Below are positions 1 to 64,000 of a stretch of 64,000 bases of DNA, piece after piece (the first letter of the stretch is position 1; every line of letters starts with the position of its first letter). Source of the DNA: Ancylobacter crimeensis. GTDB lineage: Bacteria > Pseudomonadota > Alphaproteobacteria > Rhizobiales > Xanthobacteraceae. The stretch is taken from positions 248,001-312,000 of the forward strand of contig NZ_JALKCH010000004.1 in assembly GCF_023016805.1 (NCBI RefSeq). Reading direction: 5' to 3'. A program made the position numbers and the translations under genes. Under the pieces are notes generated by a model, which made no database searches, was not told the origin of the DNA, and saw only the letters and a list, made by a program, of their open reading frames with translations.

Positions 1-99
1 TCGGCATCATGTCCATTGAGATACGCGCGACGACGAGACGGAGTTGGCGCGGGCCATCCTAGAGGATGCCGGCCGCCCCCGCGACCCTTCGGAGCCGTA

Positions 100-1482
100 T
101 CACCGGGCCGAGGCGGTTTTCACCACGGTGATGTCCAGCTTCTTCACCCGGTGCCACAGGCTGCGCTCATTGATGCCGAGCAGCTCCGCCGCCTTCACCT
201 GCACGCCATCCACCTGCTTCAGCGCCGCGAGGATCTGCCTGCGCTCGTAGTCGGCGAGTGCGGCGTCGAGGTCGATGGGGAAGGACGGCTGGTCGGTGCG
301 CGGTGCCTGTCGCTCGAAGAGATAGGGCGGCAGGTCGGAGGCTTCGATCACCCCGCCGCGCGCGGAGATGAGGGAGCGTTCCACGCAGTTCTGCAATTCG
401 CGGATATTGCCCGGCCAGCGATAGCTGGTGAGCGCGCGCACGGCGTCGGGGCTGAAGGCGACGTTGCGCCGGCCTAGCGAATAGCCGAGCTCGTCGGAAA
501 AGCGCTTCAGCAGCGGGGGAATGTCCTCCACCCGCTCGCGCAAAGGCGGCAGAGCGATGGGGAAGACGGCGAGGCGATAATAGAGGTCCTCGCGGAAATC
601 GCCGGAGGCGACCATCGCCTTGAGATCGCGATTGGTGGCGGCGACGATACGCACATCCGCTGCCCGGCTGGCGGTGGCGCCGACCGGTTCATAGGCCCGC
701 TCCTGCAGCACGCGCAGGATCTTGGCCTGCAGGGCGAGCGGCATGTCGCCGACCTCGTCGAGGAACAGCGTGCCTCCCTCGGCCTGCGCGAAGCGCCCCG
801 CGCGGTTGGCGACGGCTCCCGTGAAGCTGCCCTTCACATGGCCGAAGAACTCGCTTTCCAGAAGGTTCTCGGGGATCGCCGCGCAGTTCACCGCAACGAA
901 GGGCTTTCGCTGGCGAGGGCTGTTGAAGTGGATGGCGCGGGCGACGACTTCCTTGCCGGTCCCGCTCTCCCCGGTGATGAGCACGGTGGTTTTCTGCTCG
1001 CACACTTCGCTGATCGCGCGGATCACCTTCTGGAAGCTGGCCGAGACGCCCAGCAACATGTCGAACTTGTAGCGGCCTGCCAGTTCCTGCCGCAACCGCT
1101 CATTGTCGCGCAGCGCGTCCTGCAGCTTGAGGGCGTTGGCGAGGGCGCGGTTGAGGTGGTCGATCTCGATGGGCTTGTCGATATAGTCGTGGGCACCGTC
1201 CTTGATCGCCTGCACGGCGTCGCGGACGGTGGAATAGGCGGTCATGATGATGACCGGCATGGTCGGATGCCGCCGCCTTATCTCGGTGAGCAGCGTCTGC
1301 CCGCTCATCCCCGGCATGCGCAGGTCGGTGAGCACGAGATCGACGCTTTCGCGCTCCAGCAGGTCGATTGCCGCGCTGCCGCTTTCCGCCGTGAGGGCTC
1401 GGTAGCCCTGCGCCTCCAGCGTCCCGCCGAGCACGTCCAGCAGCCGCACCTCGTCGTCAACGATCAGGATGGTGTGCGACAT
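100..1482 (-). CDS. Sigma54-dependent two-component response regulator (NtrC family)
   Basis: The 460-residue protein has an N-terminal receiver domain with the phosphoacceptor Asp near residue 53 (LTDLRMPG). A central AAA+ domain carries the Walker A motif GESGTGKE near 171 and the sigma54-contact loop as GSFTGA (218-223) instead of the usual GAFTGA. A Fis-type helix-turn-helix lies at the C terminus. It should bind an upstream enhancer and drive ATP-dependent opening of sigma54 promoters when phosphorylated. The ATG at 1482 was chosen because the receiver domain begins there. It overlaps the kinase gene by 26 bp, so the kinase is the obvious partner. The two sigma54 promoters at 7752-7970 are the likely targets. 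Family assignment is certain; targets are inferred. Confidence 0.95.
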   Translation of the reverse strand: MSHTILIVDDEVRLLDVLGGTLEAQGYRALTAESGSAAIDLLERESVDLVLTDLRMPGMSGQTLLTEIRRRHPTMPVIIMTAYSTVRDAVQAIKDGAHDYIDKPIEIDHLNRALANALKLQDALRDNERLRQELAGRYKFDMLLGVSASFQKVIRAISEVCEQKTTVLITGESGTGKEVVARAIHFNSPRQRKPFVAVNCAAIPENLLESEFFGHVKGSFTGAVANRAGRFAQAEGGTLFLDEVGDMPLALQAKILRVLQERAYEPVGATASRAADVRIVAATNRDLKAMVASGDFREDLYYRLAVFPIALPPLRERVEDIPPLLKRFSDELGYSLGRRNVAFSPDAVRALTSYRWPGNIRELQNCVERSLISARGGVIEASDLPPYLFERQAPRTDQPSFPIDLDAALADYERRQILAALKQVDGVQVKAAELLGINERSLWHRVKKLDITVVKTASAR

Positions 1483-3262
1483 CGTCGAGGCTCTCTGAGA
1501 GAAGCGGTAGTACCAGATCGAAGCTCGCGCCGCCGGACGGTTCGTTGCGGGCCTCGATCCAGCCGCCATGGCTTTCCGCGACGGCGAACACCTTTGCCAG
1601 TCCGAGACCGGTGCCGGTGGCCTTGGTGGTGACGAAGGGGTCGAAGATCCGTCCCAGCAGGTCCGGCCGGATGCCGGGCCCGTTGTCGGAAACGACAATA
1701 TGCACCTCGCCGTCTTCTTGCGCGATACGGATCACGAGCCGGGGAGGCTGTCCCGGTTCGTGCGGAGAATCCGGCGCGCGCTCCATGGCCTCGGCGGCGT
1801 TGAGCACCAGATTGAGGCATGCCTGCACGAGCTGGTCGAGATCGCCATTGACCAGGGCATCGGGTGCCTCGTCCACGATTTCGACCGTCACGTTGCGGCG
1901 TTCCAGTTCGCCCTGGCAAAAGCCGAGCACGCGCGCCACCAGTTCGCCGGGGCGGATGGCGGAGGTGCGCAGGGGCGGGGTGGCGAAGCTCAGGAAGTCG
2001 CGGATCAGCCGGTCGATGCGCCGCACCTCGTCCACCACATAGCCGAGCCGGCGCAGCTCGACCGGCGAGAGGCTGCTGCTGCCCTGCAGAAGCTCGGCCG
2101 AAGTCTTGATGATGCCGAGCGGGTTGCGCACCTCGTGCGCGAGGCCGGCGGCGACTTCGCCCAGCGTCGTCATGCGCTCGCGCCGGCGCAGCTTCGCCTC
2201 CATCTTGCGAAAGGCCTCGAGCTGGCGCGCCATCGAATTGAAGGCCGTGGCGAGCTGGCCCAGCTCATCGCCGCCGCGCACCTCGACACGCTGGCTGAAA
2301 TCGCCCGTGGCGATGGCGTTGACACCCTGCGCGAGGCGGATCAGCGGGCGGGTCAGCACGCTGGAGAGCATCAGTCCGGCGACCACCGAGATGAACATGC
2401 CGACCAGGAAGATGCCGAGGAAGAGGTTGCTGCGGGTGATCCAGCCGGTGCCCCCGCCCTGCAGCGCGCAATAGACGACGCCGACCAACTGGTCGCCCGA
2501 GCGAAGCGGCGTGAAGATCTGGATCCCCGCGCCATAGCGGTGGCCGCTGATGAAGGGGGCCGAGGGGTCCGCCGCCGCAAGGCGTTCGGCCATCGCCCTG
2601 TCCAGCGGGGGTGCCTGCGCGGTTCCGGTCTGGGAGGAGTACAGGCGCTCGAAGCTGTCGCCGATCTTGTAATAGACGCGGATTTCCAGCGACTGCATCG
2701 CGTTCATCGAATTGATGAAGCCGTCGTCGATCCATGTGCCGAGCAGAACCCGGTACTGTCGGCCATTGACCTCGAAGGAGCGTTCGCCCGCCACCAGCAG
2801 CACGTCGCGGCCCTGGGCAGTGTAGAGATAGACATAGAGCCCATCGGCGAACTGGATCTTCTGCAGGTGCTCGATCGGCTTGGAGGAGAAGACCATCTTG
2901 CCCTGGTCGTCGAGGATCACCAGCAGGTCGTAGCCGAGCGCGTCGGCCATGTCGTTGATGCCGGAGGGCAGCGCTTCCGAAGCGGAGGAGACGAGCGGCG
3001 TCAGCAGCCCCTGCTCGATCAGGCTCTGGGCGAAATGGCCCGTCTCTTCGCGTTCGTCGCGCACATTGGCGATGAAGAAGCGGGAAATCTGGTAGAGCCA
3101 GTCCTCGACCTCGTTATGGAAGGTCGTCGCCACGACCTGCGTCGCCATATAGGTCGCGACCAGCATGGGCAGCACGCTGACCGCGCAGAGCGTGGCGATG
3201 AGCTTCCAGCGGATCGAACGCATCGGCAGCGACCAGGAAGGCAGCGACGGCGCACCGTTCAC
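1457..3262 (-). CDS. Membrane sensor histidine kinase, partner of the sigma54 regulator
   Basis: The 601-residue protein has a membrane segment at about 20-42, a periplasmic region of about 235 residues, and a second membrane segment at about 280-303. HAMP, HisKA (phosphorylated His near 376 in LAHEVRNP) and HATPase domains follow, the last with an N-box (NLVLNAAEAM), a DNGPG box and a TGLGL box. The large outside domain suggests detection of a periplasmic or membrane ligand; its size and two-part look resemble a Cache-type sensor, but I cannot prove that fold. The start overlaps the preceding SMR-type gene by 4 bp (ATGA) and its end overlaps the regulator gene, so kinase and regulator are co-translated with the operon they probably control. 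Confidence 0.93.
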   Translation of the reverse strand: MNGAPSLPSWSLPMRSIRWKLIATLCAVSVLPMLVATYMATQVVATTFHNEVEDWLYQISRFFIANVRDEREETGHFAQSLIEQGLLTPLVSSASEALPSGINDMADALGYDLLVILDDQGKMVFSSKPIEHLQKIQFADGLYVYLYTAQGRDVLLVAGERSFEVNGRQYRVLLGTWIDDGFINSMNAMQSLEIRVYYKIGDSFERLYSSQTGTAQAPPLDRAMAERLAAADPSAPFISGHRYGAGIQIFTPLRSGDQLVGVVYCALQGGGTGWITRSNLFLGIFLVGMFISVVAGLMLSSVLTRPLIRLAQGVNAIATGDFSQRVEVRGGDELGQLATAFNSMARQLEAFRKMEAKLRRRERMTTLGEVAAGLAHEVRNPLGIIKTSAELLQGSSSLSPVELRRLGYVVDEVRRIDRLIRDFLSFATPPLRTSAIRPGELVARVLGFCQGELERRNVTVEIVDEAPDALVNGDLDQLVQACLNLVLNAAEAMERAPDSPHEPGQPPRLVIRIAQEDGEVHIVVSDNGPGIRPDLLGRIFDPFVTTKATGTGLGLAKVFAVAESHGGWIEARNEPSGGASFDLVLPLLSESLDDVAHHPDR

Positions 3263-3660
3263 GTCTCACCCCGCCCCATGAACACGGCACCGGCGACGAT
3301 GAACCCGATGCCGGCAAGGCGCAACGGCGGCAGCGCTTCGCCGAACATCACGGTGGAGGCGAGCGTCACCGTGACGATGACGATGGCGGTCAGCGGAAAG
3401 CCAAGGCTGAGGTCGACCCGGTCGAGGATCACCATCCAGGCAAGGAATGAGCCGATATAGCCGGCGATGCCCGCGATCACCCACGGATCCTGTATGGCGG
3501 CAAGGAGCCAGCCGGGGCCGGCGGGGACGTCCGTCAGATGCAGGCCGCCCGCCTTCAGCGCGACCTGCGCCACGGTTTCCGAGCCGATGAGCACTGCCCA
3601 GGCGGCGAAGGAGGGCAGGAGAGGATGGCCGCGCCGCTCGGGCGAAAGCACGGTGGTCAT
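3259..3660 (-). CDS. Small SMR/EamA-type membrane protein (second of two)
   Basis: The 133-residue protein has four predicted membrane helices: AAWAVLIGSETVAQVALKAG, IAGIAGYIGSFLAWMVIL, FPLTAIVIVTVTLASTVMF and LAGIGFIVAGAVFMG. A conserved Glu lies in helix 1, as in small multidrug resistance (SMR) proteins. Family members work as dimers that exchange drugs, guanidinium compounds, or lipid-linked sugars (ArnE/ArnF). A sister SMR-type protein is encoded four genes upstream in the same operon, so a heterodimer is plausible. The start at 3660 was chosen because it overlaps the transferase stop (ATGA) and opens directly before helix 1. The substrate is unknown. Confidence 0.75.
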   Translation of the reverse strand: MTTVLSPERRGHPLLPSFAAWAVLIGSETVAQVALKAGGLHLTDVPAGPGWLLAAIQDPWVIAGIAGYIGSFLAWMVILDRVDLSLGFPLTAIVIVTVTLASTVMFGEALPPLRLAGIGFIVAGAVFMGRGET

Positions 3661-4793
3661 GCGGCGGCCTTTGTCAGTTCCGCGATGGCAGGGTCGAAGC
3701 GGTCCAGCGCCACCACGCGGGCGACAAGGCGCAATGTCGCATTCAGCACCGCATTGCGATGGCGGAAATATTGCCAGTTGGCGTGCAGCCGGCAACCGAG
3801 CCGCAGCTTGGGGCCATAGAAGGCCTGCCCGCTCTGGTAGATCGGGATGCCGGCCTCGATGCAGTAGCGCACATTCACCAGCCAGCTATTGAAGTACAGG
3901 TTGTAGCGGCGCACGGCGTCGTAATCCATGCCGATATACTTGTCGATCAACCGACCGTCGCTCTCGATCATGAAGTTGAACGCGACGAGACGGTTGCCCG
4001 CCCAGTAGAGCATCACGCTGGTTCGCGGAGCCATCTGCCGGGTCACCTCGTCGAAATAGGCGCCGGGCAGATGCTCGAACTGCAGCTCGCTATGCGCCAC
4101 CGTCTGCTGGTACAGATCCTCGATCGCCGGCACGATGTCGTCGATGGTGCGACGCTGCTCGATGCGCAGTTCGTCCAGCGCCTTCATCTTGCGGCGCATG
4201 TCCTTGCGGGTCGCCTTGCTGAGGCTGGCGAGGTAGTCCTCGAAGCTGGCATAGGGCAGGTCGAGACAGGCGGTCGGCAGGCCCGACAGCCGGGTATAGC
4301 CACCCTCCGCCAGCCGGTCCCTCCACACCGGCATGTCCCGCTCCGGCACATCTTTCACCGCGATGAGGTGATAGCCGTTGCGGTGACCATAGGCCTGAAG
4401 CGCCGCCATCATCGCGCCGAGCAGTTCACCACGCCGTGCGGGTGCGACATGGGGCGCGAAGCCGAGATGGCAGGTTTCCGCCACCGGCGAGCCGAAGGCC
4501 AGCATGCGCATCGACATCAGGCCGGGCATCAGCCGGTAGAGCCGGTCGGTGAGCCGCCGAAGCGGACCCTGCAGCGTGGTGTCGAGCCGATAGGTGGTGC
4601 CGAAGGCGGGCGCGACGGCAATGAGGCGGCCTTCTTCGCGCAGGGCGACGTAGAACCAGGTGAAGTCCGGCGGGCCCGCGGCTTCGCAGGCGCTGTAGAA
4701 CGACCAGTCCTCGGCTTCCCCGGGAAAGCAGCGGTTCCACTCCTCGGGCGAGAAGGCGTGGATCGAGGTGGCGATGGTGCTGTCACAGGCCAT
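3657..4793 (-). CDS. FemAB/GNAT-like acyl- or aminoacyl-transferase
   Basis: The 378-residue protein resembles the FemAB-like group of double GNAT folds. A typical segment is LSKATRKDMRRKMKAL near the middle, followed by the C-terminal GNAT half with YIGMDYDAVRRYNLYFNSW. Relatives add amino-acid or acyl groups to peptidoglycan precursors, polysaccharides or other amines. No signal peptide is visible, so it should act at the cytoplasmic face. The reading frame overlaps the hydrolase gene by 11 bp and the SMR-type gene by 4 bp, which indicates tight coupling. It could equally be an N-acyl-amino-acid synthase. The fold assignment is fairly safe; the substrate is unknown. Confidence 0.75.
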   Translation of the reverse strand: MACDSTIATSIHAFSPEEWNRCFPGEAEDWSFYSACEAAGPPDFTWFYVALREEGRLIAVAPAFGTTYRLDTTLQGPLRRLTDRLYRLMPGLMSMRMLAFGSPVAETCHLGFAPHVAPARRGELLGAMMAALQAYGHRNGYHLIAVKDVPERDMPVWRDRLAEGGYTRLSGLPTACLDLPYASFEDYLASLSKATRKDMRRKMKALDELRIEQRRTIDDIVPAIEDLYQQTVAHSELQFEHLPGAYFDEVTRQMAPRTSVMLYWAGNRLVAFNFMIESDGRLIDKYIGMDYDAVRRYNLYFNSWLVNVRYCIEAGIPIYQSGQAFYGPKLRLGCRLHANWQYFRHRNAVLNATLRLVARVVALDRFDPAIAELTKAAA

Positions 4794-5691
4794 AGGCCGG
4801 CTCCTGTTCGGCGAGCGGAAAGGCGATGGCGGTGTCGCCGCGCCCGGTGCGGGCCGGTGCGCGCGGCAAGGCCGGCTCGGCCCGGCGCGCCTCCAGCCGA
4901 CGCAGGAAATCGAGCGAATGGGCGACCACGAGGTCGCGTTCCCGGTCGATGGTGATCATGTGGTAACTGTCCTCCAGCAGGATCTTCTCCGCCTGTCCGC
5001 CGAGCCGTGCGGCGAGGAACGAGGCGTTGCGCACGCTGGCGACGTCGTCCTCGCGGGCCTGCAGGATGAGGGTCGGGGTGCGGATCGCGCCGGCTTCGCG
5101 CTTCACCCGGGCGATGATGCGCAGCAATTCCCGAAGCGAGAGGCCGGACATGTAGAGATGGCCGGCGGCGGCGGCATCGCCCGCCTCCATGGCGTTGACG
5201 ATGCGCGCGCGCAGCCGCTCGTCCTTGATGCCGTAGGGATAGGCCTCGCGAAAGCGGATGAAGCGGCCGAAGCCCAGTGTCACCGCGCTGCGCAGGAGGA
5301 TGCTGGCCTTGGGAATGCTCCAGCCGTCATAGAACAGGGTCGGCGCATAGGCGAGGCAGCCGGCCACCTGGCCGGGCCGCTCGCGGGCGACCAGCAGCGC
5401 GAGCAGCGCGCCCATGGAGAGCCCGCCCACGATCACCGTCTCATGGGTGGTGCGGATGTGGTCGAAGGCGGAGAGCGCGCTCGCCAGCCAGTCCTCGGCG
5501 GTGGTGGCGATGAGATCGGCCTCGCTGCCGCAATGACCCGCCAGCTTCGCGCCATAGACGGAATATCCCGCCCGCGCGAGGCCCTTGGCGGTGATCTTCA
5601 TCTCGCTCGGCGTGCCGGTCAGCCCGTGGACGAGCAGCACGGCGGTGGGGCCGCCGGGATAGTGGAAATCAATGAAAGGATGGGCAGGCAT
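4783..5691 (-). CDS. Alpha/beta hydrolase, carboxylesterase/lipase type
   Basis: The 302-residue cytoplasmic hydrolase has an oxyanion-hole motif LLVHGLTG near 20-26, the nucleophile elbow GGLSMG with Ser near 92, an acid near Asp215 and the catalytic His near 244 (DSYHM). This triad order fits Est30/monoacylglycerol-lipase-like carboxylesterases. It should cleave an ester, for instance an acyl or aminoacyl ester. The ATG at 5691 was chosen because the sequence before it in the same frame has no protein-like features and would overlap the preceding gene deeply. Its start lies 8 bp after the stop of the upstream SMR-type gene. It could trim or activate the compound handled by the neighbouring transferase. 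Confidence 0.85.
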   Translation of the reverse strand: MPAHPFIDFHYPGGPTAVLLVHGLTGTPSEMKITAKGLARAGYSVYGAKLAGHCGSEADLIATTAEDWLASALSAFDHIRTTHETVIVGGLSMGALLALLVARERPGQVAGCLAYAPTLFYDGWSIPKASILLRSAVTLGFGRFIRFREAYPYGIKDERLRARIVNAMEAGDAAAAGHLYMSGLSLRELLRIIARVKREAGAIRTPTLILQAREDDVASVRNASFLAARLGGQAEKILLEDSYHMITIDRERDLVVAHSLDFLRRLEARRAEPALPRAPARTGRGDTAIAFPLAEQEPAYGL

Positions 5692-5699
5692 GGTGGGTC

Positions 5700-6065
5700 T
5701 CACGCGGAAAGGCTGACGAGAAATGCGCCGAAGGTGATGAACGCGGTGCCGAACCAGCGTTCGGCCGATACCGGTTCGTCGAGGACGAAACGTCCCGCGA
5801 TCGCCACCCCGCAATAGGCGAGGCTGGCGACCGGGAAGGCGATGCTGAGCGGCACATGGGCGAGCACGAACAGCCAGCCGACCAGCTCCAGCGCATAGGT
5901 GGCCACCCCGAGCCCGATGAAAGGCGACGTCACGATGCGCTTCCACACCGGCAACCCCTCGGTGGCGGCGTTCAGGCCGTGCTTGAAGAAGAGTTGCCCG
6001 GCGACATCGAGCAGCACGGTCGCGACCAGCACGGCGACCGGAAGGGTGAGAGCCGGGACCGTCAT
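5700..6065 (-). CDS. Small SMR/EamA-type membrane protein (first of two)
   Basis: The 121-residue protein has four predicted helices, starting with LPVAVLVATVLLDVAGQLFF, and ends with the family-typical FGTAFITFGAFLVSLSA. It has the size and pattern of SMR/ArnE-ArnF-type exchangers and is clearly different in sequence from the second SMR-type protein at 3259-3660. Its ATG overlaps the stop of the arginase-fold gene (ATGA at 6062-6065). Two unlike half-size transporters in one operon usually form one heterodimer, with opposite membrane orientation of the subunits. The cargo may be the product of the surrounding enzymes; this is inference. Confidence 0.75.
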   Translation of the reverse strand: MTVPALTLPVAVLVATVLLDVAGQLFFKHGLNAATEGLPVWKRIVTSPFIGLGVATYALELVGWLFVLAHVPLSIAFPVASLAYCGVAIAGRFVLDEPVSAERWFGTAFITFGAFLVSLSA

Positions 6066-6979
6066 GCGAAGCACTCCTCGAAGGTGGCGATCAGGCGCTC
6101 ATTGGTGCGGGCATTGATCGCCGCCGCATCGCCGCCACGCGGGCGGTCGCGCTGGTCGAGGAACGCCTCGAGGCTCTTGAAGGGCTGGCGGTAGGGCGCG
6201 GGATTGTAGTCGCCGCAGATGTCCGCCCCGACGATCTCGCATTCGCGCGCCAGATGCCGGATCGCGGCCTCGACGCAGGCGAGCGGCAACTCGCCCTGAT
6301 CCCAGTTGGTCAGCGCCTCGTCCGGGCCGAGCACATCCTTGTCGATGGTGATCCAGACCCGGCGCGTCGGGATCGCGGAGAGCAGGTCGTCCAGCACGCC
6401 GCCCCAGTCCTGTGCGCACAGGTTCCGCCAGCGGATCTCGCCGTCGCCGACCTCGTGCCCCTTGCCGGCTGCGACCGGCACCCGGATCTGCGAGGGCTCA
6501 TGGCGCCATGGCAGCACCACCAGCGAGCCTTCCGACAGCGCGGCGAGGTTGGCGCCCTTGCGGTCCGGCCGAACCAGATCCTCGCTGCAGGGGCCAAGCG
6601 TGATGACGCGGCGCACATGCGGCATGGCGAGGGCTTCGTTGACCCAGCCGCCGCAATGGCGGCGGGGGAAGGTGCGGCACCAGTCGGGATGGTTGTCGAA
6701 ATGCACCACGGTCAGCGGGCCGGCGGCGGCCTCGATGAAGGCGGCGGTGAGGTGGTGGAAGTCGCCGGAGCCGAACAGCGTCAACGTCGGGCTGCTGCCC
6801 TCGGCGAGGTCGCGCCAGCCATCGGCGAAGGCGTCATAATCGCGCGAGCGGCTCCAGAGCCGCAGCTTCGGGCCAAGCGCGGTGAGGTCGTGGCGCCGGG
6901 CCTTTCCCTCGGCCAGCCGGCGCGCGATGGGCGGCTGGGCGGGCAGGGTACCGTCGAGATCGAGGATGCGTATGTCCAT
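6062..6979 (-). CDS. Arginase-fold (ureohydrolase superfamily) enzyme
   Basis: The 305-residue protein keeps the two-metal signature of the arginase/agmatinase fold: GSGDFHH (His near 75), HFDNHPDW (Asp95, His97, Asp99) and TIDKDVLGPDE (Asp213, Asp215). Overall similarity to arginase is low and the family's usual SxDxDxxDP motif is altered. It could act on a guanidino or other C-N bond in an unusual amine, or be a deacetylase-like relative. A good ribosome site (GGAGG) stands 8 bp before the ATG at 6979, which is 15 bp after the stop of the HAD phosphatase gene. The metal site is seen in the sequence; the substrate is unknown. Confidence 0.75.
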   Translation of the reverse strand: MDIRILDLDGTLPAQPPIARRLAEGKARRHDLTALGPKLRLWSRSRDYDAFADGWRDLAEGSSPTLTLFGSGDFHHLTAAFIEAAAGPLTVVHFDNHPDWCRTFPRRHCGGWVNEALAMPHVRRVITLGPCSEDLVRPDRKGANLAALSEGSLVVLPWRHEPSQIRVPVAAGKGHEVGDGEIRWRNLCAQDWGGVLDDLLSAIPTRRVWITIDKDVLGPDEALTNWDQGELPLACVEAAIRHLARECEIVGADICGDYNPAPYRQPFKSLEAFLDQRDRPRGGDAAAINARTNERLIATFEECFA

Positions 6980-6994
6980 GACGCGTTCCTCCGC

Positions 6995-7693
6995 TCAGCG
7001 CTCGCCCTGCCCGGTGGCCAGCGCCTCGTCGAGCCGCGGTACCGGCATGGCGAGCAGGCGCAGCAGCACCGGAGCGACCTCGGCAAAACCCTCGAAAGCG
7101 TGATGGGGGATGCCGTTCTCACCGCAATATTCCACCAGCCGATCCTTCGCGAAGACGAAGTCCACCCGGTTGGAGACGCAGAAATCCGAGCGTCCGTCGC
7201 CGATCAGCACCACCGGCTGGCCGGTCAGCGCGTTTTCCTGCGCGATGGCGCATTTGCAGGTGCCGGCTCCCGCCCCGCAATCGGCCGCCGCGCGCGGGCT
7301 CGACATGGCGAAACGGTTGCCGGGCCGGAAATCGAGATGATTGGCGAGGATCGGCACGCCGGTAATGCCGTTTGCAGCGAGAATCCGCGCGATCGCGTAG
7401 TCCAGCCCGTCGCTGACGATGGCGAGCGGCAAGCCTTCCTCGCGGCAGAACGCGACGAAATCCGGGAAGGCCGGGTCGATGCGCACGCTGTCGAGCAGGG
7501 CGTCGAGCGCGGCGCGGCCGGCTCGCATCAGCGCCACCTGCTGCGCCATGCACGCCGCCGATCCGATCTCGCCCGCCTGCCATCGCTCCTCGATCGCCTG
7601 CCAGCCGGGTTCGGCGAAGGCCTCGAGCAGGAGGTCGGTCACGTCGCAGAGCGAGACGGTGCCGTCGAAGTCGCAGAGCAGTCGATAGGTCAT
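6995..7693 (-). CDS. HAD-superfamily phosphatase, MtnX/SerB-like
   Basis: The 232-residue protein is the first gene of the minus-strand operon. Motif I is DFDGT with the nucleophile Asp near 8 and the acid-base Asp near 10. Motif II is the Ser in IVSDG, and the late motif is GDGRSDF. The cap placement and length fit the HAD-IB group that includes phosphoserine phosphatase and MtnX. No other methionine-salvage gene is nearby, so a role in that pathway is unlikely. It more likely removes phosphate from an intermediate made by the neighbouring enzymes. Its 5' leader of about 47 nt begins at the sigma54 promoter at 7752-7766. Confidence 0.85.
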   Translation of the reverse strand: MTYRLLCDFDGTVSLCDVTDLLLEAFAEPGWQAIEERWQAGEIGSAACMAQQVALMRAGRAALDALLDSVRIDPAFPDFVAFCREEGLPLAIVSDGLDYAIARILAANGITGVPILANHLDFRPGNRFAMSSPRAAADCGAGAGTCKCAIAQENALTGQPVVLIGDGRSDFCVSNRVDFVFAKDRLVEYCGENGIPHHAFEGFAEVAPVLLRLLAMPVPRLDEALATGQGER

Positions 7694-7751
7694 GCGGGTC
7701 GATCCGGAATAGGCGGGCCAGAGGCCGCGAGGTGCGTTGGACCTCTCCTGC

Positions 7752-7766
7752 GCAATCGCCGTGCCA
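7752..7766 (-). promoter_or_regulatory. Sigma54 (-24/-12) promoter for the eight-gene operon
   Basis: Read on the minus strand, the sequence is TGGCACG, four bases, TTGC, an exact match to the sigma54 consensus with the GG and GC doublets 12 bp apart. Transcription should start near 7740, giving a leader of about 47 nt before the HAD phosphatase gene. It forms a back-to-back pair with the promoter at 7956-7970. Confidence 0.9.
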
Positions 7767-7783
7767 ATCTCGGAAATTTCGCA

Positions 7784-7796
7784 TATCTTATTGATA
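7784..7796 (-). promoter_or_regulatory. Possible IHF site
   Basis: On the minus strand TATCAA, four bases, ATA nearly matches the IHF consensus WATCAA-N4-TTR, with one mismatch in the last element. It sits in an AT-rich stretch between the central inverted repeat and the leftward sigma54 promoter, where DNA bending commonly helps an enhancer-bound activator reach the polymerase. Support is positional and weak. Confidence 0.35.
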
Positions 7797-7850
7797 TATA
7801 ATGATTATTTTATCAGGCGGCGGCGAGCCCTCTTTCGGATCTCCGCAATA

Positions 7851-7871
7851 CGGCTCCAAAAAATGGAGCCG
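7851..7871. promoter_or_regulatory. Central inverted repeat, probable enhancer for the NtrC-type regulator
   Basis: CGGCTCCA, five A residues, TGGAGCCG is a perfect 8-5-8 inverted repeat. Its centre (7861) is 96 bp from the first G of the -24 element of both flanking sigma54 promoters, which is the range and symmetry expected for one activator site serving two promoters. It lies between divergent genes, so a transcription terminator is not expected here. The protein that binds it is inferred to be the regulator at 100-1482. Confidence 0.8.
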
Positions 7872-7955
7872 CCCCCGAAAAATGGCGGGCCCGACCTCCA
7901 CAATATGGGGAAGCTCTTTCATACAAAGCGTTGCGAACGCTGGGGAATGTGCATC

Positions 7956-7970
7956 TGGCACGGGCGTTGC
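7956..7970 (+). promoter_or_regulatory. Sigma54 (-24/-12) promoter for the aminotransferase
   Basis: TGGCACG, four bases, TTGC matches the sigma54 consensus exactly, with a C before it as in the extended consensus. Transcription should begin near 7982, about 81 nt before the GTG start of the aminotransferase. The same transcript probably continues into the MipA-type gene 30 bp downstream. Confidence 0.9.
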
Positions 7971-8062
7971 GCTGGGATTGGCAGCCGGCGCCGGCCCATC
8001 GGGGTTCGGCGCCTTCCCCGCCTAACCCGGCCGCACCCCGGCCCATCGTCAGGAAGACCCTC

Positions 8063-9400
8063 GTGAACGTCATCGACCCGTATCTGTCGCGTACCTCCAG
8101 CAGCGCCGCCCTCTTCGACATCGCCTGCGAGCATATCCCCGGCGGCGTGAACAGCACCGCGCGCGCCACCTGGTCCGGCTGGTCGCCCCATCCCCTGTTC
8201 GTCGAGCAGGGCCGCGGGTCGCGCCTCACCGACGTCGACGGCAACACGTATATCGATTACCTGCTCGGCCTCGGCCCGATGATCCTCGGCCATCGTCCGC
8301 CGGCCGTGACGCGCGCGGTCGTCGACTTCATCGAGCGGCGTGGCACGGTGTTCGCCCTGCCGACCGCCGACGAGGCGGTGCTGGCGGCCAAGATCGTCGC
8401 CGCGGTGCCGAGCGTCGAGCAGGTGCGGCTCGCCAATACCGGCACGGAAGCCGTGCTCTACGCCACCCGTCTCGCCCGCGCCTTTACCGGCCGCTCCAAG
8501 ATCATCCGCTTCGAGGGCATGTATCACGGCTTCTCCGACGGCATGTATTGGAGCAAGCATCCCAGCATCGCCACCGCCGGGCCGGATGCGCGCCCGGTGC
8601 CGGTGCCGCAGGGACCGGGCCTGCCGAGCGGGGTGGAGCGCAACCTCATCATCCTGCCGTGGAACGATGCCGACATCCTCGCCGACGTGCTGGCGCGCGA
8701 GGGCGACGACATCGCCGCCATCATCACCGAGCCGGTGATGTGCAACACCGGCTGCATCCTGCCGCAGCCCGGCTATCTGGAGGCGATGCGCGCGCTGACA
8801 GAGAAGCATGGCGTGCTGCTGATCTTCGACGAGGTCATCACCGGTTTCCGGCTCGGCCTCGGCGGGGCGCAGGCGCGCTTCGGCATCCGCCCGGACCTCA
8901 GCGTGTTCGCCAAGGGGCTCGGCGGCGGCTTCCCGGTCGCGGCGGTCGGCGGCCGGCGCGCGGTGATGGATCTGGTCGCGCGGGGCAAGGTGTCGATGGC
9001 CGGCACCTATACCGCCAACGGCATAGCGGTCGCCGCCGCCAATGCGGCGCTGGACGAACTGGCACGGCCCGGCACCTATGAGCGGCTGGAGGCCGTCTCC
9101 ACCTGCCTGCGCGACGGGCTCTCGGCCATCTTCGCCAAGGCCGCCATCCCCGCCTATGTCGAGGGTATCGGCGCGCTGCTGCAGGTGTGGTTCTCCGACA
9201 CCCCGATCCGCAACTATCGCGACGCCGAACGCCATGCCGATCAGGACATCTTCCGCCGCTGGTGGGAGGGCATGCTGGCCCGCGGCGTGCTGTTCCATCC
9301 GGGCGCCTATGAGAACCTCTTCATCTCCACGGCCCACAGCTTCGAGGATGTCGAGGCGACCCTTGCCGCGGCCAACGATGTGGTAAGCCGTCTCGCCTAA
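8063..9400 (+). CDS. Class III PLP aminotransferase, glutamate-1-semialdehyde aminomutase-like
   Basis: The 445-residue fold-type I enzyme has the PLP-binding Asp near 256 (IFDEVITGFR) and the Schiff-base Lys near 284 (FAKGLGGGF). The N-terminal IPGGVNS resembles glutamate-1-semialdehyde aminomutase. However, it sits under its own sigma54 promoter with non-heme genes, so heme synthesis is unlikely. It probably transaminates an aldehyde or ketone intermediate to an amine. The GTG at 8063 was chosen because AGGAAG precedes it by 6 bp and the homologous region begins there. It is the first gene to the right of the divergent control region. Confidence 0.85.
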   Translation: MNVIDPYLSRTSSSAALFDIACEHIPGGVNSTARATWSGWSPHPLFVEQGRGSRLTDVDGNTYIDYLLGLGPMILGHRPPAVTRAVVDFIERRGTVFALPTADEAVLAAKIVAAVPSVEQVRLANTGTEAVLYATRLARAFTGRSKIIRFEGMYHGFSDGMYWSKHPSIATAGPDARPVPVPQGPGLPSGVERNLIILPWNDADILADVLAREGDDIAAIITEPVMCNTGCILPQPGYLEAMRALTEKHGVLLIFDEVITGFRLGLGGAQARFGIRPDLSVFAKGLGGGFPVAAVGGRRAVMDLVARGKVSMAGTYTANGIAVAAANAALDELARPGTYERLEAVSTCLRDGLSAIFAKAAIPAYVEGIGALLQVWFSDTPIRNYRDAERHADQDIFRRWWEGMLARGVLFHPGAYENLFISTAHSFEDVEATLAAANDVVSRLA

Positions 9401-9430
9401 GGTGGGCGCAATGGATCCTGGAGACCGGTT

Positions 9431-10342
9431 GTGATGGCGCCGCAGCCTTTCACGCCTATGGGGTGTCACCCCGGTGGGGCGGCTTTTGCCGCCGCACTGG
9501 CGTTTCTGGCGTGCGCCGGCCCGGCGCGCGCCCAGACCGCGGCGACCTCGGCGGCGGCCACACCGGTCACGGCCCTGCCGGACGTCACGCTGCCCATCGG
9601 CGTGCCCGCCGGCACCGCGCCGGACTGGATCGTCACGATCGGGGTCGGCGGCGAGTTCGGGCCGAAATATCCGGGGTCGGACCGTTCCGGCTTCTCGGTG
9701 GTGCCGAGCGATTTCGACATCCGCCGCGCCGACGAGCCCGCCGGGCTCGGCGCGCCGGACGACAGTTTCGAACTCGCTTTGATCGATCTCGACCGCTTCT
9801 CCATGGGGCCGGCGGCAGGCTATCGCACCGGCCGCTCGCCGACCGACGATCCGGGGCTTTACGGGCTTGCCGAGGTTCCGGTGACGCTCGATGTCGGCGG
9901 TTTTGCCGAATACTGGCTCGTGCCGGACGCGCTGCGCGCCCGCATCGAGCTGCGGCAGGCGGTGAAGACCACGCAGGGACTGCTTGCCGATGTGTCGGCC
10001 GACTGGTTCCGGCGCTTCGGCCCGGTCACCGTCTCGCTCGGACCGCGGCTGTCCGTGGGCGACACCGCCTATATGCGCACCATGTATGGCGTCACCGAAA
10101 CCGAGGCGCTGGCCAATGGCGTGGTCACGCCGTTCCAGCCCTCCGGCGGGGTACAATCCTATGGCGCGCTGGCCTCGCTCAGCTACGCCTTCTCGCCCTC
10201 CTGGAGCGCGACCGCCTACGGCCGGGTGGACAAGCTGGTGGGCGATGCCGCCGACAGTCCGATCACCCGCAGCTTCGGCTCGGACTACCAGACGACCGTC
10301 GGCCTCGGTGTCAGCTATTCCTTCGGCGTCGCGACGCCGTGA
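9431..10342 (+). CDS. MipA/OmpV-family outer-membrane protein
   Basis: The roughly 303-residue precursor has a signal peptide (AAFAAALAFLACAGPARAQ) followed by a beta-rich domain typical of MipA/OmpV proteins, with GGEFGPKYPGSD near the start and a final strand ending in YSFG near the C terminus. Such proteins sit in the outer membrane, and some scaffold peptidoglycan synthesis or are induced with two-component systems. Translation may begin at GTG 9431 (GGAG seven bases before) or at ATG 9434. It follows the aminotransferase by 30 bp, so it probably belongs to the same sigma54 transcript. Confidence 0.75.
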   Translation: MMAPQPFTPMGCHPGGAAFAAALAFLACAGPARAQTAATSAAATPVTALPDVTLPIGVPAGTAPDWIVTIGVGGEFGPKYPGSDRSGFSVVPSDFDIRRADEPAGLGAPDDSFELALIDLDRFSMGPAAGYRTGRSPTDDPGLYGLAEVPVTLDVGGFAEYWLVPDALRARIELRQAVKTTQGLLADVSADWFRRFGPVTVSLGPRLSVGDTAYMRTMYGVTETEALANGVVTPFQPSGGVQSYGALASLSYAFSPSWSATAYGRVDKLVGDAADSPITRSFGSDYQTTVGLGVSYSFGVATP

Positions 10343-10431
10343 GCAGCCCCGCCGGCCAATCGACCGGCGGCGGGGACTGTGATCTAAGGCGGAGGCTTTT
10401 CCGTATCCTCCGCTGAAGCGCGCGTATCGCC

Positions 10432-11673
10432 ATGACCAAACCTTCCCCCGAAGCCCCCGTCCAGCAGGCGCTGACCGGCATCCGGGTGCTCGATTTGTCC
10501 CGCGTCCTGGCCGGGCCGTGGGCCACCCAGATGCTGGGCGACCTCGGTGCCGACATCGTCAAGATCGAGAAGCCCGGAGCGGGCGACGATACCCGCGGCT
10601 GGGGTCCGCCCTGGCTGGCGGACGGCGAGGGCCGGCCAACCCGCGAGAGCGCCTATTTCCTCTCCGCCAACCGCAACAAGCGCTCCGTCGCCATCGACAT
10701 GGCCACCCCGGACGGGCAGGCGCTGATCCGCGCTCTGGCGGCCGAAAGCGACGTGGTGGTCGAGAACTTCAAGGTCGGCGGGCTGAAGCGCTACGGCCTC
10801 GATTACGAAAGCCTCGCCGCCATCAATCCCCGCCTCGTCTACTGCTCCATCACCGGCTTCGGGCAGGACGGGCCGGAAGCGGGGCGGGCGGGCTACGACT
10901 TCATGATCCAGGGCATGTCGGGGCTGATGTCGGTGACCGGCGCGCCGCAGACCGAGCCGCAGAAGATCGGCGTCGCGCTGGTGGATGTGATGACGGGGCT
11001 GCACGCCGCCATCGCCATCCTCGCCGCGCTGGAGCAGCGCCATCGCACCGGCCGGGGGCAATATATCGACCTCGCGCTGTTCGACGTCGCGATGGCGAGC
11101 CTCGCCAACCAGGCGCTGAACTATCTCGTCGGCGGCACTGCCCCGCGCCGGCTCGGCAACGCCCATCCCAACATCGTGCCCTACCAGGCGTTCGAGACGG
11201 CGGACGGCCATTTGATCCTCGCGGTCGGCAATGACGGGCAGTTCGCCCGCTTCTGCCGGCTGGCCGATCTCGCCCACCTGCCGGAGGATCCGCGCTTCGC
11301 GACCAATGCGGCGCGGGTGGCGCACCGTGAGGCGGTGATCCCCGAAGTCGCCGCCGCCCTGAAGCGGCAGACCACAGCGGAATGGCTGGCGATGCTGGAT
11401 GCCGCCGGCATTCCCGCCGGGCCGATCAACACCATCGCCCAGGCCTTCGCCGAGCCGCAGGCGCTCGCGCGCGGTCTGGCGCTGTCGCTTCCGCATGTGC
11501 TGGGCGGCACTGCGCCGGGGGTGCGTTCGCCCGTGCGGCTCAGTGGCTCGCCGCCCGGCGAGCCCCTCGCCCCGCCGACCCTCGGCCAGCACACCGCGGA
11601 GGTGCTCGGCGGCCTGCTGGGGCTGGACGAGGCGGAGCAGGCCCGGCTGCGTGCCGCCGGCGTGGTCGGCTGA
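10432..11673 (+). CDS. Family III CoA-transferase (CaiB/BaiF)
   Basis: The 413-residue protein has the family hallmarks: IRVLDLSRVLAGPW at 18-30, DLGADIVKIEKP at 37-48 and the catalytic Asp near 156 (GYDFMIQGMSG), which forms the acyl-anhydride in this family. It should move CoA between carboxylic acids, the exact pair unknown. It is about 90 bp downstream of the MipA-type gene behind a GC-rich hairpin without a T-run, so membership in the sigma54 transcript is uncertain. A strong bidirectional terminator follows. Confidence 0.9.
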   Translation: MTKPSPEAPVQQALTGIRVLDLSRVLAGPWATQMLGDLGADIVKIEKPGAGDDTRGWGPPWLADGEGRPTRESAYFLSANRNKRSVAIDMATPDGQALIRALAAESDVVVENFKVGGLKRYGLDYESLAAINPRLVYCSITGFGQDGPEAGRAGYDFMIQGMSGLMSVTGAPQTEPQKIGVALVDVMTGLHAAIAILAALEQRHRTGRGQYIDLALFDVAMASLANQALNYLVGGTAPRRLGNAHPNIVPYQAFETADGHLILAVGNDGQFARFCRLADLAHLPEDPRFATNAARVAHREAVIPEVAAALKRQTTAEWLAMLDAAGIPAGPINTIAQAFAEPQALARGLALSLPHVLGGTAPGVRSPVRLSGSPPGEPLAPPTLGQHTAEVLGGLLGLDEAEQARLRAAGVVG

Positions 11674-11703
11674 TCGCAGCGCCGACGCAGCCTGCCAAAG
11701 AAA

Positions 11704-11736
11704 ACGGCGGCCGGAGCGATCCGGCCGCCGTCTTTT
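11704..11736. terminator. Bidirectional intrinsic terminator between CoA-transferase and gcd
   Basis: ACGGCGGCCGGA and TCCGGCCGCCGT form a perfect 12-bp stem with a GCGA tetraloop. A T-run follows on the plus strand and an A-run precedes it, so it can end transcripts of both converging genes. Confidence 0.9.
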
Positions 11737-11755
11737 CATGTCGCTGCGGCGCGCC

Positions 11756-14128
11756 TCACGGCAAAGCGTAGGCGATCACATAGTCGCCGCGCTCCGGCGA
11801 CTGGCGGGCGCCGCCGGCGGTGACGACGATGTACTGCTTGCCGGTCTTGGGCGAGCGGTAGGTCATCGGGCCGCCCTGGCTGCCGACCGGCAGGCGGGCC
11901 TTCCAGACCTCCTGGCCGGTGCGGCTGTCATAGGCGCGCAGATAGAAGTCCTGCGTGCCGGCGATGAAGACGAGGCCGGACTGGGTGGCCAGTGTCGGGC
12001 CCAGCGTCGGCATGCCGATCGGGATCGGCAGGCCCATCTTGATGCCGAGCGGGCCGGTGTCCTGCACCGTGCCGACCGGAACCTGCCACACCAGCTTCTT
12101 CGTCTTCAGGTCGATGGCCGAGAGCGTGCCGAAGGGCGGCTCCTGGCAGGGAATGCCGAGCTGCGAGAGGAAGCGCTCGCGCATCGCGCCGAACGGGGTG
12201 CCGAGCTGCGGCACGACGCCCATCTCGATGCCGCTGCCACCCTTCACGTCCGCCCGCGGGATCATGTAGTTGGCGAGGCCGAGCCGCATGTCGTTGACGA
12301 ACATGTAGCTGGTGGTCGGATCGATGGAGACCGAGCCCCAGTTCATGCCCCCGAGCGAGCCCGGGAACTGCAGCGCGCGATCCATGCCCGGCGGGGTGAA
12401 GACGCCCTCATGACGCATGCCCTTGAAGGCGATGCGGCACAGCAGCTGGTCGAAGGGCGTGGCGCCCCACATGTCCTTTTCGGTGAGCGTCTGGTTGCCG
12501 ATCATCGGCATGCCGACCGAGAAGGGCTGGGTCGGCGAATAGCGCTCGCCGGCCACATGGCCCTGCGGGACCGGGCGATCCTCGACCTTGGCGATGGGCT
12601 CGCCGGTTTCGCGGTTGAGCAGGAAGATCATGCCCGACTTCAGCACCTGCGCCAGCGCCGGGGTCGTGGTGCCGTCGCCGTTCGGGATGTCGTAGAGCAC
12701 CGGCTGCGCGGGAACGTCGAAATCCCACAGATCGTGGTGCACGGTCTGGAAGTGCCAGACCGGACGGCCGGTCGAGACATTCACCGCGACGATGGAGGAG
12801 GACCACTTGTCGTCCTCCGGCGTGCGCTCGCCGGCCCAGAAGTCGGGCGTGGCGTTGCCGGTCGGCAGGTAGACCAGGCCGAGCTTGGCGTCATAGGACA
12901 TCGCCGACCAGACATTCGGCGTGCCGCGGGTATAGCCCTCGGGCGAGAGCGGCTCGCGCGTGACCTCGGGATTGCCGGGGTCCCAGGCCCAGACCAGGTC
13001 GCCGGTGATCACGTCATAAGCGCGCACCACGCCGGGGGGCTCGCCGGTTTCGTTGTTGTCCGCGACGCGGCCGCCGACGATGACGAGATTGGCCGCGACC
13101 AGCGGGGTCGATGTCTGCTGGTAATAGCCGGGCTTCACCTCGCCCATGCCGACCTTGAGATCGACGATGCCGTCCGTGCCGAAATTGGCGAGCGGCTTGC
13201 CGGTATCGGCGTCGAGCCCGATCAGGCGGGCATCGACGGTGGGCACGAAGATGCGGTGAGGGCTGACGGTAGCGTCCGCCCCTTCGGCCAGCGGGGTGAC
13301 GCGCATGCCCTTGGCCGCGTCGTAATAGGCGACGCTGCGGCAGCGCTGCCACGACGGAACCGTTCCACCCGACACATAGCGCCATTTCTCGGCGCCGGTG
13401 TCGATGTCATAGGAGATGACGGTGCCATAGGCGGTGCAGACATAGAGGCTGTCGCCGATCTGCAGCGGGGTGTTCTGGTCTTCCGCGCCGGCGCCGGTGC
13501 TCTTTGGCAATTCACCGGTATGGGCGGTCCAGGCGACCTTGAGCTGGTTCACATTTGCCGGGGTGATGTCGTCGAGCGCCGCGAAGCGGGTGCCGGCGAC
13601 ATTGGCGCCCCAGGCCGACCAGTCCGCCGGCGCGGCGGTCTTTTCGGCAGGAACGACGGGCGGCGGGGTCTCGGTCGCGGCGATCACGCCCTTGGGCGAG
13701 AAGGCCGAGACCGCGGTGGCGGCCACGCCGACCGCGAGCACCGCCGCGCTGAGCCAGCCGAGTGCCCGCGCGCCCTTGCCGCGCGTCAGCAGCGGGACCG
13801 AGAGGGCGACGACCACGCCGCCGACCGCCATAGCGAACAGGCGCGAGACCAGCGGCCAGAAATGAAGACCGACCTCGCCATAAGCCCACAGGCAGGTGCC
13901 GAGGAAGGCGAGGCCGAACAAGGCGGCGCCCGTTCCGCGCCCGCGCGCGATGAGCAGGCCGGAGAGCACCAGTACGATGCCGGCGATCACGAAATACAGG
14001 CTGCCTCCGAGCCAGGCGAGATACGCCCCGCCGCCGAGGAAGAACAGGCCGGCCAGGACAATGACCGCCCCCAGCAGGAACAGCCATCCGCGCGCCAGCG
14101 GATTTCGGGTGGTTTCAGGGTCCGCCAC
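11756..14128 (-). CDS. gcd: Membrane-bound PQQ-dependent glucose/quinate/shikimate-type dehydrogenase
   Basis: The 790-residue protein begins with about five membrane helices, continues into a periplasmic eight-bladed quinoprotein propeller (WSAWGANVAGTRFAALDDI at the start of the domain) and ends with KTGKQYIVVTAGG. This layout matches the family that oxidises sugars or cyclic polyols in the periplasm and passes electrons to ubiquinone. The GTG at 14128 was chosen because GGAGG precedes it by 6 bp and the upstream in-frame ATG lacks a ribosome site. The exact substrate within the glucose/quinate/shikimate family cannot be read from the sequence. No PQQ biosynthesis genes are in the window. 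Confidence 0.92.
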   Translation of the reverse strand: MADPETTRNPLARGWLFLLGAVIVLAGLFFLGGGAYLAWLGGSLYFVIAGIVLVLSGLLIARGRGTGAALFGLAFLGTCLWAYGEVGLHFWPLVSRLFAMAVGGVVVALSVPLLTRGKGARALGWLSAAVLAVGVAATAVSAFSPKGVIAATETPPPVVPAEKTAAPADWSAWGANVAGTRFAALDDITPANVNQLKVAWTAHTGELPKSTGAGAEDQNTPLQIGDSLYVCTAYGTVISYDIDTGAEKWRYVSGGTVPSWQRCRSVAYYDAAKGMRVTPLAEGADATVSPHRIFVPTVDARLIGLDADTGKPLANFGTDGIVDLKVGMGEVKPGYYQQTSTPLVAANLVIVGGRVADNNETGEPPGVVRAYDVITGDLVWAWDPGNPEVTREPLSPEGYTRGTPNVWSAMSYDAKLGLVYLPTGNATPDFWAGERTPEDDKWSSSIVAVNVSTGRPVWHFQTVHHDLWDFDVPAQPVLYDIPNGDGTTTPALAQVLKSGMIFLLNRETGEPIAKVEDRPVPQGHVAGERYSPTQPFSVGMPMIGNQTLTEKDMWGATPFDQLLCRIAFKGMRHEGVFTPPGMDRALQFPGSLGGMNWGSVSIDPTTSYMFVNDMRLGLANYMIPRADVKGGSGIEMGVVPQLGTPFGAMRERFLSQLGIPCQEPPFGTLSAIDLKTKKLVWQVPVGTVQDTGPLGIKMGLPIPIGMPTLGPTLATQSGLVFIAGTQDFYLRAYDSRTGQEVWKARLPVGSQGGPMTYRSPKTGKQYIVVTAGGARQSPERGDYVIAYALP

Positions 14129-14471
14129 GCGGCACCTCCATGTTCGGCGCATCGGGGCGACGGGGCTTCCGATGCGTGCTGCCACTTCACGCGCCTCCGC
14201 CGTCCATGCGGCGGTGCGATGGTCACCGTCTTTGCACGTTTTCGCCTAACATTGCGACAATACGTCCTATGCAGATTTGAAAGCTTGCCATGCGGAGCGG
14301 TTTTTCGTCCAGCGAGCGGCGGAGGCGCGTGACGTGGGCGACGGCGTGGCCGCTGCCGTCAGCGTGTTGTTTCCACGTGTTTTCCGTGCGGGAACGATAT
14401 CCTCGGGGCAGCGGAATGCTCTAGCATGAAGCCGCCGGGCGGGCCCCGGGCATGACCCACAGGACATCCCC
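14129..14471. other. Divergent intergenic region between gcd and hydroxyproline dehydratase
   Basis: These 343 bp separate divergent genes and must hold promoters for both. I see no convincing -35/-10 pair or sigma54 site. A short inverted repeat ATGCT-CT-AGCAT at 14416-14427, about 45 bp before the dehydratase start, could be an operator; support is weak. Confidence 0.3.
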
Positions 14472-15479
14472 ATGTTCGTCGATCGTCTCGTCTCCACGGT
14501 GGAAATGCACACCGGGGGCGAACCTTTCCGCATCATCACCAGCGGCATCCCGGCCATTCCGGGCGCCAGCATCGTCGCGCGCCGGGCATGGCTGCTCGAA
14601 CATGCGGACGTGATCCGCCGCAGCCTCACGCTGGAGCCGCGCGGCCATGCCGACATGTATCTCGGCATCCTCACGCCGCCGGTGTCGCCCGACGCACAGT
14701 TCGGGGTGATCTTCGCGCACAATGAGGGCTACAGCGACCATTGCGGCCATGGCGTCATCGCACTGGCCACCGCGGCGGTGCTGCTCGGCTGGGTGGAGCG
14801 GGTGAGCCCTCAGACGCGGGTGGTGATCGACGCGCCGTGCGGGCGCATCGAGGCCTTCGTTGCATGGGACGGCGCCAAGGTCGGCGGGGTGAGCTTCGTC
14901 AACGTGCCGTCCTTCGTCTGGCAGGCCGATGCGGAGGTCGAGACCCCGAGCTTCGGGCGCGTGCGCGGCGACATCGCGTTCGGCGGGGCCTTCTATTTCT
15001 ACACGGACGGCCGCCCCTTCGGGCTCGACATCACCGCCGGCAATGTCGAGGCGCTGATCCGCTTCGGCGACGAGGTGAAGCAGGCGGCCAACCGCGCCTA
15101 CAAGGTGGTGCACGACGAGATCCCGGAGCTGAACCACATCTACGGCACCATCATCGACGGTCCGCCGCGCGATGCCGGCTCGCTTCAGGCCAATTGCTGC
15201 ATCTTCGCCGACCGGCAGGTCGACCGCTCGCCCACGGGCTCGGGCACGGCCGGACGCACCGCCATCCTGTCCGCCCGCGGGTGGCTGAAGGATGGCGAGC
15301 GCTGGACGAATGAGTCGCTGATCGGCACGACGATGTCGGCGCGCGTGCTGGAGCGGGTGCGCTTCCATGGCCGGGAGGCGGTGATTCCGGAGATTTCCGG
15401 CACCGCGCATTTCCTCGGCACCGCGACCTGGGCGCTGGATCCGGACGATCCGATCGGCGAGGGGTTTCTGGTGAGGTGA
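14472..15479 (+). CDS. Trans-3-hydroxy-L-proline dehydratase (proline racemase family)
   Basis: The 335-residue protein belongs to the proline racemase/4-hydroxyproline epimerase family. The first catalytic Cys is present near 91 (SDHCGHG), but the second catalytic position reads DRSPTGSG, with Thr near 255 where racemases and epimerases have Cys. Cys plus Thr is the known signature of trans-3-hydroxyproline dehydratase, which yields pyrroline-2-carboxylate. The protein is cytoplasmic with no signal peptide. No partner reductase gene is adjacent, and it stands alone between the divergent region and the small gene at 15561. Confidence 0.85.
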   Translation: MFVDRLVSTVEMHTGGEPFRIITSGIPAIPGASIVARRAWLLEHADVIRRSLTLEPRGHADMYLGILTPPVSPDAQFGVIFAHNEGYSDHCGHGVIALATAAVLLGWVERVSPQTRVVIDAPCGRIEAFVAWDGAKVGGVSFVNVPSFVWQADAEVETPSFGRVRGDIAFGGAFYFYTDGRPFGLDITAGNVEALIRFGDEVKQAANRAYKVVHDEIPELNHIYGTIIDGPPRDAGSLQANCCIFADRQVDRSPTGSGTAGRTAILSARGWLKDGERWTNESLIGTTMSARVLERVRFHGREAVIPEISGTAHFLGTATWALDPDDPIGEGFLVR

Positions 15480-15560
15480 ATGCGGTGCGGGCCGGGAACG
15501 GCCCGCTGTGTCGCGATCAGGCGGCGCGAGCGGACGATCCGCGGCTTCCGCCGGGCCTCG

Positions 15561-15725
15561 TCAGCCGAGCTGCTCGGCGATGATGGCGCGAAGTTCCTCG
15601 CGGGAGAGCCGGCAGGGCTCGGGCTTCCAGTCGGGGCTGGAGCGCAGCGGGGCGGTACGGACGGATTTGACCGGGAGAGAAGGGCGGATGCGCCGTTCAG
15701 CCGGCACATGATTGATATTCTGCAT
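15561..15725 (-). CDS. Small conserved-looking protein of 54 residues
   Basis: The reading frame from ATG 15725 encodes MQNINHVPAERRIRPSLP at the start and ends LSREELRAIIAEQLG. A clean AGGAG stands 4 bp before the ATG, which supports translation. The product is basic in the first two thirds, with a short predicted helix at the end. I recognise no family. It is convergent with the hydroxyproline dehydratase gene. The ribosome site and compact composition argue for a real gene, but function is unknown. Confidence 0.55.
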   Translation of the reverse strand: MQNINHVPAERRIRPSLPVKSVRTAPLRSSPDWKPEPCRLSREELRAIIAEQLG

Positions 15726-16083
15726 GAATCTCCTGATCCGCAGTGCGCAAAAGGCGCAGCGGACGCGCGGCGGATGCCGCGGATTGTTGGAAGGATGGGA
15801 ACTGGCGTTTCGCGCACCGGCATTCTGGGGCCGGCTTTTGCGCGATTGCCGTACGGTAATCAGCGAATGTGCCGATTTCACGACATTTTCGGCCCATGGT
15901 CGAAAATAACCGACTGAGTCGCGGGCGAACCCGGCCTGCTCCTTCGATCCGGCATCCGTCGATCCCCCGTCGGGACCGGCCGGGACGTCCTAGGCGGGGG
16001 CGGCTGCCTGTGGATGTCGCCGGGCCGGTTGGCGTCCCGTTCCGGCTTTGCTAGTTTCCCTCCCGCCCGGCCGCTCTGCCGGA
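15726..16083. other. Intergenic region before the tRNA gene
   Basis: These 358 bp hold the start region of the small minus-strand gene and the promoter region of the tRNA. Reading both strands I find no open frame with a ribosome site and no clear hairpin. Confidence 0.3.
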
Positions 16084-16159
16084 GGGCCTGTAGCTCAATG
16101 GTTAGAGCCGACCGCTCATAACGGTCTGGTTGCAGGTTCGAGTCCTGCCGGGCCTACCA
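16084..16159 (+). tRNA. trnI: tRNA-Ile with CAU anticodon (lysidine-type)
   Basis: A full cloverleaf can be folded. The acceptor stem GGGCCTG pairs with CGGGCCT, with two G-U pairs. The D arm contains TAGCTCAATGGTTAGAGC. The anticodon stem GACCG/CGGTC carries the loop CTCATAA with anticodon CAT, and the T arm is GCAGG-TTCGAGT-CCTGC with an encoded CCA end. The anticodon stem lacks the three G-C pairs of initiator tRNA, and the body resembles bacterial tRNA-Ile2 more than elongator tRNA-Met. The C34 would then be changed to lysidine by TilS. Confidence 0.88.
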
Positions 16160-16489
16160 ATATCGCGACGATCGCGTGCCCTTCATCGGTTAACACTATC
16201 CCTTCTTGCCGTTCTGGGTGGACTATCGGACGACTAATACTATTGATATTTAATATTGTCGAGCGTACGTCTGGATTCGTTCAGAATTATACATGCATAT
16301 ATGCTTTGTTTATAAAATGATATTCAGGTACATTTTCATTATATTGTATTACTTTAGGTAGTTTGCATTTTTGGAATATGGATCGAATGTTTACGAGGAC
16401 TATATTTTCTCGGACGTCTTGCGGCAAAAAGTGGTAAATTCTGGTCGATGCCGGCGAATGTCGGGCCGCCATCACCAGGGAGATGTGCG
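16160..16489. other. AT-rich patch after the tRNA
   Basis: This 330-bp stretch is much richer in A and T than the surrounding chromosome and has no supported gene. It directly follows the tRNA 3' end, a common landing site for integrative elements. I see no integrase and no repeated copy of the tRNA end, so it would at most be a remnant. Confidence 0.5.
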
Positions 16490-16954
16490 ATGACGATAAA
16501 ATCAAATAGTTGCCAGATGACGGTTCCGTGCATTGATGAGCCGGAGAATTATTCCGAAGATGAACAGTTGTGCGGTTGCCTTGGGGCGATCGAGCCTTGG
16601 GAGCATCCCGATCTTCTCAGAGCTTTTCGCGGAATGGTCGACTATCATCGTTGGGTGGAAATGCGACTTATTCCTATCGCCTTCGCCTGGATGGAAGAGC
16701 ACCGCGCAGCCATGCTCGAGAGGATCCCTGAAGATCGACGATCGGATATCGGCATATCCGTGGAAACGGCCTTCCAGCTCATAAAGAAAACCGAATTCTG
16801 GGAAGAAACCAAAAAAAGGATCGCCGAGGCGCCGCCAGCCGAGGAGATCCACCGGAATGGAAAAGCAAATCCCATGTGGATTGAAATGTCGCGTAAATAT
16901 CTTGCAGCAGAACGGGAACTAAGTCCGAATCTCAGTTGGGATTTGGAGATCTGA
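16490..16954 (+). CDS. Orphan protein of unknown function in AT-rich patch
   Basis: The 154-residue soluble protein has no domain I recognise. Its middle is rich in Trp and charged residues (FRGMVDYHRWVEMRLIP, FAWMEEHRAAMLERIPED), suggesting a helical fold. AGGGAG lies 7 bp before the ATG at 16490. Codon use is less GC-biased than its neighbours, matching the AT-rich flanks, which suggests horizontal origin next to the tRNA gene. No partner gene is visible. Confidence 0.65.
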   Translation: MTIKSNSCQMTVPCIDEPENYSEDEQLCGCLGAIEPWEHPDLLRAFRGMVDYHRWVEMRLIPIAFAWMEEHRAAMLERIPEDRRSDIGISVETAFQLIKKTEFWEETKKRIAEAPPAEEIHRNGKANPMWIEMSRKYLAAERELSPNLSWDLEI

Positions 16955-17224
16955 GTGTCATTAAACGATAAATATGAAATAGATCCTCGTCAGGAGGAGG
17001 CGATGGAAGTCCTTTATTTCGAAAGCCACCTCCTGACCCTTGATGTTTTCGATCTCATTTCTTTCATTTTCTAGTTCACGTCGAACGCCGCGTGTTACCC
17101 GCCATCCGTGGTGACGAGTGACGGAAGCCGGCGGCCTTCCAGCCCCAGTCGATTCCCGCCGGAACCAGCGACCCGGATGTTCCGTTGAAGGGCGCGGTAT
17201 ATCCGCGACATGGGGGGACGACAC

Positions 17225-18346
17225 ATGAGCAGCGATACGGCGGCCGAGAAGAATGTCCGCGCGGAGGACGACGAGCCGATCGAGCTTCCCTCCGATCCGG
17301 TGGTCATCCTGCTGTCGATCCTCGTGATCCTCGCCTCGCTCACCGCCGCCTATTTCGCGGCCGAGATCATCCTGCCCATCGTGGTCGCGCTCATCCTCAA
17401 GCTGCTGCTGGAGCCGACGATGCGGTTTCTGCGCAAGCTCGGCATTCCGCGCGGGCTCGGGGCGCTGTTTCTCATTCTCGTGGTGTTCGGCCTCATCGTC
17501 GGCATCGGGGCGGGCATTTCCGGCCCGGCCTCCGAATGGGCGGCCAAGCTGCCGGACGGCATTCCGCGGCTGCAGGAGCGGCTGAAATTCCTGAACCAGC
17601 CGATCGAGGTGCTGCAGAAATTCCTGCATCAGGTGGACAACGTGGTGGGCGGAGGGGGTGGGTCGAATGCCGCCAACTCGGCCGAGCATCCGAGCGTCAC
17701 TTCCGGGCTGGCGGCGACCCTGTTCCTTGGCACCACCCATTTTGCATCGCGATTCTTCGAGACCATCCTGATCCTGTTCTTCATGCTGATGTCGGGCGGC
17801 ATCTTTCTGAAGCGGGGCGTCGAGATCGTGCCGCGCTTCAAGGACAAGCGGCGGCTCGTGGAGATATCGCTCGATGTCGAGCGCCACATCTCGGGCTATC
17901 TGGTCACCATCACCCTGATGAATGCCGCGGTCGGCATCGCCACCGGCATCGCGACCTGGGCGACGGGGCTGGGCGATCCGGTGCTCTGGGGCGTGCTGGC
18001 TTTCCTTCTCAACTATGTGCCGATCATGGGGCCGGTGTTCGGCATCGGCATCTTCCTGCTGGCCGGCCTGCTCGCCATCGACACGCTGTGGATCGCGCTG
18101 CTGCCGGCCGGGCTCTATCTGCTGATCCATGTGATCGAGGGCGAGATCGTCACGCCGATGCTGCTGGCCCGGCGCTTCACGCTCAATCCGGTGCTGGTCA
18201 TCATCGCGCTGGTGTTCTGGTTCTGGATGTGGGGCATTCCCGGCGCGATCCTCTCCGTGCCGATGCTCGCCATCGCCAAGATCATCTGCGACGAGGTGAG
18301 CGCGCTCGCCGCGGTCGGCCATTTCCTCGGGGGCGACGAACAGTAG
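17225..18346 (+). CDS. AI-2E/PerM-family membrane transporter
   Basis: The 373-residue protein has about eight predicted membrane helices, the first pair at VVILLSILVILASLTAAYF and IILPIVVALILKLLLEP. It ends in the family-typical region with NYVPIMGPVFGIGIFLLAGLL and FWFWMWGIPGAILSVPMLAI. Members export autoinducer-2, sodium ions or other solutes; the substrate here is unknown. The ATG at 17225 is preceded by a G-rich ribosome site. The C-terminal regions match the family well, while a Gly-rich insert (VVGGGGGSNAANS) in the central loop is unusual. Confidence 0.85.
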   Translation: MSSDTAAEKNVRAEDDEPIELPSDPVVILLSILVILASLTAAYFAAEIILPIVVALILKLLLEPTMRFLRKLGIPRGLGALFLILVVFGLIVGIGAGISGPASEWAAKLPDGIPRLQERLKFLNQPIEVLQKFLHQVDNVVGGGGGSNAANSAEHPSVTSGLAATLFLGTTHFASRFFETILILFFMLMSGGIFLKRGVEIVPRFKDKRRLVEISLDVERHISGYLVTITLMNAAVGIATGIATWATGLGDPVLWGVLAFLLNYVPIMGPVFGIGIFLLAGLLAIDTLWIALLPAGLYLLIHVIEGEIVTPMLLARRFTLNPVLVIIALVFWFWMWGIPGAILSVPMLAIAKIICDEVSALAAVGHFLGGDEQ

Positions 18347-18452
18347 GGCGGGCGCCCCCCGCTTTCCGCGGCATGGTCAAAATGCCGCCGCCTTCGCCGG
18401 ATGGTGTTGAGCTGCCGCTCGGTCAGCGGTCGCAGTCCTTCGAGGAATCCTC

Positions 18453-19223
18453 ATGAACGCCGCTCATCGCGTCCGCCGGGCCCCGACGCCCTTCCGCCTC
18501 GCCGCAATCTCCGCCGCCCTGCTGCTGGCGCTTGCCCCGCTTGCCGCCTCGGCGCAGGAGCTGCCGAAGCCGGCGAAACGGCCGACCCTCGCCGTGACCG
18601 GCATGGGCCGCGTCACCGCGGCGCCGGACATGGCGAGTCTCTCCGCCGGCGTGGTCAGCACCGGCAAGACCGCGCGCGAGGCGCTCGACGCCAATACCGC
18701 GGCGGTCGCCGACATCATCGCCGCGGTAAAGGGTTCCGGCATCGCCGAGCGCGACATCCAGACCGATGGCTTCTCGGTGCAGCCGCAATTCGGCGATCCC
18801 AAGCGCGAGCCGAACCAGAACCAGAACCAGCCGCAGGCGCCGCGTATCGTCGGCTATGAGGTGCGCAACACCGTCTCGGTGCGGGTGCGCGACCTCGGCG
18901 GGCTCGGGCCGCTGCTCGACACGCTTGTCGGCAAGGGGGCGAACCAGCTCGGCTCCGTATCCTTCGGCATCGCCGAGCCCGGCAGGCTGCAGGACGATGC
19001 CAGCATCGACGCGGTGAAGGATGCGCGCCGGCAGGCGGACCTGCTGGCCGGCGCCGCGGGCATGCGGGTGGTCGGCGTTCTCAGCATGCAGACGTCGTTC
19101 GCGTCCGCGCCGATGCCGCGCATGATGGCGATGGCGGCGAAGATGGATTCGGTGCCGATGGAGGCCGGCGAAACGGAGGTCCGCGCCAGCGTCTCCGTGG
19201 TCTACGAGATCGAGCCGCTCTGA
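18453..19223 (+). CDS. Periplasmic SIMPL-domain (DUF541) protein
   Basis: The 256-residue precursor has a signal peptide ending in LAPLAASAQE, then the SIMPL domain beginning TLAVTGMGRVTAAPDMASL. A low-complexity NQNQNQPQ segment near residue 113 is followed by the second half, with YEVRNTVSVRVRDL and LSMQTSF. Related proteins are periplasmic or outer-membrane-linked and have been tied to oxidative stress, but no enzymatic role is established. GAGGA stands about 6 bp before the ATG. It follows the transporter gene by about 105 bp and may be expressed separately. Confidence 0.88.
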   Translation: MNAAHRVRRAPTPFRLAAISAALLLALAPLAASAQELPKPAKRPTLAVTGMGRVTAAPDMASLSAGVVSTGKTAREALDANTAAVADIIAAVKGSGIAERDIQTDGFSVQPQFGDPKREPNQNQNQPQAPRIVGYEVRNTVSVRVRDLGGLGPLLDTLVGKGANQLGSVSFGIAEPGRLQDDASIDAVKDARRQADLLAGAAGMRVVGVLSMQTSFASAPMPRMMAMAAKMDSVPMEAGETEVRASVSVVYEIEPL

Positions 19224-19454
19224 CGGCAGGGGGGGCGTGACACCGGGGCCGTCGATCGTCTGCGCCCCGCGTGACGTCACGCGACACAAGGTCGGCCGGC
19301 TCCGCCCGGCCGTTCGCGTCCTTGGCCGCACACCTCGTGCGGGGAGGGCGTTGAGGCAAGGGAAGGTGCATGCCCGGCTGGTGCCGGGCATCACGGCGAT
19401 TGGGGAAGGCGGGCCGCAGTGAATGTACCGGCGGATGCAAGGTGTCCTATTCCT
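19224..19454. other. Left part of a 397-bp intergenic region
   Basis: Together with the repeat at 19455-19558 this fills the space between two convergent genes. I see no supported gene in it and no hairpin with a T-run. Confidence 0.3.
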
Positions 19455-19558
19455 CGTCATCCCGGTCGGAGTCGGAGCCGCTGAGCCGGGATCGTTCGCT
19501 GGATCGTGCCCGGACATGCCCATGATCCCGGATCAGCCAGTGGCTGTCCGGGATGACG
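19455..19558. repeat. Nested palindromic intergenic repeat (REP/BIME-like)
   Basis: CGTCATCCCGG at 19455-19465 pairs perfectly with CCGGGATGACG at 19548-19558, and inside it CCGGGATC at 19486-19493 pairs with GATCCCGG at 19524-19531. The element of about 104 bp sits between convergent genes, the usual place for repeated extragenic palindromes. Other copies are not apparent in this window, so its repeat status is inferred from form. Confidence 0.55.
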
Positions 19559-19620
19559 GTTCGACGAGGCGGTACATGCGGCCCGCATCGGCCGCTCCCC
19601 GCACCGCGCGTCCGCATCGT

Positions 19621-20580
19621 CTACCCCGGATTTCCCACGCCGATCGGCGGGTGGGGTTTCAGCACCTTCAGGCCGCGCGGCAGGATGCGATAGGCGAGCG
19701 GCATGTGCTCGCGGGCGAGCTCGCCATCGGTCGAGACCCAGCCGCGATGGCGATGCCGGCGCTCGATGGTGATGGTGCGGCCGGCGAGGCTGATGATGCC
19801 GGGATTGTCGCGCCAGTTGTCGGTCACCATGTCGGCGCCGGCCTTCAGCTTGGCGAGCGCGCCGCGCTCCTCGGCGATGTGGACTTCCATCACGTCCTCG
19901 TCGAGGCGCGCGCGCCGCCAGCCGGGGCCGGAAAAGCGGTTCACGGTGACGAGGGCGGCCAGCGCCTCGAAATAATGCGGCTTGCCGTCGACCGTCACGT
20001 CCAGCGACACCCGTCCGCTGCGGCGCAGCGCATAGAGCGCGGCGATGGCGACGATGAGGAAGCGCCACAGTTTCCAGTGCCGGGCCGCCTCGCGGGCCCG
20101 CGCCATCTGGCTGAAGAATCCGATGCCGGAGATGGTGTGGAAGGCCCGCCCGTTCAGCGAGCCGACATCGATCTCCACCTCCTCGGCCGAGGACAGCGCC
20201 GCCAGCGCCGCAACGAGATCGGTCGGGATGCCGAGGTCGTGGGCAAGCAGGTTCAGCGTGCCGAGCGGCAGGATGCCGAGCACCTTGTCGCTGCCGGCCA
20301 GCGTCTTCACCGCAAGGCTCACGCTGCCGTCGCCGCCGCCCACCACCACGATGTCATGGTCGCCGGAGCCGGCGGAGGTGATGGCCTTCAGCAGTTCCTT
20401 GCCGCGGAGCATCCGCACCTCGACGTCATGCTCGCCATGGCCGAGATGCTGCTCGACCAGCTGCGCCACCTTGTCCGCGCCGCGATCGAGCACCGTGCCG
20501 GCATTGGCGTTCAGCAGCACCAGCACCTTGTGGTGCGGGGCGGGGTTCGGGGAGAGTGACGGCGTCTCGGTCGGGCGCAT
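19621..20580 (-). CDS. Diacylglycerol/sphingosine-kinase-family lipid kinase
   Basis: The 319-residue protein has the catalytic DAGK fold: NANAGTV near 23-29 for phosphate binding, VVVGGGDGSVSLAV near 75-90 with the GGGDG nucleotide motif, and LGILPLGTLNLLAHDLGIP. The C-terminal half carries ISLAGRTITIERR. It should phosphorylate a lipid or lipid-like alcohol with ATP; the true acceptor in such bacterial proteins is often unknown. The ATG at 20580 was chosen because sequence upstream in the frame looks non-coding. It converges with the SIMPL gene. Confidence 0.88.
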   Translation of the reverse strand: MRPTETPSLSPNPAPHHKVLVLLNANAGTVLDRGADKVAQLVEQHLGHGEHDVEVRMLRGKELLKAITSAGSGDHDIVVVGGGDGSVSLAVKTLAGSDKVLGILPLGTLNLLAHDLGIPTDLVAALAALSSAEEVEIDVGSLNGRAFHTISGIGFFSQMARAREAARHWKLWRFLIVAIAALYALRRSGRVSLDVTVDGKPHYFEALAALVTVNRFSGPGWRRARLDEDVMEVHIAEERGALAKLKAGADMVTDNWRDNPGIISLAGRTITIERRHRHRGWVSTDGELAREHMPLAYRILPRGLKVLKPHPPIGVGNPG

Positions 20581-20867
20581 CGTGGATTCGGTCTCGGGTC
20601 CGCTCGGCGATCGGGTGGGAGGATAGGAGGGGATCCTCAAGAACCGGTGAAGCATGCCATCGCTGCGGAAACATGCCGACGGTCCTGACGAAATGGTTCT
20701 GCCCGACGTTGCGTCAAGTGCGCTGTCCGATCCGGCACAGGCCGCCGGTATTTCCCGGCTCGATGCGGCGCCGTCATATTGCGCGCGGGCGCGGGATGCG
20801 GCACTTGAGTGATCGTGCGGGTTGTGACTGGCAGATGACCGTGCCGGGCGAGCGCAGGGGAACGGCA

Positions 20868-21341
20868 ATGAGCGAGCACGAGCCGCGGAACGGATATGCT
20901 GCGGGCGAACCTTCACGCAGCGCGGCGACGCCGGCACCGGCGCCCGCGCGCCCGGCGCGCCGGCGGTCCTCCATCCTGCGGCCGCGGGCCGGGGCGGCGG
21001 TGGCGCTGGTGCTGGTCATCGTGGCGACCATGATCGGACGGTGGATGGCGACGCTGTTCTCGCTCGGCTGGGGTTTTGCGGGAGCCATCGCCATCGTCGC
21101 GACGCTGCTGCTCGCGATTGCCATCATGCGACTGCCGGGGCGGATCTATGCGCTTACCGCGGCGTTGCTCACCCTGCTGGTCGGCTACACCGCCTATGAT
21201 TTCGCCCGCAACGCCATGGATGTCTCGCAGGGGCTTTCCTTCGCCCTTGCGCTGGTGCCGGCCTTTCTGGTGGCGGCGGCGTTCTGGGATTTTCGCCGCC
21301 TGACCCGCGAGTTCACCGCCTGGGCGGACGGGCGGATCTAG
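20868..21341 (+). CDS. Small four-helix membrane protein of unknown function
   Basis: The 157-residue protein has a Pro/Ala/Arg-rich cytoplasmic N terminus (about 37 residues) and four predicted helices, the first AGAAVALVLVIVATMIG and the last LSFALALVPAFLVAAAFW. An AGGGG ribosome site precedes the ATG at 20868 by about 7 bp. I recognise no family. It is divergent from the lipid kinase gene and converges with the SEL1 gene. Confidence 0.7.
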   Translation: MSEHEPRNGYAAGEPSRSAATPAPAPARPARRRSSILRPRAGAAVALVLVIVATMIGRWMATLFSLGWGFAGAIAIVATLLLAIAIMRLPGRIYALTAALLTLLVGYTAYDFARNAMDVSQGLSFALALVPAFLVAAAFWDFRRLTREFTAWADGRI

Positions 21342-21393
21342 AGCGGCCGAAACGCTGTTCCTCACGAGCGGAGAGGGCTTCAGGCGTCGCTCC

Positions 21394-22383
21394 TCAGGCG
21401 CGGTCGATCCAGCGCCGGAACCGCCAGAGGAGGCGCTGCGGCAAAGCAAGGCGCCGCGCCGGCCGCGAGACCGCGGGGCGCACGGCCTCGCGCTCTGCGG
21501 TGCGGCGCTCGATCTCCCGGGCCTGCGCGGCCAGCCGGGCGGCTTCCTCCGGCTGCGGTGTCCCGCCGAGGCCGGCGGCGAGGGCGCCGGCATAGGCATC
21601 GAGATCCTGCGGCTCGCCGGTCCCGCAGGCACGCTCCAGCGCCCGCAGCGCGATGCGTTCCAGTTCCGGCACTCCGCTCTCGGCGAGCCCCGCGCCCACC
21701 TGGCGGCAGAACACCGGCACGCCCTCTTCCACCGCCCGCGCGAACCAGGGCAGCGCCGCTTCGCCATGGCCGGCCAGGGTCAGCAGCCGGGCATAGTCGA
21801 ACTGACCGCGATAATCCCCGCCTTCGGCGCCGCGGCGATACCAGGCGAGGGCCTGCCGCCCTGCGGTGGCCGGACGGGGCGGATGGCACCAGCCCTGCTC
21901 GCGGTAGCGGCCTAGGATCGACATCGCCTTGGGCTGGCGCTGGCGGGCGGCACGCACGAAAAGATCCAGCGCCGCGCGAGGGTCCTGCGGAACGCCGGTG
22001 CCGTTCAGCAGCAGCGTGCCGAGGTTGAACTGCGCCCAGGCATGGCCACGGGCGGCGGCTTCGCGATAATGCACCGCGGCCTGCGCGGCATCGGCCGGCA
22101 CGCCCCAGCCGAATTCATGCGCCCGTCCCAGCATGGTGACGGCGTCGGCATCGCCGGCCTTCGCCGCGATCGTGAACCAGCGCAGCGCCGCGGCGGGATC
22201 GCGGGCGACGCCGAAGCCGTCCACCAGCATCTGCCCGAAAGCGATCTGCGCGCCGATGATTCCATTCAGTGCCGCACCTTCCACCCACCGCGCGGCTTCT
22301 TCCGGGCTTCGCGCCATGCGTTCGGCAAGGCCTTCGGGGCCGAGCCGCTTCAACGCGGGGTAGGTGATCCAGGCATCATGCAT
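21394..22383 (-). CDS. SEL1-repeat (TPR-like) protein next to TonB receptor
   Basis: The 329-residue protein contains at least four SEL1 repeats of about 36 residues (for example AQIAFGQMLVDGFGVARDPAAALRW split at 45-69, AVTMLGRAHEFGWGVP, AQFNLGTLLLNGTGVPQ, AMSILGRYREQGW). A basic C-terminal tail with RRLALPQRLLWRFRRW follows. SEL1 repeats bind proteins. In many proteobacteria a SEL1 protein sits with a Fiu-like TonB receptor and a PiuC dioxygenase, exactly the set found here, so an iron-linked helper role is likely. It is divergent from the receptor. Confidence 0.88.
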   Translation of the reverse strand: MHDAWITYPALKRLGPEGLAERMARSPEEAARWVEGAALNGIIGAQIAFGQMLVDGFGVARDPAAALRWFTIAAKAGDADAVTMLGRAHEFGWGVPADAAQAAVHYREAAARGHAWAQFNLGTLLLNGTGVPQDPRAALDLFVRAARQRQPKAMSILGRYREQGWCHPPRPATAGRQALAWYRRGAEGGDYRGQFDYARLLTLAGHGEAALPWFARAVEEGVPVFCRQVGAGLAESGVPELERIALRALERACGTGEPQDLDAYAGALAAGLGGTPQPEEAARLAAQAREIERRTAEREAVRPAVSRPARRLALPQRLLWRFRRWIDRA

Positions 22384-22504
22384 GTCGTACCGTCATCTAA
22401 GTGCAAAATGTGGCTAAACCGCCACAGTTCCGATTTGGTCAGCTCATCGCGGGGGTCGTTCTAGATAAAACAACGGAAAAAAAGACGTTTTTGGTACGAT
22501 TCAT

Positions 22505-22541
22505 CTTTTAATAATTAAAAGGTATATCAAGGGGCCCTTGA
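22505..22541. promoter_or_regulatory. Two adjacent perfect palindromes in the siderophore-receptor promoter region
   Basis: CTTTTAAT-A-ATTAAAAG (22505-22521) and TCAAGGG-G-CCCTTGA (22527-22541) are perfect inverted repeats five bases apart, in an AT-rich divergent control region between the SEL1 and receptor genes. Neither is a clear match to the Irr (TTTAGAA-N3-TTCTAAA) or RirA box. They are probable operators for an iron-responsive or other regulator. Confidence 0.55.
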
Positions 22542-22646
22542 GGTAGGGGTTTATCTTAGAACATATCAAAAATATAGCGTTTGCATGCGTTTAGACCGGT
22601 GCCCTACACCGCGATGGATAATGATGAATGTGGGGTATTTGGGGCC

Positions 22647-24929
22647 ATGAAGACTTTGAGGTCGCTGCGAACAACCAATCCGAACGCGGCATTGACGGCC
22701 GGTCTTGCCGTCACCCTTTCGGCAATCCCGTTCGCCGACGCCCTGGCGCAGCAGGCAACGACAGCGACGACGTCCGGCACGGAAGAGCTTCCGGTCGTGA
22801 CCGTGGAAGGCGAGGGCGCGGCAGCCAACACGCTGGAAGCCTCCACCGGCATTTCGCGCCTGCCCGGCACGGTGCAGGACACGCCGCAGGTGGTGCAGGT
22901 GATCTCGCAGCAGCAGATGCAGGAACAGGGCATCACCACGCTCGACCAGGCACTGCGCAACGTGCCCGGCGTCACCGTCTCGATCGGCGAGGGCGGCGGC
23001 GGCATGAATGGCGACCAGTTCCGCATCCGCGGCTTCCAGGCGAAGGGCGACATCTTCGTCAACGGGCTGCGTGACTTCGGCGTCTACACCCGCGACAGCT
23101 TCGCCTATGAGAATGTGCAGGTCCTCAAGGGCCCGTCGTCGGAAGGCTTCGGACTCGGTACCACAGGCGGCGTCATCAACTCGACGCTGAAGCAGGCTCA
23201 TCTGGGCGACAAATACGATTTCGAGGGCCAGATCGGCACCGGAATGCTGTATCGCGGCGTGGTCGACCTCAACAAGCAGATCGACGCCACCACCGCCTTC
23301 CGCATCGTCGCGATGTTCAACGAGCAGGACATCGCCGACCGCGACCACGTGTCCAATGACCGCTACGGCGTCATGGCCTCGCTGGCCTTCGGCCTCGGCA
23401 CCGACCAGACGCTCACCTTCAACTATCTCTACCAGCACGGCGACCGGACGCCCGATTATGGCGTGCCGATCGTGACCCCCGGCTTCAATGACGTCGCGAC
23501 CTTCGGCAAGCTGGGCCGGCCGGTGACCGAATTCGGCGTGCCGCGCTCGACCTTCTACGGAAAGACCACCGACAAGGACATCACCGACGCCAACATGTTC
23601 ACCGCCAACTACAAGCGTGAGGTGAACGACTGGCTGACCATCACCAATGACAGCCGCGTCGGCTACTACACCCGCGAATTCGCGACCACGGTTCCGGGCT
23701 GCGGCACGGGAACGACGCTTGCCGCCTACAATGCGAGCTGCACCGGCCAGTTCTTCGACGGGCTGGACCCGGCGATCACCTTTGGCGGCGGCAATCCGGG
23801 CTTCGATCAGGAGACCTGGTCGGGTCAGAACGTCACCACTGCGATCGCGAAATTCAACACCGGCTTCCTGCGCCATGAACTGGTCGCTGGCCTCGACATG
23901 TACACGGTCAGTTCCGACCGCACGCTGATCTCGGTGAGCGGCTCCAAGGGCACCTCGACCATCTGGAATCCGGTGTTCGGCAACACCACGGGCTATTCGC
24001 TCTACAGCAACCCGCTCGCCAGCAACGGTGTGCGCAAGTCGGACGCGACCGATCTCGGCCTGTTCGTCAGCGACCGGATGTGGATCACCGAACAGATCTC
24101 CTTCATGGCAGGCACCCGCTACGACACCTATTCGAGCGACTACACCTACTGGAACGGCTCGACCTGGGCCCATGCCGACGCCAATACCGACTTCTGGAGC
24201 CCGAAATTCGCGGCTATCTGGGAACCCACGAAGGAGCAGACCTACTACGTCTCCTACGCCAAGTCGTTCACGCCGCAGGGCTCGTTCCCCGCGAACGACG
24301 TCACGGTCGTCAATTCGGCTCAGCCGAACCTCGACCCCGAGGACAACGACACTTGGGAAGTCGGTGCCAAGATCTCGCTGTTCGAGGGCCGTCTCGGCCT
24401 CACGGGCACGCTGTTCCGGGTGGAGAAGAGCAACGTCTTCTACACCGACCCGAACACCGGCGACGCGGTTTCCGCAGGCGAGGCCCAGCGCGTGCAAGGC
24501 GTCGAGCTCGGCGTGACCGGCATGATCACCGATGCGTGGAGCGTGCAGGCCGGCTATGCCTATTACGACAGCGAAGTCACATCGGGCACCAGCACGGGCA
24601 AGGAAGTCGCGTTCGTTTCGCCGAACAACTTCACCCTGTGGACGACCTACGACCTGACCAAGAATGTCATCCGTTCGCTTCCGGGCAAGCTTCTGGTCGG
24701 AGCCGGCGTCACCTATGCCGACGAATACTACACCAACAGTGCGAACACCGCGATCATCCCCGAGACGTTCTCGCTGGATGCTCTTGTCTCCTACTCCTGG
24801 GATAAGTACCGGGTCGCGCTCAATGCCTACAACCTTACCGACGAGCTTAACTACGCGCAGGGCTTCGGCAACCGTGCCGTGCCCGGTTCGGGCCGCACCT
24901 TCACGCTTTCCATGGGCGTGACGTTCTGA
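22647..24929 (+). CDS. TonB-dependent siderophore receptor (Fiu-like)
   Basis: The roughly 760-residue outer-membrane receptor has a signal peptide ending in FADALAQQ, a plug domain ([36 protein letters not shown]) and a beta barrel ending in the aromatic C-terminal strand TLSMGVTF. It should import a ferric siderophore, probably of catecholate type judged by the PiuC/SEL1 neighbours. The ATG at 22647 was chosen over in-frame upstream ATGs because it gives a normal signal peptide, though the ribosome site is poor. Two palindromes lie upstream, and hairpins follow before piuC. Confidence 0.92.
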
Positions 24930-24940
24930 AGTCTGCTCCC

Positions 24941-24968
24941 CCCGGTGCCGGGTTTTCTCGGCACCGGG
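24941..24968 (+). terminator. Hairpin after the siderophore receptor
   Basis: CCCGGTGCCG and CGGCACCGGG form a perfect 10-bp stem with an 8-base loop, 11 bp past the receptor stop. The T-run is missing, so it may act as an mRNA end-protecting stem rather than a full terminator. Confidence 0.55.
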
Positions 24969-25066
24969 CTTCTCGTCCCCGCCGGGTTTTCCCGGCACCA
25001 GACCGCTCTCCCTGTGTTGGATGGAACCGGCGCAGGGCCTTTCTTCCCCGACCAATGACCGACTTC

Positions 25067-25101
25067 GGGAAAGCCGGCACCCCCGGCTTTCCCGCTTTTT
25101 T
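25067..25101 (+). terminator. Strong intrinsic terminator directly before the piuC start
   Basis: GGGAAAGCCGG and CCGGCTTTCCC form an 11-bp stem with a 5-base loop followed by GC and six T residues. The T-run ends only 13 bp before the piuC ATG, so it lies in the space where a leader would be and could attenuate read-through from the receptor gene. Confidence 0.85.
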
Positions 25102-25114
25102 ATCGGATCCCGCC

Positions 25115-25798
25115 ATGCTGATCGCCATTCCCGACCTGCTCACCCCGGACGAAGTCGCCCATTGCCGCCGCGTGCTGGAAGGCTCGCGCTGGGTCGACGG
25201 ACGGGTGACGGCGGGGGCGCAGGCCGCGCTCACCAAGCGCAATCTCCAGATCCCGACCGATTCCCCCGAGGCGCTGGAACTCGGCGACCTCATCCTCAAT
25301 GCGCTGGGCCGCAACCCGACATTCACCTCGGCCGCCATGCCGCTGCGCGTGCTGCCGCCGATGTTCAACCGCTACGATGTCGGCATGACCTTCGGCGCCC
25401 ATGTCGACGGCGCGATCCGCTCGGTGCCGGGCGCCGGCATGCGGATGCGCGCGGACGTCTCCACCACCGTCTTCCTGACCGACCCGGACGAGTATGACGG
25501 CGGCGAACTGGTCATCGAGGATGTCTACGGCACGCAGGAGGTGAAGCTGCCGGCGGGCCATGCGGTGGTCTATCCCGCCACCAGCCTGCACAGCGTAAAC
25601 GTCATCACCCGCGGCAGCCGCTGGGCCTCGTTCTTCTGGACCCAGTCGATGATCCGCTCCGGCGAACAGCGCACCATGCTCTACGATCTCGACATGGCGA
25701 TCATCGACGCGCGGGGCAAACTGCCCGACGACGATCCGGCGGTGCTGTCGCTGGCGAATGTCTATCACAATCTGCTACGGCACTGGGCCGAGATGTGA
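25115..25798 (+). CDS. piuC: PKHD-type Fe(II)/2-oxoglutarate dioxygenase (PiuC/YbiX)
   Basis: The 227-residue protein matches the PiuC/YbiX family in length and motifs. The iron ligands are His96 and Asp98 (FGAHVDGA) and His159 (TSLHSV), and an Arg near 169 binds 2-oxoglutarate. PiuC-type proteins accompany siderophore receptors and respond to iron, but the hydroxylated substrate is not established. The ATG at 25115 was chosen because relatives begin with a similar [12 protein letters not shown]; the alternative ATG at 25055 would put the terminator inside the gene. Its ribosome site is weak. Confidence 0.92.
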
Positions 25799-25876
25799 GC
25801 GCAGGGCCGCGCCCGCCCGATTGACAGCCACGGAACCTCATGGGAGCACGGTGCATCCCATCAGGAGAAGCGGGTC

Positions 25877-26137
25877 GTGACGTCCCTTCAGACCGAGATC
25901 ATCGGCAGCCTCGCTGCCGTGCTCACAACGCTGTGCTGGCTGCCGCAGACCGTGAAGCTGCTCCGCACCCGCGAGACCCGTGACCTCTCATTCGTCGCCT
26001 ATGCCGCGCTCGCCGCCGGGGTTGCGCTGTGGCTGGTCTACGGCCTGCTGATCGGCTCGGTGCCGGTCATCGCCGCGAACGCGGCTTCGCTCGTTCTTGT
26101 GATCGGTATTCTGTCGCTCAAGCTGCGTTATGGATGA
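25877..26137 (+). CDS. SemiSWEET/PQ-loop small transporter
   Basis: The 86-residue protein has three predicted helices and the PQ motif in TTLCWLPQTVKLLRTRETRDLS (residues about 17-38), typical of SemiSWEET sugar transporters, which function as homodimers. The gene starts with GTG at 25877, with AGGAGAAG a good ribosome site upstream. It lies 78 bp after piuC and may share its transcript. The sugar is unknown. Confidence 0.88.
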   Translation: MTSLQTEIIGSLAAVLTTLCWLPQTVKLLRTRETRDLSFVAYAALAAGVALWLVYGLLIGSVPVIAANAASLVLVIGILSLKLRYG

Positions 26138-26193
26138 GGCGCGCCCTCGCGCTGTCCCGTCCCGATCCCGAACCGCCATGTCACGGAGCCCCG

Positions 26194-26547
26194 ATGCCCG
26201 GCTTCCTCCCGCCTGCCCTGACCCCGATCGTCCTGCTGTTCGCCTCGAACGTCTTCATGACCTTCGCCTGGTACGGCCACCTCAAATACAAGAGTGCGCC
26301 GCTGCTGCTCGTGATCGTCGTGAGCTGGGGCATCGCCTTCTTCGAATATTGCCTTGCCGTTCCGGCGAACCGATTCGGCTCGGCGGTGTATTCGGCCGCC
26401 CAGCTCAAGACCATGCAGGAGGTCATCACCCTGCTGGTCTTCGCCGCCTTCTCGGTGCTCTATCTGAAGGAGCCGCTGGGCTGGAATCACCTCGTGGGCT
26501 TCTCCTTCATCGCCGCCGGCGCTTTCTTCATCTTCCACAAGTTCTGA
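26194..26547 (+). CDS. DMT-superfamily (DUF486) small membrane protein
   Basis: The 117-residue protein has four predicted helices: IVLLFASNVFMTFAWYGHL, LLLVIVVSWGIAFFEYCL, EVITLLVFAAFSVLYL and VGFSFIAAGAFFIFHKF. The motif WYGHLKYKS and the helix layout match the DUF486 group of the drug/metabolite transporter superfamily. Function is not established. It follows the SemiSWEET gene by 56 bp on the same strand. Confidence 0.85.
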   Translation: MPGFLPPALTPIVLLFASNVFMTFAWYGHLKYKSAPLLLVIVVSWGIAFFEYCLAVPANRFGSAVYSAAQLKTMQEVITLLVFAAFSVLYLKEPLGWNHLVGFSFIAAGAFFIFHKF

Positions 26548-26625
26548 GGCCGCGTCCGCGGCGACAGTCAGGCGGCATTCATGCGCCGCGCCTGTCCGTG
26601 CCGGGAGAGGGCAGGGGCCGCGCGC

Positions 26626-27048
26626 CTATGTCGACGGAACGAAGCGCAATGTGCCGGCCAGGCGCGCTGGCCGGCCGGTGTCGCTGGGGTGGTTGACGCC
26701 GTCGGAAACCGGGACCTCGGCAAAGTCGAACGGACTGACGCCGTCGAGGCACGCGACGTTCACGCCATACTGGCTGTTGTTCGAGCGGCGCTGGTGATGG
26801 GTGTAGATCCCGCAGCACGAACAGAAGAAATGCTGCGCAACGCCGGTGTTGAAGCGATAGCTCGTCAGCGCGTCTTCACCTGCGAGGATGCGGATCGCGC
26901 CCGCCTCGGACGAGACGACCACCGCGCCGCGCATCCGGCAATAGGAGCAGGTGCAGCGCCGGATCGAGGCGAAGCCATCGTCGAGCGTCACCTCGAAGCG
27001 CACCGTGCCGCAATGACACTTTCCGGCGAGAATCGTCCTGTCGTCCAC
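26626..27048 (-). CDS. GFA-family (glutathione-dependent formaldehyde-activating-like) zinc protein
   Basis: The 140-residue protein has the zinc-binding Cys pattern of the GFA/CENP-V fold: KCHCGTVRFE near 10-19, RRCTCSYCRMRG near 30-41 and FFCSCCGIY near 74-82. Some members bind glutathione and aid formaldehyde removal, but most are uncharacterised. It is read toward the DUF486 gene and lies about 100 bp after the SRPBCC gene on the same strand. Confidence 0.88.
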   Translation of the reverse strand: MDDRTILAGKCHCGTVRFEVTLDDGFASIRRCTCSYCRMRGAVVVSSEAGAIRILAGEDALTSYRFNTGVAQHFFCSCCGIYTHHQRRSNNSQYGVNVACLDGVSPFDFAEVPVSDGVNHPSDTGRPARLAGTLRFVPST

Positions 27049-27151
27049 GCTGCGCCTCCCCGTGTTCCCCTTAGTCTAGGGCGGGCACCGGCAAATGGAC
27101 AGCGGGGCGTCGGCGGGCGCATGGCCGGTGTCCTGCTGGGACGATGCAACG

Positions 27152-27577
27152 CTATGCGCCGCTCCGTGCCGTCACATAGCCGGCAAAGCGGTCGAGGACC
27201 GTCTGCCAGTCCTGCCGCTGGACCTCCGGGGCGATGCCCTCTTCCGCATCGAAGCTCTGTTGCAGGAGCGTGGTGGCGCCCGTGGCGAGGAAGGCCACGC
27301 TGACATGGCGGCCGTCCCCCATGCGCCATTCGATCAGCCGCCCCGGCTCGATGCGGGTATAGAGCGCGACGAGCTCGCTCTCCGCGTCGCCATCGGCCGC
27401 CACCGCGCCCGCTGCCATTCGCAGCCGGAGCTGTCCGCCGACCTGCAGGTCGTTCGAGGCCTCGATGACGCGCCAGTCCTCCGAGGCATCCCATCGGACG
27501 ATGTCCGCCGGATCGTTGAAGGCCCGCCAGATCGCGTCGATCGGCGCCTCGATGCGGCACTCCACCTCGATCCTCAT
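27152..27577 (-). CDS. SRPBCC/AHSA1-family protein
   Basis: The 141-residue protein begins MRIEVECRIEAPIDAIWRAF and keeps the cavity-fold pattern of SRPBCC proteins, with RWDASEDWRVIEASNDLQ and the C-terminal helix DWQTVLDRFAGYV. Members bind hydrophobic ligands or act as Hsp90 activators. The ATG at 27577 has AGGAAG three bases before it. It sits between the GFA and sugar-dehydrogenase genes on the same strand; its ligand is unknown. Confidence 0.82.
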   Translation of the reverse strand: MRIEVECRIEAPIDAIWRAFNDPADIVRWDASEDWRVIEASNDLQVGGQLRLRMAAGAVAADGDAESELVALYTRIEPGRLIEWRMGDGRHVSVAFLATGATTLLQQSFDAEEGIAPEVQRQDWQTVLDRFAGYVTARSGA

Positions 27578-27629
27578 CCGCGCTTCCTGCTGCCAGCGAG
27601 ACGGGGCCACCGCACCCGCTCCCGGTGCC

Positions 27630-28829
27630 TCACGCCGCCGGCGACAGGCGCAGCAGACGCGCGTCCGACGTCTCGTCGGTGAGCACATAGAGCGCGCCGT
27701 CGGTGCCCTGGGCGACGTCGCGGATGCGCACGCCGAGCGTTTCGAGCAGGCTTTCCTCCTGGATCACCGCATTCTTGTCGGCATCGAGCCGCAGGCGCAC
27801 CAGCTTCATGCCGGCCAGCGCGCCGAGGAAGAGGTCACCCTTCCACGCCGGGAAGGCCTCTCCCGTATAGAAGACCAGCCCCGATGGAGCGATGGAGGGG
27901 TCCCAGTAATGGACCGGCTGCTCCAGCCCGTCCTTCTGCGTTCCCTCGCCGATCTTGGCGCCGGAATAGTCGACGCCGTAGCTGATGGTGGGCCAGCCGT
28001 AATTGTGTCCGGCCTCCGGGTGGTTCAGCTCGTCGCCGCCCCGCGCGCCGTGCTCCACGGTCCAGAGCCGCCCGGTGGCGGGGTCGAGCGCAGCGCCCTG
28101 CACGTTGCGGTGGCCATAGCTCCAGATTTCGCGGCGGGCGCCCGGCATGCGCACGAAGGGGTTGTCCTTCGGCCCGCTGCCGTCGGCGCCGATGCGCACG
28201 ATCTTGCCGAGATGGTTGGACAGGTCCTGCGCCTTGTCGCGCTGCGAGAAGCGGTCGCCGAGCGTGACAAACAGCGTGCCGTCGCGACCGAAGACGAGGC
28301 GCGAGCCATAGTGGCTCGACCCGCTCACCGCGGGCTCCTGCCGGAAGATGACCTCGACCCCGTCCAGCCGGGCGTTGCCGGCCTCCTCCACCAGCCGTCC
28401 GCGGGCGACGCTGGTGCCGGAGATGCCCTCGCGCGGTTCGGCATAGCTGAGATAGACGTGGCCGCTATCGGCGAAATCCGGTCCGAGCGCGACATCGAGC
28501 AGGCCACCCTGTCCCTGCGCGAAGACCGGGGGGACGCCCGCCACCGGGGCGGAGAGGGTGCCGCTGGTGGCGACGATGCGCAGCCGCCCCGGCCGCTCCG
28601 TCACCAGCGCGCGGCCGTCGGGCAGGAAGGCGAGGCCCCACGGGTTTTCGAGCCCGCCGGTCACCGTCTCGACGCTGATCGGCCCCGCGGAGGAGGGGAC
28701 CCGCAGGGGGCCGGCATCCTGCGCCGCGGCCGCGCGCGGCAGCAGCGGCGCCCCCGCCAGCAGGCCGAGCCCGGCAAGGATGCGGCGGCGCGAGGGCAGG
28801 GACAGTGGGGCGAAGGGCGGTCGGCTCAC
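27630..28829 (-). CDS. Soluble PQQ-dependent aldose sugar dehydrogenase
   Basis: The 399-residue precursor carries a twin-arginine signal (SRRRILAGLGLLAGAP) with cleavage near AAAAQD, so it is exported folded with its cofactor. The mature part is the six-bladed propeller typical of YliI/sGDH: GLENPWGLAFLPDGRALVTE, GGLLDVALGPDF, YSYGHRNVQ as WSYGHRNVQGA, and EVEHGARGGDE as VEHGARGGDELN. It should oxidise aldoses in the periplasm. It is unrelated in fold to the membrane dehydrogenase at 11756-14128. No pqq genes are nearby. Confidence 0.9.
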   Translation of the reverse strand: MSRPPFAPLSLPSRRRILAGLGLLAGAPLLPRAAAAQDAGPLRVPSSAGPISVETVTGGLENPWGLAFLPDGRALVTERPGRLRIVATSGTLSAPVAGVPPVFAQGQGGLLDVALGPDFADSGHVYLSYAEPREGISGTSVARGRLVEEAGNARLDGVEVIFRQEPAVSGSSHYGSRLVFGRDGTLFVTLGDRFSQRDKAQDLSNHLGKIVRIGADGSGPKDNPFVRMPGARREIWSYGHRNVQGAALDPATGRLWTVEHGARGGDELNHPEAGHNYGWPTISYGVDYSGAKIGEGTQKDGLEQPVHYWDPSIAPSGLVFYTGEAFPAWKGDLFLGALAGMKLVRLRLDADKNAVIQEESLLETLGVRIRDVAQGTDGALYVLTDETSDARLLRLSPAA

Positions 28830-28920
28830 GGGGCAGGCTCCGCATGACGTTGCGTCGCAGCCTTAAAGCACAGAGCGTGCCCGCCGCCCACCGGCACGGC
28901 GTGACAAGACCGTGACAAAG

Positions 28921-28950
28921 AAAAACCCGGTCGGCATGGAGCCGACCGGG
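28921..28950 (-). terminator. Intrinsic terminator for the small membrane-protein gene
   Basis: On the minus strand a 10-bp stem, CCCGGTCGGC with GCCGACCGGG and a 5-base loop, is followed by five T residues. It lies 80 bp past the stop at 29030. Confidence 0.88.
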
Positions 28951-29029
28951 GCGAGGCGAGGAAACCCGCCGGATACCGGCGGTCGGGGGAGAAGGGCCGG
29001 GCCGGGCGGCGCGCGCGATGGCGTGGGGC

Positions 29030-29347
29030 TCAACCCTCGCGCGGGCGACGGCGCACCGGGCTGAGCTGGGGCGTGCGGGAGATGGTGTGGCGCAGCATGA
29101 AGGTCGTGAGCACGCACATGCCGGCGAAGATCGAGAGCAGCACAACGCCCATCGTCATCTGCCCGCCGGCCTCGCCTGCCACCGCATGGAGCTCGCTGGC
29201 GCCCGCGCCGTCGAGCCCGAAGGCGCAGATCACCGCCACGATGGCGAAGGTGAGCGAGAGGACCACGCCGGCTTCCATGACGGCATGGCGCAGGCGTCCG
29301 CGACCGGTGCGGGCAGCGTCGCGGCGGCGGATGATCAGCTCTGTCAT
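29030..29347 (-). CDS. Small two-helix membrane protein of unknown function
   Basis: The 105-residue protein begins MTELIIRRRDAARTGRGRL and has two predicted helices, VVLSLTFAIVAVICAFGL and MGVVLLSIFAGMCVLTTFML, with a basic tail. AGGAGG stands 5 bp before the ATG at 29347; an upstream in-frame ATG (MSLAEEAA) is possible but has a poorer ribosome site. I recognise no family. It has its own terminator at 28921-28950. Confidence 0.65.
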   Translation of the reverse strand: MTELIIRRRDAARTGRGRLRHAVMEAGVVLSLTFAIVAVICAFGLDGAGASELHAVAGEAGGQMTMGVVLLSIFAGMCVLTTFMLRHTISRTPQLSPVRRRPREG

Positions 29348-29548
29348 GGCGGCCTCCTCTGCGAGGGACATATGGGTCCGATGCGATGAGGGCAGGTTCG
29401 CCGCCGAACGGGGCCACGGCTGGTCGCGACTTGGGCGAGAGGCTGCCATTTCAAGGCCATTTCGGGGCGAGGCTTCGACTATTTCCAAGCCGAGTCAGGA
29501 TGTTAACGTTATGTTAACCCTTGTGTGCCGCGACCCGTGCCGCCCGCC

Positions 29549-30538
29549 TCACATGAACAGCTTCTCGTTTCCGAGATCCTTGTAGAGCCCGGCCACCTGC
29601 TCGGCATAGCCGTTGTAGAGGAGAGTCGGTCGGCGCTCGCCGGTGCCGATGTCGCGCTCGCTGGCCTGGCTCCAGCGGGGGTGCGGCACTTCGGGGTTCA
29701 CATTGGCCCAGAAGCCGTATTCGGCGCCCTGCACCTGCTCCCACAGCCCCACCGGCCGCTCGGCGACGAAGGAGATGCGCACGATCGACTTCACCGACTT
29801 GAAGCCGTATTTCCACGGCAGCGCGAGCCGCAGCGGCGCGCCATACTGGTTCGGCGCCGGCTTGCCATAGACGCCGGTAACCATGAAGGCGAGGTCGTTG
29901 GTCGCTTCCGCCATGGTGAGGCCGTCGACATAGGGCCACGGGTAGAAGAACCGCTTCTGCCCCGGCGCGACCTTCGGGTTCACGAAGGTTTCCATGCGCA
30001 CATATTTCGCCCCCGAGAGCGGCTTCGCCCAGGCGACGAACTGCTTGAGCGGAAAGCCGGTCCACGGCACCGCCATCGACCACGCCTCGACGCAGCGGTG
30101 GCGGTAGAGCCGCTCTTCGAGCGTCATCGCGCGGATGATGTCGTCGATGCCTACCTCGCGCGGGGTTTCCACCAGCCCGTCGATCTTCACCGTCCACGGC
30201 CGGCGCGGCATCTTCGCGGCGATGTCGGCGACATGGTAGTTCATCTGGTCGGAGCCGAATTCGTAGAAATTGTTGTAGTTGGCGGTCACCTTCTCCGGCG
30301 TCACCGGGTGGTCCAGCGTGTAGGCCGGGTTGCGTTTGGCCGGATAGAGGTCGCGTGTCGGATCCCCGTCCGGATCCCCGGCCTGCTGGGCCTGCGCGGG
30401 GCGGATGCCCGAAAACCCGGCCAGCCCCGCCAGGAGTCCGACCCCGGCGCCAAGGGCTTCGCGGCGGGAGACATAGACGGCCTCCGGCGTGGCGGCGTTT
30501 TCCGGCAGGTGCCAGCTCGGCGGGCGGCGGATCAGCAT
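29549..30538 (-). CDS. msrP: Protein-methionine-sulfoxide reductase catalytic subunit
   Basis: The 329-residue molybdoenzyme has a twin-arginine signal (SRREALGAGVGLLAGLAGF) and the sulfite-oxidase-like fold with the molybdenum-ligand Cys near 149 (YRHRCVEAWSMAVPW) and late GAPLRLALPWKYGFKSVKS. MsrP repairs oxidised methionine in periplasmic proteins, usually with electrons from the membrane heme protein MsrQ. The ATG at 30538 has GGAG 6 bp before it. No msrQ gene is adjacent, so the electron donor must be encoded elsewhere or differ. Confidence 0.93.
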   Translation of the reverse strand: MLIRRPPSWHLPENAATPEAVYVSRREALGAGVGLLAGLAGFSGIRPAQAQQAGDPDGDPTRDLYPAKRNPAYTLDHPVTPEKVTANYNNFYEFGSDQMNYHVADIAAKMPRRPWTVKIDGLVETPREVGIDDIIRAMTLEERLYRHRCVEAWSMAVPWTGFPLKQFVAWAKPLSGAKYVRMETFVNPKVAPGQKRFFYPWPYVDGLTMAEATNDLAFMVTGVYGKPAPNQYGAPLRLALPWKYGFKSVKSIVRISFVAERPVGLWEQVQGAEYGFWANVNPEVPHPRWSQASERDIGTGERRPTLLYNGYAEQVAGLYKDLGNEKLFM

Positions 30539-30680
30539 GGGTATCTCCATCGGCTCGGCGAGAAGATACGTCCGGACGCGGCGGTTGTAGCGTGGCCGAC
30601 CATCAACTCGTCGTGCACGGCGGGGCCGGGTGAGGGGATGGCGGCGTGGAGTTGTGTGCTCCGCGCGCCCCCGAAACGAC

Positions 30681-30745
30681 GAACGGCCCCGCAGCGTGTG
30701 CCGCGGGGCCGTTCGGAAAGGCGGGCGCCGGACGAGCCGGCGCCC
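30681..30745. terminator. Two GC-rich hairpins after the DUF992 gene
   Basis: GAACGGCCCCGC pairs with GCGGGGCCGTTC (30681-30714), and GGGCGCCGG pairs with CCGGCGCCC (30723-30745). Neither has a T-run. They follow the stop of the DUF992 gene on the minus strand and probably end or stabilise its transcript. Confidence 0.5.
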
Positions 30746-30760
30746 CATGCCAGGGCGCGG

Positions 30761-31294
30761 TCAGAGCGCGCGCAGGCGCAGGTCGCCCACGCCGACGGCG
30801 AGGTTGAGGCCGGTCATGCTCTCGCCGGAGAAGGGCTGCAGCGCGATGGTGTCGTTGGAGCCGCCGAACAGCACGTTGCCGGCGAGGCCGACGCCGACCG
30901 CGACGCTGCCCGACACGCCGGCATAATTGCCGGAGAGCGAATCCGGGCCGAGCGCGCGGGTGGGGGCGAGCACGCTCCACACCAGGACGTTCTGGCCGGT
31001 GAAGCCGACATCGAGGCCGTAGCGGCTGATGGTGCCCTGATAGGGGTGGGGCACGCCGCGGGTATCGGTGAAGGTGCAGCTCAGCGTGCGGTGCGAGCCG
31101 ATGAGCAGGCCGTTGGAGGGCGAGCCGACGCAGGTGAGGGTGCCGGCGGCGGTGCCGGGAACCGGGGGGGCCGCCGTGTAGTGGGGCGCCTTGTGGATGG
31201 TGGTGCGCAGCGGCTGGGCCAGCGCCGGGGCCGCAAGCGTGCCGGCGGCGGCAAGCGCGATCACGGCGGAACGGACGAAGTTCGAACGCGACAT
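30761..31294 (-). CDS. Exported DUF992-family protein
   Basis: The 177-residue precursor has a signal peptide (FVRSAVIALAAAGTLAAPALAQ) and the DUF992 pattern: GTLTCVGSPSNGLLIGSHRTLSCTF split at 51-75 with two Cys, then YQGTISRYGLDVGFTG and LSGNYAGVSGSVAVGVGLAGN. DUF992 proteins are common in Hyphomicrobiales, are secreted to the periplasm or beyond, and have no known role. It is single and flanked by hairpins on both sides. Confidence 0.88.
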   Translation of the reverse strand: MSRSNFVRSAVIALAAAGTLAAPALAQPLRTTIHKAPHYTAAPPVPGTAAGTLTCVGSPSNGLLIGSHRTLSCTFTDTRGVPHPYQGTISRYGLDVGFTGQNVLVWSVLAPTRALGPDSLSGNYAGVSGSVAVGVGLAGNVLFGGSNDTIALQPFSGESMTGLNLAVGVGDLRLRAL

Positions 31295-31361
31295 GGTTCT
31301 CTCCTGAGTCAGGCGGCCGTCGTGGTGCGGCCGTCCGGTTTGGTTCCTGGTGGAACCGGAA

Positions 31362-31384
31362 CCGGCCGGGTTGGCCCCGGCCGG
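31362..31384 (-). terminator. Hairpin after the aspartate aminotransferase gene
   Basis: CCGGCCGGG and CCCGGCCGG form a 9-bp stem with a 5-base loop 35 bp past the aminotransferase stop. It has no T-run, so termination strength is uncertain. Confidence 0.45.
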
Positions 31385-31419
31385 CCGAAGGGCGATGCGT
31401 CGTCCCGGGTCTCGGCCGG

Positions 31420-33606
<2,187 letters not shown>

Positions 33607-33700
33607 TCATCGGATCGGAGGCGGCGGCGACGAGGCTGATGGAGCGGTGGCTGGACTCATCGTCCACCACACCGGACTGACTGCACCGTCGATTTGGGCA

Positions 33701-33800
33701 AGAAAAAGCCGGGCGTCCTTGCGGAGCCCGGCATAAAGTTTCTGCCGCTTGCGCGGCAACCTTCCAGAGGGGAACAGCTGAAGCAGTCGCTACAGCTCCC
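33701..33800 (-). ncRNA. Probable small RNA of about 100 nt
   Basis: In the 438-bp gap between two plus-strand genes, the minus strand has a -35 TTGAGT (33828-33833) and a -10 CATAAA (33805-33810) with 17-bp spacing, then three hairpins. They are GGGGAGCTG with CAGCTGTTCCCC (33769-33801), TGCCGC-GCAA-GCGGCA (33743-33758) and a terminator stem GCCGGGC/GCCCGGC ending in five T residues (33703-33732). There is no open frame. An alternative pairing GGCATAAAG/CTTTATGCC (33804-33812 with 33730-33738) is also perfect, so a longer RNA with a closing stem is possible. I do not recognise a known family. Confidence 0.6.
33703..33732 (-). terminator. Intrinsic terminator of the probable small RNA
   Basis: On the minus strand GCCGGGC and GCCCGGC form a 7-bp stem with an 11-base loop and are followed by TTTTTC. 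No protein gene on that strand ends here, which is the main reason to suspect a non-coding transcript. Confidence 0.7.
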
Positions 33801-33998
33801 CACCTTTATGCCTATCGCACGTGCAAAACTCAATCGCATATGCCCGCATGGCAGGCATGCACCTAAGGGGCGGCTGGGATGGAACTTTTCATCCTCCCGC
33901 AGTGCAGCGCGTGCGGTGCGCCGTAACCGGGTGCCGCGCGAGCTTCGGCAAATGCGCCTAGCATGTCTCCCGACCCCCCGAGATGCCTGGAGGATTCG

Positions 33999-34526
33999 AT
34001 GGCGGTCCTGCCGCTTCGCGTGTCATGCCGTGCCCTGCTGGTTGCCGTTTCACTGGCATCCGGCGGAGTTGCTGTTCCCCGCCATGTCCTTGCATCCACA
34101 ACACTTCTCGCCGTGGCCGATCCCGGTTTCGCCGACTCGTCGGGCGAGCCGGGCAACCAGCAGGCGGCGCATCGGGAACGGCTGAAAACGGTCGCGGAAA
34201 CGCTGCGGCAGGCATTGGCGCGGGCGGTGCCCGCGGAGGTCGTCGCGCTCTCCTGTCCGGCCGACGGTTGCGAGGTGGACCAGCCGGGCGTCGCGGCTCT
34301 GCGCGAGCGGGCGCGACAGAAGGGCGCGGCTCTGGTGCTGGTATGTGGTGTCCACAAAATGAGCACGCTCATATTGAGCATGCGTGTCGGCGTGCTGGAT
34401 GTCGCGACCGGCCGCCTAATCGCAGAGCGCTGGCTCAGCTTTCGCGGCGATACAGACGAAGGCTGGCGCCGCGCCGCGGAGTATGTCGCGGCCGACATCG
34501 CCCCCGCCATCGCGGCTGCGCGGTAG
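33999..34526 (+). CDS. Exported DUF2380-like protein
   Basis: The 175-residue precursor has a signal peptide (LLVAVSLASGGVAVPRHVLA) and then a domain with TTLLAVADPGFADSSGEP, VVALSCPADGCEVD and ALVLVCGVHKMSTLILSMRV, resembling DUF2380 proteins found in Hyphomicrobiales. GGAGG stands 5 bp before the ATG at 33999. Function is unknown. It converges with the LysR gene, only 28 bp away. Confidence 0.7.
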   Translation: MAVLPLRVSCRALLVAVSLASGGVAVPRHVLASTTLLAVADPGFADSSGEPGNQQAAHRERLKTVAETLRQALARAVPAEVVALSCPADGCEVDQPGVAALRERARQKGAALVLVCGVHKMSTLILSMRVGVLDVATGRLIAERWLSFRGDTDEGWRRAAEYVAADIAPAIAAAR

Positions 34527-34554
34527 AAAGTCTTTCCAAGACAATAGCTTGAGC

Positions 34555-35478
34555 CTAGAAGCTCCAGCGCTGTGCCTTGGCGACGAGGAAGTCGCGGAAC
34601 ACCTGGATGCGCGCTACGGAGCGCATTTCCTGCGGGTAGACGAAATACGCTTCCAGCGTCGGGGTCGGGCGCTCATTGAAGAGCTGAACCAGGGTCGCGC
34701 TGTCTTCAAGCAGGTAGTCCGGCACGATGCCGATACCGACGCCCCGCTCCACCGCGCGCTTGAGGCCGAGCACGTTATTGACGGAAAGGGCAGGCACGCG
34801 CCCCTCCTGACCGTCTTCGAGGCCAGCACGTTCAAGCCAGTTAAGGGCTTGGAAATAAGAGGGAATCGGGCCGCCCAGCAGGATGATGCGATGCTTTTCC
34901 AGCTCGTCCAGCGTGCGTGGATGGCCGTTGCGCTTCAGATAGTCGGCGGACGCGAAGGCGTGGAAGTGCACGGTGAAGAGCTTGCGCTGGATGAGGTCCG
35001 GCTGCACCGGCTGGCGCAGGCGGATGGCGACATCGGCCTCGCGCATGGCGAGATCGAGCTCCTCGTCTGTCAGGATCAGCGTGATGCGGATGTCGGGATA
35101 GAGCTCCAGGAATTCACCGATCCGCGCCGTCAGCCAATGGGTACCGAGGCCCATGGTGGTGGTGACGCGCAATTCGCCATTCGGCTTCTCGCGGCTGTCC
35201 GTCAGCTTCGCCCGTGCCGCCTCCAGCTTCATGAAGACTTCGTGGGCGGTGCGATAGAGCAGGTCGCCCTGCTCGGTAAGGATCAGGCCACGGGCGTGGC
35301 GGTGGAACAGCGGAATGTTCAATTCCTGTTCAAGCGCAGAGACTTGCCGGCTCACCGCGGATTGCGAAAGGCCAAGCGCCTCGCCCGCGTGGGTGAACGA
35401 TCCGGCTTCGGCGGCGACGTGGAACACCTTGAGCTTGTCCCAGTCCATGCCGCCCGCTCGCGACCTCGGCGAATCCAT
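34555..35478 (-). CDS. LysR-family transcriptional regulator downstream of trxB
   Basis: The 307-residue protein has the LysR winged helix near 15-70 (FHVAAEAGSFTHAGEALGLS, SAVSRQVSALEQELNIPLF) and a periplasmic-binding-protein-like effector domain. It follows trxB by 18 bp on the same strand, an arrangement common in Hyphomicrobiales. Co-transcription with trxB suggests a link to redox control, but the effector and targets are unknown. An alternative start ten codons in (ATG 35448) is possible. Confidence 0.92.
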   Translation of the reverse strand: MDSPRSRAGGMDWDKLKVFHVAAEAGSFTHAGEALGLSQSAVSRQVSALEQELNIPLFHRHARGLILTEQGDLLYRTAHEVFMKLEAARAKLTDSREKPNGELRVTTTMGLGTHWLTARIGEFLELYPDIRITLILTDEELDLAMREADVAIRLRQPVQPDLIQRKLFTVHFHAFASADYLKRNGHPRTLDELEKHRIILLGGPIPSYFQALNWLERAGLEDGQEGRVPALSVNNVLGLKRAVERGVGIGIVPDYLLEDSATLVQLFNERPTPTLEAYFVYPQEMRSVARIQVFRDFLVAKAQRWSF

Positions 35479-35496
35479 GCTGCGCCCCGCTGTCCC

Positions 35497-36471
35497 CTAT
35501 TCGGCCGCCTGGGCGAGCGGCTCGCGCGCGGCGAGGAAACGCTCGGCCTCGAGAGCCGCCATGCACCCCATGCCCGCCGCAGTGATCGCCTGGCGATAGA
35601 CGTCGTCCGCCACGTCGCCGGCGGCGAACACACCCTCGACCGAGGTGGCGGTGGAATAAGGCGCCGTCCAGACATAGCCGGAAGGCTTCAGCTTGAGCTG
35701 GTCTTGCACCAGTTCGGTCGCCGGAGCGTGGCCGATGGCGATGAAGACGCCGTCCACCGCGCGATGCGTCACCGCGCCGGTCTCGACATTCTTCAGGGCG
35801 ACGGACTTCACCTTCGGCGGCTCCTGCTCGCCGACGACCTCGTGCAGAGCCGTGTTCCACACCACCTCGACCTTGGGGTGGGCGAACAGCCGCTCCTGCA
35901 GGATACGCTCGGCGCGTAGATGGTCGCGGCGGTGGATCAACGTGACCTTGGAGGCGAAATTCGTAAGGAACAGAGCCTCCTCGACCGCGGTGTTGCCGCC
36001 GCCGACCACGATGACCTCCTTGCCGCGATAGAAGAAGCCGTCGCAGGTCGCGCAGGCGGAAACGCCGAAGCCGCGATAGGCCTGCTCCGACGGCAGCTCC
36101 AGCCATCGCGCCTGTGCGCCGGTCGCGAGGATGAGCGTTTCCGCCAGCCAGATCTGCCCGGAATCCGTCTCCAGCCGGAACGGCCGGCTCGACAGGTCCG
36201 CCTTCGTCACGAGGTCGGTGACGATGCGCGTGCCCATATGCTCGGCCTGCGCCTGCATCTGCTCCATCAGCCACGGACCCTGGATGGGATCGGCGAAGCC
36301 GGGATAATTCTCGACATCGGTGGTGATGGTGAGTTGCCCGCCCGGCTGGATGCCCTGGATCAGCACCGGCTCCAGCATGGCGCGGGCGGCATAGATCGCC
36401 GCGGTGTAGCCCGCTGGACCCGATCCGATGATCAGCACCTTGACATGTTGCGGAGCGGGGGAGGCGGACAT
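35497..36471 (-). CDS. trxB: Thioredoxin-disulfide reductase
   Basis: The 324-residue cytoplasmic flavoenzyme has the FAD motif VLIIGSGPAGYTAAIYAARA near 10-29, the redox-active CATC near 138 (SACATCDGFF), the NADPH motif VVGGGNTAVEEALFL and the C-terminal FAD region GVFAAGDVADDVYRQ. It uses NADPH to keep thioredoxin reduced. It heads a probable two-gene unit with the LysR gene and is divergent from the Lrp-family gene across a 268-bp control region. Confidence 0.97.
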   Translation of the reverse strand: MSASPAPQHVKVLIIGSGPAGYTAAIYAARAMLEPVLIQGIQPGGQLTITTDVENYPGFADPIQGPWLMEQMQAQAEHMGTRIVTDLVTKADLSSRPFRLETDSGQIWLAETLILATGAQARWLELPSEQAYRGFGVSACATCDGFFYRGKEVIVVGGGNTAVEEALFLTNFASKVTLIHRRDHLRAERILQERLFAHPKVEVVWNTALHEVVGEQEPPKVKSVALKNVETGAVTHRAVDGVFIAIGHAPATELVQDQLKLKPSGYVWTAPYSTATSVEGVFAAGDVADDVYRQAITAAGMGCMAALEAERFLAAREPLAQAAE

Positions 36472-36739
36472 GGCGATCTCTTCGGCGAGGCCCGGGCCCG
36501 CAAGGGACAGGGACGCTTGATTCGTTCAGCGGACAGACTGCGAAGGGTGGCACGCAGCCATGCGAAAATGTAGGAGCGCGGTGTCTCCTCTGCAAGCGGC
36601 GCGGTTCTCCAGCGTCACTTGTTCAGAGAAGAAGCGGTGATTGGCGCCGATCTGTGAAAGATTATTGCGCTGGGCACCCCGTCCAGTATGGTGCGCGCGC
36701 CGCCGACCCCACGGCCGGGCGGCCAAAAGGGAGCCTTGC

Positions 36740-37216
36740 GTGGTACGGCGAATCGACGACATCGACGCGAACATCCTGCGCGAACTGCAGGCGGATGGCC
36801 GCATCACCAATGTCGAGCTGTCGCGACGGGTGGGAATCTCCGCGCCGCCCTGCCTGCGCCGGGTGCGTTCGCTGGAGGAGGAAGGCTTCATCAAGGGCTA
36901 CCGCGCCCTTCTCGACGAAAAGAAGCTCGGCTTCGACCTGATGGCCTTCGCCATGGTGCATCTCGTGAGTCAGGCAGAGGCCGACCTCACCGCCTTCGCC
37001 GAGCGGGTCGAGCGCTGGCCGCTGGTGCGGGACTGCTGGATGCTCTCCGGCGAGACCGATTTCATCCTGCTCTGTGTCGCCCCGGACCTGCGCAGCTTCC
37101 AGAACTTCGTGCACGAGCTCACCGGCGCGCCCAATGTGCGCAATGTGAAGACGGCGCTGACCCTGCGCCAGTCCAAAGACGCGGCCATCGTGCCGATGGA
37201 GAGCCCGGCGACATGA
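36740..37216 (+). CDS. Lrp/AsnC-family transcriptional regulator
   Basis: The 158-residue protein has an N-terminal helix-turn-helix (DANILRELQADGRITNVELS, RRVGISAPPCLRRVRSLEE) and the C-terminal RAM ligand domain (FMLSGETDFILL as WMLSGETDFILLCVA). The GTG at 36740 was chosen because GGGAG precedes it by 6 bp and the homologous part starts there. Its stop overlaps the next gene (ATGA), so it is the first gene of an operon with two sugar-transfer genes. It may respond to an amino acid and control its own operon. Confidence 0.93.
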   Translation: MVRRIDDIDANILRELQADGRITNVELSRRVGISAPPCLRRVRSLEEEGFIKGYRALLDEKKLGFDLMAFAMVHLVSQAEADLTAFAERVERWPLVRDCWMLSGETDFILLCVAPDLRSFQNFVHELTGAPNVRNVKTALTLRQSKDAAIVPMESPAT

Positions 37217-38121
37217 TCCTCGCCACGGCCACGGATGCGGGCTATGTCGAGCTGACCGCCGTGCTGCTCGCGTCGCTGGCCCTGCAGGCCGGCGAAAAGG
37301 CGAGCCGGGTCGTGGTGTTCTGCGACGGGGTCTCGGCGCAGGATAAAGCGAAGCTCGCGGCAAGCTATGGTCGCGAGGGGCTGTCCTTCCTGGACCTTAC
37401 CGATGCCGAGCTGGACCGTTTCGGGCGCCTGCCGGTAAGCCGGCATCTCTCGCGCACGGCCTATGCCCGCGTCGTCATGCCGATGATGCTGGCGCAGGAG
37501 AGGGGACGGCTCCTCTATCTCGACTGCGACACGGTGGTGAACCATCCGCTCGATGCGCTGGAGACGCTCGGTCTTGGTGGCCATGCCTTCGGCGCGGTGG
37601 AAGATGCGGCGACCCCCGAGCGGAGGATCGCGCGCAACCGCCGGGTCGGCCTGCCGGACGCAACGCCTTATTTCAACAGCGGCGTGCTGCTGATCGACCT
37701 CGACCGCTGGCGGGCGGCGGGCCTGACCGAGCGTGTCTTTGCCTTTGCCGCCTCGCGACCGGACCTGCCGATGATGGACCAGGATGCGCTCAACGGCGCG
37801 GTGGCAGGCGACTGGGCCCCGCTCGGCGAGACCTGGAACATGCACCGCCCCAGGAAAGCCTCCGGCGCCGACGACCCGCTGGAGGTCTGGGAAGCGGCGC
37901 ATGTGGTGCATTTCGTCGGGCAGGAAAAGCCCAATTATACCGATTGCCGCCACCCGGCGCGGGATTTGTTCCTGCGCTACCGTGCCCGCAGTGCCTTCGC
38001 CAACGCCCCACTGAAAAGCCGTCTGTCGCGCAAGATCGCAAAGCGCGTCGCGGCTCTGAAGCGCAGGATGGCCCGGCTCAAGGCCGCGCTTGGGCTGGCG
38101 GGACAGGGAAGACACGCATGA
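37213..38121 (+). CDS. Glycosyltransferase family 8 protein
   Basis: The 302-residue protein has the GT-A fold with the DXD metal motif in LYLDCDTVV near 99-107, the later PYFNSGVLLIDLDRWR and a HFVGQEKPN-type motif near 234-242, all typical of GT8 enzymes such as LPS galactosyl- or glucosyltransferases. The C-terminal tail is very basic and may contact the membrane. It overlaps the Lrp gene and the ELM1 gene by 4 bp each. It likely adds a sugar to a lipid-linked surface glycan. Confidence 0.88.
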   Translation: MILATATDAGYVELTAVLLASLALQAGEKASRVVVFCDGVSAQDKAKLAASYGREGLSFLDLTDAELDRFGRLPVSRHLSRTAYARVVMPMMLAQERGRLLYLDCDTVVNHPLDALETLGLGGHAFGAVEDAATPERRIARNRRVGLPDATPYFNSGVLLIDLDRWRAAGLTERVFAFAASRPDLPMMDQDALNGAVAGDWAPLGETWNMHRPRKASGADDPLEVWEAAHVVHFVGQEKPNYTDCRHPARDLFLRYRARSAFANAPLKSRLSRKIAKRVAALKRRMARLKAALGLAGQGRHA

Positions 38122-39161
38122 AGCTGCTCGTTCTGCGCGACAAGAAGCCGGGGCATTTCAACCAGGCCGAAGGCGTCGCCCGCGCCATCGGGCGGATGGC
38201 GCCGATCGAGGTCGCGCGGCTCGACATTCGCCCAAGCTGGTTCGCCCATGACGACATCCGCAAGCTCATCATGCGGCGCTGGGGCAGGGATCCGGTCTAT
38301 TGGCTCAAGGCGATGTACCATGTCGATCCGTCGATGCTGGAGCCGCCCGATGCCATCATCGGCTCCGGCCGGCCGACCATCTGCGCCGGCATCTTCCTGA
38401 AGCGCATCTTCAAGGTGCCGTTTCTCTACTCCGGACAGATCGGCGGCTATGACACGCGCGAGGTCGACCTCCAGCTTGTCGCCTCGCCACGCTCCGCCGG
38501 TAATCCACGCTCGGCCTGGGTGCTCATCCCGAACATCGTCGATCCCGACGCGCTGCCGCCCGCGCGCCCGCTGCGCACCGTCGAGGACCTGCGCGGGGCG
38601 GAAATCGCGCTGCTGGTCGGAGGCACCGCCTATCGCAAGGAATATCCGCTGAACGAATGGCAGGGGCTTGCCCGGCTGGTGGGTGAGGTGGCGGAGCGTT
38701 ATGGCGTGCGCTGGCGGGTGACGACCTCGCGCCGCACGCCGGACGAGGCGGCCGATCTGCTGGCCGGACTGGCCGCGCAGGGACGGATCGCCGAGTTCAT
38801 CGACTTCCGCCGCGCTGGCGTCGGGTCGGCGGGCGACCTGTTCCGTGCCGATGCGATCGTCGTGACCGAGGATTCGATGAGCATGCTGGCCGAAGGGCTC
38901 AGCGCCAGGCGGCCGGTCATCGGGCTGCGTTCGGCCGTGGTGCAGGACGGCTATGCCAACGAGGCGATCGCGGCGATGGCGGCAGGGCCGAGCCTCGCCA
39001 TCCTGCCGCTGGCGAGCGTCAGCGCCGAGCAGTTCGCGCGAACGCTGACCGGGCTCACGATCCCCACCACCGATGCACGCGACCGGATCTGCGCGGCGGT
39101 GGCACCCATCCTCGGGCTCAGCGCACCGCATGCCGTTCAGGCGCGCCAGACCGCCTCGTAG
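38118..39161 (+). CDS. ELM1-family (GT-B-like) protein
   Basis: The 347-residue protein belongs to the mitochondrial-fission ELM1 family found in alphaproteobacteria: LRDKKPGHFNQAEGVARA at 6-23, IIGSGRPTICAGIFLKRI and TEDSMSMLAEGL. The fold is GT-B-like and an envelope-glycan role is likely given its partners. It starts inside the GT8 stop (ATGA). Its 3' end overlaps the convergent glycosyltransferase gene by 25 bp. Confidence 0.88.
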   Translation: MKLLVLRDKKPGHFNQAEGVARAIGRMAPIEVARLDIRPSWFAHDDIRKLIMRRWGRDPVYWLKAMYHVDPSMLEPPDAIIGSGRPTICAGIFLKRIFKVPFLYSGQIGGYDTREVDLQLVASPRSAGNPRSAWVLIPNIVDPDALPPARPLRTVEDLRGAEIALLVGGTAYRKEYPLNEWQGLARLVGEVAERYGVRWRVTTSRRTPDEAADLLAGLAAQGRIAEFIDFRRAGVGSAGDLFRADAIVVTEDSMSMLAEGLSARRPVIGLRSAVVQDGYANEAIAAMAAGPSLAILPLASVSAEQFARTLTGLTIPTTDARDRICAAVAPILGLSAPHAVQARQTAS

Positions 39162-40252
39162 ACCGCATTGATCCTGCGGGCTTCCTCCTCGATGGAGTGC
39201 TCCGCGAGGGCCTCCTCACGTGCCGCGAAGCGCATGGTTTCCTGCTGGTCCGGCGCGGCATCCATGAAGCTCGCCATCGTGGTCGCCATGGAGGCGACGT
39301 TGTCCGGCGGGACGAGGCGTCCGGTGCGGCCTTCCGAGACGATTTCCGGGAAGGCGCCGACAAGCGTGGCGATGACCGGAACCCCGCAAGCAGCGGCCTC
39401 CAGCGGCGTTACACCGAAGCCTTCCCAGCGCTGCGGTGCGACATAGAGGTCGAGGGCGGGATACCAGTCGGCGATGGCGTCGGTCGCCACCTCTCCGGGA
39501 AACAGGATGCGGTCCGCCAGCCCCGCCGCCGCGACCTTCTCCTTCAGCCCGGCGAGAAATACCTCGTGCGTGCCCGTGGCGCGGCCGAGTACGACGCCAC
39601 CCCAGTCCGGCCGGGCCGGCAGGACCTCGATCAGCGCGTCCACGAACACATCCGTCCCCTTCTGGTGGCGGATGCGACCGAAGCAGCCGATGAGCTTGAG
39701 GTCCGGCAAGCCGAGCGCGGCGCGCGCTTGCGCGCGGTCCGGCGCGGGCCGAAAGCGCTCGGTGTCGATGCCGTGGTGGATGATGGTGGAGGGGCGCTCC
39801 AGATAGTTCGCAGTAGCCGAGGACGTGCTGATGACGGCGTCCATCCGCCGGATCAGGAAGCGGGTCCAGCCGGTGTGGCGGCGCTGCGAGGCGGAGGTGA
39901 AGACCAGCTTCAGCGGCATGCGCAGCCCGTCGCGCAGGAGGATGCCGGGCAGCATCTCGACGTTGCGTCTTGCGTGCCAGATGCGGGGGCGCCCACTTGC
40001 GGGGCGACGCCAGAGGCGCACGAGGTCGAGCCAGCGCAGGTGAGGGAAGGCGCCCGAAAGGCCGGGGCCGAGCGTCGCGATGCCGATATGCCGACCTTGC
40101 GCAGGCACCACACGCTCCAACGTGGCGGTGACGCCGGAGAGGCGACGCTTGAAGTTGGGAGCGATCGCCTCGATGCGCGAAAGGTCCACCGCGGCGCGGG
40201 GCCGCGTGCCGGAGGCCGGCTCGGCGGAATGGGCCTGCGAACGATCCGGCAT
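39137..40252 (-). CDS. Glycosyltransferase family 4 (LpcC-like core transferase)
   Basis: The 371-residue GT-B enzyme shows the C-terminal donor-binding domain with FGRIRHQKGTDVFVDAL near 190-206 and PQRWEGFGVTPLEAAACGVP near 281-300, including the conserved E-x7-E type motif. It resembles rhizobial LpcC mannosyltransferase of the LPS core in placement and motifs, but I do not assign the symbol. It converges with and overlaps the ELM1 gene by 25 bp and precedes greA divergence-free on the minus strand. Confidence 0.88.
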   Translation of the reverse strand: MPDRSQAHSAEPASGTRPRAAVDLSRIEAIAPNFKRRLSGVTATLERVVPAQGRHIGIATLGPGLSGAFPHLRWLDLVRLWRRPASGRPRIWHARRNVEMLPGILLRDGLRMPLKLVFTSASQRRHTGWTRFLIRRMDAVISTSSATANYLERPSTIIHHGIDTERFRPAPDRAQARAALGLPDLKLIGCFGRIRHQKGTDVFVDALIEVLPARPDWGGVVLGRATGTHEVFLAGLKEKVAAAGLADRILFPGEVATDAIADWYPALDLYVAPQRWEGFGVTPLEAAACGVPVIATLVGAFPEIVSEGRTGRLVPPDNVASMATTMASFMDAAPDQQETMRFAAREEALAEHSIEEEARRINAVYEAVWRA

Positions 40253-40318
40253 GCGAAGTCCCTTCGGAGGTGGGACGCCCGGTCGGCAACCGGGCGCCAG
40301 ATACCGCTCAGGGGAAGC

Positions 40319-40792
40319 TCAGACGAAGCGCACGTCCGTGATCTCGTAGGAGCGCGCGCCCTTGGGCGTCACCACTTCGACCGAGGTGCCGAGTTTCTTG
40401 CCGATCAGCGCCCGGGCCATCGGCGAGGAGATGGAGATGCGGCCGGCCTTGGCGTCCGCCTCCATGTCGCCGACGATCTGCCAGCGGCGTTCTTCCTCGG
40501 TGTCCTCGTCGACGAGGGTGACGGTGGCACCGAACTTCACCACATCGCCGGACAGCTTGGCGACGTCGATGATCTCGGCACGGGACAGCTTGTCCTCGAG
40601 GTCGGCGATGCGGCCCTCATTGAGCGCCTGCTGTTCCTTGGCGGCGTGATATTCGGCATTTTCCGACAGGTCGCCATGGGCGCGCGCTTCGGAAATCGCG
40701 GAGATGATGCGCGGACGCTCGATCTGCTGGCGCTGTTTCAGTTCCGCCTCGAGCGCGACATGCCCGCCGACGGTCATCGGAATCTTTTCCAT
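40319..40792 (-). CDS. greA: Transcription elongation factor GreA
   Basis: The 157-residue protein has the N-terminal coiled coil with the acidic tip ([20 protein letters not shown] near 31-50) and the C-terminal FKBP-like domain ([21 protein letters not shown]-like region near 120-140). GreA stimulates cleavage of backtracked RNA in stalled RNA polymerase. It sits between carB and the glycosyltransferase on the same strand, as is usual in Hyphomicrobiales. Confidence 0.97.
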
Positions 40793-40933
40793 AGGTCTCG
40801 CTGGACCTCCCTAAAAGCAAACGTTGCCCTCGCGTGGGCCTTTTCGGCGGCCCCTTTCGGGGCAGCCTGAAGGTCCATCGCGATGGCCACGATGTCAGTG
40901 TGGGCGCCGCCCGGCTTCCTGCGCCGCCGGAGC

Positions 40934-44269
<3,336 letters not shown>

Positions 44270-44307
44270 CGGTTTCCGTGCGGCTCGCGCATTGGTCCGG
44301 TCGCACG

Positions 44308-44338
44308 AAAAAGGACGCGTGTGTTGGACGCGTCCTTT
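44308..44338 (-). terminator. Intrinsic terminator in the carB leader
   Basis: On the minus strand AAAGGACGCGT and ACGCGTCCTTT form a perfect 11-bp stem with a 7-base loop followed by five T residues, 38 bp before the carB ATG. It may end transcripts from the cupin gene or regulate carB by attenuation. Confidence 0.8.
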
Positions 44339-44495
44339 GAACGGACCGGATTGGACTTTCTTGGCGACAGTTGCCCGCCGCGGACATTTTGATCTGGGGG
44401 CCTCCCATAGACCAGATTCCGCAAAGGGGGAAGGGCAGGGCATCCGTGGTGGGGGACAAGGCTGCATGACAGCCATGCGCCGCGCCTGCCGGACA

Positions 44496-45011
44496 TCACG
44501 CCGGCTTGTCCGTCGCCGCCCTCCAAAGTGCCGGCAGCGCGCCGTCTCGCCCCGTCACGGGGTCGCTGTCCGGCAAGGGAACGACGGCAATGCGGGCGAG
44601 GGCGGCGTCCGGCCTGCCCGCATCCGGGCGCTCGATCTGGTAGTCCTGGCCGGGCGGATAGGCGCCGATCAGCAGGAAGTCGTCGCTGGCCGTGATCCGC
44701 TTGTGGCCGGTGCCGGCCGGCAGGATGAGGATGTCGCCGGGCCCGATGTCGAGGACCATTCCGTCTTCCCCGCCCAGCATCACGCTCGCCGTGCCATGCG
44801 CGACCGCCAGCGCCTCATGCGCCGTGGAATGGAAGTGGTGGAAGTCATAGACCCCGTTGCGCCATCGCGGTTCCCACCCGTTCGCCTGTATCAACGATTC
44901 GATCGTGGCTGGGGTGCCGATCAGCACGGTGCGATAATAAAGGACCGGCAGTCGCGGATTGTTCGGTACGCCGTGCGACGGCGCGAAGTGCAGGGTCTCG
45001 GGAACGGGCAT
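44496..45011 (-). CDS. Cupin-domain protein (YjlB-like)
   Basis: The 171-residue protein has a single cupin barrel: [21 protein letters not shown] (His/Glu metal ligands at about residues 52-66) and [20 protein letters not shown]. It could bind a metal and act on a small molecule, but no reaction is known. The ATG at 45011 has GGAG 6 bp before it. It follows the HxlR gene on the same strand by 92 bp and is part of the cassette that separates carA from carB. Confidence 0.85.
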
Positions 45012-45103
45012 GAAGAGCTCCGGGCAAGCGGCGGGCGAAGGGCCCTTGCGCAACCGCTGTGGCGCCCGTCGGGTTCCCACTGCTGGCCGTCAGCCCCTCG
45101 CTC

Positions 45104-45523
45104 TCAGTCTTTCGCCCGGCGATCGAAAGCCGCACGGCTTGCCTCGATCCGCTCGACATTCCTCTCCGCCCACAGCCACACCCCGCAGAACGCTTCGCTT
45201 AGCGTGTGGCCGAGGTCGGTGAGCCGGTAATCCACTCGCGGGGGCACCACGGCGTGGACGGTGCGGGCGACGAGGCCGTCGCGCTCCATCTGCCGCAGGG
45301 TCTGGGTCAGCATCTTCTGGCTGATGCCGTCCGCGCGCTTGGCGATCTGCGAGAAGCGCAACTCGCGGTGCTCGACCAGCACTTCAAGGAGGATCATTGT
45401 CCATTTGTCGGCGACCCGCCCGATCACCTCGTTCACCAGGGTCTCGATGCGCGGGTCGATGGCGGCCGGGTCGGCAGGCCGCGGCTCTCCGGAACAGGCG
45501 GCCACCAGCGGTGCGTCACGCAT
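45104..45523 (-). CDS. HxlR-family transcriptional regulator
   Basis: The 139-residue protein has the winged helix of the HxlR family: VADKWTMILLEVLVEHRELR near 37-56, ISQKMLTQTLRQMERDGLV and PPRVDYRLTDLG. A Cys at position 10 and a second near 116 could allow thiol-based sensing as in some HxlR proteins. It is divergent from an SDR gene with a perfect palindrome between them, so it probably represses the SDR gene and itself. Confidence 0.92.
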   Translation of the reverse strand: MRDAPLVAACSGEPRPADPAAIDPRIETLVNEVIGRVADKWTMILLEVLVEHRELRFSQIAKRADGISQKMLTQTLRQMERDGLVARTVHAVVPPRVDYRLTDLGHTLSEAFCGVWLWAERNVERIEASRAAFDRRAKD

Positions 45524-45565
45524 CGTTACTCTCCATCGGGTAAGTATCGAACATTCGGGTGCCTT

Positions 45566-45580
45566 CTTTCCATTGGAAAG
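45566..45580. promoter_or_regulatory. Palindromic operator between HxlR and SDR genes
   Basis: CTTTCCA-T-TGGAAAG is a perfect 7-1-7 inverted repeat in the 109-bp divergent spacer, 43 bp from the HxlR start and 53 bp from the SDR start. HxlR dimers bind such palindromes, so autoregulation and control of the SDR gene are likely. Confidence 0.65.
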
Positions 45581-45632
45581 TAACTATCCTAAAAGCCTCT
45601 CCATCCGCAACGGCCTGAAGCGAGGCGCTCTC

Positions 45633-46388
45633 ATGGACATCACCGGCAACACCATCCTCCTCACCGGCGGCAATGCCGGCATCGGCCAGGCGCTGGCCGT
45701 GGCGCTGCAGGCGGAGGGCAACAAGGTCATCATCACGGGCCGCCGCGAGGACACGCTCCGCGCGACGGCGGAGGCCCATCCCGGCATCGAGTGGCGCGTG
45801 CTCGACATGGCGGACGCGGCCTCCGTGGCGGCTTTCGGGGCGCGCATCGTCGAGGAGTTTCCTGCCCTCAACGTCGTGATCAACAATGCGGGTATTATGA
45901 TCGCGGAGGACCTGACGGCCGATCCGGTCGACCTGTCCGTGCCGGAAGCCACGATCGCGACCAATCTGCTTGGCCCCATCCGCCTCACCGCCGCGCTCCT
46001 TCCCCATCTGCGCCGGCAGAAGGATGCGACGGTGATCACGGTCTCCTCCGGCCTCGCCTTCGTTCCGCTGACGGCGACCCCAACCTACAACGCGACCAAG
46101 GCGGCGATCCATTCCTGGAGCCAGTCGCTGCGCCACCAGCTGCGCGAGACCTCGGTGGGCGTCATCGAGATCGCCCCGCCGGCGGTCGCCACCGACCTGA
46201 TGCCCGGCCATGCGCAGAACCCGAATTCGATGCCGCTGGACGCTTTCATCAGCGAGACTGTGGCGCTGCTCAAGGCCAACCCGAAGGGGCCGGAGATCTG
46301 CGTGGAGCGGGTCGGCTTCCTGCGTGGGGCCGAGGCGCGCGGCGATTATGCGCAGGTCTTCTCGCTTCTGAACGACGGCCGGCACTGA
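45633..46388 (+). CDS. Short-chain dehydrogenase/reductase
   Basis: The 251-residue protein has the NAD(P) motif TGGNAGIGQAL near 11-21 (DltE-like TGGNxGIG), NNAGI near 84-88, and the catalytic Ser near 139 with YNATK near 151-155. Length and motifs fit a DltE/YbbO-like classical SDR. Its substrate is unknown, perhaps a reactive carbonyl given the HxlR regulator. The ATG at 45633 has GAGG upstream. Confidence 0.92.
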   Translation: MDITGNTILLTGGNAGIGQALAVALQAEGNKVIITGRREDTLRATAEAHPGIEWRVLDMADAASVAAFGARIVEEFPALNVVINNAGIMIAEDLTADPVDLSVPEATIATNLLGPIRLTAALLPHLRRQKDATVITVSSGLAFVPLTATPTYNATKAAIHSWSQSLRHQLRETSVGVIEIAPPAVATDLMPGHAQNPNSMPLDAFISETVALLKANPKGPEICVERVGFLRGAEARGDYAQVFSLLNDGRH

Positions 46389-46390
46389 CG

Positions 46391-46418
46391 AAAAAGGCCG
46401 GGAGCATGCTCCCGGCCT
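46391..46418 (-). terminator. Terminator between SDR gene and carA
   Basis: AGGCCGGGAGC-AT-GCTCCCGGCCT (46395-46418) is a perfect 24-bp palindrome. Five A residues before it give a T-run on the minus strand, so it mainly ends the carA transcript, and it may also act on the SDR transcript. Confidence 0.85.
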
Positions 46419-46447
46419 CTTCAGGACGATAGTCCGGCAAGGCGGCC

Positions 46448-47689
<1,242 letters not shown>

Positions 47690-47957
47690 CGCTGGCCTAA
47701 TTAATCGTTCACCGCGCCGGATGCCAGCGCCGTTAAGGCGCAGCAGACCCGCATGACGGTAGGGGCGGCCTCCGTGTTTCGCGCAGCGGCGCGGCTTTCG
47801 TGGGGCGCTGCCGCCTTAATGCGCGAGCGGGGCTGCGGTTACGGAGGCGTTTCCCATGGCGCCGCCGCTCCGGCATCGACGATGAACATTTGGCAAGAGG
47901 ATGGCCGTCACCTTGTGGCGCCGACGTATCCTCCTCATACGGAAAGACGAGGCACAC

Positions 47958-48416
47958 GTGCTGCGCGATGCGATCAACGCGTCCCTGAAGGATGCGATGA
48001 AGGCCCAGGACAAGCTCCGGCTGGGGACGCTGCGTCTCATCAACGCCGCGATCAAGGATCGCGACATCGAGGCGCGCGGCCATGGTCGCGACCCCCTGTC
48101 CGACGACGAAGTGCTCGGGCTGCTGACCAAGATGATCAAGCAGCGCGAGGAATCCGCGAAGGTCTATGAGGAGGCCGGCCGTGTCGATCTCGCCACGCAG
48201 GAGCGGGACGAGGTGGTGGTCATCCAGGGCTTCTTGCCGAAGCAGATGACCGAGGCCGAGGCCGCCGCCGCGGTGAAGGCGGTGATCGAGGAGATCGGCG
48301 CGCAGGGGCTCAAGGACATGGGCCGTACCATGGCGGCGCTCAAGGAGCGTTACACGGGTACCATGGACTTCGCCAAGGCCAGCGGAACGGTGAAGGGCCT
48401 GCTGACCGCCGGCTGA
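47958..48416 (+). CDS. GatB/YqeY domain-containing protein
   Basis: The 152-residue protein matches YqeY: LRDAINASLKDAMKAQDK at the start, LRLINAAIKDRDIEAR, LLTKMIKQREESAKVYEEAG and the C-terminal GRTMAALKERYTGTMDF. The domain is shared with the tail of amidotransferase subunit GatB and may bind tRNA. GTG 47958 was chosen because GAGG precedes it by 5 bp and the family begins there. It is divergent from carA and lies 157 bp before dnaG, a usual order in alphaproteobacteria. Confidence 0.92.
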   Translation: MLRDAINASLKDAMKAQDKLRLGTLRLINAAIKDRDIEARGHGRDPLSDDEVLGLLTKMIKQREESAKVYEEAGRVDLATQERDEVVVIQGFLPKQMTEAEAAAAVKAVIEEIGAQGLKDMGRTMAALKERYTGTMDFAKASGTVKGLLTAG

Positions 48417-48573
48417 GCCGATGCCCCGGCGCCCCGGCGCCGGTGAACAGCGGGGATTGCGGGCACAGCGTCGGCAATCCCCATCTTGTGAACGGTGGCA
48501 GGCGGGCGGCCCGACCGCCGGATGCGGGGTGGCCTGCTAGAAGCAGATCCATCGCCGGGAGCTGATTCACACG

Positions 48574-50490
48574 ATGCGATTCCCGCCCGCCTTTCTCGAT
48601 GAGATCCGCATGCGGCTTCCGGTTTCGGAGGTCGTGAGCAAGCGCGTGCCCTTGAAGAAGCAGGGGCGGGAATGGCGGGGCCTCTCGCCCTTCAACCCGG
48701 AGAAGACGCCCTCCTTCTATGTAAACGACCAGAAGGGCTTCTATCACTGCTTCTCCTCCGGCAAGCATGGCGACCAGTTCGATTTCCTCATGGAGACCGA
48801 GGGGCTGCCCTTTCCCGAGGCGGTGGAGCGGCTCGCCGGTATGGCCGGACTGCAGATGCCTGTCGTCTCGCGCGAGGAAGAGGTACGCGAGACCCGTCGC
48901 AAGACCCTGCACGAGGTGCTGGAACTGGCGGCGAAATTCTTCGAGTCCTGCCTTCAGGGGCGCGCCGGCGCCAAGGCCCGGGGTTATCTCGCCGACCGCG
49001 CGCTCGGCCCTTCGACGCAGGCCCGCTTCAGGCTCGGCTATGCCCCGGCAGAGCGCTTCGCGCTGAAGGAGGCGCTGGGCGGCAATGGCGTGCCGGTGGA
49101 GGACATGGTCGAGGCCGGGCTGCTGATCGCGGGGCCGGACATTCCCGTGCCCTATGACAGGTTCCGCGACCGCGTGATGTTCCCGATCACCGACCTGCGC
49201 GGCCGGGTGGTTGCCTTTGGCGGCCGGGCCCTCGAAAAGGACGTGCCGGCCAAATATCTCAATTCGCCGGAGACCCAGCTCTTCCACAAGGGATCACTGC
49301 TCTATAACGGCTTCAACGCCCGCGCCGCGGCCCACAAGGGCGAGCCGGTGATCGTGGTGGAAGGCTATGTGGACGTGATCGCGCTGGTGGAAGCCGGCTT
49401 TCCCGGCGCTGTCGCCCCGCTCGGCACCGCGCTCACCGAAGACCAGCTTGCCCTTCTGTGGAAGATGGCGCCCGAGCCGATCCTCCTGTTCGACGGCGAC
49501 AAGGCCGGGCGGCGGGCGGCGTGGCGGGCGGTCGATATCGGCCTGCCGCATCTCAAGCCCGGCATGAGCCTGCGCTTCGGCACGCTCCCGGATGGACAGG
49601 ATCCCGACGATCTGGTGCGCCATGGCGGGCGCGAGGCCGCAGCTTCTGTACTCGACGGGGCGCGGCCGCTCGCCGAGGTGCTGTGGAACCGCGAAACCGA
49701 GGGCGCTGCGCTCGATACGCCGGAGCGCCGCGCCGCTCTGGAGGCAAGGATCGGCGAGATCATCCGCCAGATCGCCGACGAGACGGTGCGCAAGCACTAT
49801 CGCGCCGATCTTTCCGATCGTTTCCGCAAGCTGTTCGCGCCATCCCCCTCGTCCGGCGGCCCCGGCGCGCGCCGGGCTCCGGGCGGGGCACGCCAGCGCG
49901 GACGGCGCCCGTTCGATGCCGTGGAGGCGCCGCCGGTGGCCGGCGAAGGGGTCCGCCGCTCGGCGGTGGTGCGCGGCGTTGCCGCCGGCCTGCCGCGCAA
50001 CGAGGCATTGCTTCTTTTCGCCGCGCTGAACCATCCCTTCTTGCTCGATCATCATGCGGAGGAACTGGCGGAACTGCCCTTCGCCAGCCGGGAGGCGGTC
50101 ACGCTCCGGCAGGCGTTGCTCGATGCACATGGCGAAGGTGAAACGGAGACCGCCGAGCATCTCGCCGGACGCATGTCCGCGATGGGGTTCGATGAACTGG
50201 TGGCCCGCGTGCGGGCCAGCGCCGTCGCCCGTCACGATTGGCCGGCCTTTGCCGATGCCGGGCGCAGCGACGTGGAACTGTGGTGGCATCAGCGCATGGC
50301 CTTGCACCAAAGGTCCCACGCCCTATCTAGGGAGCTGAAGGAAGCCGAGACCGCATTGGCGCAGGAGCCGACCGAGATGAACTGGGCTCGCTTCCTGGAC
50401 GTCCAAAAACGAATCGCGGCACTTGACGGGACCGAAGCTTTGGTAGAGGGGTTCGGCGCTGCGTCGGGTCGCTCGGCGCGCGGTATGTAG
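48574..50490 (+). CDS. dnaG: DNA primase
   Basis: The 638-residue protein has the CHC2-like N-terminal domain, the TOPRIM core (VIVVEGYVDVIAL near 261-273, LLFDGDKAGRRAA) and a C-terminal DnaB-binding region. The usual zinc ligands are degenerate: LSPFN replaces CPFH near 34-40, and CFSSG replaces CFGCG near 60-64, leaving one Cys. This variant is common in alphaproteobacterial DnaG. A Gly/Arg/Ala-rich linker lies near 430-450. It makes primers at the replication fork and precedes rpoD. Confidence 0.97.
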   Translation: MRFPPAFLDEIRMRLPVSEVVSKRVPLKKQGREWRGLSPFNPEKTPSFYVNDQKGFYHCFSSGKHGDQFDFLMETEGLPFPEAVERLAGMAGLQMPVVSREEEVRETRRKTLHEVLELAAKFFESCLQGRAGAKARGYLADRALGPSTQARFRLGYAPAERFALKEALGGNGVPVEDMVEAGLLIAGPDIPVPYDRFRDRVMFPITDLRGRVVAFGGRALEKDVPAKYLNSPETQLFHKGSLLYNGFNARAAAHKGEPVIVVEGYVDVIALVEAGFPGAVAPLGTALTEDQLALLWKMAPEPILLFDGDKAGRRAAWRAVDIGLPHLKPGMSLRFGTLPDGQDPDDLVRHGGREAAASVLDGARPLAEVLWNRETEGAALDTPERRAALEARIGEIIRQIADETVRKHYRADLSDRFRKLFAPSPSSGGPGARRAPGGARQRGRRPFDAVEAPPVAGEGVRRSAVVRGVAAGLPRNEALLLFAALNHPFLLDHHAEELAELPFASREAVTLRQALLDAHGEGETETAEHLAGRMSAMGFDELVARVRASAVARHDWPAFADAGRSDVELWWHQRMALHQRSHALSRELKEAETALAQEPTEMNWARFLDVQKRIAALDGTEALVEGFGAASGRSARGM

Positions 50491-50709
50491 GAGTTCTGGG
50501 GTCGCTCGCCCGCGTGCGTGGAAAAGCGCGTGGTGCGTGTGGCCTCATTTGCGTCGAAACCGGCACGGCTGTTGCTGGGAGCGTTGCGGGATCGGCCGGA
50601 AGGCCGGCGCCGCGAATGTCTTTGGAAACAGTGTGCAGGCACGGTGCCGCACCCGCGGTTGCCGGAAGCGCGGGGTCGATGACGGATTCGGTGGTTGAGG
50701 AGCACACGC

Positions 50710-52707
<1,998 letters not shown>

Positions 52708-52718
52708 CGGGGCGGGGC

Positions 52719-53177
52719 GTGACGCCGAACCGTTCGCCTCGCGTCGGGCAGGACAGACAAACGAAAAGCGCCCGGAAGCGGGCGCTTTTTTCGTTCGAGA
52801 CGATTTCCCAGCCGCTCGCCTCGCGCCGGGTCTTCCTTGGCCGCCTTGCCGGGTCGATCGTGGCGTGGTGCGTCCTCATGCTGTTCGGGCTGGTCATCGG
52901 CATGGCCGGCTACAGCTATTACGAGGGCATGGGCTTTTCCGATTCCTACCTGAATGCGGCGATGATCCTGTCCGGCATGGGTCCGGTGGGCGAATTGAAG
53001 ACCACCGGCGGCAAGCTCTTCGCCGGCTCCTACGCCATCTTCTCCGGCCTCGTCATCGTGATCGCGACCGGCGTCGTGCTGGCGCCCATCGTTCATCACG
53101 TGCTCCACGCCTTCCATGTCGAAACCGAGGACGACGACAAGGACATCGAAGAGCCGGGCGACAAAGGGTCGACGTGA
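52719..53177 (+). CDS. Membrane protein of unknown function after rpoD
   Basis: The 152-residue frame from GTG 52719 has two predicted helices, [19 protein letters not shown] and [19 protein letters not shown], joined by a loop with [17 protein letters not shown], and an acidic tail. The loop between two helices resembles ion-channel pore regions, but no selectivity filter is visible. The rpoD terminator at 52764-52791 lies inside codons 16-25, so the true start may be further downstream, around the conserved-looking [12 protein letters not shown]; no ATG exists before the first helix. Confidence 0.65.
52764..52791 (+). terminator. Strong intrinsic terminator after rpoD
   Basis: AGCGCCCG and CGGGCGCT form an 8-bp stem with a GAAG loop, extended by A-T pairs and followed by six T residues. 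It is 57 bp past the rpoD stop and overlaps the beginning of the next open frame. Confidence 0.92.
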
Positions 53178-53210
53178 ACGGGTCGGCGCGACAAGTGTGG
53201 TTGGCTCTTG

Positions 53211-53227
53211 TTTTTATTTATTCTAAA
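53211..53227 (+). promoter_or_regulatory. Candidate Irr iron-control element before mbfA
   Basis: TTTTTAT-TTA-TTCTAAA matches the Irr box TTTAGAA-N3-TTCTAAA perfectly in the right half and at four of seven positions in the left half. It ends 8 bp before the mbfA ATG, which would suit repression by Irr when iron is low. The match is partial. Confidence 0.55.
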
Positions 53228-53235
53228 GTTTGGCC

Positions 53236-54213
53236 ATGTTTGGCTTTCTCCACCATCGCCGTCGCTTTTCCGAGCTTTCCGAAGCTGAGATCCTCGCGCT
53301 CGCCATTTCCTCCGAGGAGGATGACGAGCGCATTTATGCGACTTATGCGGAGCGGCTGCGTCTGGACTATCCCGACACGGCGGCGATCTTCGACGCCATG
53401 GCGAAGGAGGAGGATGGCCACCGGCGCCAGCTCATCGACCTCTATGCCCGGCGTTTCGGCGCCGTCATCCCGCTGATCCGGCGCGAGCATGTGGCAGGCT
53501 TCTATGGCCGCCGACCGGTGTGGCTCGTGGAGAATCTCGGGATCGAGCGCATCCGGCAGGAAGCGGCGAAGATGGAGGATGACGCGACCCGCTTCTATCT
53601 CCACGCGGCGCAGGCGACGGGCGATCCGGAAACGCGCAAGCTGCTGGGCGACCTTGCCGCGGCCGAGCGCGTTCATCTCGTCACCGCTGAGACGCTGGAG
53701 GCCCGCCACGCCGGCACCCCGGCGCGCGAAGTCGAGGATGCCAGGGCGCGGCGGCAATTCGTGCTCACCTGGGTGCAGCCCGGCCTCGCCGGCCTGATGG
53801 ACGGCTCGGTCTCGACGCTGGCGCCGATTTTCGCCACGGCTTTCGCGACGCAGGATTCCCGCACCACCCTCACGGTCGGCCTCGCGGCGGCGGTGGGTGC
53901 GGGCATTTCCATGGGCTTTACCGAGGCGGCCCATGATGACGGCGTCATTTCCGGGCGCGGCTCGCCTTTGAAGCGGGGGCTGGCGGAAGGGGTAATGACG
54001 ACGCTGGGCGGCCTTGGCCACGCCTTGCCCTATCTCATCTCCGATTTCTGGACCGCGACGGCCATCGCCGGCCTCGTGGTGTTTGTGGAGCTTTGGGCGA
54101 TTGCGTGGATTCAGAACCGCTACATGCAGACCCCTTTCCTGCGTGCAGTCGTCCAGGTCGTGATCGGCGGCGCGCTCGTGCTGGCCGCGGGGGTTCTGAT
54201 CGGCGGGGCGTGA
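53236..54213 (+). CDS. mbfA: Membrane-bound ferritin-like iron exporter MbfA
   Basis: The 325-residue protein fuses an N-terminal ferritin-like four-helix domain, with iron-binding Glu/His in SSEEDDERIYATY near 26, EEDGHRRQLI near 59 and AAERVHLVTAE near 146, to a C-terminal VIT1/CCC1-type membrane domain with about five helices (GLAGLMDGSVSTLAPIFATA, GAGISMGFTEAAHDDG). MbfA exports iron and protects from peroxide stress in rhizobia. ATG 53236 is preferred over TTG 53230. It stands behind a probable Irr box. Confidence 0.93.
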   Translation: MFGFLHHRRRFSELSEAEILALAISSEEDDERIYATYAERLRLDYPDTAAIFDAMAKEEDGHRRQLIDLYARRFGAVIPLIRREHVAGFYGRRPVWLVENLGIERIRQEAAKMEDDATRFYLHAAQATGDPETRKLLGDLAAAERVHLVTAETLEARHAGTPAREVEDARARRQFVLTWVQPGLAGLMDGSVSTLAPIFATAFATQDSRTTLTVGLAAAVGAGISMGFTEAAHDDGVISGRGSPLKRGLAEGVMTTLGGLGHALPYLISDFWTATAIAGLVVFVELWAIAWIQNRYMQTPFLRAVVQVVIGGALVLAAGVLIGGA

Positions 54214-54222
54214 GCCCCGTGC

Positions 54223-54432
54223 TCAGGCGAGCAGCAGGCGCGCCTGAACGAGCAGCGAGGTGGTCATCGCCCGGTCGACGAGAAGGGCGAACAGAACGAG
54301 GCCAAGGAAGGCCAGAAACAGAACGCCGAACAGGATAAGCGAGATCCGGCGTGCGATCGTGGAGACGTTGGTGAGCCCTATGGCGCCGGCAAGAAGCGAG
54401 ATGACGAGAAAGAACAGGGCGTATTTCAACAT
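54223..54432 (-). CDS. DUF1328-family small membrane protein
   Basis: The 69-residue protein begins MLKYALFFLVISLLAGAIG and has two predicted helices, the typical DUF1328/YtjA pattern. The family is linked to envelope or general stress in proteobacteria, with no molecular role shown. The ATG at 54432 was chosen. The gene converges with mbfA, 9 bp apart, and is followed upstream by an MFS gene on the same strand. Confidence 0.85.
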   Translation of the reverse strand: MLKYALFFLVISLLAGAIGLTNVSTIARRISLILFGVLFLAFLGLVLFALLVDRAMTTSLLVQARLLLA

Positions 54433-54520
54433 GCGCAAGATCCGTTATGCCGTGTTTTGTCCGCCAATAACGACCTCGCGCTAGGGTCGTTCCAAGCCAT
54501 TTCAAGGGGTATGGCTGTAT

Positions 54521-55786
54521 TCAGGATCCCGACAAGGGCGCCGGGCCGGCGGGGGGCGCCTCCATGCGCGTTTCCGGCTCCGGCACGCCCACCATGCCGA
54601 CTGGCGCGGCGGGCGCCATCTCTGGCGCCACGGTCTTGGCGGAACGCTCGCGGCGCAGGTTCCACAGCACGAAGCACATGAACGAGGCATGGCACGCCGC
54701 CGTGAACAAGAACAGCGTGCCCGGTCCATAGTGGGCCATGGTTACCGAGGCGACCGAGGGGCCGGCGATCGAGCCGATGCCATAGGCCAGCAGCACGCCG
54801 GCCGCCGTCTCCACCGCTTCCTGCGGCGGAGTGCGGTCATAGGCATGGGCGGCGGTCAGCGAATAGGCGGGCAGCGCCAGGCTGCCGAACAGCGCACCGA
54901 GAATGCAGAGCAGCGTCAGTCCGGTCACGCTCGCGGGAACGAGGCCCAGCGCCAGCCCCGCCAGCGCGGCGCCACCCAGAAGGCCGGACAGCATGATGCG
55001 CCGGTCCATCCTGTCGGAGAAGCGGCCAATCGGCCATTGCGCCAGCGCGCCCGCCGCGACGACCGCGCTCATGAACGTCGCCGCGCCGTCGGCGGTCAGT
55101 CCTCGCCCGATGCCGAAGATCGGTCCCAGCGACCAGAGCGAGCCGTTGGTCAGGCCGATGATGAAGCAGCCGACCATCGCCACTGGCGCGGCCTTCAGCA
55201 GCCGCATCGGCCGGATGCGCGCCGCCTCGATGGGGGAGGGCTGGCCGGCCTTGGTGATGGTGACCGGCAGCATGGCGAGGGCGAACAGCATAGTGGCGAG
55301 CGCAAAGGGCTCGAAACCTTTCACCGGGTACACCGTTACCAGCATCTGCCCGACGGTGAGGGCCACATAGTCGACCATCACGTAAACCGACATCACCAGG
55401 CCGCGGGTCTTGTTGGTGGCGCGGTCGTTCAGCCAGCTTTCGATGACGAGATAGAGCCCGGCAAAGCAGAAGCCGGTGATGGTGCGCAGCACGAACCACA
55501 CCACCGGCTCGAAGAAGATGGCGTGGGCCAGCATCGCAGCGATCGCGCCGGCGGTCAGGGCGGCGAAGGAGCGGATATGTCCGGCGCGCCGCACGAGCCG
55601 CGGCACGATGAGGCAGCCGGCCACGAAGCCGAGATAGTAGGACGAGCCCAGAATACCGAGATTGACCGCGCTGAACCCTTCATAGGCGCCGCGCAACGGC
55701 AGCAGCGTGCCTTGCAGGCCACTGCCCGAGACGAGGAAGAACACGCCGAGCAGGAGGGATGCGACGGGTCCGAGGGTCTGGGCCAT
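54521..55786 (-). CDS. MFS transporter, YcaD-like
   Basis: The 421-residue protein has twelve predicted helices, with GSGLQGTLLPLRGAYEGFS and YLGFVAGCLIVPRLVRRAGH in the first two and the central loop at about residues 195-215. The pattern with GLYLVIESWLNDRATNKTRG fits the YcaD-like group of major facilitator proteins. The tail is Pro/Ala-rich and likely cytoplasmic. Substrate unknown. It is divergent from the epimerase gene. Confidence 0.9.
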   Translation of the reverse strand: MAQTLGPVASLLLGVFFLVSGSGLQGTLLPLRGAYEGFSAVNLGILGSSYYLGFVAGCLIVPRLVRRAGHIRSFAALTAGAIAAMLAHAIFFEPVVWFVLRTITGFCFAGLYLVIESWLNDRATNKTRGLVMSVYVMVDYVALTVGQMLVTVYPVKGFEPFALATMLFALAMLPVTITKAGQPSPIEAARIRPMRLLKAAPVAMVGCFIIGLTNGSLWSLGPIFGIGRGLTADGAATFMSAVVAAGALAQWPIGRFSDRMDRRIMLSGLLGGAALAGLALGLVPASVTGLTLLCILGALFGSLALPAYSLTAAHAYDRTPPQEAVETAAGVLLAYGIGSIAGPSVASVTMAHYGPGTLFLFTAACHASFMCFVLWNLRRERSAKTVAPEMAPAAPVGMVGVPEPETRMEAPPAGPAPLSGS

Positions 55787-55910
55787 GGCGGGAACCGGGA
55801 AGGGACGACGGGGAGAATTGGTCGAGAAAAGTGGCAGGACGCCGGATGCGCGGCGCCATCGGATCGGTTAGACCTCAACTCGGGCAGAGTCGAGACAGGT
55901 GGGGCTGCGC

Positions 55911-56813
55911 ATGTCGGAAAAGCCGGTCGTATTGAAGTCGGAGCATCTCACCGCGGAGATCGCGCCGCTCGGCGCCGAATTGCAGCGCCTGACCGATGCG
56001 GATGGCCGCGACCTGCTCTGGGACGGAGGTGCTGCCTGGTGGACCGGGCGCGCGCCACTTCTCTTCCCGATCGTCGGCCGTCTGCCGGACGATGCGCTCG
56101 TGCATGACGGCGTCTCCTACCCGATGAAGCAGCACGGCTTTGCCCGCCGCCGCGCCTTCACTCTGCTCAGCGCCACCGCCAGCCGCGCGATCTATCGACT
56201 GACCGAGGACGAGGAGACGCTGAAGCAGTATCCATTCCCCTTCGGCCTCTACATCTCCTACACCTTGCTGGATGCGACGCTGGCGATCGAGGCGCGGGTG
56301 CACAATCCCGGCACCGCCCGGCTGCCGGTGAGCTTCGGCTTCCATCCCGCCTTCCGCTGGCCGCTGCCCTATGGCGGCACGCCGGAAGAGCACACGATCC
56401 GCTTTGAGAAGCCCGAGGTGGCACCGATCCATCGCCCGGTCGACGGCCTCCTGTCCCGCTACACCGAGCCGAGCCCGGCGATGGGCGGGGGGATTACGCT
56501 CGATGATCCTGCCCTGTTCGAACGCGATGCGCTGATCTTCGACCAGATCCGCTCGCACCATGTGCGCTACGGCGTGCCGGGGCAGCCGGGGCTGGAGATC
56601 GCCTTTGCCGGCATGCCGCAATTCGCGCTGTGGTCGAAGCCGGGCGCGCCCTTCATCTGCCTCGAGCCGTGGTTCGGCTATGCGACGCCGGAAGGCGACA
56701 CCCGTCCCTTCGCCGAGAAGCCGGGGCTCATCCAGGTGCAGCCGGGCAATGAGGTGCGCTTTGCAATGCAGGTGCGCTGGCTTCCCGATGTGGGACGGGA
56801 CATCGGTCCCTGA
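55911..56813 (+). CDS. Aldose-1-epimerase family protein (LacX-like)
   Basis: The 300-residue protein has the galactose-mutarotase-like fold with LTAEIAPLGAELQRLTDADG near 13-32, KQHGFARRRAF with the catalytic-type His near 74, PVSFGFHPAFRWPL with the second His near 148 and LEPWFGYATPEG near the C terminus. It probably interconverts alpha and beta anomers of an aldose. The ATG at 55911 was chosen as the family start. It is alone between the MFS gene and the trehalose operon. Confidence 0.88.
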   Translation: MSEKPVVLKSEHLTAEIAPLGAELQRLTDADGRDLLWDGGAAWWTGRAPLLFPIVGRLPDDALVHDGVSYPMKQHGFARRRAFTLLSATASRAIYRLTEDEETLKQYPFPFGLYISYTLLDATLAIEARVHNPGTARLPVSFGFHPAFRWPLPYGGTPEEHTIRFEKPEVAPIHRPVDGLLSRYTEPSPAMGGGITLDDPALFERDALIFDQIRSHHVRYGVPGQPGLEIAFAGMPQFALWSKPGAPFICLEPWFGYATPEGDTRPFAEKPGLIQVQPGNEVRFAMQVRWLPDVGRDIGP

Positions 56814-57109
56814 GCGCGATTGGCCTCTCGCTAATCTTGCCCGGCGATTGGGCTTGGTCGCGCGCACGGACCGTCATCGTGCTGGCGCCAGCGGGCCGCG
56901 AGCACCTTGAGAAAAATCGCCGACCAAGCGCCCCATTTCCGAGCAGAAGCAAGGGAATGGGGCGGTTCAAGGATAGGGGTTCGGAGATTAAGGTCCAGCG
57001 GCAACCTATTCGGGCCGCATCATGACGCGAAACGGGGACAGCCCTTCAAAGACCGCTGTTCAGCGCCAACCCCTATCTGCGACGGCAGATGCGCAGGGCG
57101 GGGCATGGC

Positions 57110-58516
57110 TCATGCGCGACTCTCCGGTCCGGCGATCGCGGCGTCGGCTTCCGTGCCGAGATCGCGGAGGAAGTGTGCGCACCAGGCGTGGATGGTGTTG
57201 CGGCTGACGGGCTCCATATTGGCGCGCCAGCGCTCGATCCGTTCCTCTTTCGGCATGCGCAGCGCCGCGTCCATGGCTTCCGCCATGCCCTCGATGTCGT
57301 AGGGGTTCACGAGCAGCGCGCCCGTCAACTCGTCCGCTGCCCCGGCAAAGCGGGACAGCACCAGCACGCCGGGATCCTCCGGATTTTGCGCGGCGACATA
57401 TTCCTTGGCGACGAGATTCATGCCGTCGCGCAGCGGGGTCACGAGGCCGACCCTCGCATGGCGGTAGAGCGTCGCCAGCGTGTTGCGCGGAAACACCTTG
57501 TTGAGATAGCGCAGCGGCACCCAGTCGAACTCGGCGAAGCGGCCATTGATGCGGCCGCCCGATTCCTCGAGCTCCCGGCGCAGGATCTGGTATTCCGAGA
57601 CCTCGCCGCGACTGACCGGCGCGACCTGCATCATGGTGACGTGCGAGCGATGCTCGGGCCAGCGCTCGAGCAGATTGTCGAAGGCGGCGAACTTGTTGGG
57701 CAGGCCCTTGGAATAGTCTAGCCGGTCCACGCCCACCGCCAGCGTGCGCCCGGCGAGGCTGGCGCGCAGGCGGCGCATGTCCTCGCTGCGTTGGGCGTGC
57801 GTCGCATCCTTCACGAACATCTCGGTGTCGATACCGATGGGGTAGGCGGCGACGCGAAAGCGCCGGTTCTTAAGGCCCACAATGCCGCCGGGCCCGATCC
57901 AGCCCCGCGCCTCGGAGGAGATGTAGGTGAGGAGCGCGCGCACATCGTGCTCGGTCTGTAGCCCGACGAGGTCGTATTGTGAGAGGTCCTGCACCAGCGC
58001 GGCATGGGAGGGCAGGGTGTAGAACACCTCCGGGGTCGGCCAGGGAATGTGGTGAAAATAGCCGATCCGCCCGGTAAAGCCGAGGGCGCGCAATTCGCTG
58101 GCCAGCGGGATGAAGTGGTAGTCGTGCACCCACACCACGTCGTCCGGCTTCAGCAGCGGCATCAGCGAGGCGGCGAAGGTGACATTGACGCGCCGGTATC
58201 CCTCCCAGTCGGAGCGCCGCACGCTGAGCAGGCCGAGCCGGTAATGGCAGAGGGGCCAGAGCGTGCCGTTGGCATAGCCGGCATAATGGGCGCGCTGGTC
58301 GTCGGGATCGAGCGTCTGCAGCGCATAGGTGACGCGCCCGGAGCGGACGATCTTCGGCGCGGCCGGTGCGTCGACGGCGGTTTCCCCGCTCCATCCGAAC
58401 CACAGGCCGCCCTGTTCGCTGAGGGCTTCGCGCAGGGCGACGGCCAGTCCTCCCGCCTTGGCGGCCCTTTCCTTCGGAGAGGCCACCCGGTTCGAGACGA
58501 TTACGAGCCGCGCCAA
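57110..58516 (-). CDS. otsA: Trehalose-6-phosphate synthase
   Basis: The 468-residue GT20 enzyme starts with [11 protein letters not shown] and shows [24 protein letters not shown] near 127-138 and [13 protein letters not shown] near 349-361. It joins UDP-glucose (or ADP-glucose) to glucose-6-phosphate. The start is a TTG at 58516, with GGAGGAAG just before it, and overlaps the GH15 stop by 16 bp. The start was fixed by the family N terminus because no in-frame ATG lies there. It is last in the trehalose operon. Confidence 0.95.
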
Positions 58517-60297
58517 AATGCTTCCTCCCAACTCTTCGACAGCCGCATGGCCGTGTCGATCAGCCCCACCATGGAATAGGTCTGCGGAATGTTGCCCCAC
58601 AGCTCCAGCGTCTTGTTGTCGATGTCCTCCGACAGCAGGCCGGCGCCGTTGCGCCGGTCGAGCAGGCTGCCGAACATCTCCCGCGCCTCGCCGCGCCGCC
58701 CGATCAGGTCGAGCGCGCCGGCGTACCAGAAGGAACAGATGGTGAAGGAGGTCTCGGGCAGGCCGAAATCGTCCTCCGCCGCATAGCGCATCAGATAGCC
58801 GTTGCGCTTCAGCTCATGGCCGATCGTGTCCACCGTGCAGATGTAGCGCGGGTCGTCCGGCCGCACGAAGCCGAGTTCGGCCAGCAGCAGCAGGCTGGCG
58901 TCGAGCTGGCCGTCCTGGTCGGCGTCGACGAAGGTGTTGAGCTTCTCGTTCCAGGCGAAGGAGAGGATGCGCGCGCGGATCTTGTTGGCTTCCTCGGACC
59001 AGAACCGGGCGCGATCCTCAAGATTCAGCACACGGGCGATGCGGGCCAGCCGGTCGCAGGCGGCCCAGCTCATCACCGAGGAGAAGGTGTGCACGCGCCG
59101 CTTGCCGCGCAGCTCCCACAACCCGGCATCCGGCTCGAAGGCGTATTCGATGGCTCGCGCCCCGACGCCTTCCAAAAGGTGGAACAGCGAGAGCCCGCCC
59201 CGCTGCGGCAGGCGATGGTCGAAGAACATCTGCGCCGCGGCGAGGATGACATGGCCATAGCCGTCATTCTGGACCTGTTCGGCCGCCTGGTTGCCCACTC
59301 GCACCGGCCCCATGCCGCGATAGCCTTGCAGGCTTTCGGCGAAATGCTCGTCGAGCGGGGTGCCGGGCACGATGGAATAGACCGGCGCCAGCCGACCGCT
59401 CGGTTCGGAAGCGATGATGGTGGTGAGGTAGCGGATGAAGTCTTCCATCGTCCGCGTCGCGCCGAGCTGGTTCAGGGCGCGCACGGTGAAATAGGAATCG
59501 CGCAGCCAGCAGTGCCGGTAGTCCCAGTTGCGGATCGAGTGCGGTGCCTCGGGAATCGAGGTGGTGAGCGCGGCGACGATGCCACCCGTCTCCTCATAGG
59601 CGCAGAGCTTCAGCGAGATGGCGGCGCGGATGACCGCGTCCTGCCATTCGAACGGGATCGAAAGATAGCGCACCCACTCATACCAATAGTCGCGCGTCTT
59701 CTCCTCGAAGCTGCGGGTGGTCTCGGTGATGCCGGAGGCGAAGGGTTCGTCCGGGCCGATGACGACGACACCGGCGCGGTCGAGCACGAAGGGCCGTTCC
59801 TCGGCGATATAGACGATCGGCAGGTCGGTGGTGGCGCGCATGGCGAAGTCGTCGCCGGAAAAGCGCATGTGGTTGGAGCCCCGCACCGGGCGGGGCGACT
59901 GGCTGCCCCAGCCGAATTGCGGGCGCAGCCGCACGGTGATGCGGCAGGTGCCGGCCAGCGGCTCGATGCGGCGCACCAGCATGGCGGGGCGATAGATGCG
60001 GTCATAGAGCTTGAAGCGCGGCGCGAAGTCGGTGATGCGCAGCTTGGCGCCCGCGTCGTTCTCGATCACCGTCTCGATGATCGCGGTGTTCTCGATATAG
60101 CGACGACGGGAGCGGGTCTGTCCCTCCAGCACCACGTCGAAGAAACCGCCGGCAGGCTCGTCGCCGCCGAGCAGGCTGGAGAAGACCGGGTCGCCATTGA
60201 TCCGCGGCCAGCAGCACCACGAGATGCGGCCGGCGCGGTCGATGAGGGCGGCGATGGTTCCGTTGCCGATGGCGGCGAGATCGAGATCCGCACTCAC
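58501..60297 (-). CDS. Glycoside hydrolase family 15 protein between otsB and otsA
   Basis: The 598-residue protein has an N-terminal trehalase-like domain (IGNGTIAALIDRAGRISWCC near 9-28) and the GH15 (alpha/alpha)6 catalytic barrel with RNWDYRHCWLRDSYFTVRAL and the late LSEDIDNKTLELWGNIPQ. It may be a glucoamylase- or trehalase-type enzyme. The GTG at 60297 overlaps the otsB stop by 4 bp (GTGA). Its position between the two trehalose-synthesis genes suggests recycling of trehalose or glycogen. Confidence 0.93.
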   Translation of the reverse strand: MSADLDLAAIGNGTIAALIDRAGRISWCCWPRINGDPVFSSLLGGDEPAGGFFDVVLEGQTRSRRRYIENTAIIETVIENDAGAKLRITDFAPRFKLYDRIYRPAMLVRRIEPLAGTCRITVRLRPQFGWGSQSPRPVRGSNHMRFSGDDFAMRATTDLPIVYIAEERPFVLDRAGVVVIGPDEPFASGITETTRSFEEKTRDYWYEWVRYLSIPFEWQDAVIRAAISLKLCAYEETGGIVAALTTSIPEAPHSIRNWDYRHCWLRDSYFTVRALNQLGATRTMEDFIRYLTTIIASEPSGRLAPVYSIVPGTPLDEHFAESLQGYRGMGPVRVGNQAAEQVQNDGYGHVILAAAQMFFDHRLPQRGGLSLFHLLEGVGARAIEYAFEPDAGLWELRGKRRVHTFSSVMSWAACDRLARIARVLNLEDRARFWSEEANKIRARILSFAWNEKLNTFVDADQDGQLDASLLLLAELGFVRPDDPRYICTVDTIGHELKRNGYLMRYAAEDDFGLPETSFTICSFWYAGALDLIGRRGEAREMFGSLLDRRNGAGLLSEDIDNKTLELWGNIPQTYSMVGLIDTAMRLSKSWEEAFWRGS

Positions 60298-61040
60298 GAG
60301 GCCGCTTGCTCCAGAAGCTTGGGGACACGATTGAGGAAGGCGCGCACCTCGATGGGTGCGGCCAGGCGATAATCGGCCTGCTGGGTCGCCCGCGGGCCGA
60401 CCGCGACGGCGAAACCGCCGAGGCGCCGCGCTTCGCGGAAGCCGTCCTCGTCGGTCACGTCGTCGCCGAAGAACAGCGGCTTGCGACCGGCGAAGATGGC
60501 GGTCCTCATCAGCTCGGCGACCGCGGTGCCCTTGTCCCGCCCGCTCTGGCGCACCTCGATGACGAAGCGCCCGCGCAGGAACTCGACATCGGGGCCCATC
60601 GACAGGCCGACCTGCGTCACGCGCTCCATAATCGCATCGCCGAATTCCGGCACGGCGCGGAAATGCACCGCCAGCGACAACGGTTTGTGCTCGATATAGA
60701 CGCCGGGCCAGGAGGCGAGCTCGGTCTTTAGCCGCTCTTCCAGCGGCGCCCGCCATTTCGGCATGGGGATCGGCACCACCGGCGCATCGGGGGCCAGCCG
60801 GATCTCGGCGCCGTGCTGGCCGGAGGCGGGCAGACGCACCGGCTCGAAATGAGAGTCCATCCACGCGATGGTGCGGCCGGAAATCAGTGCCACGGCGCCC
60901 CCGAGCGCCGTCTGGGCGGCGGCGAGGCGCTGGGGCAGGTCGTTGGGAATGCTCACTCCTTCGGGATGGTCGGCGTGCTCGATGAGCGTGCCGTCGATGT
61001 CGAAGAAAAGGGCCCAATCGGGCTGGGGAGGAGGGAGCAT
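60294..61040 (-). CDS. otsB: Trehalose-6-phosphate phosphatase
   Basis: The 248-residue HAD phosphatase has motif I in FFDIDGTLIEH near 12-22, motif II with ALISGRTIAWMD near 51-62 and FFGDDVTDEDGF near 191-202. It removes phosphate from trehalose-6-phosphate made by OtsA. The ATG at 61040 has AGGA upstream and is the family start. It is the first gene of the otsB-GH15-otsA operon. Confidence 0.95.
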   Translation of the reverse strand: MLPPPQPDWALFFDIDGTLIEHADHPEGVSIPNDLPQRLAAAQTALGGAVALISGRTIAWMDSHFEPVRLPASGQHGAEIRLAPDAPVVPIPMPKWRAPLEERLKTELASWPGVYIEHKPLSLAVHFRAVPEFGDAIMERVTQVGLSMGPDVEFLRGRFVIEVRQSGRDKGTAVAELMRTAIFAGRKPLFFGDDVTDEDGFREARRLGGFAVAVGPRATQQADYRLAAPIEVRAFLNRVPKLLEQAAS

Positions 61041-61413
61041 AAGGGGTCCTGTTCGTAAACGCGCCGCCTCGCGCATGGCCGGAAAAGGCGGCGCCATGAC
61101 GATACGGCACGCCCGCCCCGGTATCACGATGCGGCACGTGATAACGGCCTATGCGCCGCTTGGTTCCCTTCCAATGTCGCAGCGCGGCGAAAAACCCGTG
61201 CCGCGTCGAATCCGGCACCGCGGGAAACCGGCCTTTCGGGAGAGGAACGGGCGCGGCTTCTGCCGCCCGCGGGCGTCCCGGACCTTGCCCCGTGCCGGGT
61301 GCGCGTTTACATAGCGGCCAACCCATTGCCCGCCGCGCACCCGCCCCGCCGCCTGCTGGCGGTAAAGGCTTCGCGCGGGGCCCCGCTCACGGCTCAGATC
61401 AGGTTCGGCACGT
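61041..61413. other. Divergent intergenic region between otsB and ettA
   Basis: These 373 bp must hold promoters for the trehalose operon and ettA. I see GC-rich sequence without a clear -35/-10 pair, operator or gene. Confidence 0.3.
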
Positions 61414-63069
61414 ATGGCTTCCTATCAGTACGTCTATCACATGCACGGCATGACCAAGGCCTATCCGGGCGGCAAGAAGGTGCTGGAGAACATCCACCTC
61501 TCCTTCTACCCGACCGCCAAGATCGGCATCCTCGGTCCCAACGGCTCGGGCAAGTCGACCCTGCTCAAGATCATGGCCGGCATCGACAAGGATTTCTCCG
61601 GCGAAGCCTGGGTCGCGGAAGGCGCGCGCGTCGGCTACCTGCCGCAGGAGCCGCAGCTCGATCCCGCTTTGTCGGTGCGCGAGAACGTGATGCTCGGCGT
61701 CGCCAAGCAGAAGGCGATCCTCGACCGCTACAACGAACTCGCCATGAATTATTCGGACGAGACCGCGGATGAGATGACCGCGCTCCAGGACGAGATCGAA
61801 GGGCAGGGGCTCTGGGATCTCGACAGCAAGATCGACCAGGCGATGGACGCCCTCGGCTGCCCGGAGGAAGGTTCCGACGTCGCGAGGCTCTCGGGCGGCG
61901 AGCGCCGCCGCGTCGCGCTGTGCCAGCTCCTGCTCTCGCAGCCGGAACTGCTGCTGCTCGACGAGCCGACCAACCATCTCGACGCCGAGACCACCAACTG
62001 GCTGGAAGGTCATCTGCGGAACTATCCGGGCGCGATCCTGATCGTCACCCATGACCGCTACTTCCTCGACAACGTGACCGGCTGGATCCTCGAGCTCGAT
62101 CGCGGCCGCGGCATTCCCTATGAGGGCAATTATTCCTCCTGGCTGAGCCAGAAGACCAAGCGGATGCAGCAGGAGAACCGCGAGGACGAGGCCCGCCAGC
62201 GCGCGCTCGCCTCCGAGCAGGAATGGATCGCGGCCTCCCCCAAGGCCCGGCAGGCCAAGAACAAGGCGCGTATCCAGCGCTATGAAGACCTGGTGAAGAA
62301 GGCCTCCGAGAAGGGCCCGACCACCGCCCAGATCGTCATTCCCGTCTCCGAGCGGCTCGGCCAGAACGTCATCGAGTTCAAGGGTCTCACCAAGTCGTTC
62401 AACGACCGCCTGCTGATCGACGATTTGTCCTTCAAGCTGCCGCCGGGCGGCATCGTCGGCGTCATCGGGCCGAACGGCGCGGGCAAGACCACGCTGTTCC
62501 GCATGATCAACGGGCTGGAGACGCCCGACGCCGGCACCATCACCATCGGCGACAGCGTGAAGCTCGGCTATGTCGACCAGAATCGCGACGCGCTGGACGA
62601 CAAGAAGACCGTCTGGGAGGAGATTTCCGGCGGCAACGAGATCCTCTATCTCGGCAAGCGCGAGATCAATTCGCGGGCCTATTGCGGCGCTTTCAACTTC
62701 AAGGGTGGCGACCAGCAGAAGAAGGTCGGCATGCTTTCGGGCGGCGAGCGCAACCGCGTCCACCTCGCCCGCATCCTGCAGCAGGGCGCCAATGTCCTGC
62801 TGCTCGACGAGCCGACCAACGATCTCGACGTCGAAACCCTGCGCGCGCTTGAAGAGGCGCTGGAGGATTTCGCGGGCTGCGCGGTCATCATCTCGCATGA
62901 CCGCTTCTTCCTCGACCGCATCGCCACCCACATCCTCGCCTACGAGGATGAGGGCCATGTCGAATGGTTCGAAGGCAATTTCCACGACTATGAGGAAGAC
63001 AAGAAGCGTCGCCTCGGCGTCGATGCCATCATCCCGCACCGGATGAAGCACAAGAAGCTTACCCGCTGA
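61414..63069 (+). CDS. ettA: Energy-dependent translational throttle protein (ABC-F ATPase)
   Basis: The 551-residue protein has two ABC domains: Walker [10 protein letters not shown] near 41-49 with signature [11 protein letters not shown] near 160, and GPNGAGKTT near 351 with [15 protein letters not shown] near 441. The linker between them carries the Arg/Lys-rich P-site tRNA interaction motif. EttA binds the ribosomal E site and slows initiation when ATP is low. It has its own terminator downstream and is divergent from otsB. Confidence 0.96.
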
Positions 63070-63096
63070 GGCTGCCTTTCATCGACGATCCCTGCA

Positions 63097-63125
63097 AACG
63101 GCGCGGGTCAGCCCCGCGCCGTTTT
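63097..63125 (+). terminator. Intrinsic terminator after ettA
   Basis: AACGGCGCGGG and CCCGCGCCGTT form an 11-bp stem with a 5-base loop, followed by two more T residues. It lies 27 bp past the ettA stop. Confidence 0.85.
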
Positions 63126-63206
63126 CCGTCGCACCGCCGCAGGGGCACCCCTTGGCGGTCCAACGTGCCTCCGGCATGGTCCCCCACTCGAACGAGGAGG
63201 GACGCG

Positions 63207-63989
63207 ATGAACGCAAAGACCGGCACCGAGGACTGGAACCCCGGCCTCTACCTCACCTTCGCCGACGAACGCACGCGGCCCTCGCGCGACCTGCTCGCGC
63301 AGGTGCCGCTTACCGCGCCGCGTCGCATCGTCGATATCGGCTGCGGGCCGGGCAATTCCACCGGGCTTCTGGTGCAGCGCTGGCCGCAGGCGCAGACGCA
63401 AGGCATCGATTCCTCACCGGCCATGATCGAGGAGGCGGCCCGCACCCTGCCGGGGGTACGGTTCGAGGTTGCGGATGTCGCGACATGGCAACCCGAACCC
63501 GACACCGACCTGCTTTTCGCCAACGCGGTTTTCCAGTGGCTGCCCGAGCATCCCGCCATCCTGCAGCGGCTCCTTCAGGCCCTGCCGGAAGGGGGCGTGC
63601 TGGCGGTGCAGATGCCGGATAATCTGACCGAGCCCACCCATCGGCTGATGCGCGAAACCGCCGCGGACGGGCCGTGGGCGCAGAAGCTCCGGAGCGCCGC
63701 GCGCGCCCCGCTTCCCCCGGTCAGCAGCTATTACGACCTGCTGGCCCCGTACGCCCGGCATGTCGACATCTGGCATACCTTCTACAACCACCCGCTGGAC
63801 GGGCCCGAGGCGGTGGTCGAATGGGTGAAGGCGACAGGCCTTCGCCCCTTCCTCGCCCCACTCGATGCCGGGGAGCGCACCGCCTTCCTTTCCGCCTATA
63901 CCGCGCGGATCGCGGACGCCTATCCCCGGCGGGTCGACGGCAAGGTGCTGCTGCGCTTTCCGCGGCTGTTCATGGTGGCCGTGCGGTAG
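63207..63989 (+). CDS. tam: Trans-aconitate 2-methyltransferase
   Basis: The 260-residue SAM-dependent methyltransferase has motif [15 protein letters not shown] near 42-55 and [18 protein letters not shown] near 101-118, both typical of Tam. It methylates trans-aconitate, which otherwise inhibits aconitase. GAGGAGG stands upstream of the ATG at 63207. The C-terminal part with [19 protein letters not shown] fits the family. It is complete, ending 11 bp before the window edge. Confidence 0.9.
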
Positions 63990-64000
63990 ACGTCACCCCT

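Follow-up and report, generated by a model that had tools for sequence, protein, structure and literature searches.

A candidate common enhancer between two divergent sigma54 promoters in a conserved gene cluster of Ancylobacter crimeensis

Divergent sigma54 promoters under a single activator, FhlA, were reportedly described by Lutz et al. 1990. FhlA is tabulated as an activator of both the hyc and the hyp operon (PMC4987338). In the ZraP/ZraSR system of E. coli and Salmonella, divergent sigma54 promoters stand under ZraR (PMC4987338, PMC4591121, PMC3844500), which controls both zraSR and zraP (PMC4987338); both sigma54 boxes have been listed (PMC4591121), and in the tabulation of PMC4987338 the ZraR enhancer is entered as not known. 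One of these promoters reads an operon that encodes a kinase and a sigma54 regulator. In the zraP/zraSR sequence of E. coli MG1655 the boxes lie 140 bp apart and enclose two GAGT-N7-ACTC sites separated by 31 bp, the midpoint of which is 65.5 and 74.5 bp from the boxes and which we infer to be ZraR sites. Several grouped enhancer sites, all three of them required, are found upstream of the one sigma54 promoter of NorR-regulated norVW (PMC4987338), and DNA looping with the help of IHF is standard for this class of sigma54 enhancers (PMC7057263).

The locus considered here lies in a window of 64,000 nucleotides from Ancylobacter crimeensis, by which we mean the whole stretch of DNA analysed. Its arrangement is of a kind already known from zraP/zraSR: the sequence holds two divergent sigma54 boxes with candidate activator sites between them, and kinase and regulator genes are part of one of the two operons. 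The gene set under control, however, is different. The partner in this locus is an aminotransferase within a biosynthetic cluster, whereas the Zra partner is a small zinc chaperone; the Zra kinase gene comes first in its operon and is followed by the regulator gene, whereas the kinase gene here is located near the end; and regulator and site are distinct, with a 19-bp instead of a 31-bp spacing. The regulator and kinase of this locus score below the NCBIfam cut-offs for ZraPSR orthologues (377.7 bits versus 760 for ZraR, 154.1 versus 479 for ZraS). With hyc/hyp the locus shares divergent sigma54 promoters under one activator, but FhlA is encoded at a distance from hyc/hyp and is not a two-component regulator. 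With norVW it shares the grouping of several enhancer sites, but NorR is an NO-sensing GAF regulator that serves one promoter there. In the literature searched for the cluster, the motif and their precedents, mostly titles and the openings of abstracts, no description of either cluster or motif was recognised.

The genes of the two operons are the following.

6995-7693, minus strand: MtnX-like HAD-IB phosphatase (HAD), first leftward gene; PF12710, TIGR01489 over cut-off
6062-6979, minus strand: arginase-like protein; no Pfam match, the Pseudomonas homologue matching PF00491 Arginase over cut-off
5700-6074, minus strand: small EamA/SMR-type membrane protein 1; PF00892 below the curated cut-off
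4783-5694, minus strand: alpha/beta hydrolase; PF12146
3657-4793, minus strand: FemAB-like GNAT acyltransferase; PF04339, PF13480
3259-3660, minus strand: small EamA/SMR-type membrane protein 2 (ArnE/ArnF-like); PF00892 and ArnE/F models, all below cut-off
1457-3262, minus strand: membrane sensor histidine kinase; HAMP-HisKA-HATPase
100-1521, minus strand: NtrC/AtoC-type sigma54-dependent response regulator, the proposed dyad binder; PF00072, PF00158, PF02954
8063-9400, plus strand: glutamate-1-semialdehyde-aminomutase-like (GSA-like) class III aminotransferase, first rightward gene; PF00202, NF000818 over cut-off

An earlier note on this DNA had the leftward operon end with a sensor kinase and a sigma54-dependent regulator, which is the case (1457-3262 and 100-1521); the largest intergenic gap in the series is 15 bp. 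The regulator combines a receiver, an AAA+ and a Fis HTH domain, as is typical of NtrC-type enhancer-binding response regulators, and its AAA+ loop reads GSFTGA, a variant of GAFTGA, while relatives carry either form. By its score against TIGR00713 (434.6 bits, cut-off 527.3), the rightward protein is GSA-like but not HemL, and comparison with solved structures placed it in the general GSA/class III aminotransferase family and in nothing narrower. In gene order, it is followed after 30 bp by MipA and then by a CoA transferase. The arginase-like protein harbours conserved GSGDFHHL, HxDNHPDW and DKD motifs that suggest a metal site; a profile search of solved structures with its profile and a search of viral contigs yielded no relative.

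Between the first genes of the two operons, the spacer contains six features.

7752-7766, minus strand: sigma54 -24/-12 box of the leftward (HAD to regulator) operon, TGGCACGGCGATTGC, 0 mismatches to TGGCACG-N4-TTGC
7784-7796, minus strand: IHF-like site in the AT-rich tract between enhancer and leftward promoter, 1 mismatch to the consensus WATCARNNNNTTR
7851-7871, no strand: main candidate enhancer dyad CGGCTCCA-AAAAA-TGGAGCCG, centre 7861, with 8-bp arms and a 5-bp loop
7873-7887, no strand: weak second dyad CCCCGAAAAATGGCG, 3 mismatches, 19 bp to the right of the main dyad, centre to centre
7896-7910, no strand: near-perfect dyad CTCCACAATATGGGG, 1 mismatch, 42 bp to the right of the main dyad
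7956-7970, plus strand: sigma54 -24/-12 box of the rightward (aminotransferase) operon, TGGCACGGGCGTTGC, 0 mismatches to TGGCACG-N4-TTGC

The two exact matches to TGGCACG-N4-TTGC, one on each strand, are present as the earlier note had claimed, and both contain the GG and GC dinucleotides in the TGGCAC-N5-TTGC spacing of sigma54 promoters; transcripts are predicted to start near 7740 in the leftward and near 7982 in the rightward operon. The genome possesses an rpoN gene. Short motifs do arise by chance: with two mismatches allowed, the sigma54 motif is no more frequent in the window than chance predicts (28 matches against 27.7 expected), and therefore the exactness and conservation of the boxes carry the weight. 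The genome (4,296,055 bases, 26 contigs) contains, over both strands, six exact matches, including the two boxes here, and two matches to the reversed control pattern. Since there are only six exact boxes in 4.30 Mb, the back-to-back placement of two of them within 219 bp is not a chance event; by our own arithmetic, about 4e-4 divergent exact pairs no more than 250 bp apart would be expected. The perfect inverted repeat at 7851-7871 likewise proved to be as described, with its centre at equal distance from both -24 elements, 95 bp when counted to the T and 96 bp when counted to the first G, and there is no T-run on either side of it, which speaks against a terminator. Its core, CTCCA-N5-TGGAG, is found at four places in the genome (reversed control, 16). 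Other members of a regulon were sought from both ends: no dyad with up to two mismatches occurs in the 300 bp to either side of the four remaining exact boxes, and the 3-kb loci of the three remaining core sites contain no match to a relaxed sigma54 pattern.

This version of the cluster is rare in the window's family. The GSA protein was matched at E 1e-120 or better in none of 197 other sampled genomes of the window's family, and the arginase-like protein at 1e-15 in two of the 384 further genomes sampled from the class, one of which (G463, locus L033, from another family) contains the entire cluster together with both divergent boxes. In a scan of named genomes, the best 80 of at least 556 relatives were kept, comprising six GSA-type loci (L034-L039), 69 Pseudomonas loci and five others (L069, L074, L088, L091, L103). 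The GSA-type loci found outside the window belong to G463 (L033), Labrys (L034-L036), Aureimonas (L037-L038) and Alsobacter (L039). The earlier note had proposed conservation of promoters and palindrome in orthologous loci as a check; in all seven of these loci a sigma54 box precedes HAD and another precedes GSA, and all seven have the dyad. In Aureimonas (two species) and Alsobacter each promoter has a perfect CTCCA-N5-TGGAG dyad of its own; for both promoters together, the window has one perfect dyad and G463 one with a single mismatch; the Labrys form is CTACA-N5-TGTAG. Of the 69 Pseudomonas loci, 55 have a box of the form [TC]GG[CT]A[CT][GA]-N4-[TC]TGC no more than 150 bp before HAD; a perfect CTACA-N5-TGTAG accompanies this box in every case, 61-63 or 72-73 bp further upstream, and the other 14 are loci without a box by that pattern or with incomplete sequence. 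Beyond boxes and dyad, the spacers of related loci have little in common. An origin of the boxes by chance, with a chance or terminator-like palindrome between them, is ruled out by this conservation across families in otherwise dissimilar spacers and by the rarity of exact boxes, only six per genome, and has virtually no probability left.

Some further observations concern these relatives. The regulator HTH is nearly identical across the six aligned GSA-type rows. A clean co-variation of the recognition helix (LWHR or FWYR) with the site (CTCCA or CTACA) was considered and rejected, because Labrys pairs a CTACA site with an LWHR regulator. In Pseudomonas loci (e.g., L042, upstream of 12728) a well-conserved stretch, GCGCAAGCACT-AT-TTGTTTGTAGC, lies directly next to the dyad and contributes a further half site, and a divergent gene seems to begin just past it. 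The open reading frame at 11753-12571 of L042 was discarded as a gene, having no Pfam match and stops in one opposite-strand frame read there.

Taken as a sequence-based proposal, it is highly probable that the spacer constitutes a shared enhancer of two divergent sigma54 promoters, through which the cluster's own regulator switches on both operons. The membrane kinase would activate the neighbouring response regulator, whose dimers would bind the CTCCA-N5-TGGAG dyads centred on 7861. The DNA would then loop, such that the regulator contacts sigma54-RNA polymerase on either side, leftward with the probable help of IHF-induced bending and rightward possibly aided by the extra dyads at 7880 and 7903. 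The enhancer is about nine whole turns away from both promoters (95 bp, approximately 9.05 helical turns), and one complex would therefore face both. The leftward operon, including the gene of the regulator itself, and the rightward aminotransferase would be turned on together, which implies positive autoregulation. The idea of the earlier note that one activator serves two promoters in a self-regulated divergent unit gains support from the conservation of the site and from its co-occurrence with the regulator.

This co-occurrence was assessed by a rule that requires, before HAD, a box with at most three mismatches and a dyad (CTCCA-N5-TGGAG or CTACA-N5-TGTAG) with at most two, 40-135 bp upstream of the box. 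Among the 79 fetched loci with HAD and the regulator, 77 comply, compared to 305 of 18,200 random stretches, the criteria for box, dyad and phase having been fixed after the pattern had already been seen. The two misses are Labrys L035 and L036, where the dyad is at least 140 bp from the HAD box. Seven further loci gave no regulator hit: L064 and L104, which reach the end of the available sequence and have box and dyad, and five that belong to the own-family loci described next. The HAD search in the window's own family returned 17 other loci. Five contain the regulator, and all five have box and dyad; of the eight without a regulator over at least 12 kb downstream (L125-L127, L129, L131-L134), none does, absence being judged within the fetched stretch of each locus. 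Several of these eight negatives are weaker, because they are partial clusters: L127 and L132-L134 consist only of HAD, hydrolase and, in three, the aminotransferase. Four loci incomplete at contig ends or in the stored sequence (L128, L135-L137) do not show box and dyad together. L125, L126, L129 and L131 are related clusters that lack regulator, sigma54 box and dyad alike. The sigma54 control module appears, on these distributions, to be gained or lost as one unit. A repressor or a different activator could in principle occupy the palindrome while the cluster regulator works elsewhere, since the dyad owes its assigned function solely to conservation and co-occurrence; yet the pattern of 77 of 79 loci with the regulator against none of eight without it over at least 12 kb, as well as the fixed relation of the dyad to the sigma54 boxes, make binding by such another factor distinctly improbable.

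With regard to geometry, the earlier note had placed the palindrome exactly midway between the promoters. This holds for the window, where the dyad is 95 bp from both the HAD and the GSA box, but not as a conserved rule, as the corresponding distances are 51/82 bp in G463 and 84/116 bp in Labrys L034. They amount to 72/93 and 74/93 bp in Aureimonas and 83/83 bp in Alsobacter. At the HAD promoters of the own family and of L069 the distance is 81-82 bp, and in Pseudomonas it is 61-63 or 72-73 bp. Exact symmetry was thus dismissed as a functional rule, because the distances vary among relatives. They do lie near one helical phase, close to whole turns (13 lineage values, period 10.5 bp, R 0.82; about 2e-5 in simulation, 1e-5 when periods of 8-13 are scanned), in a test devised after the numbers had been seen and with Pseudomonas values that are not independent. 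A stricter set of 11, which counts the window dyad once and omits the 72-73 class of Pseudomonas as well as the second value for Alsobacter, gave 5e-4. Neither set includes L035, L036 (Labrys being represented by L034), L038 (Aureimonas by L037), L069 or L074. The HAD dyad of L035, at 140 bp, is off phase, and its addition to the set of 14 values gave 2.6e-4; L036 has no dyad within 200 bp of its HAD box. As the distances differ among relatives while the phase is shared, the equal arm length is probably incidental, and helical phase seems to be what is kept.

The earlier note had further spoken of a single palindrome. This is too simple: weaker dyads occur 19 and 42 bp away, and several sites, rather than one palindrome, probably make up the enhancer. 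A weak partner (up to three mismatches of 10) occurs exactly 19 bp away from seven of 13 anchor dyads, while any other offset between 8 and 60 bp has at most one partner among the 13, against a background of 0.7% at each position. Three of these partners, those of the window, G463 and L017, had been spotted before the count, the L017 anchor itself being imperfect, and without these three the figure is four of 10. A dyad at the 42-bp offset is confined to the window among the 13 anchors. Its position invites a different reading, namely two abutting enhancers as in Aureimonas, with the 7861 dyad for the leftward and the 7903 dyad for the rightward promoter. The element at 7896-7910, with only one mismatch, lies in phase at 53 bp (about five turns) from the rightward box, and each promoter of Aureimonas and Alsobacter has a perfect dyad of its own. 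We nonetheless regard two enhancers as unlikely, given that the 7903 dyad is imperfect, that it has no counterpart in G463 (one good dyad, 51/82 bp) or Labrys L034 (84/116 bp), and that 7861 is equally well placed for both boxes.

A single shared enhancer may employ two different looping modes, because an IHF-like site is present on the leftward side only. In a search against the consensus, which covered the promoters of the window, G463, Labrys, Aureimonas and Alsobacter and seven AT-type HAD promoters, a match with no or one mismatch starts exactly 18 bp upstream of the box in all seven of the latter, namely five of the own family (L120-L124), L069 and L074, and none of 2000 shuffles brought all five own-family matches to one place. 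The match lies at 29 in both Alsobacter promoters and at 30 in the HAD promoter of the window, i.e., approximately one turn further. No match with up to one mismatch was detected at the GSA promoter of the window or at any promoter of G463, Labrys and Aureimonas.

The relatives also differ in their aminotransferase. Of 87 loci with HAD, including the window, 77 carry an in-line class III aminotransferase gene on the same strand, eight have the GSA-like enzyme instead (seven on the opposite strand, one on the same strand), two have neither and none has both. Read from these sequences, the rightward gene is a different aminotransferase that replaces the in-line one. In a midpoint-rooted regulator tree of 22 rows (eight GSA-type, four Pseudomonas, 10 others), the eight GSA-type rows were recovered as a single clade (100/99), in which Alsobacter is split off from the remaining seven (87/82). 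Window, G463 and Labrys form a group of their own (90/89) and Aureimonas falls between, at moderate inner supports. In the order of the tree, Alsobacter has two separate promoters with one enhancer apiece, Aureimonas has a divergent pair served by two enhancers, and the window, G463 and Labrys have divergent promoters and one strong common dyad. A stepwise consolidation can tentatively be envisaged, although we rate it as somewhat improbable as a whole: an aminotransferase of another subfamily would have replaced the in-line one and gained its own sigma54 promoter and a copy of the enhancer (Alsobacter), then turned divergent (Aureimonas), whereupon two enhancers would have collapsed into one phased bidirectional enhancer (window, G463, Labrys).

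The product of the cluster is probably an amino-group-bearing envelope or lipid modification that is made on demand, because the genes, judged by the names of their families, encode a phosphatase, an aminotransferase, an arginase-like protein, a hydrolase, an acyltransferase, two ArnE/F-like proteins and, in relatives, a desaturase. The latter, a fatty-acid desaturase, precedes the aminotransferase in the rightward operon of G463 (L033:9992-10888) and of all three Labrys loci (L034-L036). Homologues occur in L103 (465-1307), where a sigma54 box is located 116 bp before the gene, and in 23 of the 69 Pseudomonas loci that were fetched. The presence of this enzyme in relatives suggests that the product is a lipid.

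A cis-code, CTMCA-N5-TGKAG, often with a weak 19-bp partner, and a regulator would hereby be assigned to a conserved sigma54-driven cluster that spans Alphaproteobacteria and Pseudomonas. If the consolidation is true, the series would allow testing how a bacterial enhancer becomes bidirectional, and the natural progression from two enhancers to one would offer a test of how a single enhancer drives divergent promoters and of the limits that helical phase imposes.
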